Below, piece after piece: positions 1 through 27,873 of a stretch of 27,873 nt of DNA. A program made the translations under genes and the position numbers. The notes beneath the pieces are model-generated. The model did no database searches, had not been told where the DNA came from, and worked only from the letters and a program-made list of their open reading frames with translations. The DNA comes from a virus: the IMG/VR virus record IMGVR_UViG_3300012931_000062, positions 1-27,873 of that record; one strand, written 5' to 3'. Every line of letters starts with the position of its first letter. Positions within the stretch are counted from its first letter, which is position 1.

Positions 1-183
1 AGTGATTCGGACATCGCTGCCGACCTCGCCCCACTCTCCCGCTCCGAATGCGCACGACGCGGGCTTAGGCATTCGAGCGATGACGACCACGTAGAACTCG
101 AGGTGTCGAGCGGAGCCTGGACGCTGGCAGGCGCGATGCTCCGTGTTGTCCGCGGAAGAGCGGAAAGGCAGGCGGCGGAATGA
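1..183 (+). CDS. 3' end of an unidentified protein (partial)
   Basis: Frame 1 is open from the first base of the window to a TGA at 181-183, giving the last 60 residues of a protein whose start lies upstream. The stop overlaps the next ATG (ATGA at 180-183), the junction style used throughout this operon, which is the main reason to believe it is coding. The tail is hydrophilic, rich in Ala, Arg, Ser and Asp, and ends in Ala-Ala-Glu. The final 14 bases (AGGCGGCGGAATGA) recur at the end of the gene that stops at 3521. No domain is recognisable and no function is proposed. Confidence 0.6.
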   Translation, partial: SDSDIAADLAPLSRSECARRGLRHSSDDDHVELEVSSGAWTLAGAMLRVVRGRAERQAAE

Positions 184-557
184 AAGCAATAAGGGCAATT
201 CGAGCGCGTGTTGCGCTGCTCACATTCAAGATTCAAGCATTTTTCTTGTTGTTCGGCATACCAAGGGAAGCGATCGTTGCGACGTTCTACGCGGTGGCTG
301 TCGGGTTCAACGAGATGGCTCGCATGCAAGTGGACATCCGCCGGAAAGCGATGTGCCGAATGATGCGATCCGCGACGCAGCGATCGATGATTGAGCTCGG
401 GATCATCCAGGAGGAGCTTCCATTTCTTGGAAACCCTGTCGTGCTCGTCATTGAAGTGCGCCGCGGGGTGCCGCCGATTGAGTTCCGTGAGTCAGATTGG
501 GAGCTGATGCGCGCCGCGCTAAAGCGACACGATGAGGCAAAAGGGTGCGCGTCGTGA
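180..557 (+). CDS. Hypothetical protein, 125 aa
   Basis: This ORF starts at an ATG overlapping the previous stop and ends in a TGA overlapping the GTG of the next gene, so it fits a translationally coupled chain. The N-terminal 45 residues are basic and then hydrophobic (about residues 10-42 with many Val, Leu, Phe, Ala), which could be an amphipathic helix or one weak membrane segment. The rest is mixed alpha/beta-like, with a Val/Ile-rich strand near residue 90 and a charged C-terminus. No family is recognised. The overlapping ORF at 143-394 in another frame is its shadow. Confidence 0.55.
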   Translation: MKAIRAIRARVALLTFKIQAFFLLFGIPREAIVATFYAVAVGFNEMARMQVDIRRKAMCRMMRSATQRSMIELGIIQEELPFLGNPVVLVIEVRRGVPPIEFRESDWELMRAALKRHDEAKGCAS

Positions 558-784
558 CCCACACGATCGCTGCCCTCATCCACCATCTCGCCTCGTTCGA
601 AGGCACAGGCCACGTCGCTCTGCACGGCTACCCGCATCTCTGCGAGGCCCTCCCGGAGGCGCGACGGCTCGGGCTCATCGAGCACACGGGAGATAGCGAG
701 CTCGACCGCTACCACGCAAAATTGACCGAAACAGGACGACGCGCGGCCCTCGAGGGGCTTTGCGCGATGGAGGAGCAGACATGA
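554..784 (+). CDS. Small protein with possible winged-helix character, 76 aa
   Basis: The chosen start is GTG 554, which forms a GTGA overlap with the upstream stop. GTG 545, preceded by AGG at 535-537, is a reasonable alternative adding three residues. The sequence has two short helices followed by 'RRLGLIEHTGD' and then 'LTETGRRAA', a pattern common in winged-helix DNA-binding domains and in short phage proteins. That resemblance is weak and no DNA-binding role is claimed. Its stop overlaps the ATG of the adenine methylase gene (ATGA, 781-784), and GGAGG at 768-772 inside this gene serves as that gene's ribosome binding site. Confidence 0.55.
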   Translation: MTHTIAALIHHLASFEGTGHVALHGYPHLCEALPEARRLGLIEHTGDSELDRYHAKLTETGRRAALEGLCAMEEQT

Positions 785-1650
785 GAAGAAATCCACTGAT
801 AATGCCGCGCCCGATCGTCAAATGGGCGGGCGGGAAATCGAGCTCCGTGGCTAAGATCCTGGCGTACATGCCAGAGAAGATTTCGACGTACCATGAGCCG
901 TGCTTTGGTGGGGGAGCCGTGTTCTTTGCGCTTGTTCGTGCCGGTAGGTTCAGGCGCGCGGTAATCGGTGACACCAACCGAGAGGTTACAACCACCATGA
1001 TCGCGGTTCGCGATGAACTACCAGCAGTCATCGAGGCGCTCGCCGAGTTGGGATCGGTGCGAGTAACAGAGGAGCGATACAACGAGATCCGCGAGTTCAC
1101 GCAGGTCGGATCTGTTGGCGTTGCCGCGCGCTTCATCTTCCTAAACAAGACAGGATTCAACGGACTCTATCGCGTGAACCGTGACGGAGAATTCAACGTT
1201 CCGTGGGGAAAACACGAGCACTTTGTGCCTGACCGTGCGAACCTTCACGCCGTGTCTTCGGCGCTTCAAGGTGTCGAAATATCGCGGTCTGGTTACAACG
1301 TATCCACCGAAGACGCCGGCAAGGGAGATGTTGTCTACTTCGATCCGCCGTACTTCCCGATTTCGAAGACCGCGAACTTCACCGCGTACACGCGGCGCGG
1401 GTTCTCGCTTGCTGACCAGATCCGGCTTGCTTCGACGTTTGCTGAACTGTCGGCGCAGAAGGCAACGGTCCTGGCAAGCAACGCCGACGTGCCGCAGGCG
1501 CGCGCTATCTACGGGGCGATCCCTGGTGTCGAGACGGTCGAGCTTTCGTGCCGTCGAAACGTCAACTCGGACGGCTCCAAGAGGGGCCGCGTCGGGGAAT
1601 TGTTGTTCGTGGCAAACGGAAAGTTGAGAGCCGCGCAAGCGGCGGAATAG
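781..1650 (+). CDS. dam: DNA adenine methylase, Dam/D12 class
   Basis: The 289-residue product matches the D12-class N6-adenine methyltransferases (Dam, T4 Dam, DpnM) in length and motif order. It has the N-terminal 'KWAGGK' SAM-binding signature (residues 14-19), 'EPCFGGGAVFF' (39-49, motif I region) and the catalytic 'DPPYFP' (from residue 188). In the family these residues bind S-adenosylmethionine and transfer a methyl to adenine N6, usually in GATC; the specificity here is inferred only. ATG 781 is preferred over an upstream in-frame TTG (760) because it overlaps the previous stop and has GGAGG eight bases upstream. It lies upstream of replication genes and could methylate the GATC cluster in the candidate origin at 3971-4016, or protect against host restriction. 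Confidence 0.93.
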   Translation: MRRNPLIMPRPIVKWAGGKSSSVAKILAYMPEKISTYHEPCFGGGAVFFALVRAGRFRRAVIGDTNREVTTTMIAVRDELPAVIEALAELGSVRVTEERYNEIREFTQVGSVGVAARFIFLNKTGFNGLYRVNRDGEFNVPWGKHEHFVPDRANLHAVSSALQGVEISRSGYNVSTEDAGKGDVVYFDPPYFPISKTANFTAYTRRGFSLADQIRLASTFAELSAQKATVLASNADVPQARAIYGAIPGVETVELSCRRNVNSDGSKRGRVGELLFVANGKLRAAQAAE

Positions 1651-1660
1651 GGAGTCGAGA

Positions 1661-2353
1661 ATGCAATACGTCGAAAATGTAGGGATAACGGTAACGAAAC
1701 CCGAGCTAGCCGCACTGGTTCAGTTCTGCGGCGAGTCCGACAGACTCGCCAACGTGTCGATTCGAATCGGTGACGGGAAGCTAGTGGCTTGGGCCACGGA
1801 CGGAGGAAACGCAGCCTACCTGCACGGGAAATCGTGGGACGGAAAAGGCAAATCGTCGTCGGTTGAACGCGAGTGGCAGATTGACTCTGGCCTCGCGAAG
1901 ACGATCGCAAAGTCCATGGGCAAGGACACAGAAGCGATCCTTCACACGAGCAAGAAGCTCGCGCTGGTTGAGGCCGAAATCAAGGCCATTGACGATGGTA
2001 AGAGCCTGATGAAGATCGAGCTCGACGGTCACGTGTCGGAGCAACTCGACCTCAAGCTTCCCGACTTTTTCCCCACTCGCCCACCGAGAGACACCGGGGA
2101 AGTGCCACGCGAGAACGTATATTTTGCTTGGGGCTCGCTCGACCTACTCAAGCGCGTGTGCAAGTCCGCCGGCACGGGAGCGATCCGGGTGTTCGTCAAC
2201 TCGAACCCGTCGCACCCGATCTATTGCGAGGTCGCCACACCGCAGCAAATGCAGGACGACTACCAGCCCGAATGGATCTGCGTGCTGATGCCGTCGACCG
2301 CGGTGGAACGGGAAGCGCTAGGTGACGCTGAAGACGACGACGCGGAGGACTAG
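1661..2353 (+). CDS. DnaN-like sliding clamp domain protein (putative), 230 aa
   Basis: The sequence reads like two copies of a clamp fold. The first half has an N-terminal strand/helix ('ITVTKPELAALVQFC') and 'GKLVAWATDGGNAAYL', comparable to the conserved 'ATD' strand of bacterial beta clamps, then 'LPDFFPTRPP', similar to the clamp 'FP..P' linker. The second half has a strand-helix ('SLDLLKRVCKSAG'), 'IRVFVNSNPSHPIYCEV' and 'WICVLMPS', resembling the clamp C-terminal pattern ending in Y-hydrophobic-MP. At 230 aa it is far shorter than the roughly 366-aa three-domain bacterial clamp and closer to two-domain PCNA-type clamps. The acidic tail (about ten Asp/Glu) is unusual. It sits between a methylase and nuclease genes in a replication operon. 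No catalytic motif is visible. The assignment is by pattern only and needs profile support. Confidence 0.5.
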   Translation: MQYVENVGITVTKPELAALVQFCGESDRLANVSIRIGDGKLVAWATDGGNAAYLHGKSWDGKGKSSSVEREWQIDSGLAKTIAKSMGKDTEAILHTSKKLALVEAEIKAIDDGKSLMKIELDGHVSEQLDLKLPDFFPTRPPRDTGEVPRENVYFAWGSLDLLKRVCKSAGTGAIRVFVNSNPSHPIYCEVATPQQMQDDYQPEWICVLMPSTAVEREALGDAEDDDAED

Positions 2354-2358
2354 GAGCA

Positions 2359-2700
2359 ATGGCGAACGTCGAGGCGCAGATCCAGAAAGCGATACTCGAG
2401 TGCCTGCAAGGCATTGGGTATTGGTGCTGGCGCAACAACTCCGGTAACACGGTTGTCGGAGAAGGCACATCGAGACGGCTGATTCGAATGTCTCCGAAGG
2501 GGAGCCCCGATATCGTCGGGGTTCTCCCGGGTGGGCGTTTTTGGGGCCTCGAGGTGAAGGTTCCAGGAAAGAAACAGAACGCCAATCAGATCGAATGGGA
2601 GGCGAAGGCGCGCAAGTTTGGAGTCAGGTACGCGGTCGTGGATAGCGTCAGTTCGGCGCTATCTGCGCTTGCGGCGTGGAAGCGGGAGGTAGCAGTGTGA
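2359..2700 (+). CDS. VRR-NUC domain nuclease, 113 aa
   Basis: This small protein consists of a single VRR-NUC (PD-(D/E)XK superfamily) domain. A glutamate occurs in the first helix ('EAQIQKAILECL'), the metal-binding Asp is in 'KGSPDIVGVLPGG' (about residues 50-62), the Glu-x-Lys pair is in 'FWGLEVKVPGKKQNANQ' and the conserved Gln follows a few residues later. Stand-alone VRR-NUC proteins are common in phage replication modules and family members act as structure-specific or Holliday-junction-type nucleases; the substrate here is unknown. The start is preceded by AGGAG (2352-2356 region) and the gene ends in a GTGA overlap with the next. Confidence 0.88.
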   Translation: MANVEAQIQKAILECLQGIGYWCWRNNSGNTVVGEGTSRRLIRMSPKGSPDIVGVLPGGRFWGLEVKVPGKKQNANQIEWEAKARKFGVRYAVVDSVSSALSALAAWKREVAV

Positions 2701-3521
2701 CCAAAAAACTCGACACCAAGATCAAGCTCAGTGCTCACCAAGTTCTCGCTGCACTGCGTGATAAAATGTTCGCCGGGGACGCCTGGGCGTGGCTGACGGA
2801 GGTTCGCAACGGAACCGGGTACCAGCGGACAACCAGATCGGCGGACGCTCTAGCGGTGTCATGCTGGCCCTCCCGCGGCCTGTTCGCTTCTGGCGTCGAG
2901 GTCAAGGTCAGCCGGAGCGACTGGAAACACGAGCTACTGCAGCCGGCGAAGTCTGACGAGGTGCAGCGGTTTTGCAAGTTCTGGTGGATCGCTACGTCGC
3001 CTGGGATAGTCCTGCACGAGGAGCTCCCTCCTGCCTGGGGTCTCGTCGAGACCGACGGGAAAACATGCTCGGTAATCAGGGCGGCGCCCGAGCTCGAGCA
3101 CAGAGAGCCGACTTGGCTGTTCCTTGCGTCCGTGCTCCGGAACGCGTCGAAGACGAACGAGGGCGCACTAGCTCGAGCTCGAGCAGATGGCTACAAATCC
3201 GGCTCGGAAAAAGCCGACGCGATCATCGCGGAGCACCAAACGGAGTTCCGCGAACTCCGGAGGATGGAAATGCTCAAGGCGCGCGCCCAGGAACTTGAGG
3301 CGCAGATCGAGAGCTTCCGTGAGTTAACGGGGATCCAGGTCGGCGGATGGCACGACCGCGACGCAGCGAAGGCGATCAAGGCCGCGAAGCTCTTACAGGA
3401 CGCGGATCTGGAGCGGCTCTCGAAGGAGCTGCAACACAACCTAGCGGCGTTGACAGCCGCGAGTGAGGCCGTTGGGGCACTTGCTGACATTGCAGTTCGA
3501 AAGTCAGAGGCGGCGGAATGA
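2697..3521 (+). CDS. PD-(D/E)XK nuclease-like protein with C-terminal coiled coil
   Basis: Translation most likely begins at GTG 2697 (GTGA overlap, GGGAGGT at 2684-2690), giving 274 residues; an earlier in-frame GTG (2676) would lie wholly inside the preceding gene. The N-terminal half has 'ADALAVS', then 'GVEVKVSRSDW' and 'KSDEVQRFCKFWWIA', the Asp...Glu-x-Lys arrangement and following helix of restriction-endonuclease-like folds such as MmcB-type phage proteins. The C-terminal half (from about residue 155) is charged and helical with long Glu/Arg/Lys/Ala stretches, probably a coiled coil. A 14-base palindrome (3171-3184) lies within it. The catalytic assignment is inference; it might instead be a DNA-binding relative without activity. 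Confidence 0.65.
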   Translation: MTKKLDTKIKLSAHQVLAALRDKMFAGDAWAWLTEVRNGTGYQRTTRSADALAVSCWPSRGLFASGVEVKVSRSDWKHELLQPAKSDEVQRFCKFWWIATSPGIVLHEELPPAWGLVETDGKTCSVIRAAPELEHREPTWLFLASVLRNASKTNEGALARARADGYKSGSEKADAIIAEHQTEFRELRRMEMLKARAQELEAQIESFRELTGIQVGGWHDRDAAKAIKAAKLLQDADLERLSKELQHNLAALTAASEAVGALADIAVRKSEAAE

Positions 3522-3568
3522 CTGCGTCCATGGAGCAACTGTACTTGGATAGAAAGGCGGCGGCGTAG
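3518..3568 (+). CDS. Possible 16-residue leader-type ORF bridging two genes
   Basis: An ATG at 3518 overlaps the upstream stop (ATGA) and reads 16 codons to TAG at 3566-3568, which abuts the ATG of the initiator gene at 3569 with no spacing. The ORF fills exactly the gap between two genes that otherwise would not be coupled. It could be a coupling peptide that carries ribosomes onto the initiator start, or simply chance. Ribosome binding for the next gene could use GAAAGG at 3552-3557 inside it. Confidence 0.3.
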   Translation: MTASMEQLYLDRKAAA

Positions 3569-4429
3569 ATGGCTGGAAGAATTCGCAGCATCAAGCCCGA
3601 GTGGCTGGACGATGAGAAGATGGCCAAGGCGTCTAGTGATGCAAGGGTCCTGTCAATCGCGATGATCTGCATGGCCGACGACTACGGCAACGGAAGGTGT
3701 TGCAAAGCGACTCTTGCCGCTCGCGTCTTCCCTCCCTCTGGAGACTCTCCAGAGGACCTCTTGCGGAGCTACGAGAGGTTCTCTGAGGCGCTCGCGGAGG
3801 TGCTCGAGATGAGGTTCGCCACCACTTACTCGGTCAGCGGGCAGACTTACTTTGCGATCCGCAACTGGGCAGAGCATCAGAAGGTAAATCACCCAGGAAA
3901 ACCGCTAGTTCCGCGTCCTCTTGAGACTCTCTGGAAAGTCTCTGGAGTCTCTCTTGAGACTCTCTTGCCTGATCAGGACCAGGACCAACGATCAGGACCA
4001 GGACCAACGATCGATCGCGAGCGAGAGGAACCACCGAGGAGCATCGTCCGCCAGAAGCCAGACGACCCGACCCGTCGAGCCATGGAGCCCCAGCGTCCCG
4101 AGGTTACCGAGCTGTTCGACGTCTGGCGATCCGAGTCCGGGAAAACCGGTGCCACCATGGACCGCGCCAGGAGCCAGCTGTTCGCGCGTTTGGCGTCGGA
4201 GGGGGTGACGGTCGCGGAGGTGCGCGAAGCGACGTCTGGAGCGAAGCTGGACCCCTGGGCGAGTGATTCAGCGAAGCTCTCCCCGAGCGCCATCCTCGGC
4301 ACCGCCGAGCAGCGTGAGAAATTCATCGCGCTGGCCCGTGACCCGCCTAGACCGAAGGGCTCAATGGAGTCGCGGAAAGTTCAACCGAATGCAGCGTGCG
4401 GACCGAGACCGAAGGAGTGGACTGGCTGA
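3569..4429 (+). CDS. Replication initiator / replisome organizer (lambda O-like role)
   Basis: The 286-residue product begins 'AGRIRSIKPEWLDDEKMAKAS..ARVLSI....ADDYGNG', the N-terminal winged-helix signature of phage replisome organizers (rep_org_N / lambda O-like). The central region (about 115-160) is low complexity (Asp/Gln, Gly/Pro, Glu/Arg) and lies over a repeat cluster. The C-terminal part ('WRSESGKTGATMDRARSQLF', then 'PWASDSAKLSPSAILGT') is the conserved tail found after initiator linkers and probably contacts the helicase loader. In lambda, O binds iterons within its own gene and recruits P-DnaB. The next gene here is a DnaC-like loader, joined by a TGATG overlap, supporting the same arrangement. 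Loss of function or truncation is not evident. Confidence 0.8.
   Translation: MAGRIRSIKPEWLDDEKMAKASSDARVLSIAMICMADDYGNGRCCKATLAARVFPPSGDSPEDLLRSYERFSEALAEVLEMRFATTYSVSGQTYFAIRNWAEHQKVNHPGKPLVPRPLETLWKVSGVSLETLLPDQDQDQRSGPGPTIDREREEPPRSIVRQKPDDPTRRAMEPQRPEVTELFDVWRSESGKTGATMDRARSQLFARLASEGVTVAEVREATSGAKLDPWASDSAKLSPSAILGTAEQREKFIALARDPPRPKGSMESRKVQPNAACGPRPKEWTG
3735..3755. repeat. Perfect 21-nt inverted repeat in the initiator gene
   Basis: CCTCTGGAGA is followed by one central C and its exact reverse complement TCTCCAGAGG. It contains GAGACTCTC, a nonamer that recurs at 3923-3931 and 3956-3964 downstream. It lies about 165 bases upstream of the main repeat cluster and could be an additional initiator binding site or an RNA hairpin; the shared nonamer favours the former. 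Confidence 0.55.
3918..4016. other. Candidate origin of replication with iterons
   Basis: Within the initiator gene, CTCTTGAGACTCTCT occurs twice exactly (3918-3932 and 3951-3965, 33 bases apart), with a GAGTCTC/GAGACTC hairpin between (3945-3951, 3956-3962). It is followed by two perfect tandem copies of a 19-mer (3971-3989 and 3990-4008, beginning GATCAGG) and then GATCGATC. Four GATC sites fall in 46 bases (3971, 3990, 4009, 4013). The 19-base unit is not a multiple of three, so the copies encode different peptides, which argues for selection on DNA rather than protein. The layout resembles lambda ori inside gene O. No clear AT-rich unwinding element is seen beside it. Confidence 0.6.
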
Positions 4430-5301
4430 TGGAACCTCTCGCAAATGTCGTGACGGGGATAAAATTCAACACGAACAACGGGCCGCAGTGGTCGGTCGAA
4501 GTGCTCGCCGAAGCTCACGGGATGAGCGTCGCAAGCATGACGGCGCTGTGGCGCGGGGCGGGACTTTCCCCGCCGACTGAAGAGGCGCGCTTGCTCAAGT
4601 TCCGAGCGTCTCCAGTGCTCGTGACCGAATTACACAGGCGAAGCGAGGAGCGCAAGGCGGCCATGGTCGAAAAGGCAATCGACCGAGCCTGGACAACGAC
4701 GCAGCTCGAGGGGATCGCGGCAAAGCGCCCGACAACCGAGAAGCTCCTTGGACACATCACAGATCCACGCCTACGGGCATTCGCCGAGCGGTTCGATCCT
4801 GAGCAGCACGGGGGCGCCCTTGTTCTCGGGCCGACCGGGATCGGAAAGACCATCGCGGCCCTGTGTCTGATGCTGCGATGCATGGCAAAGCAGGCCCGTG
4901 ACGCGTTCGAGTCTGACCTGACGGTCCCGTTCACCGAGATTACAACGCCGCGTTGCGCAAAGTCATGGGCTTCCTACGACGCACGCGACCTGGGAAACGC
5001 CATGCAGCACACAGGGCTGAGCGACGCTGACCACGCGAGCATCACACGGGCGAAGACTGCTGATTTTCTGATCCTCGAAGATCTGGGATGGGAGCGCGGG
5101 TTTCACGTGGAGGCCCTGATCGACATCGCTGCCCCCAGGTACCGACGTTGCCTGCCGACGATCGTGACGAGCGGAGAACGACACGATGTCTTGCGCGAGC
5201 GGTACACCGACGCGGTTCTTCGGCGGTTCTGGAACATCGACGGCAAAGACGGGGCAATCGTCGACTGCTGGGCGGCGCAAGAGTGCAAGGGGGCGGCGTG
5301 A
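4429..5301 (+). CDS. DnaC/IstB-like helicase loader ATPase
   Basis: ATG 4429 shares its A with the preceding stop (TGATG) and follows GGAG at 4414-4417; the in-frame GTG at 4396 lies inside the initiator gene and is less likely. The 290-residue protein has an N-terminal domain of about 100 residues, then an AAA+ core with Walker A 'GPTGIGKT' (134-141), Walker B 'FLILEDLGWE' (D218) and a later 'PTIVTSGE' sensor-1-like strand and 'LRRFW' box. This is the DnaC/IstB/phage P-equivalent architecture that loads the replicative helicase at an origin. No IS21 transposase is adjacent, so an IstB role is unlikely. Confidence 0.87.
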   Translation: MEPLANVVTGIKFNTNNGPQWSVEVLAEAHGMSVASMTALWRGAGLSPPTEEARLLKFRASPVLVTELHRRSEERKAAMVEKAIDRAWTTTQLEGIAAKRPTTEKLLGHITDPRLRAFAERFDPEQHGGALVLGPTGIGKTIAALCLMLRCMAKQARDAFESDLTVPFTEITTPRCAKSWASYDARDLGNAMQHTGLSDADHASITRAKTADFLILEDLGWERGFHVEALIDIAAPRYRRCLPTIVTSGERHDVLRERYTDAVLRRFWNIDGKDGAIVDCWAAQECKGAA

Positions 5302-6095
5302 TTAGCGTCCGTGTAATTCACAGCGACAACCGTCCAGCGCTACTGGATCTGGAGCCGCAGCTATCCTGTCGCGTCCACCTCGCTTACCTCGACCCGCCGT
5401 TCGCGACTGGCAAGACGCAAACCGGAACCGCCGGTAGCTACTCGGACACGTCAAGTCTTCGCGAGTGGATGGCCTCGGTGTATGCCACCGTTGAAGCCAT
5501 CAGGCCTCTGCTGCACGAGTCAGGGAGCATTGTTGTCCACTGTGACTGGCGAACGAATTGCCTAGCGAGGAGCCTGTTGGATAGAATTTTCGGGTTCGAC
5601 TCGTTTGCGTCCGAAATCATCTGGAGTTACAAACGATGGCCGACAAAGACGCGAAACTTTCAGCGCACGCACGATACGCTGCTGCGGTACGTCAAGGCAC
5701 CGGGCAAGCAGCGGTGGAATCAGCTGTACTCGCCACTTTCCACTTCAACGCTCAGGGCGTTCGGCGCATCGAAACAGAAAGCTGTGATCGAAGCGGGGCG
5801 CCGTGTCAGATCGACAACTTTGTCCAGTGCGTCACCTGGGGCACCGCTCGGAGACGTGTGGGAACTGCCAATTGTAGCCCCGATGGCTCGTGAGCGAACC
5901 GGGTACCCAACACAGAAGCCGGAGGCGCTACTCGAGCGTATCGTGCTTGCCACCACAAATCCAGGTGACCTAGTTCTCGATCCGTACTGCGGGAGCGGCA
6001 CGACGCTCGCTGTCTGCAAGCGGCTGGGGCGCGAATCAATCGGAATCGATCAGAACGAGGAAGCGATAGCGGTGACCGAGAGGAGGATCGCATGA
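5298..6095 (+). CDS. DNA methyltransferase, beta class (N6-adenine or N4-cytosine)
   Basis: The start is GTG 5298 (GTGA overlap); the longer in-frame extension back to 5088 is a shadow of the loader gene. The 265-residue enzyme shows the beta-class order: catalytic 'YLDPPFATG' near the N-terminus (DPPF, residues 32-35), a variable target-recognition region with Arg/Trp/Tyr-rich sequence, then the SAM-binding 'LVLDPYCGSGTT' (about 226-236) near the C-terminus, preceded by 'YPTQKPEALLERIV', a hallmark of this family. DPPF favours adenine over cytosine. No cognate restriction enzyme is beside it, so it is an orphan methylase, probably for protection or gene control. Confidence 0.9.
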   Translation: MISVRVIHSDNRPALLDLEPQLSCRVHLAYLDPPFATGKTQTGTAGSYSDTSSLREWMASVYATVEAIRPLLHESGSIVVHCDWRTNCLARSLLDRIFGFDSFASEIIWSYKRWPTKTRNFQRTHDTLLRYVKAPGKQRWNQLYSPLSTSTLRAFGASKQKAVIEAGRRVRSTTLSSASPGAPLGDVWELPIVAPMARERTGYPTQKPEALLERIVLATTNPGDLVLDPYCGSGTTLAVCKRLGRESIGIDQNEEAIAVTERRIA

Positions 6096-6289
6096 CCTAC
6101 CCGCCCGACATCGCCACCGCCACCGAGTGGAAAGCGTGGGTCGATTCTGTTGCGCCGTACCGTCGACCGTGTCACAACGAACTTCACAGCGAGATGCGTT
6201 TTCTAACGACCATCCAAGACCGCGATGTTGCAGCCCTGGGTGCGTGGGGGATTGTTGCGTCCTTGATGAAGAGGAGGGAGATAGCGTGA
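6092..6289 (+). CDS. Hypothetical protein, 65 aa
   Basis: It starts in an ATGA overlap with the methyltransferase stop and ends in a GTGA overlap with the next gene. The product is small and soluble-looking, with Trp residues near the N-terminus ('EWKAWVDSV') and a basic C-terminus. No family is recognised. An AGGAGGG sequence near its 3' end (about 6271-6278) provides the next gene's ribosome binding site. Confidence 0.6.
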   Translation: MTYPPDIATATEWKAWVDSVAPYRRPCHNELHSEMRFLTTIQDRDVAALGAWGIVASLMKRREIA

Positions 6290-6522
6290 GCGGTAGGGTT
6301 GACGCGCGCGATGTGGTCTTCCGCTTTGGCTCGCTTGAGTTCGAGTGCACACGCTTGATCTACGGGGAAGCCGTGGAGTCACGCAAGCCGCTTCCACGCA
6401 CGCGGGGGACCTACAAGGTTACAGCGACTGGACACATCCGACTCAGCGAGTTCCTTGACTTCCTGCAAGGCAGGAATCGAGCGATCGAGAACTGGGAGAA
6501 CGAAGGAGGAGCGACGGCATGA
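6286..6522 (+). CDS. Hypothetical protein, 78 aa
   Basis: GTG 6286, in a GTGA overlap and shortly downstream of AGGAGGG, is the supported start; the longer open frame from 6127 runs through the previous gene. The protein is rich in beta-type segments ('VVFRFGSLEFECTRLIYGE', 'TYKVTATGHIRL') with a charged C-terminal helix. No family is recognised. It begins a block of unrecognised genes between replication and middle functions. Confidence 0.6.
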   Translation: MSGRVDARDVVFRFGSLEFECTRLIYGEAVESRKPLPRTRGTYKVTATGHIRLSEFLDFLQGRNRAIENWENEGGATA

Positions 6523-7478
6523 CTGACCTATCGAAAATCGACTTCACGAAGTGCAAGCTGCCAGAATTTGAAGGCGCGTCCCTAACCGTTGACCGCGCCA
6601 TGTATCTCATTGAACAAGTACGGCTCAAGAACGGTTCAATGGTCGTGGCAACGAAAACGACGGCGGACGAGCGTCACCCGTGGCGGATGCATGAGGCTGG
6701 AGCACCAATCGCTGACTGGGTGCGGCATGTACTGAAATGCATGGAGCTGGTTGACGCGTTCATTGTATTCGAGTTGGAGCGAATCGAGTTCGAAGAAGAG
6801 TTCCCGCTATCGAGCGAGCAGGTGCGTGATTTTCTGCGAGAGCATCCAGGGGAGCATCGGTTGGCGGAGAGCTGGCATCCGCCAGCGAGTAGGTGGTTCA
6901 GGTTCGCTGATGGTGTGGCGCAGTGGCAGGACAGTCTTGGTAATTGGTGCGGAGGCGCCCTCGCGCGGGGATCGCGCTACCGAGTTGTCGAGTCGCGAAG
7001 GCCTGCTCCGGATTGGAATTACCGAGTTGATCTCCGCACCGTCCCCGACCGAGTGGCGCTGTATGAGCCCGATTGGGTGGAGGTATTTGCGCATCAAATC
7101 CAGGAACTGGACCAACTTGAGGTATCTACGCGATACCGGAAAAGCACTTATCATAATTGGATCTGTAGGCTTTACGGTGGGTACGCTCCGGATGGATACC
7201 TATATCAAGCCGACCGCAACACCTTCCCTGCCGGATACGTGCCGTCATTCGAGCGGTTCGAGACTAAGACTGCGGACGAGCTGCTGCGGATGGCGATCGC
7301 GAAGCCGGGTCAGGAATTCAGTGTCAACGTTGAGGCGCACAGCACGGCGGCATTCTTCTCGTACTCGAAGACGAAAGGGCTTTGCTTGAGATGGGACACC
7401 CCAACTGACACGCCCACTCAGGTGAGCCAGGCTTGGTTTTTCTCGCGTGGTCCGTACAGGGTTCGGGTCGAAGGATGA
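6519..7478 (+). CDS. Hypothetical protein, 319 aa
   Basis: An ATGA overlap joins it to both neighbours. The product is aromatic-rich, with many Trp, Tyr and Phe, especially at 120-180 ('WHPPASRWFRFADGVAQW') and 200-260 ('YHNWICRLYGGYAPDGYLY'), suggesting a beta-rich globular protein. An acidic segment at about 85-100 ('FELERIEFEEEF') stands out. No enzymatic motif, membrane helix or signal peptide is seen. The 212-residue ORF at 6751-7389 in another frame is very Arg/Ser-rich and is taken as its shadow. Function unknown. Confidence 0.65.
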   Translation: MTDLSKIDFTKCKLPEFEGASLTVDRAMYLIEQVRLKNGSMVVATKTTADERHPWRMHEAGAPIADWVRHVLKCMELVDAFIVFELERIEFEEEFPLSSEQVRDFLREHPGEHRLAESWHPPASRWFRFADGVAQWQDSLGNWCGGALARGSRYRVVESRRPAPDWNYRVDLRTVPDRVALYEPDWVEVFAHQIQELDQLEVSTRYRKSTYHNWICRLYGGYAPDGYLYQADRNTFPAGYVPSFERFETKTADELLRMAIAKPGQEFSVNVEAHSTAAFFSYSKTKGLCLRWDTPTDTPTQVSQAWFFSRGPYRVRVEG

Positions 7479-7858
7479 AAACCTACAAAACACGCGAAGA
7501 GGCGGTCGCGGCAGCTCCGTGCGTAACGGTGTGCGGCCTGCGCCTGCACCCAATAGTGGTAGCTACTAGCATCTCGTGCGAATTGTACGTGAATGCTGGT
7601 ATTTACGATCTAAAGTCCGGCCCTATTGGGATCAAGATAGAACCCACCGAATGGGGAAGCGATCAGTTCATGGCACAGGTGTGGTGCTACGGAATTCAAC
7701 GGTCTAACTATGACAAATGTATGACGGTTGAAGACGCCGCTCGATGGTGCGAGTCGGTGTTGTCGGGTATGTTGCGAGACGTTGAGCAAACGCTATCGTG
7801 TATCAGGGAGTGGCGAACGAGCCCGCGAGAGGGTGAGAAAGTGAGTGACGGATGCTGA
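7475..7858 (+). CDS. Hypothetical protein, 127 aa
   Basis: The start ATG 7475 overlaps the previous stop (ATGA); upstream in-frame codons back to 7433 belong to the preceding gene. The protein has several cysteines (six) and a predicted alpha/beta layout, with 'EDAARWCESVLSGMLRDVEQTLSCI' forming a C-terminal helix. No CxxC pair or known domain is visible. Function unknown. Confidence 0.6.
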   Translation: MKTYKTREEAVAAAPCVTVCGLRLHPIVVATSISCELYVNAGIYDLKSGPIGIKIEPTEWGSDQFMAQVWCYGIQRSNYDKCMTVEDAARWCESVLSGMLRDVEQTLSCIREWRTSPREGEKVSDGC

Positions 7859-8238
7859 GTGACTACGCGAAAACAGTGGTCCTAAACGAAGGTCTTCCAG
7901 GGTTCACGCCTAGCGGTAAAATGCGCCGACCATGTGACGCGTTGCGCAGGTATCAAAGCGCGACCGTCGACATAGCTTCAATCCCGACAATCCGCAATGA
8001 ACGTCTCGAGCGAGAGCTGACGAGGATTGGTGCGGTTGAGTTTCGTGGTGACGTGCCGATTACGCGCTTAGGCTATGATGGGGTAGCCGCGTTCACGGTC
8101 GACGGTGACAATGGGCGAGACGTGCTAAAGCAGAGCTGCCGAGTCGACAGAATCCAACCAGCTGACGGAGATGGGCCAGGATGGTGCGTTGTTGGGTTGT
8201 ATTCGGAGATGTGTGACGGATGGCTGAATGACACGTGA
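7852..8238 (+). CDS. Hypothetical protein, 128 aa
   Basis: It overlaps the preceding gene by seven bases and is the last member of the overlapping gene chain that begins at the left edge. The sequence has 'IPTIRNERLERELTRIGAVEF' (helix then strand) and a Gly/Asp-rich centre; no family is recognised. It is followed by the first real non-coding gap (103 bases) of the window. Confidence 0.6.
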   Translation: MLSDYAKTVVLNEGLPGFTPSGKMRRPCDALRRYQSATVDIASIPTIRNERLERELTRIGAVEFRGDVPITRLGYDGVAAFTVDGDNGRDVLKQSCRVDRIQPADGDGPGWCVVGLYSEMCDGWLNDT

Positions 8239-8341
8239 TGAGTCAACTGTTCACGGTGTGAAATAGTGAAACCCCCGAAGCTCTAACTTTTAGGGTATTG
8301 CCACCATGCCTGATGCGTCCGAGTGAGGTTGAAAGGATCAT
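8239..8341. promoter_or_regulatory. Non-coding gap with operator-like palindrome and shared A/C-rich motif
   Basis: This is the first gap after an unbroken gene chain. It holds a short palindrome TTCAC-GGT-GTGAA (8250-8262) and the motif GAAATAGTGAAACCCCC (8260-8276), a relative of which occurs in the next large gap (9150-9166). A weak hairpin CTCTAA-CTT-TTAGGG (one G-T pair) follows. A convincing -35/-10 pair is not visible. GAAAGGA at 8331-8337 is the ribosome binding site of the next gene. Confidence 0.35.
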
Positions 8342-8578
8342 ATGAACAAAGAATTTCTTTACACGATAGCGAGCGACGACAGTAAGCGGACCCGACTCGT
8401 TGAGTCACTCCGCGTGGCTGCTTCGATCTTGACCAGAACCGGTCGCGGTCCAGAGTACAGAGAGGAAGCGCGAGCTGCGGTGGCGAGTGAATTACTCGCC
8501 ACCGCAGCTCAGCTTTGCGACCACGAGCGACTGAATCCAGACGGTTCTTGCCGATACTGCGAAAAGGAACGCCCCTGA
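8342..8578 (+). CDS. Small protein with C-terminal zinc-knuckle-like motif, 78 aa
   Basis: ATG 8342 follows AAAGGA. The first 60 residues are helical and Ala/Arg-rich; the end has 'CDHERLNPDGSCRYC', a C-x2-H-like and C-x2-C arrangement that could bind one zinc ion. An unusual feature is a perfect 17-bp inverted repeat (8472-8510) inside the coding region, which forces the peptide 'ARAAVASELLATAAQL'. It is four bases from the next gene, so the two are probably cotranscribed. Function unknown; a small nucleic-acid-binding or adaptor protein is possible. Confidence 0.65.
   Translation: MNKEFLYTIASDDSKRTRLVESLRVAASILTRTGRGPEYREEARAAVASELLATAAQLCDHERLNPDGSCRYCEKERP
8472..8510. repeat. Perfect 17-bp inverted repeat (stem-loop) within a coding sequence
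   Basis: GAGCTGCGGTGGCGAGT (8472-8488) and its exact reverse complement (8494-8510) flank a 5-base loop GAATT. The stem is GC-rich and would form a very stable RNA hairpin. It is not followed by a T-tract, so it does not look like an intrinsic terminator. Confidence 0.9.
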
Positions 8579-8581
8579 GGT

Positions 8582-9151
8582 ATGGCTACACCAAGCAGAC
8601 AGAGGGCGCTTATTGCTCTCCGATCGCACAGAAGCGTGGCAGCGGCGGCGCGCTCATGCGCGACAACGACTCAGTCGTTGACCAGACTAACCGTTGGTGA
8701 CAATGAGCTGACGAAAGCATATCAGGATTGTGTTAGTAGGAAGAATTTGGCCAGGGAGCGAGAGGCGAAAGACGCCGGGAATAGAGCGAAAGAGTGTGTC
8801 CCAAAACAGATCACCGAGGAGCAGGTAGAGCGTTACAAACGAAAGTTGTTCTACCTCTCTGGAAAAGATCCAGCGATTGCCGTGGCCGCTTTGCACAGAC
8901 GCCTAAATCGAGAGCGACGACAGGATAAGGCTGTAGATCTGGAAGAGGCGATTGAGAATCTTGATGCGGTGCAGCAACAGGCTGGTGTTCTGAAGCCAAT
9001 CAGGAAGGCCGTTGTTGACATCTGGGATCGCTGGTGCGCCAACTGCAAACAGCACAGAGTGGACGACCCGTGCGAGGTTTGCGGAAGGCACACGGTTCTA
9101 GTAAAAGGAGAAGGTGGACCCACCACTAGAGCGTGCGAAGATTCGGTTTGA
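8582..9151 (+). CDS. Putative DNA-binding protein with C-terminal zinc ribbon, 189 aa
   Basis: The start ATG 8582 lies three bases past the previous stop and just after a GAGG (8577-8580). The N-terminal 25-45 residues ('RSVAAAARSCATTTQSLTR') look like a helix-turn-helix. The centre is charged and helical, and the C-terminus carries 'CANC' and 'CEVCGRH' about 12 residues apart, a zinc ribbon. HTH plus zinc ribbon suggests a nucleic-acid-binding regulator or a small accessory to recombination; this is inference. A terminal gap with a hairpin follows (9163-9188). Confidence 0.6.
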   Translation: MATPSRQRALIALRSHRSVAAAARSCATTTQSLTRLTVGDNELTKAYQDCVSRKNLAREREAKDAGNRAKECVPKQITEEQVERYKRKLFYLSGKDPAIAVAALHRRLNRERRQDKAVDLEEAIENLDAVQQQAGVLKPIRKAVVDIWDRWCANCKQHRVDDPCEVCGRHTVLVKGEGGPTTRACEDSV

Positions 9152-9231
9152 AAATAACGAAACCGCCTAGGGTTGCCCTCCTAGACGGCTTCGATCCAGC
9201 GTCTCTCTGTCCGACCACAGAAAGGTGACGC
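9150..9231. promoter_or_regulatory. Intergenic leader with imperfect hairpin
   Basis: The gap starts with GAAAATAACGAAACC, related to the motif at 8260-8276. CCGCCTAGG (9163-9171) pairs with CCTAGACGG (9180-9188) with one C-A mismatch and an 8-base loop. On the minus strand the hairpin is followed by a T-rich run (TTTCGTTATTTTC), like an intrinsic terminator read right to left; on the plus strand no T-run follows. It could act as a leader element for the middle operon. Confidence 0.4.
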
Positions 9232-9831
9232 ATGGAGCAGACGCAGTCAAGAGTGACGCAGCGCGGAGGCTACAACCGGGAAGAGCGCCCTACCGTCTTC
9301 GGTGGGAAATCACAGATCGCTGAAGCTATCGAAGACCGGTTCCGTCTCGACTCGATGATAGGCTGGTGCCTCTCGTACGCCGACGGCTACACGGACGCCC
9401 TGGCGGAGGCTGAGGAGATCGGCCCAAACGAACTCCGGATATTCATCGACACGACCAGAGCTCCGAGGTTTTTCCGGCGAAAGAAGCACATTGGGACTCG
9501 GTACATCCCACACGGAAGAACGCAGATCGCCAGGAACAACGACCGAGCGGACTCCAAGGGGCTCCCGTCTCACCTGTCGCGAGAGCAATGGGAGCGCATC
9601 GTCTTCGCTTTCCGTGGTTCATGCGTCTACTGTGGGTGCGCTCCCCGGGTGATGACGATTGACCATCTTGTTCCGATCTGTGCGGGTGGAGGAACGGAAT
9701 TAATGAACGTTGTCCCCGCGTGTTTCGACTGCAACATCAAGAAAGGTCGGAAGATGCCGGAAGAATTCATTTCAAGCGATCGGCTGGCGGAGATTCTTGG
9801 CGTGTTGGGGGGTGTAGCCAAATGCTATTGA
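9232..9831 (+). CDS. HNH endonuclease, 199 aa
   Basis: The C-terminal half is a clear HNH (McrA-type) domain: zinc pair 'CVYC' (131-134), the catalytic 'IDHLVPICAGG' with D144-H145, conserved Asn in 'MNVVPAC', and second zinc pair 'CFDC' (164-167) followed by 'NIKKGRK'. The N-terminal 110 residues are not recognised. HNH nucleases near terminase genes often assist packaging in HK97-type phages, whereas others are homing enzymes. This one lies about 1.4 kb upstream of the small terminase, with no interrupted host gene, so a packaging or general nuclease role is equally possible. AAAGGTG lies upstream of the ATG. Confidence 0.9.
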   Translation: MEQTQSRVTQRGGYNREERPTVFGGKSQIAEAIEDRFRLDSMIGWCLSYADGYTDALAEAEEIGPNELRIFIDTTRAPRFFRRKKHIGTRYIPHGRTQIARNNDRADSKGLPSHLSREQWERIVFAFRGSCVYCGCAPRVMTIDHLVPICAGGGTELMNVVPACFDCNIKKGRKMPEEFISSDRLAEILGVLGGVAKCY

Positions 9832-10547
9832 AGGAAGACCTGACCTGGTACCTATCCGAAGGTATCGCGGTTTTCGAGCGCTCGACCATCGGAGCGATCC
9901 TGGACAAACTCGAGCTCGAGTCCTGCACGTCGAGAGCATGCCGAACCTGCCACGGGACGGCCTTCGTCAACGAGCCCCACAAGTGCCCTGACCCGAAAGA
10001 CCCGGCGCGAACCATCACGGTGCAGTTCGGCGCGTGGTGCCCCAAATGCAAAGGGACCGGCGTCGAACCAGTGTTCCTTAGCGCTGAGGAGCAGAAGCTA
10101 GTCGACTCTGGAGAGTGGATGAACGAGGCCGAGCGCGGAGGACAGAGGAGCGCCGTTCCCGACCAGGTGCTCGTGCGTTACGCTTACATATCGAGGTTAT
10201 TGTCTGCGCTCTGTGGTGAGGACAGGGACGCCGTGGAGCTCGCCTATGGCGACGAGGGGGAGGAATTGAGCCATGGAGTCAAAGGGCGCGTATGGGCCGT
10301 TCTGCCGCTAACCAGGGCTGGTAAGGAGCTACTGGCTGGCGAGCGTGACCGCAAGGAGGCGAGCGGCATTGTGGCACCCGAGAGGCCTGTGCAATGTCTG
10401 GTCAGCTTGGCGGATCTACCCAAGAGCAAACGGACCCCAAAGCGAACAGTCCTGCTCGCTGAGGCACTGGAGGAGGCAGCTCGAAGACTGTCCAAGGCGG
10501 AAGAGGCTTGGGATGCGCTGGCCGTTGAAATCGAGGTGATTAAGTGA
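9822..10547 (+). CDS. Zinc-finger protein, candidate regulator (241 aa)
   Basis: ATG 9822 overlaps the HNH gene by ten bases; the preceding part of the open frame (from 9720) is a shadow. A split DnaJ-like zinc motif is visible: 'CRTCHGT' (about 39-45) and 'CPKCKGTG' (about 73-80). The middle (about 105-150) is helical with 'RYAYISRLLSALCGEDRDAVELAYGDEG', and the C-terminus (about 210-241) is a charged helix. The split zinc finger and the position at the end of the middle genes recall late-gene antiterminators such as lambdoid Q, but no sequence identity with Q is claimed. It may equally be a chaperone-like or DNA-binding protein of another kind. Confidence 0.55.
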   Translation: MLLKEDLTWYLSEGIAVFERSTIGAILDKLELESCTSRACRTCHGTAFVNEPHKCPDPKDPARTITVQFGAWCPKCKGTGVEPVFLSAEEQKLVDSGEWMNEAERGGQRSAVPDQVLVRYAYISRLLSALCGEDRDAVELAYGDEGEELSHGVKGRVWAVLPLTRAGKELLAGERDRKEASGIVAPERPVQCLVSLADLPKSKRTPKRTVLLAEALEEAARRLSKAEEAWDALAVEIEVIK

Positions 10548-10840
10548 TCGGCGAAGTAAAGATCCCGGAGTTGGTCGAGGTGTGGCGGATCGCTAGGCTC
10601 ATCGGTTGGACCACAGCCAAGACCCGCCGGTTTTTCGTTGATGCTGGATTGGCTTCCCGTATCGGGAAAAACACGGAATGGATGGTCGTTAGGGTAGATT
10701 TCGAAGTGGTGATGCCGACGCTCTACCGGATCTTCGCCGAGTCCTATGCGAGGGGCGAACTGCTCTCGAGGCGCGGTAGATGGTCAAGAGAAACAAAAAC
10801 AAGTGAAGACGAGATAAACAAGGTCACCCGAATCGCCTAA
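10544..10840 (+). CDS. Small helix-turn-helix-like protein, 98 aa
   Basis: It begins with GTG 10544 (GTGA overlap) and ends in a TAATG overlap with the next gene. The segment 'EVWRIARLIGWTTAKTRRFFVDAGLASRIGKN' has the length and spacing of a MerR/excisionase-type HTH followed by a wing ('TEWMVVRVDFEVV'). A role in DNA binding or transcription control is plausible. The C-terminus is basic and charged. Function not assigned. Confidence 0.6.
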   Translation: MIGEVKIPELVEVWRIARLIGWTTAKTRRFFVDAGLASRIGKNTEWMVVRVDFEVVMPTLYRIFAESYARGELLSRRGRWSRETKTSEDEINKVTRIA

Positions 10841-11127
10841 TGTTCAAGCGCGCGCAGCTCAGAAGGGCCAAAGCGAAGGCGCATACCAATAGCCAGCTCG
10901 GCCAGTCCGACCTGGCAGCTATTCCTGTGCGCCCCAGACGCATCACAATCGAAGTCCCGCCAGAGTGGCTCAGCTGTCGCAAGGCCTCCCGGGACGTAAC
11001 GAGACGACGTAACGAAAAGCCGCGCTACCAGCACGGCAGACCCCTGACCGCACAGCTCAACGACTCGGATGACTCGAGGGTGTTGATGGGGCGGTTGAGC
11101 GAGCAGACAACAGAACGCGAAGGCTGA
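10840..11127 (+). CDS. Small basic protein, 95 aa
   Basis: It shares a base with the previous stop (TAATG). The protein is strongly basic at its N-terminus ('KRAQLRRAKAKAH') and otherwise low in hydrophobic residues, probably disordered or nucleic-acid binding. A proline-rich short strand 'RPRRITIEVPPEWL' is the only ordered-looking section. No family recognised. Confidence 0.5.
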   Translation: MFKRAQLRRAKAKAHTNSQLGQSDLAAIPVRPRRITIEVPPEWLSCRKASRDVTRRRNEKPRYQHGRPLTAQLNDSDDSRVLMGRLSEQTTEREG

Positions 11128-11138
11128 AAAGTCGACGC

Positions 11139-11186
11139 GTCATCCTCGCCGTCGCCGGGCGAAAATCGGGCGCTAAGGATGACACG
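11139..11186 (+). promoter_or_regulatory. Hairpin sequestering the terminase ribosome binding site
   Basis: GTCATCCT (11139-11146) is the exact reverse complement of AGGATGAC (11176-11183), and two further pairs form across a mismatch (11136-11137 with 11185-11186). The right arm contains AAGGA, the Shine-Dalgarno sequence for ATG 11187. Folding would hide it, so translation of the first late gene may be controlled by this structure. The 29 bases between the arms are GC-rich and can themselves fold. Confidence 0.45.
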
Positions 11187-11696
11187 ATGGCAAAACGAAG
11201 GCCCGCTAAGCGGTCCGCGCTACAGGCGCCGGGACGCGGCAAAAAGATCAGCACTGAGCTGACTGCAAAGTTTCGCGAGGCGTACCTACGCTTCGGATAC
11301 ATGACGGCAGCGGCCAACGAAGTGAAGCTACCCCCGACCTCCTGCGTAAGGCTGGTTGAGGAAGCAGAGAGTGACCCGGAATTCGTTGCGGCTCGTCGGC
11401 TGCTTTTGACGCGCGGGCTAGATCGCGTTGAAACGATGATGATTCGCTCGGCTGAGATAGCCACTGAGCGGATCGAAGCTGGCCCCACCGTGGATGCCAT
11501 GGGTGGGATAGTGGACAACGGCCCGCAGTATTTCCGCGGCCTGTCAGATGCGCACCGTTCTCTTGTTGCGCGCAAAGCGAAAGAGACGCCAGACGAGGCC
11601 GGGAAGGCTGGTCCTGTCGAGGTTCGGATCACGGTAAAGGCGGCCGACGCTATCGGCGCCGAGCAGGTTCCGGCGCCTGCCGATTCCGGTGCCTGA
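11187..11696 (+). CDS. terS: Terminase small subunit
   Basis: The 169-residue protein has a basic N-terminus (1-25) followed by an HTH-like pattern ('FREAYLRFGYMTAAANEVKLPPTSCVRLVEEAESDPEFVAARR' shortened: helices at about 28-70), the phage terminase small subunit architecture, then a helical oligomerisation region and a flexible acidic tail. It overlaps the large subunit gene by eight bases. Its role is recognising the phage packaging start and loading the large subunit; the cos or pac site is not identified. Confidence 0.8.
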   Translation: MAKRRPAKRSALQAPGRGKKISTELTAKFREAYLRFGYMTAAANEVKLPPTSCVRLVEEAESDPEFVAARRLLLTRGLDRVETMMIRSAEIATERIEAGPTVDAMGGIVDNGPQYFRGLSDAHRSLVARKAKETPDEAGKAGPVEVRITVKAADAIGAEQVPAPADSGA

Positions 11697-13011
11697 CTTC
11701 TCGCTTACGACGCCGCAGTCGTGGGCGCATCAAGCATTTCACTCGCGCCCTGGACTACCGAACACGGTCAACCTTGTTTGGTCGCGCGGTTCCGGTAAGT
11801 CGTGGTTCGAGCGATTCGAGGGCATCTGGCTTCCCGTCGCCGAGAACATTGGCAAGGTTAGAGCGAGCGCACTCAAGCCATTCAAGGGCGTTCGGATCAT
11901 TGGGCTCTGCCCAACCCTGAAGCAGTTCCGTGACATCCACGGCGCGAAGCTGCATGAGGAAAACGAGGGAGACTGGAAGTTCCTTGGTGGCAAGCTCAAC
12001 CACTCGACACTGCGGATTGACTGGCCTGATGGCAGTTGGTTCCAGCCGATGCCAGCCGCATCGGCATCAAGCAAAGCTGCGCTTGGTCAGCGGTGCGATT
12101 ATGTCTTGCTCGATGAGGCGGACGACATTGCTTCTTCCGTTTACCACACGGTGGTCCAGCCGTGGTTTACGGAGCCCTGGAGCTTTGCCCAAATCCTTTC
12201 GGGTGGCACACCGCGTCGCGGACGTCATGGTTTGCTCTATGAGTTGCACCGTCTAGGGATCAGCGCTGACCCGCTTGATGCGCGGTACTCGTCGAAGGTG
12301 TTCACCTGGCGGGATTCGCCGGAAATTATCCGACTCGACCAAATCGAAGACGCCAAGCGGAACATGCCGCCAGCGGTCTTCGCTCGTGAGTACGAGTGCG
12401 ATTTTGACTCTGCCGAGGGACTTGTTTATCCCTTCGAGGAAGATTTCCATGTACGGGCTCCAGACGAAAACGTCCGCTTCTTACGCTTCGCAATTGGTGG
12501 CGATCACGGTTGGAATGACCCCGGTGTCCTGCTCTTCGGTGGCATCGCTGGTCACGGCAACGATTCGATAATCTGGATCCTCGAGGAGCACTACGCTTCA
12601 GAGCGCCCCAATCATGAATGGGACGCGATCGTAACGGAGCGCTACCATGGGGTCCGTGGGTGGCTCGACCCTTCGAGACCCGACCGGATCAACGACTACC
12701 GACGAGCTGGACTTGACGCTCGCCCAGCCGACAACTCAATCGAGGCCGGTGTCGCGAGAATCGCTGAGTTGCTATTCCGGCGCAAGGTAGAAGACGGTGA
12801 AGACTACGCCCGTCTGTACATCCATCCGCGCTGCGTGAATACGATCCGCGAGTTCAAGAGCTACCGCCGCAAGCAAGACCCACAGAACAAAGACCGCTAT
12901 CTCGAGGATATCGTCGACAAAAACAACCACGCTATGGACGCCCTCCGCTACATGGTCGTTGGTGAGTTTGGGCGAAGTTTGAGCCGCCGCGGGTTGGTAG
13001 CTGACTCATGA
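11689..13011 (+). CDS. terL: Terminase large subunit
   Basis: The GTG start at 11689 overlaps terS by eight bases. The 440-residue protein has Walker A 'WSRGSGKSW' (31-39), Walker B 'YVLLDEADD' with D142-E143, a coupling-like 'SGGTPRRG', and a C-terminal RNaseH-like nuclease with 'IGGDHGWNDPG' (D272) and 'NNHAMDALRY' (D417). The length and motifs match headful/cos-type large terminases. It pumps DNA into the prohead and cuts concatemers. It is joined to the portal gene by an ATGA overlap. Confidence 0.95.
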   Translation: MPDFSLTTPQSWAHQAFHSRPGLPNTVNLVWSRGSGKSWFERFEGIWLPVAENIGKVRASALKPFKGVRIIGLCPTLKQFRDIHGAKLHEENEGDWKFLGGKLNHSTLRIDWPDGSWFQPMPAASASSKAALGQRCDYVLLDEADDIASSVYHTVVQPWFTEPWSFAQILSGGTPRRGRHGLLYELHRLGISADPLDARYSSKVFTWRDSPEIIRLDQIEDAKRNMPPAVFAREYECDFDSAEGLVYPFEEDFHVRAPDENVRFLRFAIGGDHGWNDPGVLLFGGIAGHGNDSIIWILEEHYASERPNHEWDAIVTERYHGVRGWLDPSRPDRINDYRRAGLDARPADNSIEAGVARIAELLFRRKVEDGEDYARLYIHPRCVNTIREFKSYRRKQDPQNKDRYLEDIVDKNNHAMDALRYMVVGEFGRSLSRRGLVADS

Positions 13012-14816
13012 AAATCTACGGCGAGACAGAGGCCCAAAAAGCAATCGAGGCAAACACAACGCCTCGCATGCTGCGCCTCGGCATGTTGCGCCGGTACGTT
13101 ACGGGCGACCAATACCAAGGGCGCCCCAAATGGACCTCGCAGGATTGTCCTGTTTGGGATCGTGAGCCCGCGGTTATCTGGATGGCTCCCGAGGGGGCGA
13201 TCACCTCGAACGAAGATCTGCTCTTGGCGGACGGTCGTTACCCGACGATCACGACGCGCACAGAAGAAGACGAGTCCGAATCCGAGAGCGACGAGGCCCT
13301 CGATGAAGAGTCCAGCAAGAAGCTCGACTTCCTGCTTCGGAACATCGAGCGAGAGGCAAAGCTCCGCCCACACAACCGCGAGGCGTACAAGGACGCGCAG
13401 AGCGTCGGGACGTGCGTTGGGCTTTTCGGCGCGCGCAACGGTCGACTGTTCGCCGAGACGATTCAAGCCGAATACGCGACGGTTGAATTCGACTACACCG
13501 GCAACGTTACGCGTTTGACCGTCCAATATCCCTACCTCGACATTTCCAGGGACCACCAAGGCGCTTACCACGCCAAGGCGTTGTTGTTTCGGCGCGTCAT
13601 TGACGAGGTGTCCGACACGACGTTCTTGCCTGGTGAGGCGCGCCAGGATGGCATCGAGCCATCTTGGTTCGTCGACAAGACCAAGACCGCCCAGCACAAC
13701 CTCGGGTTTTGCCCGGTCATCTATCACAAGTTCCGACTCGTCTCGAGTATCGTCAACGACACCGACGGCAAGGCGATTCACGCGCAGTCCACGGACGAAC
13801 TCGACGCATTCAACCTTCAGGCCTCGATTCGTCACAACGGCGCGATCAACTCGCTTCCGCAGCGGTACGAGTGCGGCGTAGAGCCCGGGTTCAACCCGAC
13901 TGAACCCGCGCAGGCTCAAGGGCTCATTGTCTACGCGCAACCCGGCGGCGGCTCATTCTCACCGCACAGCCCACCCAAGGAACGGTTTGTTAGCTACCAG
14001 ACAGCGCCGCATGGCGCGCGCAGGGCTGGTCCCACTTGGGTCTGGCAGTACTCCGACGCAAACGTCAAGGTCGGGCAACTGGAGCTCAATTCGGGCGCAC
14101 TAGAAGCCCTCGCAACCACGATGGCAGATCTTCGAGCGCGAGTCTGTGAGCAGCTCGCCTGGGTCGCTCTGAACCCCGAAGAGATCAAATTCGCAGCCGC
14201 GCTCAGTGGCAAGGCCCTCGAGCGGCTCATGGCGCGGCAACTGAACCGCGTAGCAAAGGACCGCGACGGATTCGGTATCGACTACCTACGCGCTTCGTAT
14301 TGCATGCTTCTACGCATCGCGGGAAAACTTGGCCCGGGAGCACTCAAGACCCGCGGCCTCAAGTCGGCGCACTCGGCGGTCCAATCATTCGAGTCCGTTG
14401 CCGATGGATGGACAGACCCACCGCTTTCGCTTCAATGGGGTACGTGGTTCCAGCCGAACGCGCAGGACGACAAGGATCTCGTAGAGACGACCAAAACCGC
14501 CTACGACGCCAGATTCATCACGCTCAAGACCGCGATCGAAAAGCTCAAGCGGACCTTTGGAATCGATAACATCGATGCTTACCTTGAGAGTCTCAAGGAA
14601 GAGTCCGACGAGCGCGCCGAAAAAGAGCAGGACGATCTAGCCGCTAGCATTGCCCAGGCTCACGCGAAACTGAATGGCGCTCCCGCAAAACGAACAGGCG
14701 CAGGATTCGAGGAATCGGATCCTGAAGGCGGAAGCGGCGGCGCTGGTGTTACTGCTGACGCTGCGAAGAAAGACGCTCAAGGGCAAGCCAACAGTCGCGG
14801 CAATCGTCGCGCTTGA
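13008..14816 (+). CDS. Portal protein, 602 aa
   Basis: The position directly after terL, the length and the sequence pattern ('RRYVTGDQYQGRPKW' near the start, Trp/Pro/Asp-rich wing, 'LEALATTMADLRARVCEQLAWVAL' helix, 'AYDARFITLKTAIEKL' late helix) fit phage portal proteins, which form the dodecameric DNA channel at the head vertex. An acidic patch (about residues 85-100) contains many Glu/Asp/Ser. The last 48 residues are Gly/Ala/Lys-rich and look disordered; this end is overprinted by the start of the next gene over 143 bases. Confidence 0.87.
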   Translation: MKIYGETEAQKAIEANTTPRMLRLGMLRRYVTGDQYQGRPKWTSQDCPVWDREPAVIWMAPEGAITSNEDLLLADGRYPTITTRTEEDESESESDEALDEESSKKLDFLLRNIEREAKLRPHNREAYKDAQSVGTCVGLFGARNGRLFAETIQAEYATVEFDYTGNVTRLTVQYPYLDISRDHQGAYHAKALLFRRVIDEVSDTTFLPGEARQDGIEPSWFVDKTKTAQHNLGFCPVIYHKFRLVSSIVNDTDGKAIHAQSTDELDAFNLQASIRHNGAINSLPQRYECGVEPGFNPTEPAQAQGLIVYAQPGGGSFSPHSPPKERFVSYQTAPHGARRAGPTWVWQYSDANVKVGQLELNSGALEALATTMADLRARVCEQLAWVALNPEEIKFAAALSGKALERLMARQLNRVAKDRDGFGIDYLRASYCMLLRIAGKLGPGALKTRGLKSAHSAVQSFESVADGWTDPPLSLQWGTWFQPNAQDDKDLVETTKTAYDARFITLKTAIEKLKRTFGIDNIDAYLESLKEESDERAEKEQDDLAASIAQAHAKLNGAPAKRTGAGFEESDPEGGSGGAGVTADAAKKDAQGQANSRGNRRA

Positions 14817-15294
14817 GCGCGAGCTCTACGGCGCAATCGCTGGCGTTCGGTCACTCGCGAGAGCAGAAGCGCTCACGTTTTCGCGGTTGCGCTTTGGCCC
14901 GCAGCTGGTCCCGTCTGGAATGTCCGGGCGCATTGAGGATCTTCATCGGGCGCGCAAGTACTCGAGCAATGTAACGAGGCTAATCGTTGAGACCACCGAC
15001 AAGGGCGGGCCGGTGATTCAGCGAGTCGACAACCGGCTCGTCACGATAGCGATTACCGAGAATTCCAACGCCTACAACGCCGAACACAGACACGCGATCA
15101 TTGACCGGGCGCAGCAACTCGGCCTTGTTGAGATCTGGGACGCGGAACTCGACATTCAAACATGTGAGCACTGCGCATCGCTCGACGGATCGGAGAGCAT
15201 CGACGGTGCGTTTCCTGGCGGCGCAACCCCGGGGAATGTTCACGGACGCTGCCGCTGCACATCGCACTTCGTTAGGCGATCGATTTTACACTAG
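14674..15294 (+). CDS. Minor head protein, SPP1 gp7 / Mu gpF-like
   Basis: The 206-residue protein ends in the family's C-terminal signature: 'CEHCASLDG' then 'PGNVHGRCRC', the phage head morphogenesis (SPP1 gp7-like) zinc-linked motif. It is preceded by a helical region. Such proteins attach to the portal and enter the head during assembly. It starts 143 bases inside the portal gene in another frame; a first in-frame ATG and the plausible helical N-terminus support that start. It follows the portal gene, the usual order. Confidence 0.85.
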   Translation: MALPQNEQAQDSRNRILKAEAAALVLLLTLRRKTLKGKPTVAAIVALERELYGAIAGVRSLARAEALTFSRLRFGPQLVPSGMSGRIEDLHRARKYSSNVTRLIVETTDKGGPVIQRVDNRLVTIAITENSNAYNAEHRHAIIDRAQQLGLVEIWDAELDIQTCEHCASLDGSESIDGAFPGGATPGNVHGRCRCTSHFVRRSILH

Positions 15295-15300
15295 GACAAC

Positions 15301-15429
15301 ATGACCAAACTTTGCCTTATCTGTGGCGCCGTGTTTGACGGTGAGACTTGCCCCAAGTGCGGCGAAGGCTCGTTTGAGTCAGTCGCTGTCGCGAGTCAAC
15401 CCAAAGAAGAGAAGCGGGGCAAGCGATGA
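15301..15429 (+). CDS. Tiny zinc-ribbon protein, 42 aa
   Basis: An ATG at 15301 opens a 42-codon frame ending in an ATGA overlap with the next gene. The product 'MTKLCLICGAVFDG' then 'CPKCGEGSF' contains two CxxCG knuckles 10 residues apart, a standard zinc ribbon, then a Lys/Arg-rich tail. It is too short to be found by length filters but its motif and coupled spacing make it very likely real. Function unknown; several phages carry similar small zinc proteins near head genes. Confidence 0.75.
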   Translation: MTKLCLICGAVFDGETCPKCGEGSFESVAVASQPKEEKRGKR

Positions 15430-15680
15430 TCCCGATCTGCACCGGCTTCCGCTCTGAATCAATCGACGTGACGAGCGCCAGTTGGGCGTGTGTCGGAACC
15501 TACGGGCAACCGGTTGGCATCTACTGTGCCGCAACAACGACAATCACGGGCGCTCTGTCTGGTGATGCGGTTGAGGCCGAGTGGACGCTGACGGCTGGCG
15601 CGATTCACTGGCTGTCGTTCAAGAGCATCAACACGTCTTCGACCACAAAGAACGGTTACCGGGTGCTGTACGCGCGATGA
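15426..15680 (+). CDS. Hypothetical protein, 84 aa, possibly virion-associated
   Basis: It is coupled at both ends (ATGA overlaps). The sequence is beta-rich with many Thr/Ser and four aromatic residues ('TGALSGDAVEAEWTLTAGAIHWLSF'). It resembles small beta-sandwich decoration or connector proteins but no family match is claimed. Its position among head genes supports a structural role. Confidence 0.55.
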   Translation: MIPICTGFRSESIDVTSASWACVGTYGQPVGIYCAATTTITGALSGDAVEAEWTLTAGAIHWLSFKSINTSSTTKNGYRVLYAR

Positions 15681-16060
15681 ACTGCCCACAGTGCGGCTCC
15701 GATAACTGGATCGTTGAGTTGCTCACCGGTTCCGACGGTGGACCGTCAGGACTGAGCAATAGGTGCTGCCAATGCCAGCACGCATGGCGACCGGACGGCG
15801 CCGGCAACGTTGCGCCGCGAATTGAACGCGGTCAACCGGTGCCAATTCAGCGGCAGCAAGCGCCACAGAAGGCAGCGCGTCGCGTTACGGCTAAGTCCGT
15901 TGTCGCTGACGCCAAACAAGAGCTTCGCCGACTCGATAAGGAGATCGCGCGACTTGAGAAACTCAAACGGCAACGGGCCGAACTGGCGCGATTGCTAGAT
16001 GCAGCGAAGGGCTCACCGTCGGCAGTTGTCGAACTGAGACGCACTTCGCAGACGGGATAA
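15677..16060 (+). CDS. Zinc-ribbon plus coiled-coil protein, 127 aa
   Basis: The start is ATG 15677 (ATGA overlap); the upstream in-frame part from 15581 lies in the previous gene. The N-terminus carries 'NCPQCGSDNW' and 'CCQCQHAW', a zinc ribbon like those in transcription and packaging proteins. The C-terminal half ('DAKQELRRLDKEIARLEKLKRQRAEL' region, about 75-105) forms a coiled coil with a heptad pattern. Function unknown. Confidence 0.6.
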   Translation: MNCPQCGSDNWIVELLTGSDGGPSGLSNRCCQCQHAWRPDGAGNVAPRIERGQPVPIQRQQAPQKAARRVTAKSVVADAKQELRRLDKEIARLEKLKRQRAELARLLDAAKGSPSAVVELRRTSQTG

Positions 16061-16061
16061 A

Positions 16062-16451
16062 ATGTCCACCATCGCAGGAACCATCGGCAACGTTTCGATC
16101 TTGGCGCGTGAGAAGAACCCGGCAGGGGGAGCCCGCGGGCTCGCTCGCTTGGCTGTCAGCTTCGCGGCTTACACTGGCTCGTCCGACGACGCAGCTGTCA
16201 ACGCAATCCCGACCGCGATTGCGAATAGCTTGCGCAACGGCAAGACCATCACGCTGCGCGGTGCGTGCACGCTGTACCCCGGAAGTGACGCGGCGCAGGC
16301 AGTGTACTTCAGTGGCGCATCCGTGAGCGCTGCGACCATCTCCGGCGCGAACGCGACCGGAAACCTCACGAATGCGGCCGGGACTGAGCTCACAAGCTCG
16401 GTCGCAACCACTGTCCCGGTTACGATCATCGCTTGGTACGACGAGTCCTAG
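16062..16451 (+). CDS. Hypothetical virion protein candidate, 129 aa
   Basis: The product is rich in Ala, Thr, Ser, Gly and Asn with alternating strands ('GKTITLRGACTLYPGSDAAQAVYFSGASVSAATI'). It has no cysteine knuckles. The Ala/Thr-rich, beta-strand-type composition resembles capsid cement or decoration proteins, and it sits between head genes and scaffold. The following 68-base gap (16452-16519) holds no clear terminator. The call is by composition and context only. Confidence 0.55.
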   Translation: MSTIAGTIGNVSILAREKNPAGGARGLARLAVSFAAYTGSSDDAAVNAIPTAIANSLRNGKTITLRGACTLYPGSDAAQAVYFSGASVSAATISGANATGNLTNAAGTELTSSVATTVPVTIIAWYDES

Positions 16452-16519
16452 CCGATACCTGACTCAGGGCCGCACCTCTACAGTGACGCCGGCTGCGAAC
16501 GGGCGAATTTGGAGGAAGC

Positions 16520-17161
16520 ATGTCAGACCAGACGTTGGGCAATCCGCCCATCGAAGGGCAGAGTTCTGCCCAGCAAACACCGCCGACCGTTGAACCACCC
16601 AAGCCCGTTGTTCCGTCCAGCGCGTTGCCTGAGGACACGCTCAAGGCACGGATTGACGCGGCGAAGGCCACGGGAAAAAACGAGTTACTCAAGGAGCTCG
16701 GCGTAACCGATCCTGCGCAACTCAAGGCAGCGCTTGACTCAATCAAGGCAGCTGAGGAGGCCAAGAAAACCGAAGCCGAAAAGCTCGCTGGCCACCTCGC
16801 TGAACTTGAGCGGACCAGGGCGACTCTCGCCGACGCGACCGCTGCCATCGAATCAGTGTGGGCCACTGAGTCCACGAAGCTCACAGCTGAGCAACTGGCT
16901 GCGGTTGATGCTCTTGGTGGCCAAAGTTCCGCTGCGAAAGTGCGAGCACTGAACCTGTTGCGCCCGACGTGGGCAACGCAACCAGCTCCATCAGCGCAAG
17001 CATCAGCGGCTCCGCCCGCAACTACCTCACCGGCGCCGAATGCGCCGCCCGCAACTACCATCTCGCCAACGGACCCGAAAGCAAGACACGCGGACCTGTT
17101 GGCAAAGAACCCGGTCGCGGCAGCGAACTACGCCGCGCAACACCCAGAAGTATTTTCATGA
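16520..17161 (+). CDS. Capsid scaffolding protein
   Basis: It has a strong GGAGGAAGC ribosome binding site. The 213-residue product is Ala/Glu/Lys/Pro-rich: a Pro/Ser-rich N-terminus, a long helical centre (about 45-135) with coiled-coil character, a Pro/Ala/Thr-rich linker (about 155-185) with an exact 15-base DNA repeat (17012-17026 and 17045-17059), and a C-terminal helix ('LLAKNPVAAANYAAQHPEVF'). This composition and location immediately upstream of the major capsid gene is typical of phage scaffolds, which bind capsid protein through a C-terminal helix and are removed before packaging. Confidence 0.78.
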   Translation: MSDQTLGNPPIEGQSSAQQTPPTVEPPKPVVPSSALPEDTLKARIDAAKATGKNELLKELGVTDPAQLKAALDSIKAAEEAKKTEAEKLAGHLAELERTRATLADATAAIESVWATESTKLTAEQLAAVDALGGQSSAAKVRALNLLRPTWATQPAPSAQASAAPPATTSPAPNAPPATTISPTDPKARHADLLAKNPVAAANYAAQHPEVFS

Positions 17162-17202
17162 CGCCCAGCGAATCAACGGCGGGCGCGAAGGGATAGCATC
17201 CT

Positions 17203-18306
17203 ATGCCTGATATCAATCCGTTCACCCTGCCCAATAACTTTTACGAGAAGGTCAGCTCCAAGCTCCTGACCGCTCCCCGTGCGCAGTTCGTTTATGCTCA
17301 CGGTTTGCTTGGTGCGCTCATGCAGTCGCTCGATTTGGGCGATCTTAGCGGCTCGTTTGCTGGGACCGGTCACACCGGAGCCGGCGCGCAGATTGCCGGC
17401 GCCCCCGTTGGCAACCTCGAAAACGACGCGCTCAAGCTCTACAACGGCGTCCTGAGTCAGATTTTCGAGACGCCTCTTGAGCCTGGGTTCGTCGGGATGC
17501 CCGGCACCGTGGTGCGGTTCAACCGCCCCGCGTACGACTCGACCACGTACACTTGGGCCTCCCGCACCGTTGGCCCAACGCAGGCGATTTCGACGACCCC
17601 GATTGGGGTCAAGTCGGAGCAGGCCTCGCTTGCTTTGCAGCTCCTGACTGGTCCGTACGACTCAGCGAACAACTGTGTTGCTCCGTACGCGCTGGACAAG
17701 TTCTCGGCTCAGGTAGGTGTCCACAAGGTCACCGACTACACGGGCGAGATGCTCAAGTACGACTTCCACCGCGTGCTTGAAGCCGGCGTCACGGCGCTGC
17801 TCGACACCGGAACCGCAATCTATCCCGCTGGGATGACCGCGGACAACGACATCACGACCACGAACGGTGGCGCGCTGAGTGTGGAGCAGATTGCCCGCGC
17901 GCAGAAGACGATGGATGACGCGAATCTGCCGACGTTCGCCGACGGTTACCGCTTGCTCGTGCTGCCGCCTACGGGCGCGTACCACCTGAGCGGCGACAGC
18001 CAGTTCCGCGACGCTCGCTACTTCCAGGAGATGAACATCGTCTATCGGACGTACATCGGCTCGATTCGCGGATTCCACATCATCACCTCAACGACCCTCA
18101 CGTCTACCGCGAACACTTCGAGTGTTGGCGTCTACAAGGCGCACGCGGTTGCTCCTGGTGTTCTCGGTGTTGCATCCGGCATCGCCCCGACCGTCGCGTT
18201 CTCGAACGACACGAACTTCGGGCTTACCGGCAAGGTGATGTGGCAAGCGTGCATGGCGCTCGGTCTGCTCAATAACGCCTACGCGTACACCCTGCGATTC
18301 GGCTGA
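17203..18306 (+). CDS. Major capsid protein (HK97-fold)
   Basis: The 367-residue protein follows the scaffold gene, the canonical order. It begins 'MPDINPFTLPNNFYEKVSSKLL' in part (N-terminal arm), has Thr/Gly-rich loops, and 'YRLLVLPPTGAYHLSGD..FRDARYF' with 'YIGSIRGFHIITSTTL' near the C-terminus, the strand-helix pattern of the HK97 A and P domains. No delta-domain or self-processing site is obvious. There is no transmembrane segment. Codon choice is GC3-rich and biased, as expected for an abundant protein. Confidence 0.85.
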   Translation: MPDINPFTLPNNFYEKVSSKLLTAPRAQFVYAHGLLGALMQSLDLGDLSGSFAGTGHTGAGAQIAGAPVGNLENDALKLYNGVLSQIFETPLEPGFVGMPGTVVRFNRPAYDSTTYTWASRTVGPTQAISTTPIGVKSEQASLALQLLTGPYDSANNCVAPYALDKFSAQVGVHKVTDYTGEMLKYDFHRVLEAGVTALLDTGTAIYPAGMTADNDITTTNGGALSVEQIARAQKTMDDANLPTFADGYRLLVLPPTGAYHLSGDSQFRDARYFQEMNIVYRTYIGSIRGFHIITSTTLTSTANTSSVGVYKAHAVAPGVLGVASGIAPTVAFSNDTNFGLTGKVMWQACMALGLLNNAYAYTLRFG

Positions 18307-18327
18307 TCTTGATTGGAGGAGTCAACC

Positions 18328-18741
18328 ATGAAGCATCCAGTCAATTACCAGACTGACGCAGGCGCCGCGCAGCTGTTCGCTGCCGGCGCTGCCACGAAGT
18401 ACATCTACGGCAACGTCCGGAACACCCAGACCATCAAGGATGGCTCGCTCGTCGCTGTTGCTCTCGCGAGCGCAACGACCAACACGCTGACCATCACGGG
18501 GATCTGGCAGGTGTCCGACGACAACTCAACGTGGATCAACGTTGTTCCGCAGAACAACGCCGCGCGGGTGGTCCAGGTCACCGGAACCGGCTCCGCTGTT
18601 TCGTCGACCGTCGCCTACGAGGCGCCGACTGCGATCACGTCGTTCAAGTACGTCCGCTTTGCTCTCGCGACTGGTGTCGCGTCCGCTGACGGCGCCGCTG
18701 ACGGTGGCACGATTGGCTACCGCTGGGTCCTCGACCGCTAA
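18328..18741 (+). CDS. Probable capsid decoration protein, 137 aa
   Basis: ATG 18328 follows TTGGAGGAG (18313-18321), a strong ribosome binding site, so the longer in-frame TTG start at 18313 is rejected. The protein is Ala/Thr/Val-rich with alternating strands and 'TTNTLTITGIWQVSDDNSTWINVV', an Ig/jelly-roll-like pattern. High expression signals immediately after the major capsid gene support a head decoration or cement role. Identity is inferred from context. Confidence 0.6.
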   Translation: MKHPVNYQTDAGAAQLFAAGAATKYIYGNVRNTQTIKDGSLVAVALASATTNTLTITGIWQVSDDNSTWINVVPQNNAARVVQVTGTGSAVSSTVAYEAPTAITSFKYVRFALATGVASADGAADGGTIGYRWVLDR

Positions 18742-18747
18742 CACCCA

Positions 18748-19347
18748 ATGCCGCTTACCACGGGTGAACTGGACCGCATTCGCGGAGAGCTTGGCTACAA
18801 CCTGCTCAACACTGGCGCGCAGCCGTACATCGGTGTGCACGCGATGTTTGAGCAGGTGATCCAACCGTATCTCCGCGAAGGCTCCGATACCACTTCGTCA
18901 ACCGATGTAGTGGTGGCGCCCGCTGGCGGACTTGTCACGCTCACGGTGGCGAGCGGCACGGGTATCGTTCTGCATGAGCGCATCGCGGTCGACGTCGATG
19001 ATTTTCTCGAGATGGCGACTGTTCGCTATGTCTCGGGAACTTCGGTAGGCGTCGTGCTCAAGAAGGCCCATGCTGGAACGTACCCGGTCACAATCGACGG
19101 TGGCTTACAGCAGGTCCGTGAGTGCCTGTCGTCAATCTTCATCATCCGTGGGCGTATCGGTGCGCTCAACGGTACCGGTGCGATCAAGGCGGTTGACGAG
19201 ATTGAGTTCTACGACTCGAAGGGCAAGTCGCGGCTGCGCTTGCTACAAGACCAGCTCGAATTCTGGCGCGACGAACTCGCGTCAAGACTCGGCATCACGA
19301 GGCGCTCGCCGCAGAATTCTGCTGGCGGTTGCGTTGCGCTGTACTGA
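18748..19347 (+). CDS. Putative head-tail connector protein, 199 aa
   Basis: The N-terminal helix 'TTGELDRIRGELGYNLLN' and 'VRECLSSIFIIRGRI...' with later 'LRLLQDQLEFWRDELASRLG' resemble head-tail joining proteins with a helical bundle and an inserted beta domain. It lies in the usual place between capsid and tail genes. Its TGA overlaps the next ATG (TGATG at 19345-19349). Precise connector class is not decided. Confidence 0.55.
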   Translation: MPLTTGELDRIRGELGYNLLNTGAQPYIGVHAMFEQVIQPYLREGSDTTSSTDVVVAPAGGLVTLTVASGTGIVLHERIAVDVDDFLEMATVRYVSGTSVGVVLKKAHAGTYPVTIDGGLQQVRECLSSIFIIRGRIGALNGTGAIKAVDEIEFYDSKGKSRLRLLQDQLEFWRDELASRLGITRRSPQNSAGGCVALY

Positions 19348-19793
19348 TGTCCCTAGCCGACGAGTTCCGCGAGATAGCCAACGAGTGTCGCGCTATCCCC
19401 GCCGAGTTCGGCCTCTACGAACACTCCGTTTCGATCATCCAATCAAGGTGGTCGTCTGGGATCTTCGGCGAAGGGATCGAAGAGAAAACCGAGACGCCGA
19501 TCACTGTGTACGGCGGTGCGAATCCGAAGGTTCACTTTCCGAGTCAGCGAGAGATTGCACTCGGCTTGATGTCTCTCGGGGAGGCGACGATTGGGCCGTT
19601 CACGCCAGACTACGGAACGGGTGGGATCTCAAGATCGATGCTCGACGGTGACGAGCTCCTGAACAACGACGGCTTCTTGGTGAAGATCGTCGGTCCCCAA
19701 TGTTCGACCGGTGCGCTCTACCGGATCAAGAACAAGAACGTTGATCACGCGCTTAGAATCACCCTCGTCTGCATCCCGTCCGGATCTGCATAA
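19347..19793 (+). CDS. Putative head-tail joining protein, 148 aa
   Basis: Start 19347 is chosen for its TGATG overlap; the in-frame extension to 19329 is inside the preceding gene. The protein has 'PITVYGGANPKVHFPSQREIALG' and 'NNDGFLVKIVGPQC..GALYRIKNKN', a beta-barrel-like pattern seen in head-closure proteins. Function by position only. The TAA shares a base with the next ATG. Confidence 0.5.
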   Translation: MSLADEFREIANECRAIPAEFGLYEHSVSIIQSRWSSGIFGEGIEEKTETPITVYGGANPKVHFPSQREIALGLMSLGEATIGPFTPDYGTGGISRSMLDGDELLNNDGFLVKIVGPQCSTGALYRIKNKNVDHALRITLVCIPSGSA

Positions 19794-20545
19794 TGGGAAC
19801 GCTCAACGATGGCTTTGGCGCGCTACGGTTGCCGGTAACACCGTCAACGTATGGCGCCGAGCTTGATCCTGGGCAGGACGCCATCATCGGCCTGTTGAAG
19901 GCGGCGATCCTGGCAGAGTGCGGCGATGCATTTTCCGCCTTGATTGGCGGGCTCCAAACCGATCATTTCCTCGTCCGCAAGGGCAACGGAACACCTGTCG
20001 GAAACACTTCGAGACTCGAGGTCACTGCGCAGCAGATGACCCAGATTTCCTCGGACTGGCCACTGTTAGCGGTCTACCGCCAGGGCGAACCCGAGACCTC
20101 TCAGCTCACGCTTGGTGGGTACGAGATTGAGACCCAGGAGTGGGCAGTCGACTACGTTGTTGGCTCGCTACCGCCGGCTGATGTTGTCAGGTTTAGGCCG
20201 TTCCTAATCGCTGTCGATCGCGTGATAAAGATCACGCTCAATCACGGCCACCACCCTGACTACCAGGAGGACGTCCGGCAGTTCTCGGGGCAGTTCCACG
20301 CTCTTCGATACAAGAGCCGAATGGGCCCCGGGTTGCAGGCGTCACTCGGAGACGAGCAGAGCGCCGGCTATTTCGGAATGACGTGTCTCCTGGAGACGCA
20401 AGAGCGTTCCGTGTTCGACGGGTACGCGGCCACGGGCGAATTCGAGACAGACACCGGGTACGTGCCAGAGGGAACCGGGACCGCAACCAAGCTCACCGAT
20501 GTGTTGGTAACGGTGACAGAGGCGACGCCAGCAGAAGAAGAGTAG
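19793..20545 (+). CDS. Putative neck/tail-terminator protein, 250 aa
   Basis: The TAATG overlap ties it to the preceding gene. The segment 'WAVDYVVGSLPPADVVRFRPFLIAVDRVIKITLNHGHHPDY' fits a helix with preceding strands as in tail-terminator folds. The C-terminal 45 residues are low complexity (Thr, Glu, Gly) and probably disordered. The position before the gp10-like gene and the sheath supports a neck or terminator role. No confident family assignment. Confidence 0.5.
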   Translation: MGTLNDGFGALRLPVTPSTYGAELDPGQDAIIGLLKAAILAECGDAFSALIGGLQTDHFLVRKGNGTPVGNTSRLEVTAQQMTQISSDWPLLAVYRQGEPETSQLTLGGYEIETQEWAVDYVVGSLPPADVVRFRPFLIAVDRVIKITLNHGHHPDYQEDVRQFSGQFHALRYKSRMGPGLQASLGDEQSAGYFGMTCLLETQERSVFDGYAATGEFETDTGYVPEGTGTATKLTDVLVTVTEATPAEEE

Positions 20546-20552
20546 TGGATTA

Positions 20553-20858
20553 ATGGCGGCGTACACAATCAAGTCAACGGCTGTTCTTGAGATAGCCCGA
20601 ATGAAGCCCGTCGTCGGTAAGCTTGAGCGCCGAGCTTTTCTTGCTGAGCTATACGCGAGTTGTTCCGGCTTCGACATGGCAGCGCGCTTCGAGCACAGCG
20701 CAAAGGACGGCCTCATCCTGGAGTGCGTCATCTCAACCGTTGATGAGACGACGATCCCGGCAATGATCGCCATTGGCGAAAAGTTCGGCAGCCGCTGGTC
20801 TGTCAGCGAAACTCCGTTCGGCAAGACGCTTAGAATTGAGATTGGACCGAGAGACTGA
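20553..20858 (+). CDS. Hypothetical protein, 101 aa, head-tail region
   Basis: It starts seven bases after the preceding stop. The small alpha/beta sequence ('AVLEIARMKPVVGKLERRAFLAEL', then 'SRWSVSETPFGKTLRIEIGPRD') has no recognised family. Placement suggests a neck or assembly protein. Confidence 0.5.
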   Translation: MAAYTIKSTAVLEIARMKPVVGKLERRAFLAELYASCSGFDMAARFEHSAKDGLILECVISTVDETTIPAMIAIGEKFGSRWSVSETPFGKTLRIEIGPRD

Positions 20859-20863
20859 TAATC

Positions 20864-21109
20864 ATGAGCGCGAAGCTAAAGCTGGCAGACGCGGTCGTTG
20901 CTCGGCCTAATGTCGTTGCCGCGCTGCAGGATGCGCTCGACGATGCAAGGGCCGGCAAGGTCCTGGCCGTCGCGATCGCGTTTGTTGACACGGCGGAACG
21001 CACACACACGAGCTACGCAAACGACAGCGCGCGTACCGGAAAGCGGGATCTAGTCGCCGGAGTCGCACTGTTGCAGCACCGGTTGCTGACGAGCTGGAAC
21101 GACGGATGA
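20864..21109 (+). CDS. Hypothetical protein, 81 aa
   Basis: A short helix-rich product, Ala/Asp/Val-rich ('ALQDALDDARAGKVLAVAIAFVD'). It is separated from the next gene by three bases. No motif or family is recognised; like its neighbours it sits among head-tail junction genes. Confidence 0.5.
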   Translation: MSAKLKLADAVVARPNVVAALQDALDDARAGKVLAVAIAFVDTAERTHTSYANDSARTGKRDLVAGVALLQHRLLTSWNDG

Positions 21110-21112
21110 GCC

Positions 21113-21613
21113 ATGTCCTTTGTCGGTTACCCGAAAGCCTCGGGAAACCGTGGCCCGATAGATGTTGCTGCGCTTCGTAGTGGTCATTCCAAGTGGCTTC
21201 TGGCTCATGACGCAATGCTGCGGAAAACGCTGTCCGACATCGGAAGCAGCGCCGTTCACTTTGCGTCGCACTCGAAGATCTTGAGACGTCGAAGCGGGAT
21301 GCTCGCGGGTGGCTGGCATCGCGGATTCAGCTTCACGTCGAGCAAAATGACTGTGCTGCTCGTGAACAGGGTTCCTCACGCTGTCTATCACGAGTTCGGC
21401 ACCGGCATCTATGGCCCGAAGGGCACACCGATCACTCCGAAGCGCGCGCGACTGCTGCGCTGGAAGAATCCCGACACCGGCAAGTGGTGCAGCGCGAAGA
21501 GCGTGAAGGGCGTCAAGCCGCGCTGGATTGGCAAGGACGCCGCCCGGGCCGCCTGGGGATTTGGGGAACGAAAACTCACAAGCAGCGCGGAAGCGCTGGC
21601 TAGGAAATTCTGA
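21113..21613 (+). CDS. HK97 gp10-like tail completion/neck protein
   Basis: The sequence contains 'PHAVYHEFGTGIYGPKGTPITPK' in the centre, the hallmark Y-HE-F/YGT pattern of HK97 gp10-like proteins, followed by a basic 'RLLRWKN' strand and a long Lys/Arg-rich C-terminus. Proteins of this family lie at the head-tail junction. The family usual length (about 130-170 aa) agrees with 166 aa. Confidence 0.75.
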   Translation: MSFVGYPKASGNRGPIDVAALRSGHSKWLLAHDAMLRKTLSDIGSSAVHFASHSKILRRRSGMLAGGWHRGFSFTSSKMTVLLVNRVPHAVYHEFGTGIYGPKGTPITPKRARLLRWKNPDTGKWCSAKSVKGVKPRWIGKDAARAAWGFGERKLTSSAEALARKF

Positions 21614-21614
21614 A

Positions 21615-21956
21615 ATGAAGCTCAAATTCTGCGCAAAAAACGATCTGCTTGTGCCTGTTCCCGGGACAACTCAGTACGCCGGACAGACCGCGCGATTCGT
21701 CAACAGAGAGACCAGCGTCTCGGTTGTTGACGGTCAGGAAGTGGTGTCTTGGCCAGCAGTCGAGACGCCGTTCGAGGTCGAGCAGAACAGCGATGACGGC
21801 CGACGGCTGTCCAAGATCGCTACGCGTGATGGCGACCTGTTGCCTTACGACAAGGCCACCGCGGAAGCGCTCGGGATCGGATTTGCGCCGATCAAATTCT
21901 CCTCTGGCGCCTGGGTGCCCGCACCAGTTTCGGCGACCAAGAAAGGTGATTCCTAA
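21615..21956 (+). CDS. Small sheath-upstream protein, 113 aa (DUF2635-like placement)
   Basis: ATG 21615 begins one base after the previous stop; the longer frame back to 21528 overlaps the gp10-like gene. The N-terminal 'KLKFCAKNDLLVPVPGTTQYAG' and later 'RDGDLLPYD' recall the short protein that precedes the sheath gene in Mu-like phages (DUF2635), but it is about 50 residues longer than that family and the match is by pattern only. It ends in a TAATG overlap with the sheath gene. Confidence 0.5.
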   Translation: MKLKFCAKNDLLVPVPGTTQYAGQTARFVNRETSVSVVDGQEVVSWPAVETPFEVEQNSDDGRRLSKIATRDGDLLPYDKATAEALGIGFAPIKFSSGAWVPAPVSATKKGDS

Positions 21957-23500
21957 TGCCTGCAATTGTGCCCGTTACTGGCTACCCGAGTAGCTACCGA
22001 ACTCCCGGGATCGGAATGGAGATTGTCTACGCCTCGGGCGATTCGATCTCTGGCGCCGGAGCGCGCGAAATCCTCATCGTTGGCCCGAAGCTCGCAGCTG
22101 GAACCTACACAGCTGGAACTGTGTACGGCCCGATCAAGACGGAGGCCGAGGTCATTACCGGAGCAGGCGCTGGTGGTCGAATTCACCGCATTTTCAAGCA
22201 ACTCTCGAAGTGTAACAAGACCGCGACCGTCTACATTTTGCCGTACGCCGAAACGACCGGTGGGAGCCCCGCGCAGGCTGTTGGTAACTGGGTTATCAGC
22301 GGCACCGCTACCTCGTCCTTCAACTGGCCGCTGAACATCTGCGGCGAGGAATGTTCGCTCTACATCAAGACCGGTGATGACTACGCCGCGGTTGCGACCG
22401 CCCTTCGTGCGCTTGTGAATCTCAAGACCTACATGCCGTTTACTGCCGCCGGCTCGGCTGGCACGGTTGCGTTTACGTCGAAGCACTACGGCACGAGTGG
22501 CGGAAATGGAACCTACAATCCGCTGCGCATTTTCGCTGATGCTCCCGGCAACGGGCTCACCGTTACGATGGCAGAGATTGGTGCAACCACTGCCGGTGCA
22601 GAGGGCTCCACAACCGAGTCCGCGACGCTGACTACCGCGTTGACGGCTGTCGATGGGCGCTACTTCTACTACTACGCCTACGACAATTTCGCGAACACCA
22701 GCGCCATGTCCGCGCTGAAAACGCACATCGCGGCCAAGTCTGCGCCTCGCTACGGGCGGCTCGCGTATCTCCTGAGCGGGTACAACGGGACCGTTGCTGC
22801 GTTCACCACGATCGCTAACGGACTCAATTACGAGCGCATGGAGTGTGGTCTGCAGCCATACGCCGACGTCGACCCTGCAACGATTTGCGGGCAGATGGTG
22901 GCGACGCATCAGCTGGTTCGCGAGACCGACATGGCAAACGGTCTCATCAACTACGCGAAGGCCGATTGGGCTTTGCCGCCCACGTCACGGACCGCTTACT
23001 GGGTTGACGAGGACGACATCTCGGACGGCATCGCTGCCGGCGCTTCGATGATCGTGAGCAAGACCGGGGGAACGTTCCTCGCGATTTCGATCACCACGCG
23101 AAGCAAGGATTCCACCGGAACCTACGCGGATTTCCGAGCTGCGGAATCGCACCGAATCAGCGTTGCCGACTACTGCGCACTCGATCTCAAGTCGACGCTC
23201 TCGATATATGTCGGGCAAGGCTTCAAGGCACACCCCAAGCTCGCAAACGGCAACCCGGATCCGAATGCGAAGATCCCGCGTGGCGTCACGACGGATTTTA
23301 CGATCCGCCCCATCTACATCGCGAAGATCAACGAATGGGAGGCTGCGGGACTGACACAGAACGCGACCGCGACCATCGCGTCGCTGACGATCGCCAAGTC
23401 ACCGATCAACGCCGGGCGTCTGGAGAGCGGTTTCAGTCTCTATTCGCGCGACAACCTTTCACAGATCACCTGCCGAATCGCCGAGGCGTCGGCTGCGTAA
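21956..23500 (+). CDS. Contractile tail sheath protein (Mu gpL-like)
   Basis: The 514-residue protein has a sheath-like layout: an N-terminal strand region ('PGIGMEIVYASGD', 'REILIVGP'), 'KQLSKCNKTATVYILPYAE', a Thr/Ala/Gly-rich central domain, and a C-terminal domain with 'LDLKSTLSIYVGQGFKAHPK' then 'TIRPIYIAKINEWEAAG' and a final 'SLTIAKSPINAGRLESGF'. Length and the immediate downstream tube gene agree with Mu gpL and P2 FI. It forms the contractile outer tail, establishing the phage as a myovirus. Confidence 0.85.
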   Translation: MPAIVPVTGYPSSYRTPGIGMEIVYASGDSISGAGAREILIVGPKLAAGTYTAGTVYGPIKTEAEVITGAGAGGRIHRIFKQLSKCNKTATVYILPYAETTGGSPAQAVGNWVISGTATSSFNWPLNICGEECSLYIKTGDDYAAVATALRALVNLKTYMPFTAAGSAGTVAFTSKHYGTSGGNGTYNPLRIFADAPGNGLTVTMAEIGATTAGAEGSTTESATLTTALTAVDGRYFYYYAYDNFANTSAMSALKTHIAAKSAPRYGRLAYLLSGYNGTVAAFTTIANGLNYERMECGLQPYADVDPATICGQMVATHQLVRETDMANGLINYAKADWALPPTSRTAYWVDEDDISDGIAAGASMIVSKTGGTFLAISITTRSKDSTGTYADFRAAESHRISVADYCALDLKSTLSIYVGQGFKAHPKLANGNPDPNAKIPRGVTTDFTIRPIYIAKINEWEAAGLTQNATATIASLTIAKSPINAGRLESGFSLYSRDNLSQITCRIAEASAA

Positions 23501-23512
23501 GGGGCTAACTAG

Positions 23513-23884
23513 ATGTCACTCACAGATTTTGGGCGAATGGTCGTCTTCCTTGACGGCAAAGAAATCAAGGTTGCCGAGAGCTTCGAGCATGAGACCGATG
23601 CCGGACAGGTGCCGGTATTGGTGCTCAATGAAGGGCTCGTTGGTTTCACTCCTGGCGCTGGCCAATGCAACCTGAGCGGCACGCTGAAGGTGCCAATTGG
23701 CGGCTTCGAGGAGAACATCCAAGCATGGGCCGTCGAAGGCTCGTACCACGTTTTTCAGACTGGAATCGGTGCGAACGCGGTCATCAACACTGGCAAGTTC
23801 ACCAACGTGAAGCTCTCGCAGAGCGTTGGGCAGGACGCGCAGATCTCCTATCAATTCGTCGGCGACAAGAAGCCGTTTTCTTGA
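23513..23884 (+). CDS. Tail tube protein (Mu gpM-like)
   Basis: This 123-residue protein directly follows the sheath gene. The pattern 'GRMVVFLDGKEIKVAESFEHETDAGQVPV..NEGLVGFTPGAGQCNLSGTLKVPIGG' (positions about 8-65, shown in part) matches the Mu gpM/tail tube family, beta-rich and 110-130 aa long. It forms the inner tube surrounded by the sheath. There is no membrane or signal sequence. Confidence 0.83.
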   Translation: MSLTDFGRMVVFLDGKEIKVAESFEHETDAGQVPVLVLNEGLVGFTPGAGQCNLSGTLKVPIGGFEENIQAWAVEGSYHVFQTGIGANAVINTGKFTNVKLSQSVGQDAQISYQFVGDKKPFS

Positions 23885-23901
23885 TCTGAAGGGATTAGCC
23901 A

Positions 23902-24681
23902 ATGTCAAATGGGCCGCCACCCGGATATGACAGCAAAGCCCTGCTCGCTGCTCTACTAGAGAGACCTCGACCATCGAAGGTCGTTGAGTTCCCGAGCGAT
24001 CAAGCGAAGGGTACGCCGTTCGAGCAGATTCGTCTCGTTGTGCCGAGAGCTAGCGCCAAACAGGATGCGCAGCTCGCCGCGCATCGACGAATGCAGTCGC
24101 TGAAGCTGCCGATCGAGGAATGGAAGACCGAGACAGGTGCCGCCATGCTGGGCGACTTCTGCTCGAAGGAGTGCCTGGTTCGGATGATCCATGGCGTCGA
24201 AGAACACGCAAACGGCATCTACGCTCGCGTGTTCGGTGACTCGAAGGATCTCGAAAACGCGCTCAGTCCGGATGAGATTGACGTTCTGTTCACGCTTGCG
24301 ATGCAGGTGGAGAACGAGCTCGGGCCGAGGCTTCACGTTTTCACTGATGCGGACGTAGAGCTGTGGGTTGAGGCTCTCAAGGACGGATTTGATTTTTTAG
24401 CCTATCTGCAATCGCCGGACTTGGTCAGGCTAGTCCGTGGGTTGCACCGGCTGGTCCTGACGGAAAGAGCAAAATCCACTGGTTCTTCACCCCCCGATTC
24501 CCTGCTATCGAGTTCGCGAGATGGCATGGGATCGACGTGCGAGACCTCTGTGACGCACACTGGATCGTCTGGCGAGCAGCAAGACGAGCCATCGGTGACT
24601 CTTGATACGGAGCCAATGTCCAGCGAGGCCGTCTTGAGGATGGCCCAGGAAATGGCGCGGAAATCTAAGCGGCGCGTGTGA
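23902..24681 (+). CDS. Tail assembly chaperone, 0-frame product
   Basis: The gene between tube and tape measure in this phage type encodes tail assembly chaperones that coat the tape measure during tail assembly. The 0-frame product is 259 aa with a helical body to about residue 192 ('DEIDVLFTLAMQVENELGPRLHVF', 'LVRLVRGLHRLVLTERAK'). From about 193 the 0 frame becomes Ser/Thr/Asp/Glu-rich and less protein-like up to about 237, then ends in a helix-like 'SSEAVLRMAQEMARKSKRRV'. The low-quality stretch coincides with a well-formed -1 frame (24393-24605), suggesting frameshifting. Mu-type phages have a frameshifted chaperone here. AGGG (23890-23893) lies upstream of the ATG. Confidence 0.7.
   Translation: MSNGPPPGYDSKALLAALLERPRPSKVVEFPSDQAKGTPFEQIRLVVPRASAKQDAQLAAHRRMQSLKLPIEEWKTETGAAMLGDFCSKECLVRMIHGVEEHANGIYARVFGDSKDLENALSPDEIDVLFTLAMQVENELGPRLHVFTDADVELWVEALKDGFDFLAYLQSPDLVRLVRGLHRLVLTERAKSTGSSPPDSLLSSSRDGMGSTCETSVTHTGSSGEQQDEPSVTLDTEPMSSEAVLRMAQEMARKSKRRV
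24393..24605 (+). other. -1 frame extension of the tail assembly chaperone (predicted programmed frameshift)
   Basis: In frame 0 the codons GAT TTT TTA (24391-24399) form the U_UUU_UUA slippery heptamer (24393-24399). In the -1 frame a TGA stop lies at 24390-24392, so that frame opens exactly at the heptamer and stays open for 71 codons to TGA 24603-24605. The -1 peptide is protein-like ('IHWFFTPRFPAIEF', 'WIVWRAARRAIGDS') and its third-position GC is higher than frame 0 from about 24472 (64 versus 56 percent, counted by hand), whereas frame 0 is better between 24400 and 24470. An alternative shift point is the A-run in GCA AAA (24469-24474). Unlike lambda G/GT, frame 0 continues beyond. Confidence 0.55.
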
Positions 24682-24725
24682 CGAGGCGGCGGCCCAGCGT
24701 TGCGCGCGCTGTGTCTATTTGAACC

Positions 24726-27188
24726 ATGTTTCTCTCGTACGACATCTCCATTGTTGGGCAGGAAAAGGTCCGCGCTTGGTTGCGCTCGACCGAGGCCGAG
24801 GTCGCCGCGTCCAACCGTAGAACCATGTCTGCGCTACGAGAGTCCGATAGTGACTCCGGTGTCCATTGGGCGCGTCAGTCGTCCAGTGACAGGACCGCGG
24901 TCAGCGAGAGCGCCAAGAGCCGCCTCATCCAGCGTGAGGAGCGGAACCGAGTAGCCGCATCGACAGCGTTGCAGCGCCAGAGATCTGCCGCCCTCTACTC
25001 GATTCACAAGGCCGAGGAGCGTACCAAGGAACGCGCTCAGCGAGCGGAGGCTAGATTGTTGGCCTCGCAGGACAAGAAACGCGCGTCCGAGGAGATTGCG
25101 GCCGAAAAGCGCAAGACCTCCCAGTCCAGGATTGAAGAGAAGCAGCGACAGGCGAGTGCCGACGCGTTGCAGCGCCAGCGCTCTTCTGCCCTGATCAGTC
25201 AGTACAAGGCCGAGGAGCGGGAGAAGACCCGCATAGCCAAGGCAGAGGCCAGAGATCGTGCGCGAGCCGTCAGGACCGCAGAGCGCGAGCACAAGGCCGT
25301 TGAGTCTCGGAGCAGGGCAGACTTCAAACGAACCGCCAGGGGCGTCCTGGGCGGCACCGCAGAGCGTGTAGCGGGCATAGGCAAAGCCGGCGTGGCCCTG
25401 ACCGGGCTGGCTGGAGGAGCCCTGTTTGCGACCGCTACGCATGGCGCGATGGCTACTGAGGCGCGAGCGTCAGAGCTAGCGAACCAGCTGGTCGTTGGCG
25501 CCGACGCGACTCCAGAGAATATCACCAAGGCAAAGAAGGAAATTCTGGTTACCGCGAGATCAACCAGGGGAGCTTCGTCCGAGGAACAGATCGCCGGCAT
25601 GAGTGCGTTTCAAGCGCGCGCCGGCGAGGGTGAGGCCACCAAGAAGATCTCGCCTCGGCTGGTCAAGACAAAGCTGGCGACCGGTGCCGACATGGAAGAC
25701 CTCGGCACGATGTACGCCGCCGTCTACGCGTCGCTGCGCAACGCATCTGGTGGCGCATCCAAGACCGTTGACCAGCTCATCAACGAGACCGATGAGCTTG
25801 GGCGAGTCTTCGCGGCAATGGGCGCGGTTGGCGCCATCGAACTGAAGGACTTTGCCGAGATTGGCGCCACCGTAACGGCGGTCGCGGGCAGATACGGCGG
25901 AACTCAGTCGCAGAACATCAAAGACGTTGCGGCCGTATCGCAGATCGCGATGCAGACCGGTGGGGCTGACACGTCCGCAGAAGCGGCTACAGCCGTATCG
26001 TCGTTCACGGCTGATCTGATTCAGCACAGCAAAGAAGCCCGCAAAATGGGCGTCAACGTCTACGCGAACGACGAGGGCACACAGCTCAAGGCGATGCCGG
26101 ACGTGATCGCGGAGCTGATGGGAGCGACCGGCGGAAACCTGGAGAAGCTCTCCAGTGTTGCAAACATTCGCGGAATCAAGTCGATGATGGGGCTCTCGGC
26201 TCCGTACCTCGAAGCATACAAGGGAGCCAAGGCCGAGGGGAAATCCGAAAAGGAAGCGAAGGAAATCGGCAAGGCAGCGGTCAAGAAGAAGATCGGCGAA
26301 TTCGGTGGCGCCGTGATGACCGAGCGGGAGCGCGACATCAAGGCCACGGCTCGGCTATCTGACGCCGACAAGCTGCTCGAAGAGAACATGCGACAGTTGA
26401 CGACTGCGGTCGGGCAAGAGCTGCTCCCTGTTGTCACCAGGATGATCCCCGAGATTTCCAAGCTCATCCCGGTTGCGGTTGATGCCGCCAGGGCGTTCGC
26501 GCGATTCGTCGAGATCGTAAACCGGAATCCGCTAGCTGGCCTCGGCGCCATGATCGGCGCAGCGTTTGCGCTTGAGCTTGGCAAGGTGTCGCTCGCGAAG
26601 ATGTTCGGTGACACACTGGATCGGATTGCCAAGAATCAGAACGTCGGCGAAGGTGGGACCGTTGGAACCGTGAGCACAGCGATAACCGTCGCGGCAGCGA
26701 CGTTTGCGATAACAAGCGCAGTGCTGAACATTGCTCACGAGTCAAGCATCAAACGAGGCCAGGATGTGGCCGACAAAACAAACGAGGCATACTTCGAATA
26801 CCAGCGTAAAAGGGGCGAGGTTATCGCTGGGCCAGGCACCGAAGAAGAGAAAGCTGAAAAGTTGCGGCGGCTAGCCGCGGAGCAACTGCCGAACATAGAA
26901 AGAGGCGCAAAAGAAACATCGTCTCCAGCGTTGGATTTTGTATCAAGCCTCCTTGACAGAGACGATGTGAAGCGCGCCCCTGGCGAGGAATCAATGCCTC
27001 GCAAGATTCTGAAGCCATTCTTCACATCGAGCACCGAAGAGGCGGCTAATAAAGGGACAGCGAATTTCGTCGCAGAACTCAAACAAGATCGAGAGGCAAC
27101 AGCAAAAGTTATCGCTGATGCTGTGCGCGATGCGGTCAAGGCTGGAGTTAGCGTGAACACCTCGAACAAACCGTCACCTGTGAAGTAG
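24726..27188 (+). CDS. Tail tape measure protein, 820 aa
   Basis: The longest gene of the window. A TGA at 24720-24722 forbids any earlier start in this frame; ATG 24726 has no good Shine-Dalgarno sequence. The first 200 residues are charged coiled coil (Arg/Glu/Ala/Ser) with an internal duplication (see repeats). Residues about 220-245, 600-618 and 645-665 are hydrophobic and could insert in the host membrane at injection. The centre has Gly/Ala/Thr-rich helical repeats. A tape measure sets tail length; at the usual rough 1.5 angstrom per residue, the tail would be near 120 nm. The C-terminus is charged and helical. Confidence 0.87.
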   Translation: MFLSYDISIVGQEKVRAWLRSTEAEVAASNRRTMSALRESDSDSGVHWARQSSSDRTAVSESAKSRLIQREERNRVAASTALQRQRSAALYSIHKAEERTKERAQRAEARLLASQDKKRASEEIAAEKRKTSQSRIEEKQRQASADALQRQRSSALISQYKAEEREKTRIAKAEARDRARAVRTAEREHKAVESRSRADFKRTARGVLGGTAERVAGIGKAGVALTGLAGGALFATATHGAMATEARASELANQLVVGADATPENITKAKKEILVTARSTRGASSEEQIAGMSAFQARAGEGEATKKISPRLVKTKLATGADMEDLGTMYAAVYASLRNASGGASKTVDQLINETDELGRVFAAMGAVGAIELKDFAEIGATVTAVAGRYGGTQSQNIKDVAAVSQIAMQTGGADTSAEAATAVSSFTADLIQHSKEARKMGVNVYANDEGTQLKAMPDVIAELMGATGGNLEKLSSVANIRGIKSMMGLSAPYLEAYKGAKAEGKSEKEAKEIGKAAVKKKIGEFGGAVMTERERDIKATARLSDADKLLEENMRQLTTAVGQELLPVVTRMIPEISKLIPVAVDAARAFARFVEIVNRNPLAGLGAMIGAAFALELGKVSLAKMFGDTLDRIAKNQNVGEGGTVGTVSTAITVAAATFAITSAVLNIAHESSIKRGQDVADKTNEAYFEYQRKRGEVIAGPGTEEEKAEKLRRLAAEQLPNIERGAKETSSPALDFVSSLLDRDDVKRAPGEESMPRKILKPFFTSSTEEAANKGTANFVAELKQDREATAKVIADAVRDAVKAGVSVNTSNKPSPVK
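24966..25226 (+). repeat. Internal duplication in the tape measure gene
   Basis: Residues 81-101 ('ALQRQRSAALYSIHKAEER' in part) and 147-167 ('ALQRQRSSALISQYKAEER') are near copies 66 residues (198 bases) apart, with both DNA copies containing GCGTTGCAGCGCCAG and AAGGCCGAGGAGCG. They are diverged at many third positions, so they are an old duplication of a coiled-coil unit. Confidence 0.75.
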
Positions 27189-27231
27189 CGCACCTGCCCC
27201 CGTCACCGCCGATCGCCCAGTAAGCACGTTG

Positions 27232-27873
27232 CTATGGTAGGGCCTTCTTTGCGTGCAGATACCTTGAATCGTCAGAGACCAACTTGCGTGCGCTTTTGAG
27301 CACTTCCCGTAGTCGCTCCAGTGAGTTGTTCATTTCATTGCAGCTTCCAAGGTGGCGTGGGTCGCAACTTACGCAAGACTGCGCGAAGCTAAGGGTCATG
27401 TCTGCCATTATGCTGACCCCTTTGGTCATTTGCGCTCCCAAGTCATCGTTCTCTTTCATGAGGCTTCTGACGGTTGCGTAGTCTCGAACCATTCGGTTGT
27501 TGCATTCGCCAAATTGTTTGCCTGTTGCCGCTCCCATCTGCGGTCGGGGTTGGTTCTTGATTGAATTGGCGTAGGATGTAAATGCCGAGACTTTCTGGAT
27601 GTATGCTTCGGTCAGATCAAGCGACGCTCGATTGTGAGAATGTCGGATTTTGCGCAACTCCAGAGACTCTGGCGCGCTCGCGGCTCGCATTAGCAGACCG
27701 GATAGAAAATCGTCGCATCGCGTCTTGCATTCCAGGTTGAAAGCTTCTGCCCGGCACTCAGGGGACCATGACTTGGTAACCGAGAGAAAAGAGGCTTCGG
27801 CGGAACCGGGGTTGTCGGTGTCGTGCTCTATCTTGTTGAACCAAAGGTCACTGGCGTTGCATGTGCTGTTCTG
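27232..27873 (-). CDS. Unidentified cysteine-containing protein, minus strand, partial
   Basis: The minus-strand frame ends at TAG (27234-27232) and is open to the right edge of the window, giving at least 213 C-terminal residues; no start is seen, and an internal ATG at 27690 would give 152 aa. The sequence contains eight cysteines spaced irregularly ('NSTCNAS', 'SPECRAEAF', 'LECKTRCDD', 'SCVSCDPRHLGSC'), many Asn/Ser, and helical segments ('LERLREVLKSARKLVSDDSR'). No family is recognised. It converges on the tape measure gene with only 43 bases between, and DNA looks less GC-rich than its neighbours. It may be an inserted accessory gene (moron) or the edge of host DNA. Confidence 0.6.
   Translation of the reverse strand, partial: QNSTCNASDLWFNKIEHDTDNPGSAEASFLSVTKSWSPECRAEAFNLECKTRCDDFLSGLLMRAASAPESLELRKIRHSHNRASLDLTEAYIQKVSAFTSYANSIKNQPRPQMGAATGKQFGECNNRMVRDYATVRSLMKENDDLGAQMTKGVSIMADMTLSFAQSCVSCDPRHLGSCNEMNNSLERLREVLKSARKLVSDDSRYLHAKKALP

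Follow-up and report, generated by a model that had tools for sequence, protein, structure and literature searches.

Replication origins have been mapped in few environmental phages, most of them remaining unmapped, and the virus record studied here raises the question of whether an origin can be recognised in its letters. The record (IMG/VR IMGVR_UViG_3300012931_000062, positions 1 to 27,873) was analysed over its whole length of 27,873 bases, hereafter called the window. Inside its replication initiator gene, the first-pass annotation had noticed a dense group of repeats, compared it to the iterons of lambda O, and proposed that GATC sites within it place origin firing under methylation control. 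Two questions follow: are these repeats an origin, and are the GATC sites a switch? From the comparisons below, we conclude that the iterons, together with the array that follows them, very probably form the theta-type replication origin of the phage, inside its own initiator gene, and that the GATC sites are best explained otherwise. Coordinates are given in Table 1.

Table 1. Features in and around the putative origin (positions in the window; residues for protein domains).
Feature	Position	Strand	Remarks
D12-class (Dam/DpnM-like) adenine methylase	760..1650	+	PF02086, 5.9e-44; outside the conserved origin module
Replication initiator gene	3569..4429	+	286 aa; phrog_2149 replication initiation protein, E 2e-27, residues 4-259 of 286
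Initiator domains			N-terminal winged-helix region, about 1-110; predicted disordered linker, about 126-163; helical C-terminal region, 177-257
Iteron cluster I	3735..3757		two 11-bp units (3736, 3747); includes palindrome CCTCTGGAGACTCTCCAGAGG; codons 56-63
Iteron cluster II	3918..3966		11-bp units from 3918, 3929, 3940 and 3951, plus half unit at 3962; core TC-TK-GA / GAGACTCTC
Junction GCCT	3967..3970	+	between iterons and array; CGCCT or TTGCCT in many relatives
Polar GANC array	3971..4016	+	GATC/GACC cores at 3971, 3977, 3983, 3990, 3996, 4002, 4009, 4013
DnaC-like helicase loader	4429..5301	+	phrog_50, 3.4e-10; phrog_3277, 3.6e-09; start overlaps the initiator stop

The direct repeats, the tandem and the GATC block were all exact as originally described. 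The 15-mer CTCTTGAGACTCTCT is found at 3918-3932 and 3951-3965, a separation of 33 nt (3 x 11), and cluster II as a whole reads as an 11-bp tandem over 3918-3967 (4.5 copies, TRF score 65). The 19-mer GATCAGGACCAGGACCAAC forms a perfect tandem at 3971-3989 and 3990-4008, prolonged by GATCGATC up to 4016 (TRF score 84). These are the two top-scoring tandem arrays of the window, and no second array comparable to 3971-4016 was found in it. The array reads GATC-AG, GACC-AG, GACC-AAC, repeated, then GATC GATC; its eight GANC cores are spaced by 6, 6, 7, 6, 6, 7 and 4 nt, with N=T in four and N=C in four. The 19-mer consists of three such units (6+6+7), hence a length that is not a multiple of three, and the four GATC, starting at 3971, 3990, 4009 and 4013, fall within 46 nt.

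The score of 23 obtained for the 19-mer was reached in none of 5000 synonymous-codon shuffles in which the protein was held constant (null maximum 17), and the score of 15 for the 11-bp cluster in 5 of 5000. Protein repeats are therefore excluded as the cause of the DNA repeats, as had been argued from the start. Density of GATC alone is only mildly unusual: of 200 Markov-1 copies of the window, 22 had four GATC in 46 nt at some point, as had 55 of 3000 shuffles of the gene with synonymous codons. The hairpin that had been reported within 3918-4016 was rejected; hairpins can be drawn there, with a folding on a par with that of shuffled copies (z −0.74, 43/200 as good). A strong palindrome lies outside this interval instead, at 3735-3755, with 10-bp arms (z −2.68, 1 of 200 shuffles as good), and fits as the first iteron cluster.

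The array is coded within a linker predicted to be disordered, between the winged-helix and the helical C-terminal regions, and residues 126-163 are of low confidence in the AlphaFold model of the initiator (pLDDT 80.9). Structure matches in BFVD include named replisome organizers. Foldseek against the PDB returned weak winged-helix matches only, among them 4pt7 and 4pql (E 0.12-0.19), which we take to be staphylococcal RepA, a RepA_N-type initiator of the pSK41 kind. A profile search against solved structures gave no relative (best E 0.57), and no Pfam family matched at E<=1, neither an O-type initiator domain nor a RepA_N domain; the best PHROG was phrog_2149.

Upstream of the initiator are encoded a VRR_NUC nuclease (2359-2700, PF08774, 1.5e-06) and a protein at 2676-3521 (phrog_14517, 5.3e-40; weak MmcB likeness in Pfam). 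A 230-aa ORF at 1661-2353, between the D12 methylase and the nuclease, has no Pfam match at E<=1 and very weak PHROG matches only. Immediately 3′ of the loader lies a second DNA methylase (5298-6095, PF01555 N6_N4_Mtase, E 6.1e-48); the methylase survey reported below covered PF02086. The terminase large subunit (11689-13011) is 43% identical to MW202476 (Manatee Spring), a record that also holds a 30% match to the loader of the window. GC skew, which had been put forward as a way of locating the origin, gave no signal there: no switch was seen near 4 kb, and cumulative skew climbed smoothly to about 13 kb of the window.

Scanning a viral contig collection with the single initiator, the single loader or the exact 19-mer found nothing. 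Relatives were recovered there only with a five-row protein alignment, which yielded 80 loci, and a held-out set of 80 loci came from bacterial genomes, both being gathered by protein similarity and not by repeats. Homologues in phage records numbered 364, all below 60% identity to the window initiator. Repeats were scored as the best local tandem self-match of period 5-40 and compared with 300 synonymous shuffles, with a cut at p<=0.01. For the viral loci found by protein alone, 65 of 80 initiator genes passed. The first set gave 80 of 96 (16 above the cut) versus 3 of 176 flanking ORFs; its 96 genes comprise the 80 just named, 8 picked by iteron pattern (all 8 significant), that of the window, and those of 7 phage records, of which all but Mx8 were significant. 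The held-out set gave 58 of 80 (22 above the cut) versus 2 of 145 flanking ORFs. Control ORFs were chosen mechanically, as the longest ORF of at least 100 aa in the roughly 1.5 kb to either side, and not all of them need be genes. As a yardstick, the same test gave p=0.010 at codons 117-128 of lambda O, a proven origin, and p=0.81 for lambda P; TP901-1 rep, presumably also a proven intragenic origin, gave p=0.09. Relatives devoid of repeats, with replication genes unchanged, had been named as the observation that would speak against an origin. The opposite was found, most relatives bearing repeats at the same place, and this supports reading the segment as an iteron cluster of origin type, placed, by analogy with lambda O, in the linker that is predicted to be disordered.

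Seven individual phages illustrate the plan in part. In Bifidobacterium phage BigBern1, 11-bp GAGACTCTC iterons form two clusters separated by about 180 bp, and four 8-mers GGGGAACA are present; Gordonia phage Matteo follows this plan with a different iteron, CGGCGGAACTTCCG; the 8-mer array is also present in MichelleMyBell and WilliamBoone. In Mx8, VvAW1 and Tyrion, a first tandem search found nothing comparable; the later shuffle test detected a GGATCAG array in Tyrion (p 0.003) and a weaker repeat in VvAW1 (p 0.007), with p 0.033 for Mx8. The junction GAGACTCTCTTGCCTG is identical in the window and in BigBern1, yet it is read in different frames (E-T-L-L-P and D-S-L-A-W, respectively), meaning that DNA, not protein, is conserved at this point.

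The viral collection was also scanned with the motif GAGACTCTC-N2-GAGACTCTC alone. Of the ten stretches found, 9 fall within an initiator gene: six in its linker (L011, L012, L014, L016, L017, L018), one near codon 64 (L010), and two at codons 15-24 (L013, L015), where a protein motif may contribute. Eight of the 9 belong to phrog_2149-like initiators. The remaining one, L017 (3935-4744), encodes a different initiator (PF14297 Lin1244_N, E 3.2e-10), with 11-bp GAGAGTCTC iterons in its linker and then a purine-rich GAATA/GAACA array, which suggests that the plan extends beyond phrog_2149. The tenth stretch, outside any initiator, is a tandem iteron pair around 1216-1235 of L009/L181. This record gave no hit with the initiator profile, and the pair precedes a large ORF that looks FtsK-like by eye; a borrowed origin, a partition site or chance could each account for it, in no order of preference. 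The gene next to the initiator encodes a DnaC-like loader in the window and Mx8, a DnaB-like helicase in L099, L048 and L173, and phrog_6055, of unknown function, in L007 and L005; no family was found for it in L019, L101, L053 and L112.

The position of the iterons was examined in 162 non-redundant genes, i.e. 176 minus those removed by a 4-mer similarity filter. TCGCGA was observed 103 times at codons 38-52 (7.1 expected), 101 times at codons 52-75 (12.0 expected) and 259 times at codons 105-155 (38.9 expected), whatever excess there was elsewhere being slight (14 versus 12.8 at codons 0-38, 13 versus 8.7 at codons 75-105, and also 51 versus 35.8). The type present in the window, GAGASTCTC, was found 15 times versus 0.8 expected at codons 52-75, 31 versus 1.9 at codons 105-155, and 4 versus 0.4 at codons 0-38. 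Clusters I and II of the window sit in the two family-wide peaks, at codons 38-75 and 105-155, respectively. Helically spaced TC-NN-GA pairs occurred in both clusters in 86 of the 162 genes, versus 0.4 in shuffles. The TCGCGA cores of cluster II are distributed over all three reading frames (114/79/66), so the constraint acts on DNA.

A period 5-8 array was counted in 137 of the 162 genes by a score cut without shuffles (period 7 in 60, 5 in 30, 8 in 29 and 6 in 18). Its consensus unit holds GA in 129 of the 137 and GGA in 112, the chance rate of GGA in a unit being roughly 1 in 9 by hand estimate. Chains of at least 5 GGA units were present in 108 of 162 genes versus TCC chains in 1 of 162, which places the array on the coding strand; the polarity may in part reflect the hydrophilic linker, whose codons could by themselves enrich the coding strand in purines. 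Of 176 genes, only 29 had a significant chain of strict GANC, against 82 for GGA and 98 for either of the two, so that the array is best described as GGA and GANC together, and not as a single strict motif. Significant arrays were found in 76 genes, 21 of them without a scorable iteron core. Of the 55 genes with cores, 49 had them exclusively 5′ of the array and 6 on both sides of it, and no gene had them exclusively 3′; the median iteron-to-array gap was 13 nt (interquartile 12-21).

Array period class clusters on a tree built from the N-terminal domain: it needs 14 changes, versus a mean of 31.2 after shuffling (0/200 as low). This would fit recognition by the phage protein, with the caveat that the tree has few columns and that host and initiator are partly confounded. 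On this tree, a betaproteobacterial locus, from Rugamonas, groups with actinobacterial initiators and bears their 8-mer. An AT-rich unwinding element was rejected: no AT-rich region was found beside the iterons, the A+T content of the array exceeding that of its gene by only 3%, and over the 76 arrays the mean A+T of array plus adjoining 60 nt stayed within about 3% of the gene mean. At the level of sequence, these comparisons show two clusters of 10-11-bp dyad iterons and, 3′ of the second at a near-fixed distance, a strand-polar GGA/GANC array; this DNA layout is conserved across very divergent initiators, and the reading frame over it is not.

We next consider the GATC block. An origin controlled by Dam methylation of these sites would be in keeping with the D12 enzyme of the window, rightly described as Dam-class (nearest solved structure 2dpm, DpnII-1 methylase, 1.1e-40; E. 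coli Dam 2g1p, 1.2e-31), with the four GATC of the array, and with the over-representation of GATC across the window (184 versus 151.7 expected, sd 11.4, 0/100 shuffles). The relatives tell another story. Arrays are enriched over the rest of the gene in GAAC (30.9 versus 5.7 per kb), GACC (26.9 versus 6.7) and GATC (18.2 versus 5.7), and contain GAGC at 8.7 versus 6.8; reverse complements inside arrays amount to 0 per kb for GTTC and GCTC, and 0.4 for GGTC. A Dam/SeqA-type origin would conserve GATC as such, whereas here N is A, C, G or T, and a strand-polar motif does not call for a palindromic mark. PF02086 was found in 1 of 68 records, that of the window, and was absent from 67 of 67 related records, bearing in mind that virus records may be fragments. 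Among the 59 related records with an array, 25 have GATC in or beside it, and none has a D12 methylase. Because the GANC forms interchange, their reverse complements are near absent and PF02086 occurs in 1 of 68 records, the GATC block is best seen as arising along with the array, its sites being GANC with N=T, and not as a dedicated methylation switch; Dam control of the origin is accordingly a very improbable reading. The GATCs of the window may nevertheless be methylated in this phage, and host Dam could methylate some array GATCs.

Three further explanations concern the iterons or the array itself. Plasmid and phage initiators often autoregulate, and dyad sites for a winged-helix protein in its own gene could be a roadblock or silencer; the iterons would then be operators of the initiator/loader operon, or else a partition site, and the iteron pair of L009/L181 does lie outside any initiator gene. 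We regard this as improbable, given that the sites lie deep within the coding sequence, that cluster II is followed by a polar array, that TCGCGA has no excess near the gene start, and that the only sigma-70-like match within 2600-6200 is at 5558, away from the iterons. Neutral slippage, in a linker tolerating any hydrophilic sequence, is a highly improbable source of the repeats: the linker is predicted to be disordered and the perfect 19-mer tandem looks recent, but divergent lineages share the same kind of GGA-bearing unit, at a near-fixed gap from the iterons and on one strand only, and the shuffles had excluded protein repeats. Finally, the array might belong to an origin as a G-quadruplex or primase-site element, not as a track for strand capture. 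The fourfold GGGGAACA arrays of actinophages hold four G-runs; these are not a common property, however, some arrays having no GG on the coding strand (GACCTCC, GACCTAC and GACCCC units), and no primase trinucleotide is common to all units, which makes this proposal unlikely as well.

The origin reading was therefore compared with known systems. Phased repeats in an initiator gene, beyond coding constraint, are what is expected of intragenic iteron origins in general, and are found here. In lambda, O binds repeats inside its own gene, with an AT-rich region beside them, and a loader brings in the helicase (PMC5043065, PMC7466680). The putative origin resembles lambda ori in its position in the middle of the initiator gene, with iterons upstream of the region to be opened and the helicase loader gene next. 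It departs from the four 18-19-bp iterons and 40-bp AT-rich tract of lambda: its iterons are 11-bp dyads grouped in two clusters, and a polar, GC-tolerant array of GANC units follows them. A long GGA chain is missing from lambda O (2 units); the lambda stretch 3′ of the iterons is also purine-rich on the coding strand. SPP1 gp38 binds repeats in its own gene, oriL, beside an AT-rich region, with a separate loader (PMC6316719). The likeness lies in direct repeats in an organizer gene and in the BFVD matches naming replisome organizers; SPP1 differs by its AT-rich unwinding element, of which there is none here, and by a second origin, oriR.

For pSK41, an origin in rep is described, bound by the N-terminal domain, with a dispensable encoded linker and a separate C-terminal domain (PMC5703833). 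As in these RepA_N plasmids, the boxes here are central in the gene, and the linker they encode lies between two domains. The window initiator is unlike them in having no RepA_N sequence match, two iteron clusters with an array, and, in a phage, its own DnaC-like or DnaB-like partner. For the RepA-like mycobacteriophage prophages Miko and Jeeves, a cis-acting origin is presumed within or beside repA, and no repeated motifs were reported in the regions studied (PMC7157519). Some relatives of the window initiator are annotated RepA-like.

How could such an origin work? The N-terminal winged-helix domain of the initiator would bind the iterons, and the helically phased clusters would fold into a compact complex. 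Strands would separate at or beside the array, which would serve as a track on which one strand is captured and the replicative helicase delivered, in the window by the DnaC-like loader encoded next door. The encoded linker would be a spacer, tolerating whatever the DNA spells. By analogy, the array may take the place of the AT-rich region of lambda and SPP1, as a GC-tolerant equivalent. A broader proposal, which we make tentatively and consider possible but rather doubtful, is that of a large and taxonomically wide class of phage origins, in which a strand-polar GGA/GANC array with a unit every 5-8 nt, at a near-fixed gap from phased iterons, replaces the AT-rich unwinding element. It would be a GC-tolerant counterpart of the DnaA-box/DnaA-trio arrangement known in bacterial origins, the initiator or loader reading one exposed strand unit by unit, opening the duplex and placing the helicase.

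The general kind of origin is known from lambda O, SPP1 gene 38 and the RepA_N plasmids; in lambda and SPP1, an AT-rich region occupies the place of the polar GANC array. No description of this layout in phrog_2149-like initiators was found in the literature searched, most subscription papers being outside the search. Since the layout can be recognised in the letters by themselves, it would point to the origin in many phages and prophages of Proteobacteria, Actinobacteria, Planctomycetes, Myxococcota and others. It supplies mini-replicon and incompatibility markers, and makes the opening of a GC-rich origin without an AT-rich element testable, namely what reads the array, and on which strand.

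Follow-up and report, generated by a model that had tools for sequence, protein, structure and literature searches.

The frameshift in tail assembly chaperone genes was reportedly found to be conserved by Xu, Hendrix and Duda in 2004. In the closest described system, that of phage lambda, the two products gpG and gpGT arise at a ratio of 30:1, the G part being assigned to the tape measure protein and the T part to the tube protein (PMC5009743), and the corresponding isoforms have been called TAC-N and TAC-NC (PMC12846349). In both accounts, the unshifted product is the short one and the shifted product the longer (PMC5009743, PMC12846349). Frameshifting of this kind is widespread, and in known cases the 0-frame stop follows closely, at a mean of 26 nt from the slip site in the training set of PRFect from SEA-PHAGES (PMC10885494).

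The gene discussed here departs from this picture in that its unshifted reading is the longer of the two. It belongs to a virus represented by an IMG/VR contig of 27,873 nucleotides – the whole stretch that was analysed, referred to below as the window – and all features mentioned lie on the + strand unless stated otherwise. A tail sheath gene (21956-23500; PHROG 165, E 6.8e-40), which provides the context and was also used to find homologous loci, is followed by a tail tube gene (23513-23884), recognised by a match to the tail tube family PHROG 185 (E 0.0012) and by its position after the sheath. Next come the chaperone gene (23902-24681) and a long open reading frame taken as the tape measure gene (24726-27188), which had no match in a PHROG search and was called by its position after the chaperone gene, its length and its 38% identity, over 645 aa, to the same-position gene in a related locus, L073. 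The ORF that comes after the tape measure gene and closes the contig is on the opposite strand (27232-27873, -). Neither Pfam nor PHROG gave it a significant match, and tblastn found no match for it in the loci retrieved up to then; in Mu-like phages, this same place is taken by a DNA circularization gene. Elsewhere, the window encodes a D12-class N6-adenine DNA methyltransferase (760-1650, +; PF02086, E 5.9e-44), an N6/N4 DNA methyltransferase (5088-6095, +; PF01555, E 1.3e-47), a VRR-NUC domain protein (2359-2700, +; PF08774) and an HNH endonuclease (9232-9831, +; PF14279/PF01844).

From its ATG at 23902 to position 24681, the 0 frame of the chaperone gene is open throughout and encodes 259 aa, comprising an N domain and a C-terminal extension. 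The -1 frame has a stop codon, TGA, at 24390-24392, directly before the heptamer T_TTT_TTA (24393-24399) – which lies in the phase of the 0 frame and is recognised from both the sequence and the homologues – and then remains open until a TGA at 24603-24605. The original prediction had placed this stop, the heptamer and the final TGA (ending at 24605) as they are found here, while its length of 71 codons has to be corrected to 70 counted from 24393, or 68 after the slip. These 68 codons and their TGA (24399-24605), encoding what is described here as a T-like domain, would complete a shifted product of 234 aa (166+68), which bears out the earlier statement that the unshifted product, at 259 aa, is the longer. 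Between 24400 and 24602 the DNA appears to be dual-coded in frames 0 and -1, as indicated by the conservation of both frames and by a drop in divergence at four-fold sites (see below). Our main reading, to which we assign a probability of about 0.92, is that this one gene yields two tail assembly chaperones by programmed -1 frameshifting at the T_TTT_TTA heptamer at 24393-24399.

Neither the chaperone 0 frame nor the -1 extension gave a significant PHROG match, and the window chaperone protein and the -1 extension had no Pfam match; tail chaperone families are often too diverged for sequence matching to described families. The assignment as a tail assembly chaperone, already made from the sequence, is upheld by the location of the gene, flanked by those for tail tube and tape measure, together with the predicted structure of the N domain. 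In an AlphaFold model built on 39 sequences (with the MW202476 row left out), this domain is folded, and its best VIA-align match is the HK97 tail assembly chaperone, 2ob9_A (Z 9.1, rmsd 3.6, 103/107 residues), followed by YqbN, 3klu (Z 6.8), with the remaining rows below 5; Foldseek alone gave no significant match for the N domain.

The set of homologues had to be assembled by an indirect route. Among annotated phages, tblastn found one distant relative, MW202476 (L002), whose similarity to the window protein ends at the slip site; there it carries C_CCT_TTA, followed by a -1 frame similar to the window's, and its annotation at the chaperone shows a single hypothetical protein. The record itself, MW202476.1, is titled Siphoviridae sp., yet it codes for a tail sheath of the Mu-like kind, suggestive of a contractile tail. 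Searches of viral contigs with the single window chaperone or sheath protein found none, and seven aligned N domains proved too diverged to serve as a query. More loci were reached through relatives of the terminase and then by sheath alignment (53 viral loci), and one further locus, the only one to come from a genome scan, belongs to a Burkholderiales MAG. Once duplicates had been removed, the set stood at 43 distinct chaperone genes carrying a slip heptamer, that of the window among them.

In 40 of these 43 genes the layout is nested, that is, the -1 frame stops inside the longer 0 frame. Their -1 extensions span 61-76 codons (median 67), and their 0 frames run on for 81-130 codons (243-390 nt) past the slip – making the -1 domain easy to miss – and outlast the -1 frame by 12-63 codons in every one of the 40. 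Of the other three, two (L067 and L068) have the classical layout, with a 0 frame that ends after 47-53 codons and a -1 frame of 83-87, and the third (L120) runs off its contig end. In a tree of the sheath proteins, the 40 nested genes group as a single clade (100/98) that excludes the classical and split phages, and the nested layout is the rule for this whole clade. It had been suggested that the last part of frame 0 could be a small gene of its own, starting at the ATG at 24616, which does exist in frame 0. Because frame 0 runs through this region without a break in every one of the 40 nested homologues, and the conserved C-terminal helix that it encodes has no consistent start codon – any ATG being found in only 22/40 tails – a separate gene is not supported.

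The slip heptamer is found at the same place, in frame and with TTT as its second triplet, in 43/43 homologues. CCCTTTA is the commonest form (29 genes), followed by CCCTTTT (6), TTTTTTA (4), CCCTTTC (2) and TTTTTTG (2); elsewhere, in-frame XXXTTTZ heptamers occur only 5 times in 8,086 upstream codon positions. The leucine codon at the site is TTA in 33 of 35 cases, compared with 2.3% upstream, and the proline codon is CCT in 37 of 37, compared with 12.9%. Given this choice of TTA and CCT, and the rarity of such strings upstream, the heptamer is not explained by amino-acid conservation: the codons at the slip site serve the nucleotide string. An A-run at 24471 had been put forward as a second possible slip site. 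It contains no X_XXY_YYZ heptamer, and the conserved residues of the -1 frame start right after the heptamer at 24393, hence before the A-run, which identifies the former as the slip site.

As for stimulatory elements, the 8-mers that precede the heptamer by 10-14 nt show, across the family, stronger pairing with the anti-Shine–Dalgarno (anti-SD) sequence than synonymous shuffles do: the best spacing gives about -7.2 kcal/mol, compared with -5.5 in the shuffles – a difference of 5-6 standard errors – and pairing at nearby spacings is weaker or neutral. An SD spacing of 10-14 nt is known to stimulate bacterial -1 frameshifting, as in dnaX. In the window, the candidate stimulator is an SD-like AAGGA (24379-24383), 9 nt upstream, a shorter distance than is optimal in the family. 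A downstream stem-loop was considered as well and rejected, the mean pseudoknot-free folding energy after the site not being special (z 0.06 against windows of the same gene).

Both frames past the slip site bear marks of conservation. When the 0-frame amino acids are kept and synonymous codons shuffled, 7.8/40 of the -1 frames are expected to be open, and when the -1 amino acids are kept, 10.7/40 of the 0 frames, compared with 40/40 observed in each case – figures that are descriptive only, because the 40 genes were grouped by layout. The sequences themselves were also compared, in similarity shuffles and four-fold-site counts that treat pairs as independent and ignore shared ancestry: the mean pairwise similarity of the -1 peptides is 96, vs 28 in controls preserving only frame 0, and that of the 0 frame in the overlap is 66, vs 34 in controls preserving only frame -1. 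For pairs with an N-domain identity below 25%, the corresponding values are 61 vs 25 for the -1 frame and a small 33.7 vs 30.2+-1.3 for the 0-frame overlap, so that the -1 signal is strong at every distance, whereas that of the 0 frame weakens in the most distant pairs; taken for the window by itself, the 0-frame signal in the overlap is modest (33.6 vs 27.6+-1.1). In ten closer pairs – again counted as if independent of shared ancestry – the share of four-fold 0-frame sites that differ is 50% ahead of the slip, 29% within the overlap and 47% past the -1 stop (Fisher p 6e-9 for before vs overlap), and changes at 0-frame position 2, which is the -1 wobble base, rise from 14% to 24% in the overlap. 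Thus, in agreement with the original prediction of a programmed -1 frameshift, and contrary to the outcomes named there as refuting it, the heptamer is present in 43/43 homologues, the -1 frame is uninterrupted and conserved in every one, and the fall in four-fold-site divergence coincides exactly with the overlap of the two frames. Judging from these comparisons, the entire -1 T-like domain is encoded by overprinting on the 0-frame gene, with both readings under selection.

The two extensions are predicted to have very different structures. That of the -1 frame forms a compact domain with the order H-E-E-H-H (AlphaFold pLDDT 88.5), for which fold searches gave only weak rows and no recognised fold relative, a result that does not show its fold to be new. 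The 0-frame extension is modelled as a helix (residues 171-194; 24412-24483), a disordered Ser/Thr-rich stretch with pLDDT <50 (residues 199-233; 24496-24600) – in line with the Ser/Thr-rich composition noted at the outset for frame 0 after about 24472 – and a C-terminal helix beyond the -1 stop (residues 241-258; 24622-24675). The first helix carries a motif conserved in relatives, LPxLxELxxxLAxRxxxLS, and the tail that includes the second retains similarity past the -1 stop even in distant pairs (22.1 vs 17.2 shuffled).

In the proposed mechanism, most ribosomes would stay in frame 0 and make the 259-aa protein, consisting of the N domain, helix, disordered linker and C-terminal helix. A minority would slip back by one base as the P-site and A-site tRNAs re-pair on TTT-TTT, yielding the 234-aa protein with the same N domain and the folded T-like domain instead. 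By analogy with lambda gpG/gpGT, the tape measure protein may be the binding partner of the N domain, and the T-like domain may bring in the tube subunits. That slippage occurs, in what ratio the products are made and which partners they bind are points that we infer.

Several other explanations of the two open frames deserve consideration. One is that only the -1 frame matters past the slip site and that the 0-frame extension is open by accident and has little function. The fast divergence of the overlap residues in the window lineage (61% amino-acid difference to L073), the predicted disorder of the linker and the 0 frames of L067 and L068, which stop after only 47-53 codons, would all be at home in such a scenario. 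It nonetheless appears unlikely, given the excess of open 0 frames over the 10.7/40 expected, the conservation of both the first and the C-terminal helix, and the fact that the 0 frame stays open for 12-63 codons past the -1 stop in each of the 40 nested genes.

Alternatively, the -1 frame might be a separate small gene with a start of its own, translated by internal initiation or coupling. Overlapping genes are common in phages, and an ATG, GTG or TTG is found near the site in the -1 frame of 22/40 homologues; the remaining 18/40 have no start at all, though, and 35/40 have no ATG. The window is among those with no start codon near the slip site. A separate gene would also leave the fixed heptamer and its TTA/CCT choice unexplained, and in the split relatives described below a domain of this kind shares one continuous reading frame with an N domain, all of which makes this explanation very improbable. 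Slightly less probable still is transcriptional slippage at the T run as the source of the alternative frame. The window does have six consecutive T, and some relatives have longer runs, but 37/43 homologues have CCC and then TTT, mostly with three T only, and a run of three T is too short for transcriptional slippage. What is conserved is rather a pattern typical of two adjacent tRNAs re-pairing, accompanied by an SD-like element at a spacing known to stimulate bacterial -1 sites.

Of particular interest to this comparison are four related loci, L069-L072 (contigs G013, G010, G009 and G012), which have no heptamer and instead carry two tandem genes, A and B, after the tube gene. A profile of the N domain matched gene B strongly, and matched gene A of three of the four weakly. 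The profile of the shifted product (N+T), however, aligns with gene A from end to end (hhalign probability 98.8, E 6.5e-17, columns 7-236), whereas that of the unshifted product aligns with it over the N part only (columns 7-174). Being colinear with N+T, gene A indicates that the fusion predicted to arise by frameshifting exists in relatives as an ordinary, unshifted protein; duplication is the simplest putative origin of the pair. Between their chaperone and tape measure genes, the same four loci have a small ORF of about 120-140 aa that contains a YASFVxxRGxS-like motif and has no counterpart at that place in the window. The nested clade has quite probably turned the chaperone frameshift inside out, its unshifted chaperone having gained a functional C-terminal tail laid over the whole T domain, while a neighbouring lineage would have abandoned the frameshift and placed the two products in two genes. 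The 40 phages with two selected frames, the two classical relatives and the four two-gene relatives amount to natural replicates, so that the question of why phages keep a frameshift rather than two genes becomes accessible to comparative and genetic tests.

How does this locus relate, then, to the systems described so far? With lambda gpG/gpGT it shares the position before the tape measure gene, a common N domain, a -1 slip on an X_XXY_YYZ heptamer and an alternative C-terminal T domain; in lambda, however, a stop codon ends the 0 frame shortly past the slip and the longer product is the shifted one, whereas here the 0 frame outlasts the -1 frame. With products of 234 vs 259 aa and nesting in 40/43 genes, this is a nested variant of the G/GT frameshift rather than the classical layout. 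No report of a nested tail chaperone frameshift was found in the literature searched, outside which lay Xu 2004 and most subscription papers. Mu-like myophages with a related sheath (SfV, SuMu, PBb001, phiNP, phiAP1, PY6, martha 12B12 and MuM16-2) have the same gene order and, in 6/8, a slip heptamer of the T-run or A-run type towards the end of the chaperone gene, with martha 12B12 and MuM16-2 probably using a -2 shift. Unlike the nested genes, all eight annotated Mu-like phages have the classical layout, the shifted frame running 116-221 nt past the 0-frame stop, and in the sheath tree they fall outside the nested clade. The tandem-gene phages have a homologous N domain in gene B and, by profile comparison, an N domain with a T-like C-terminus in gene A, but two unshifted genes replace the two products of one gene.

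Frameshift products that are shorter than their unshifted counterparts do occur in other settings, as in E. coli dnaX. The same is true of copA (PMC5009743), and in human PLEKHM2 a frameshift opens an ORF inside the main one (PMC12551717). Yet dnaX, copA and PLEKHM2 are unrelated genes, and what distinguishes the present case is a -1 domain of about 67 codons that is predicted to be folded and is conserved throughout its clade.
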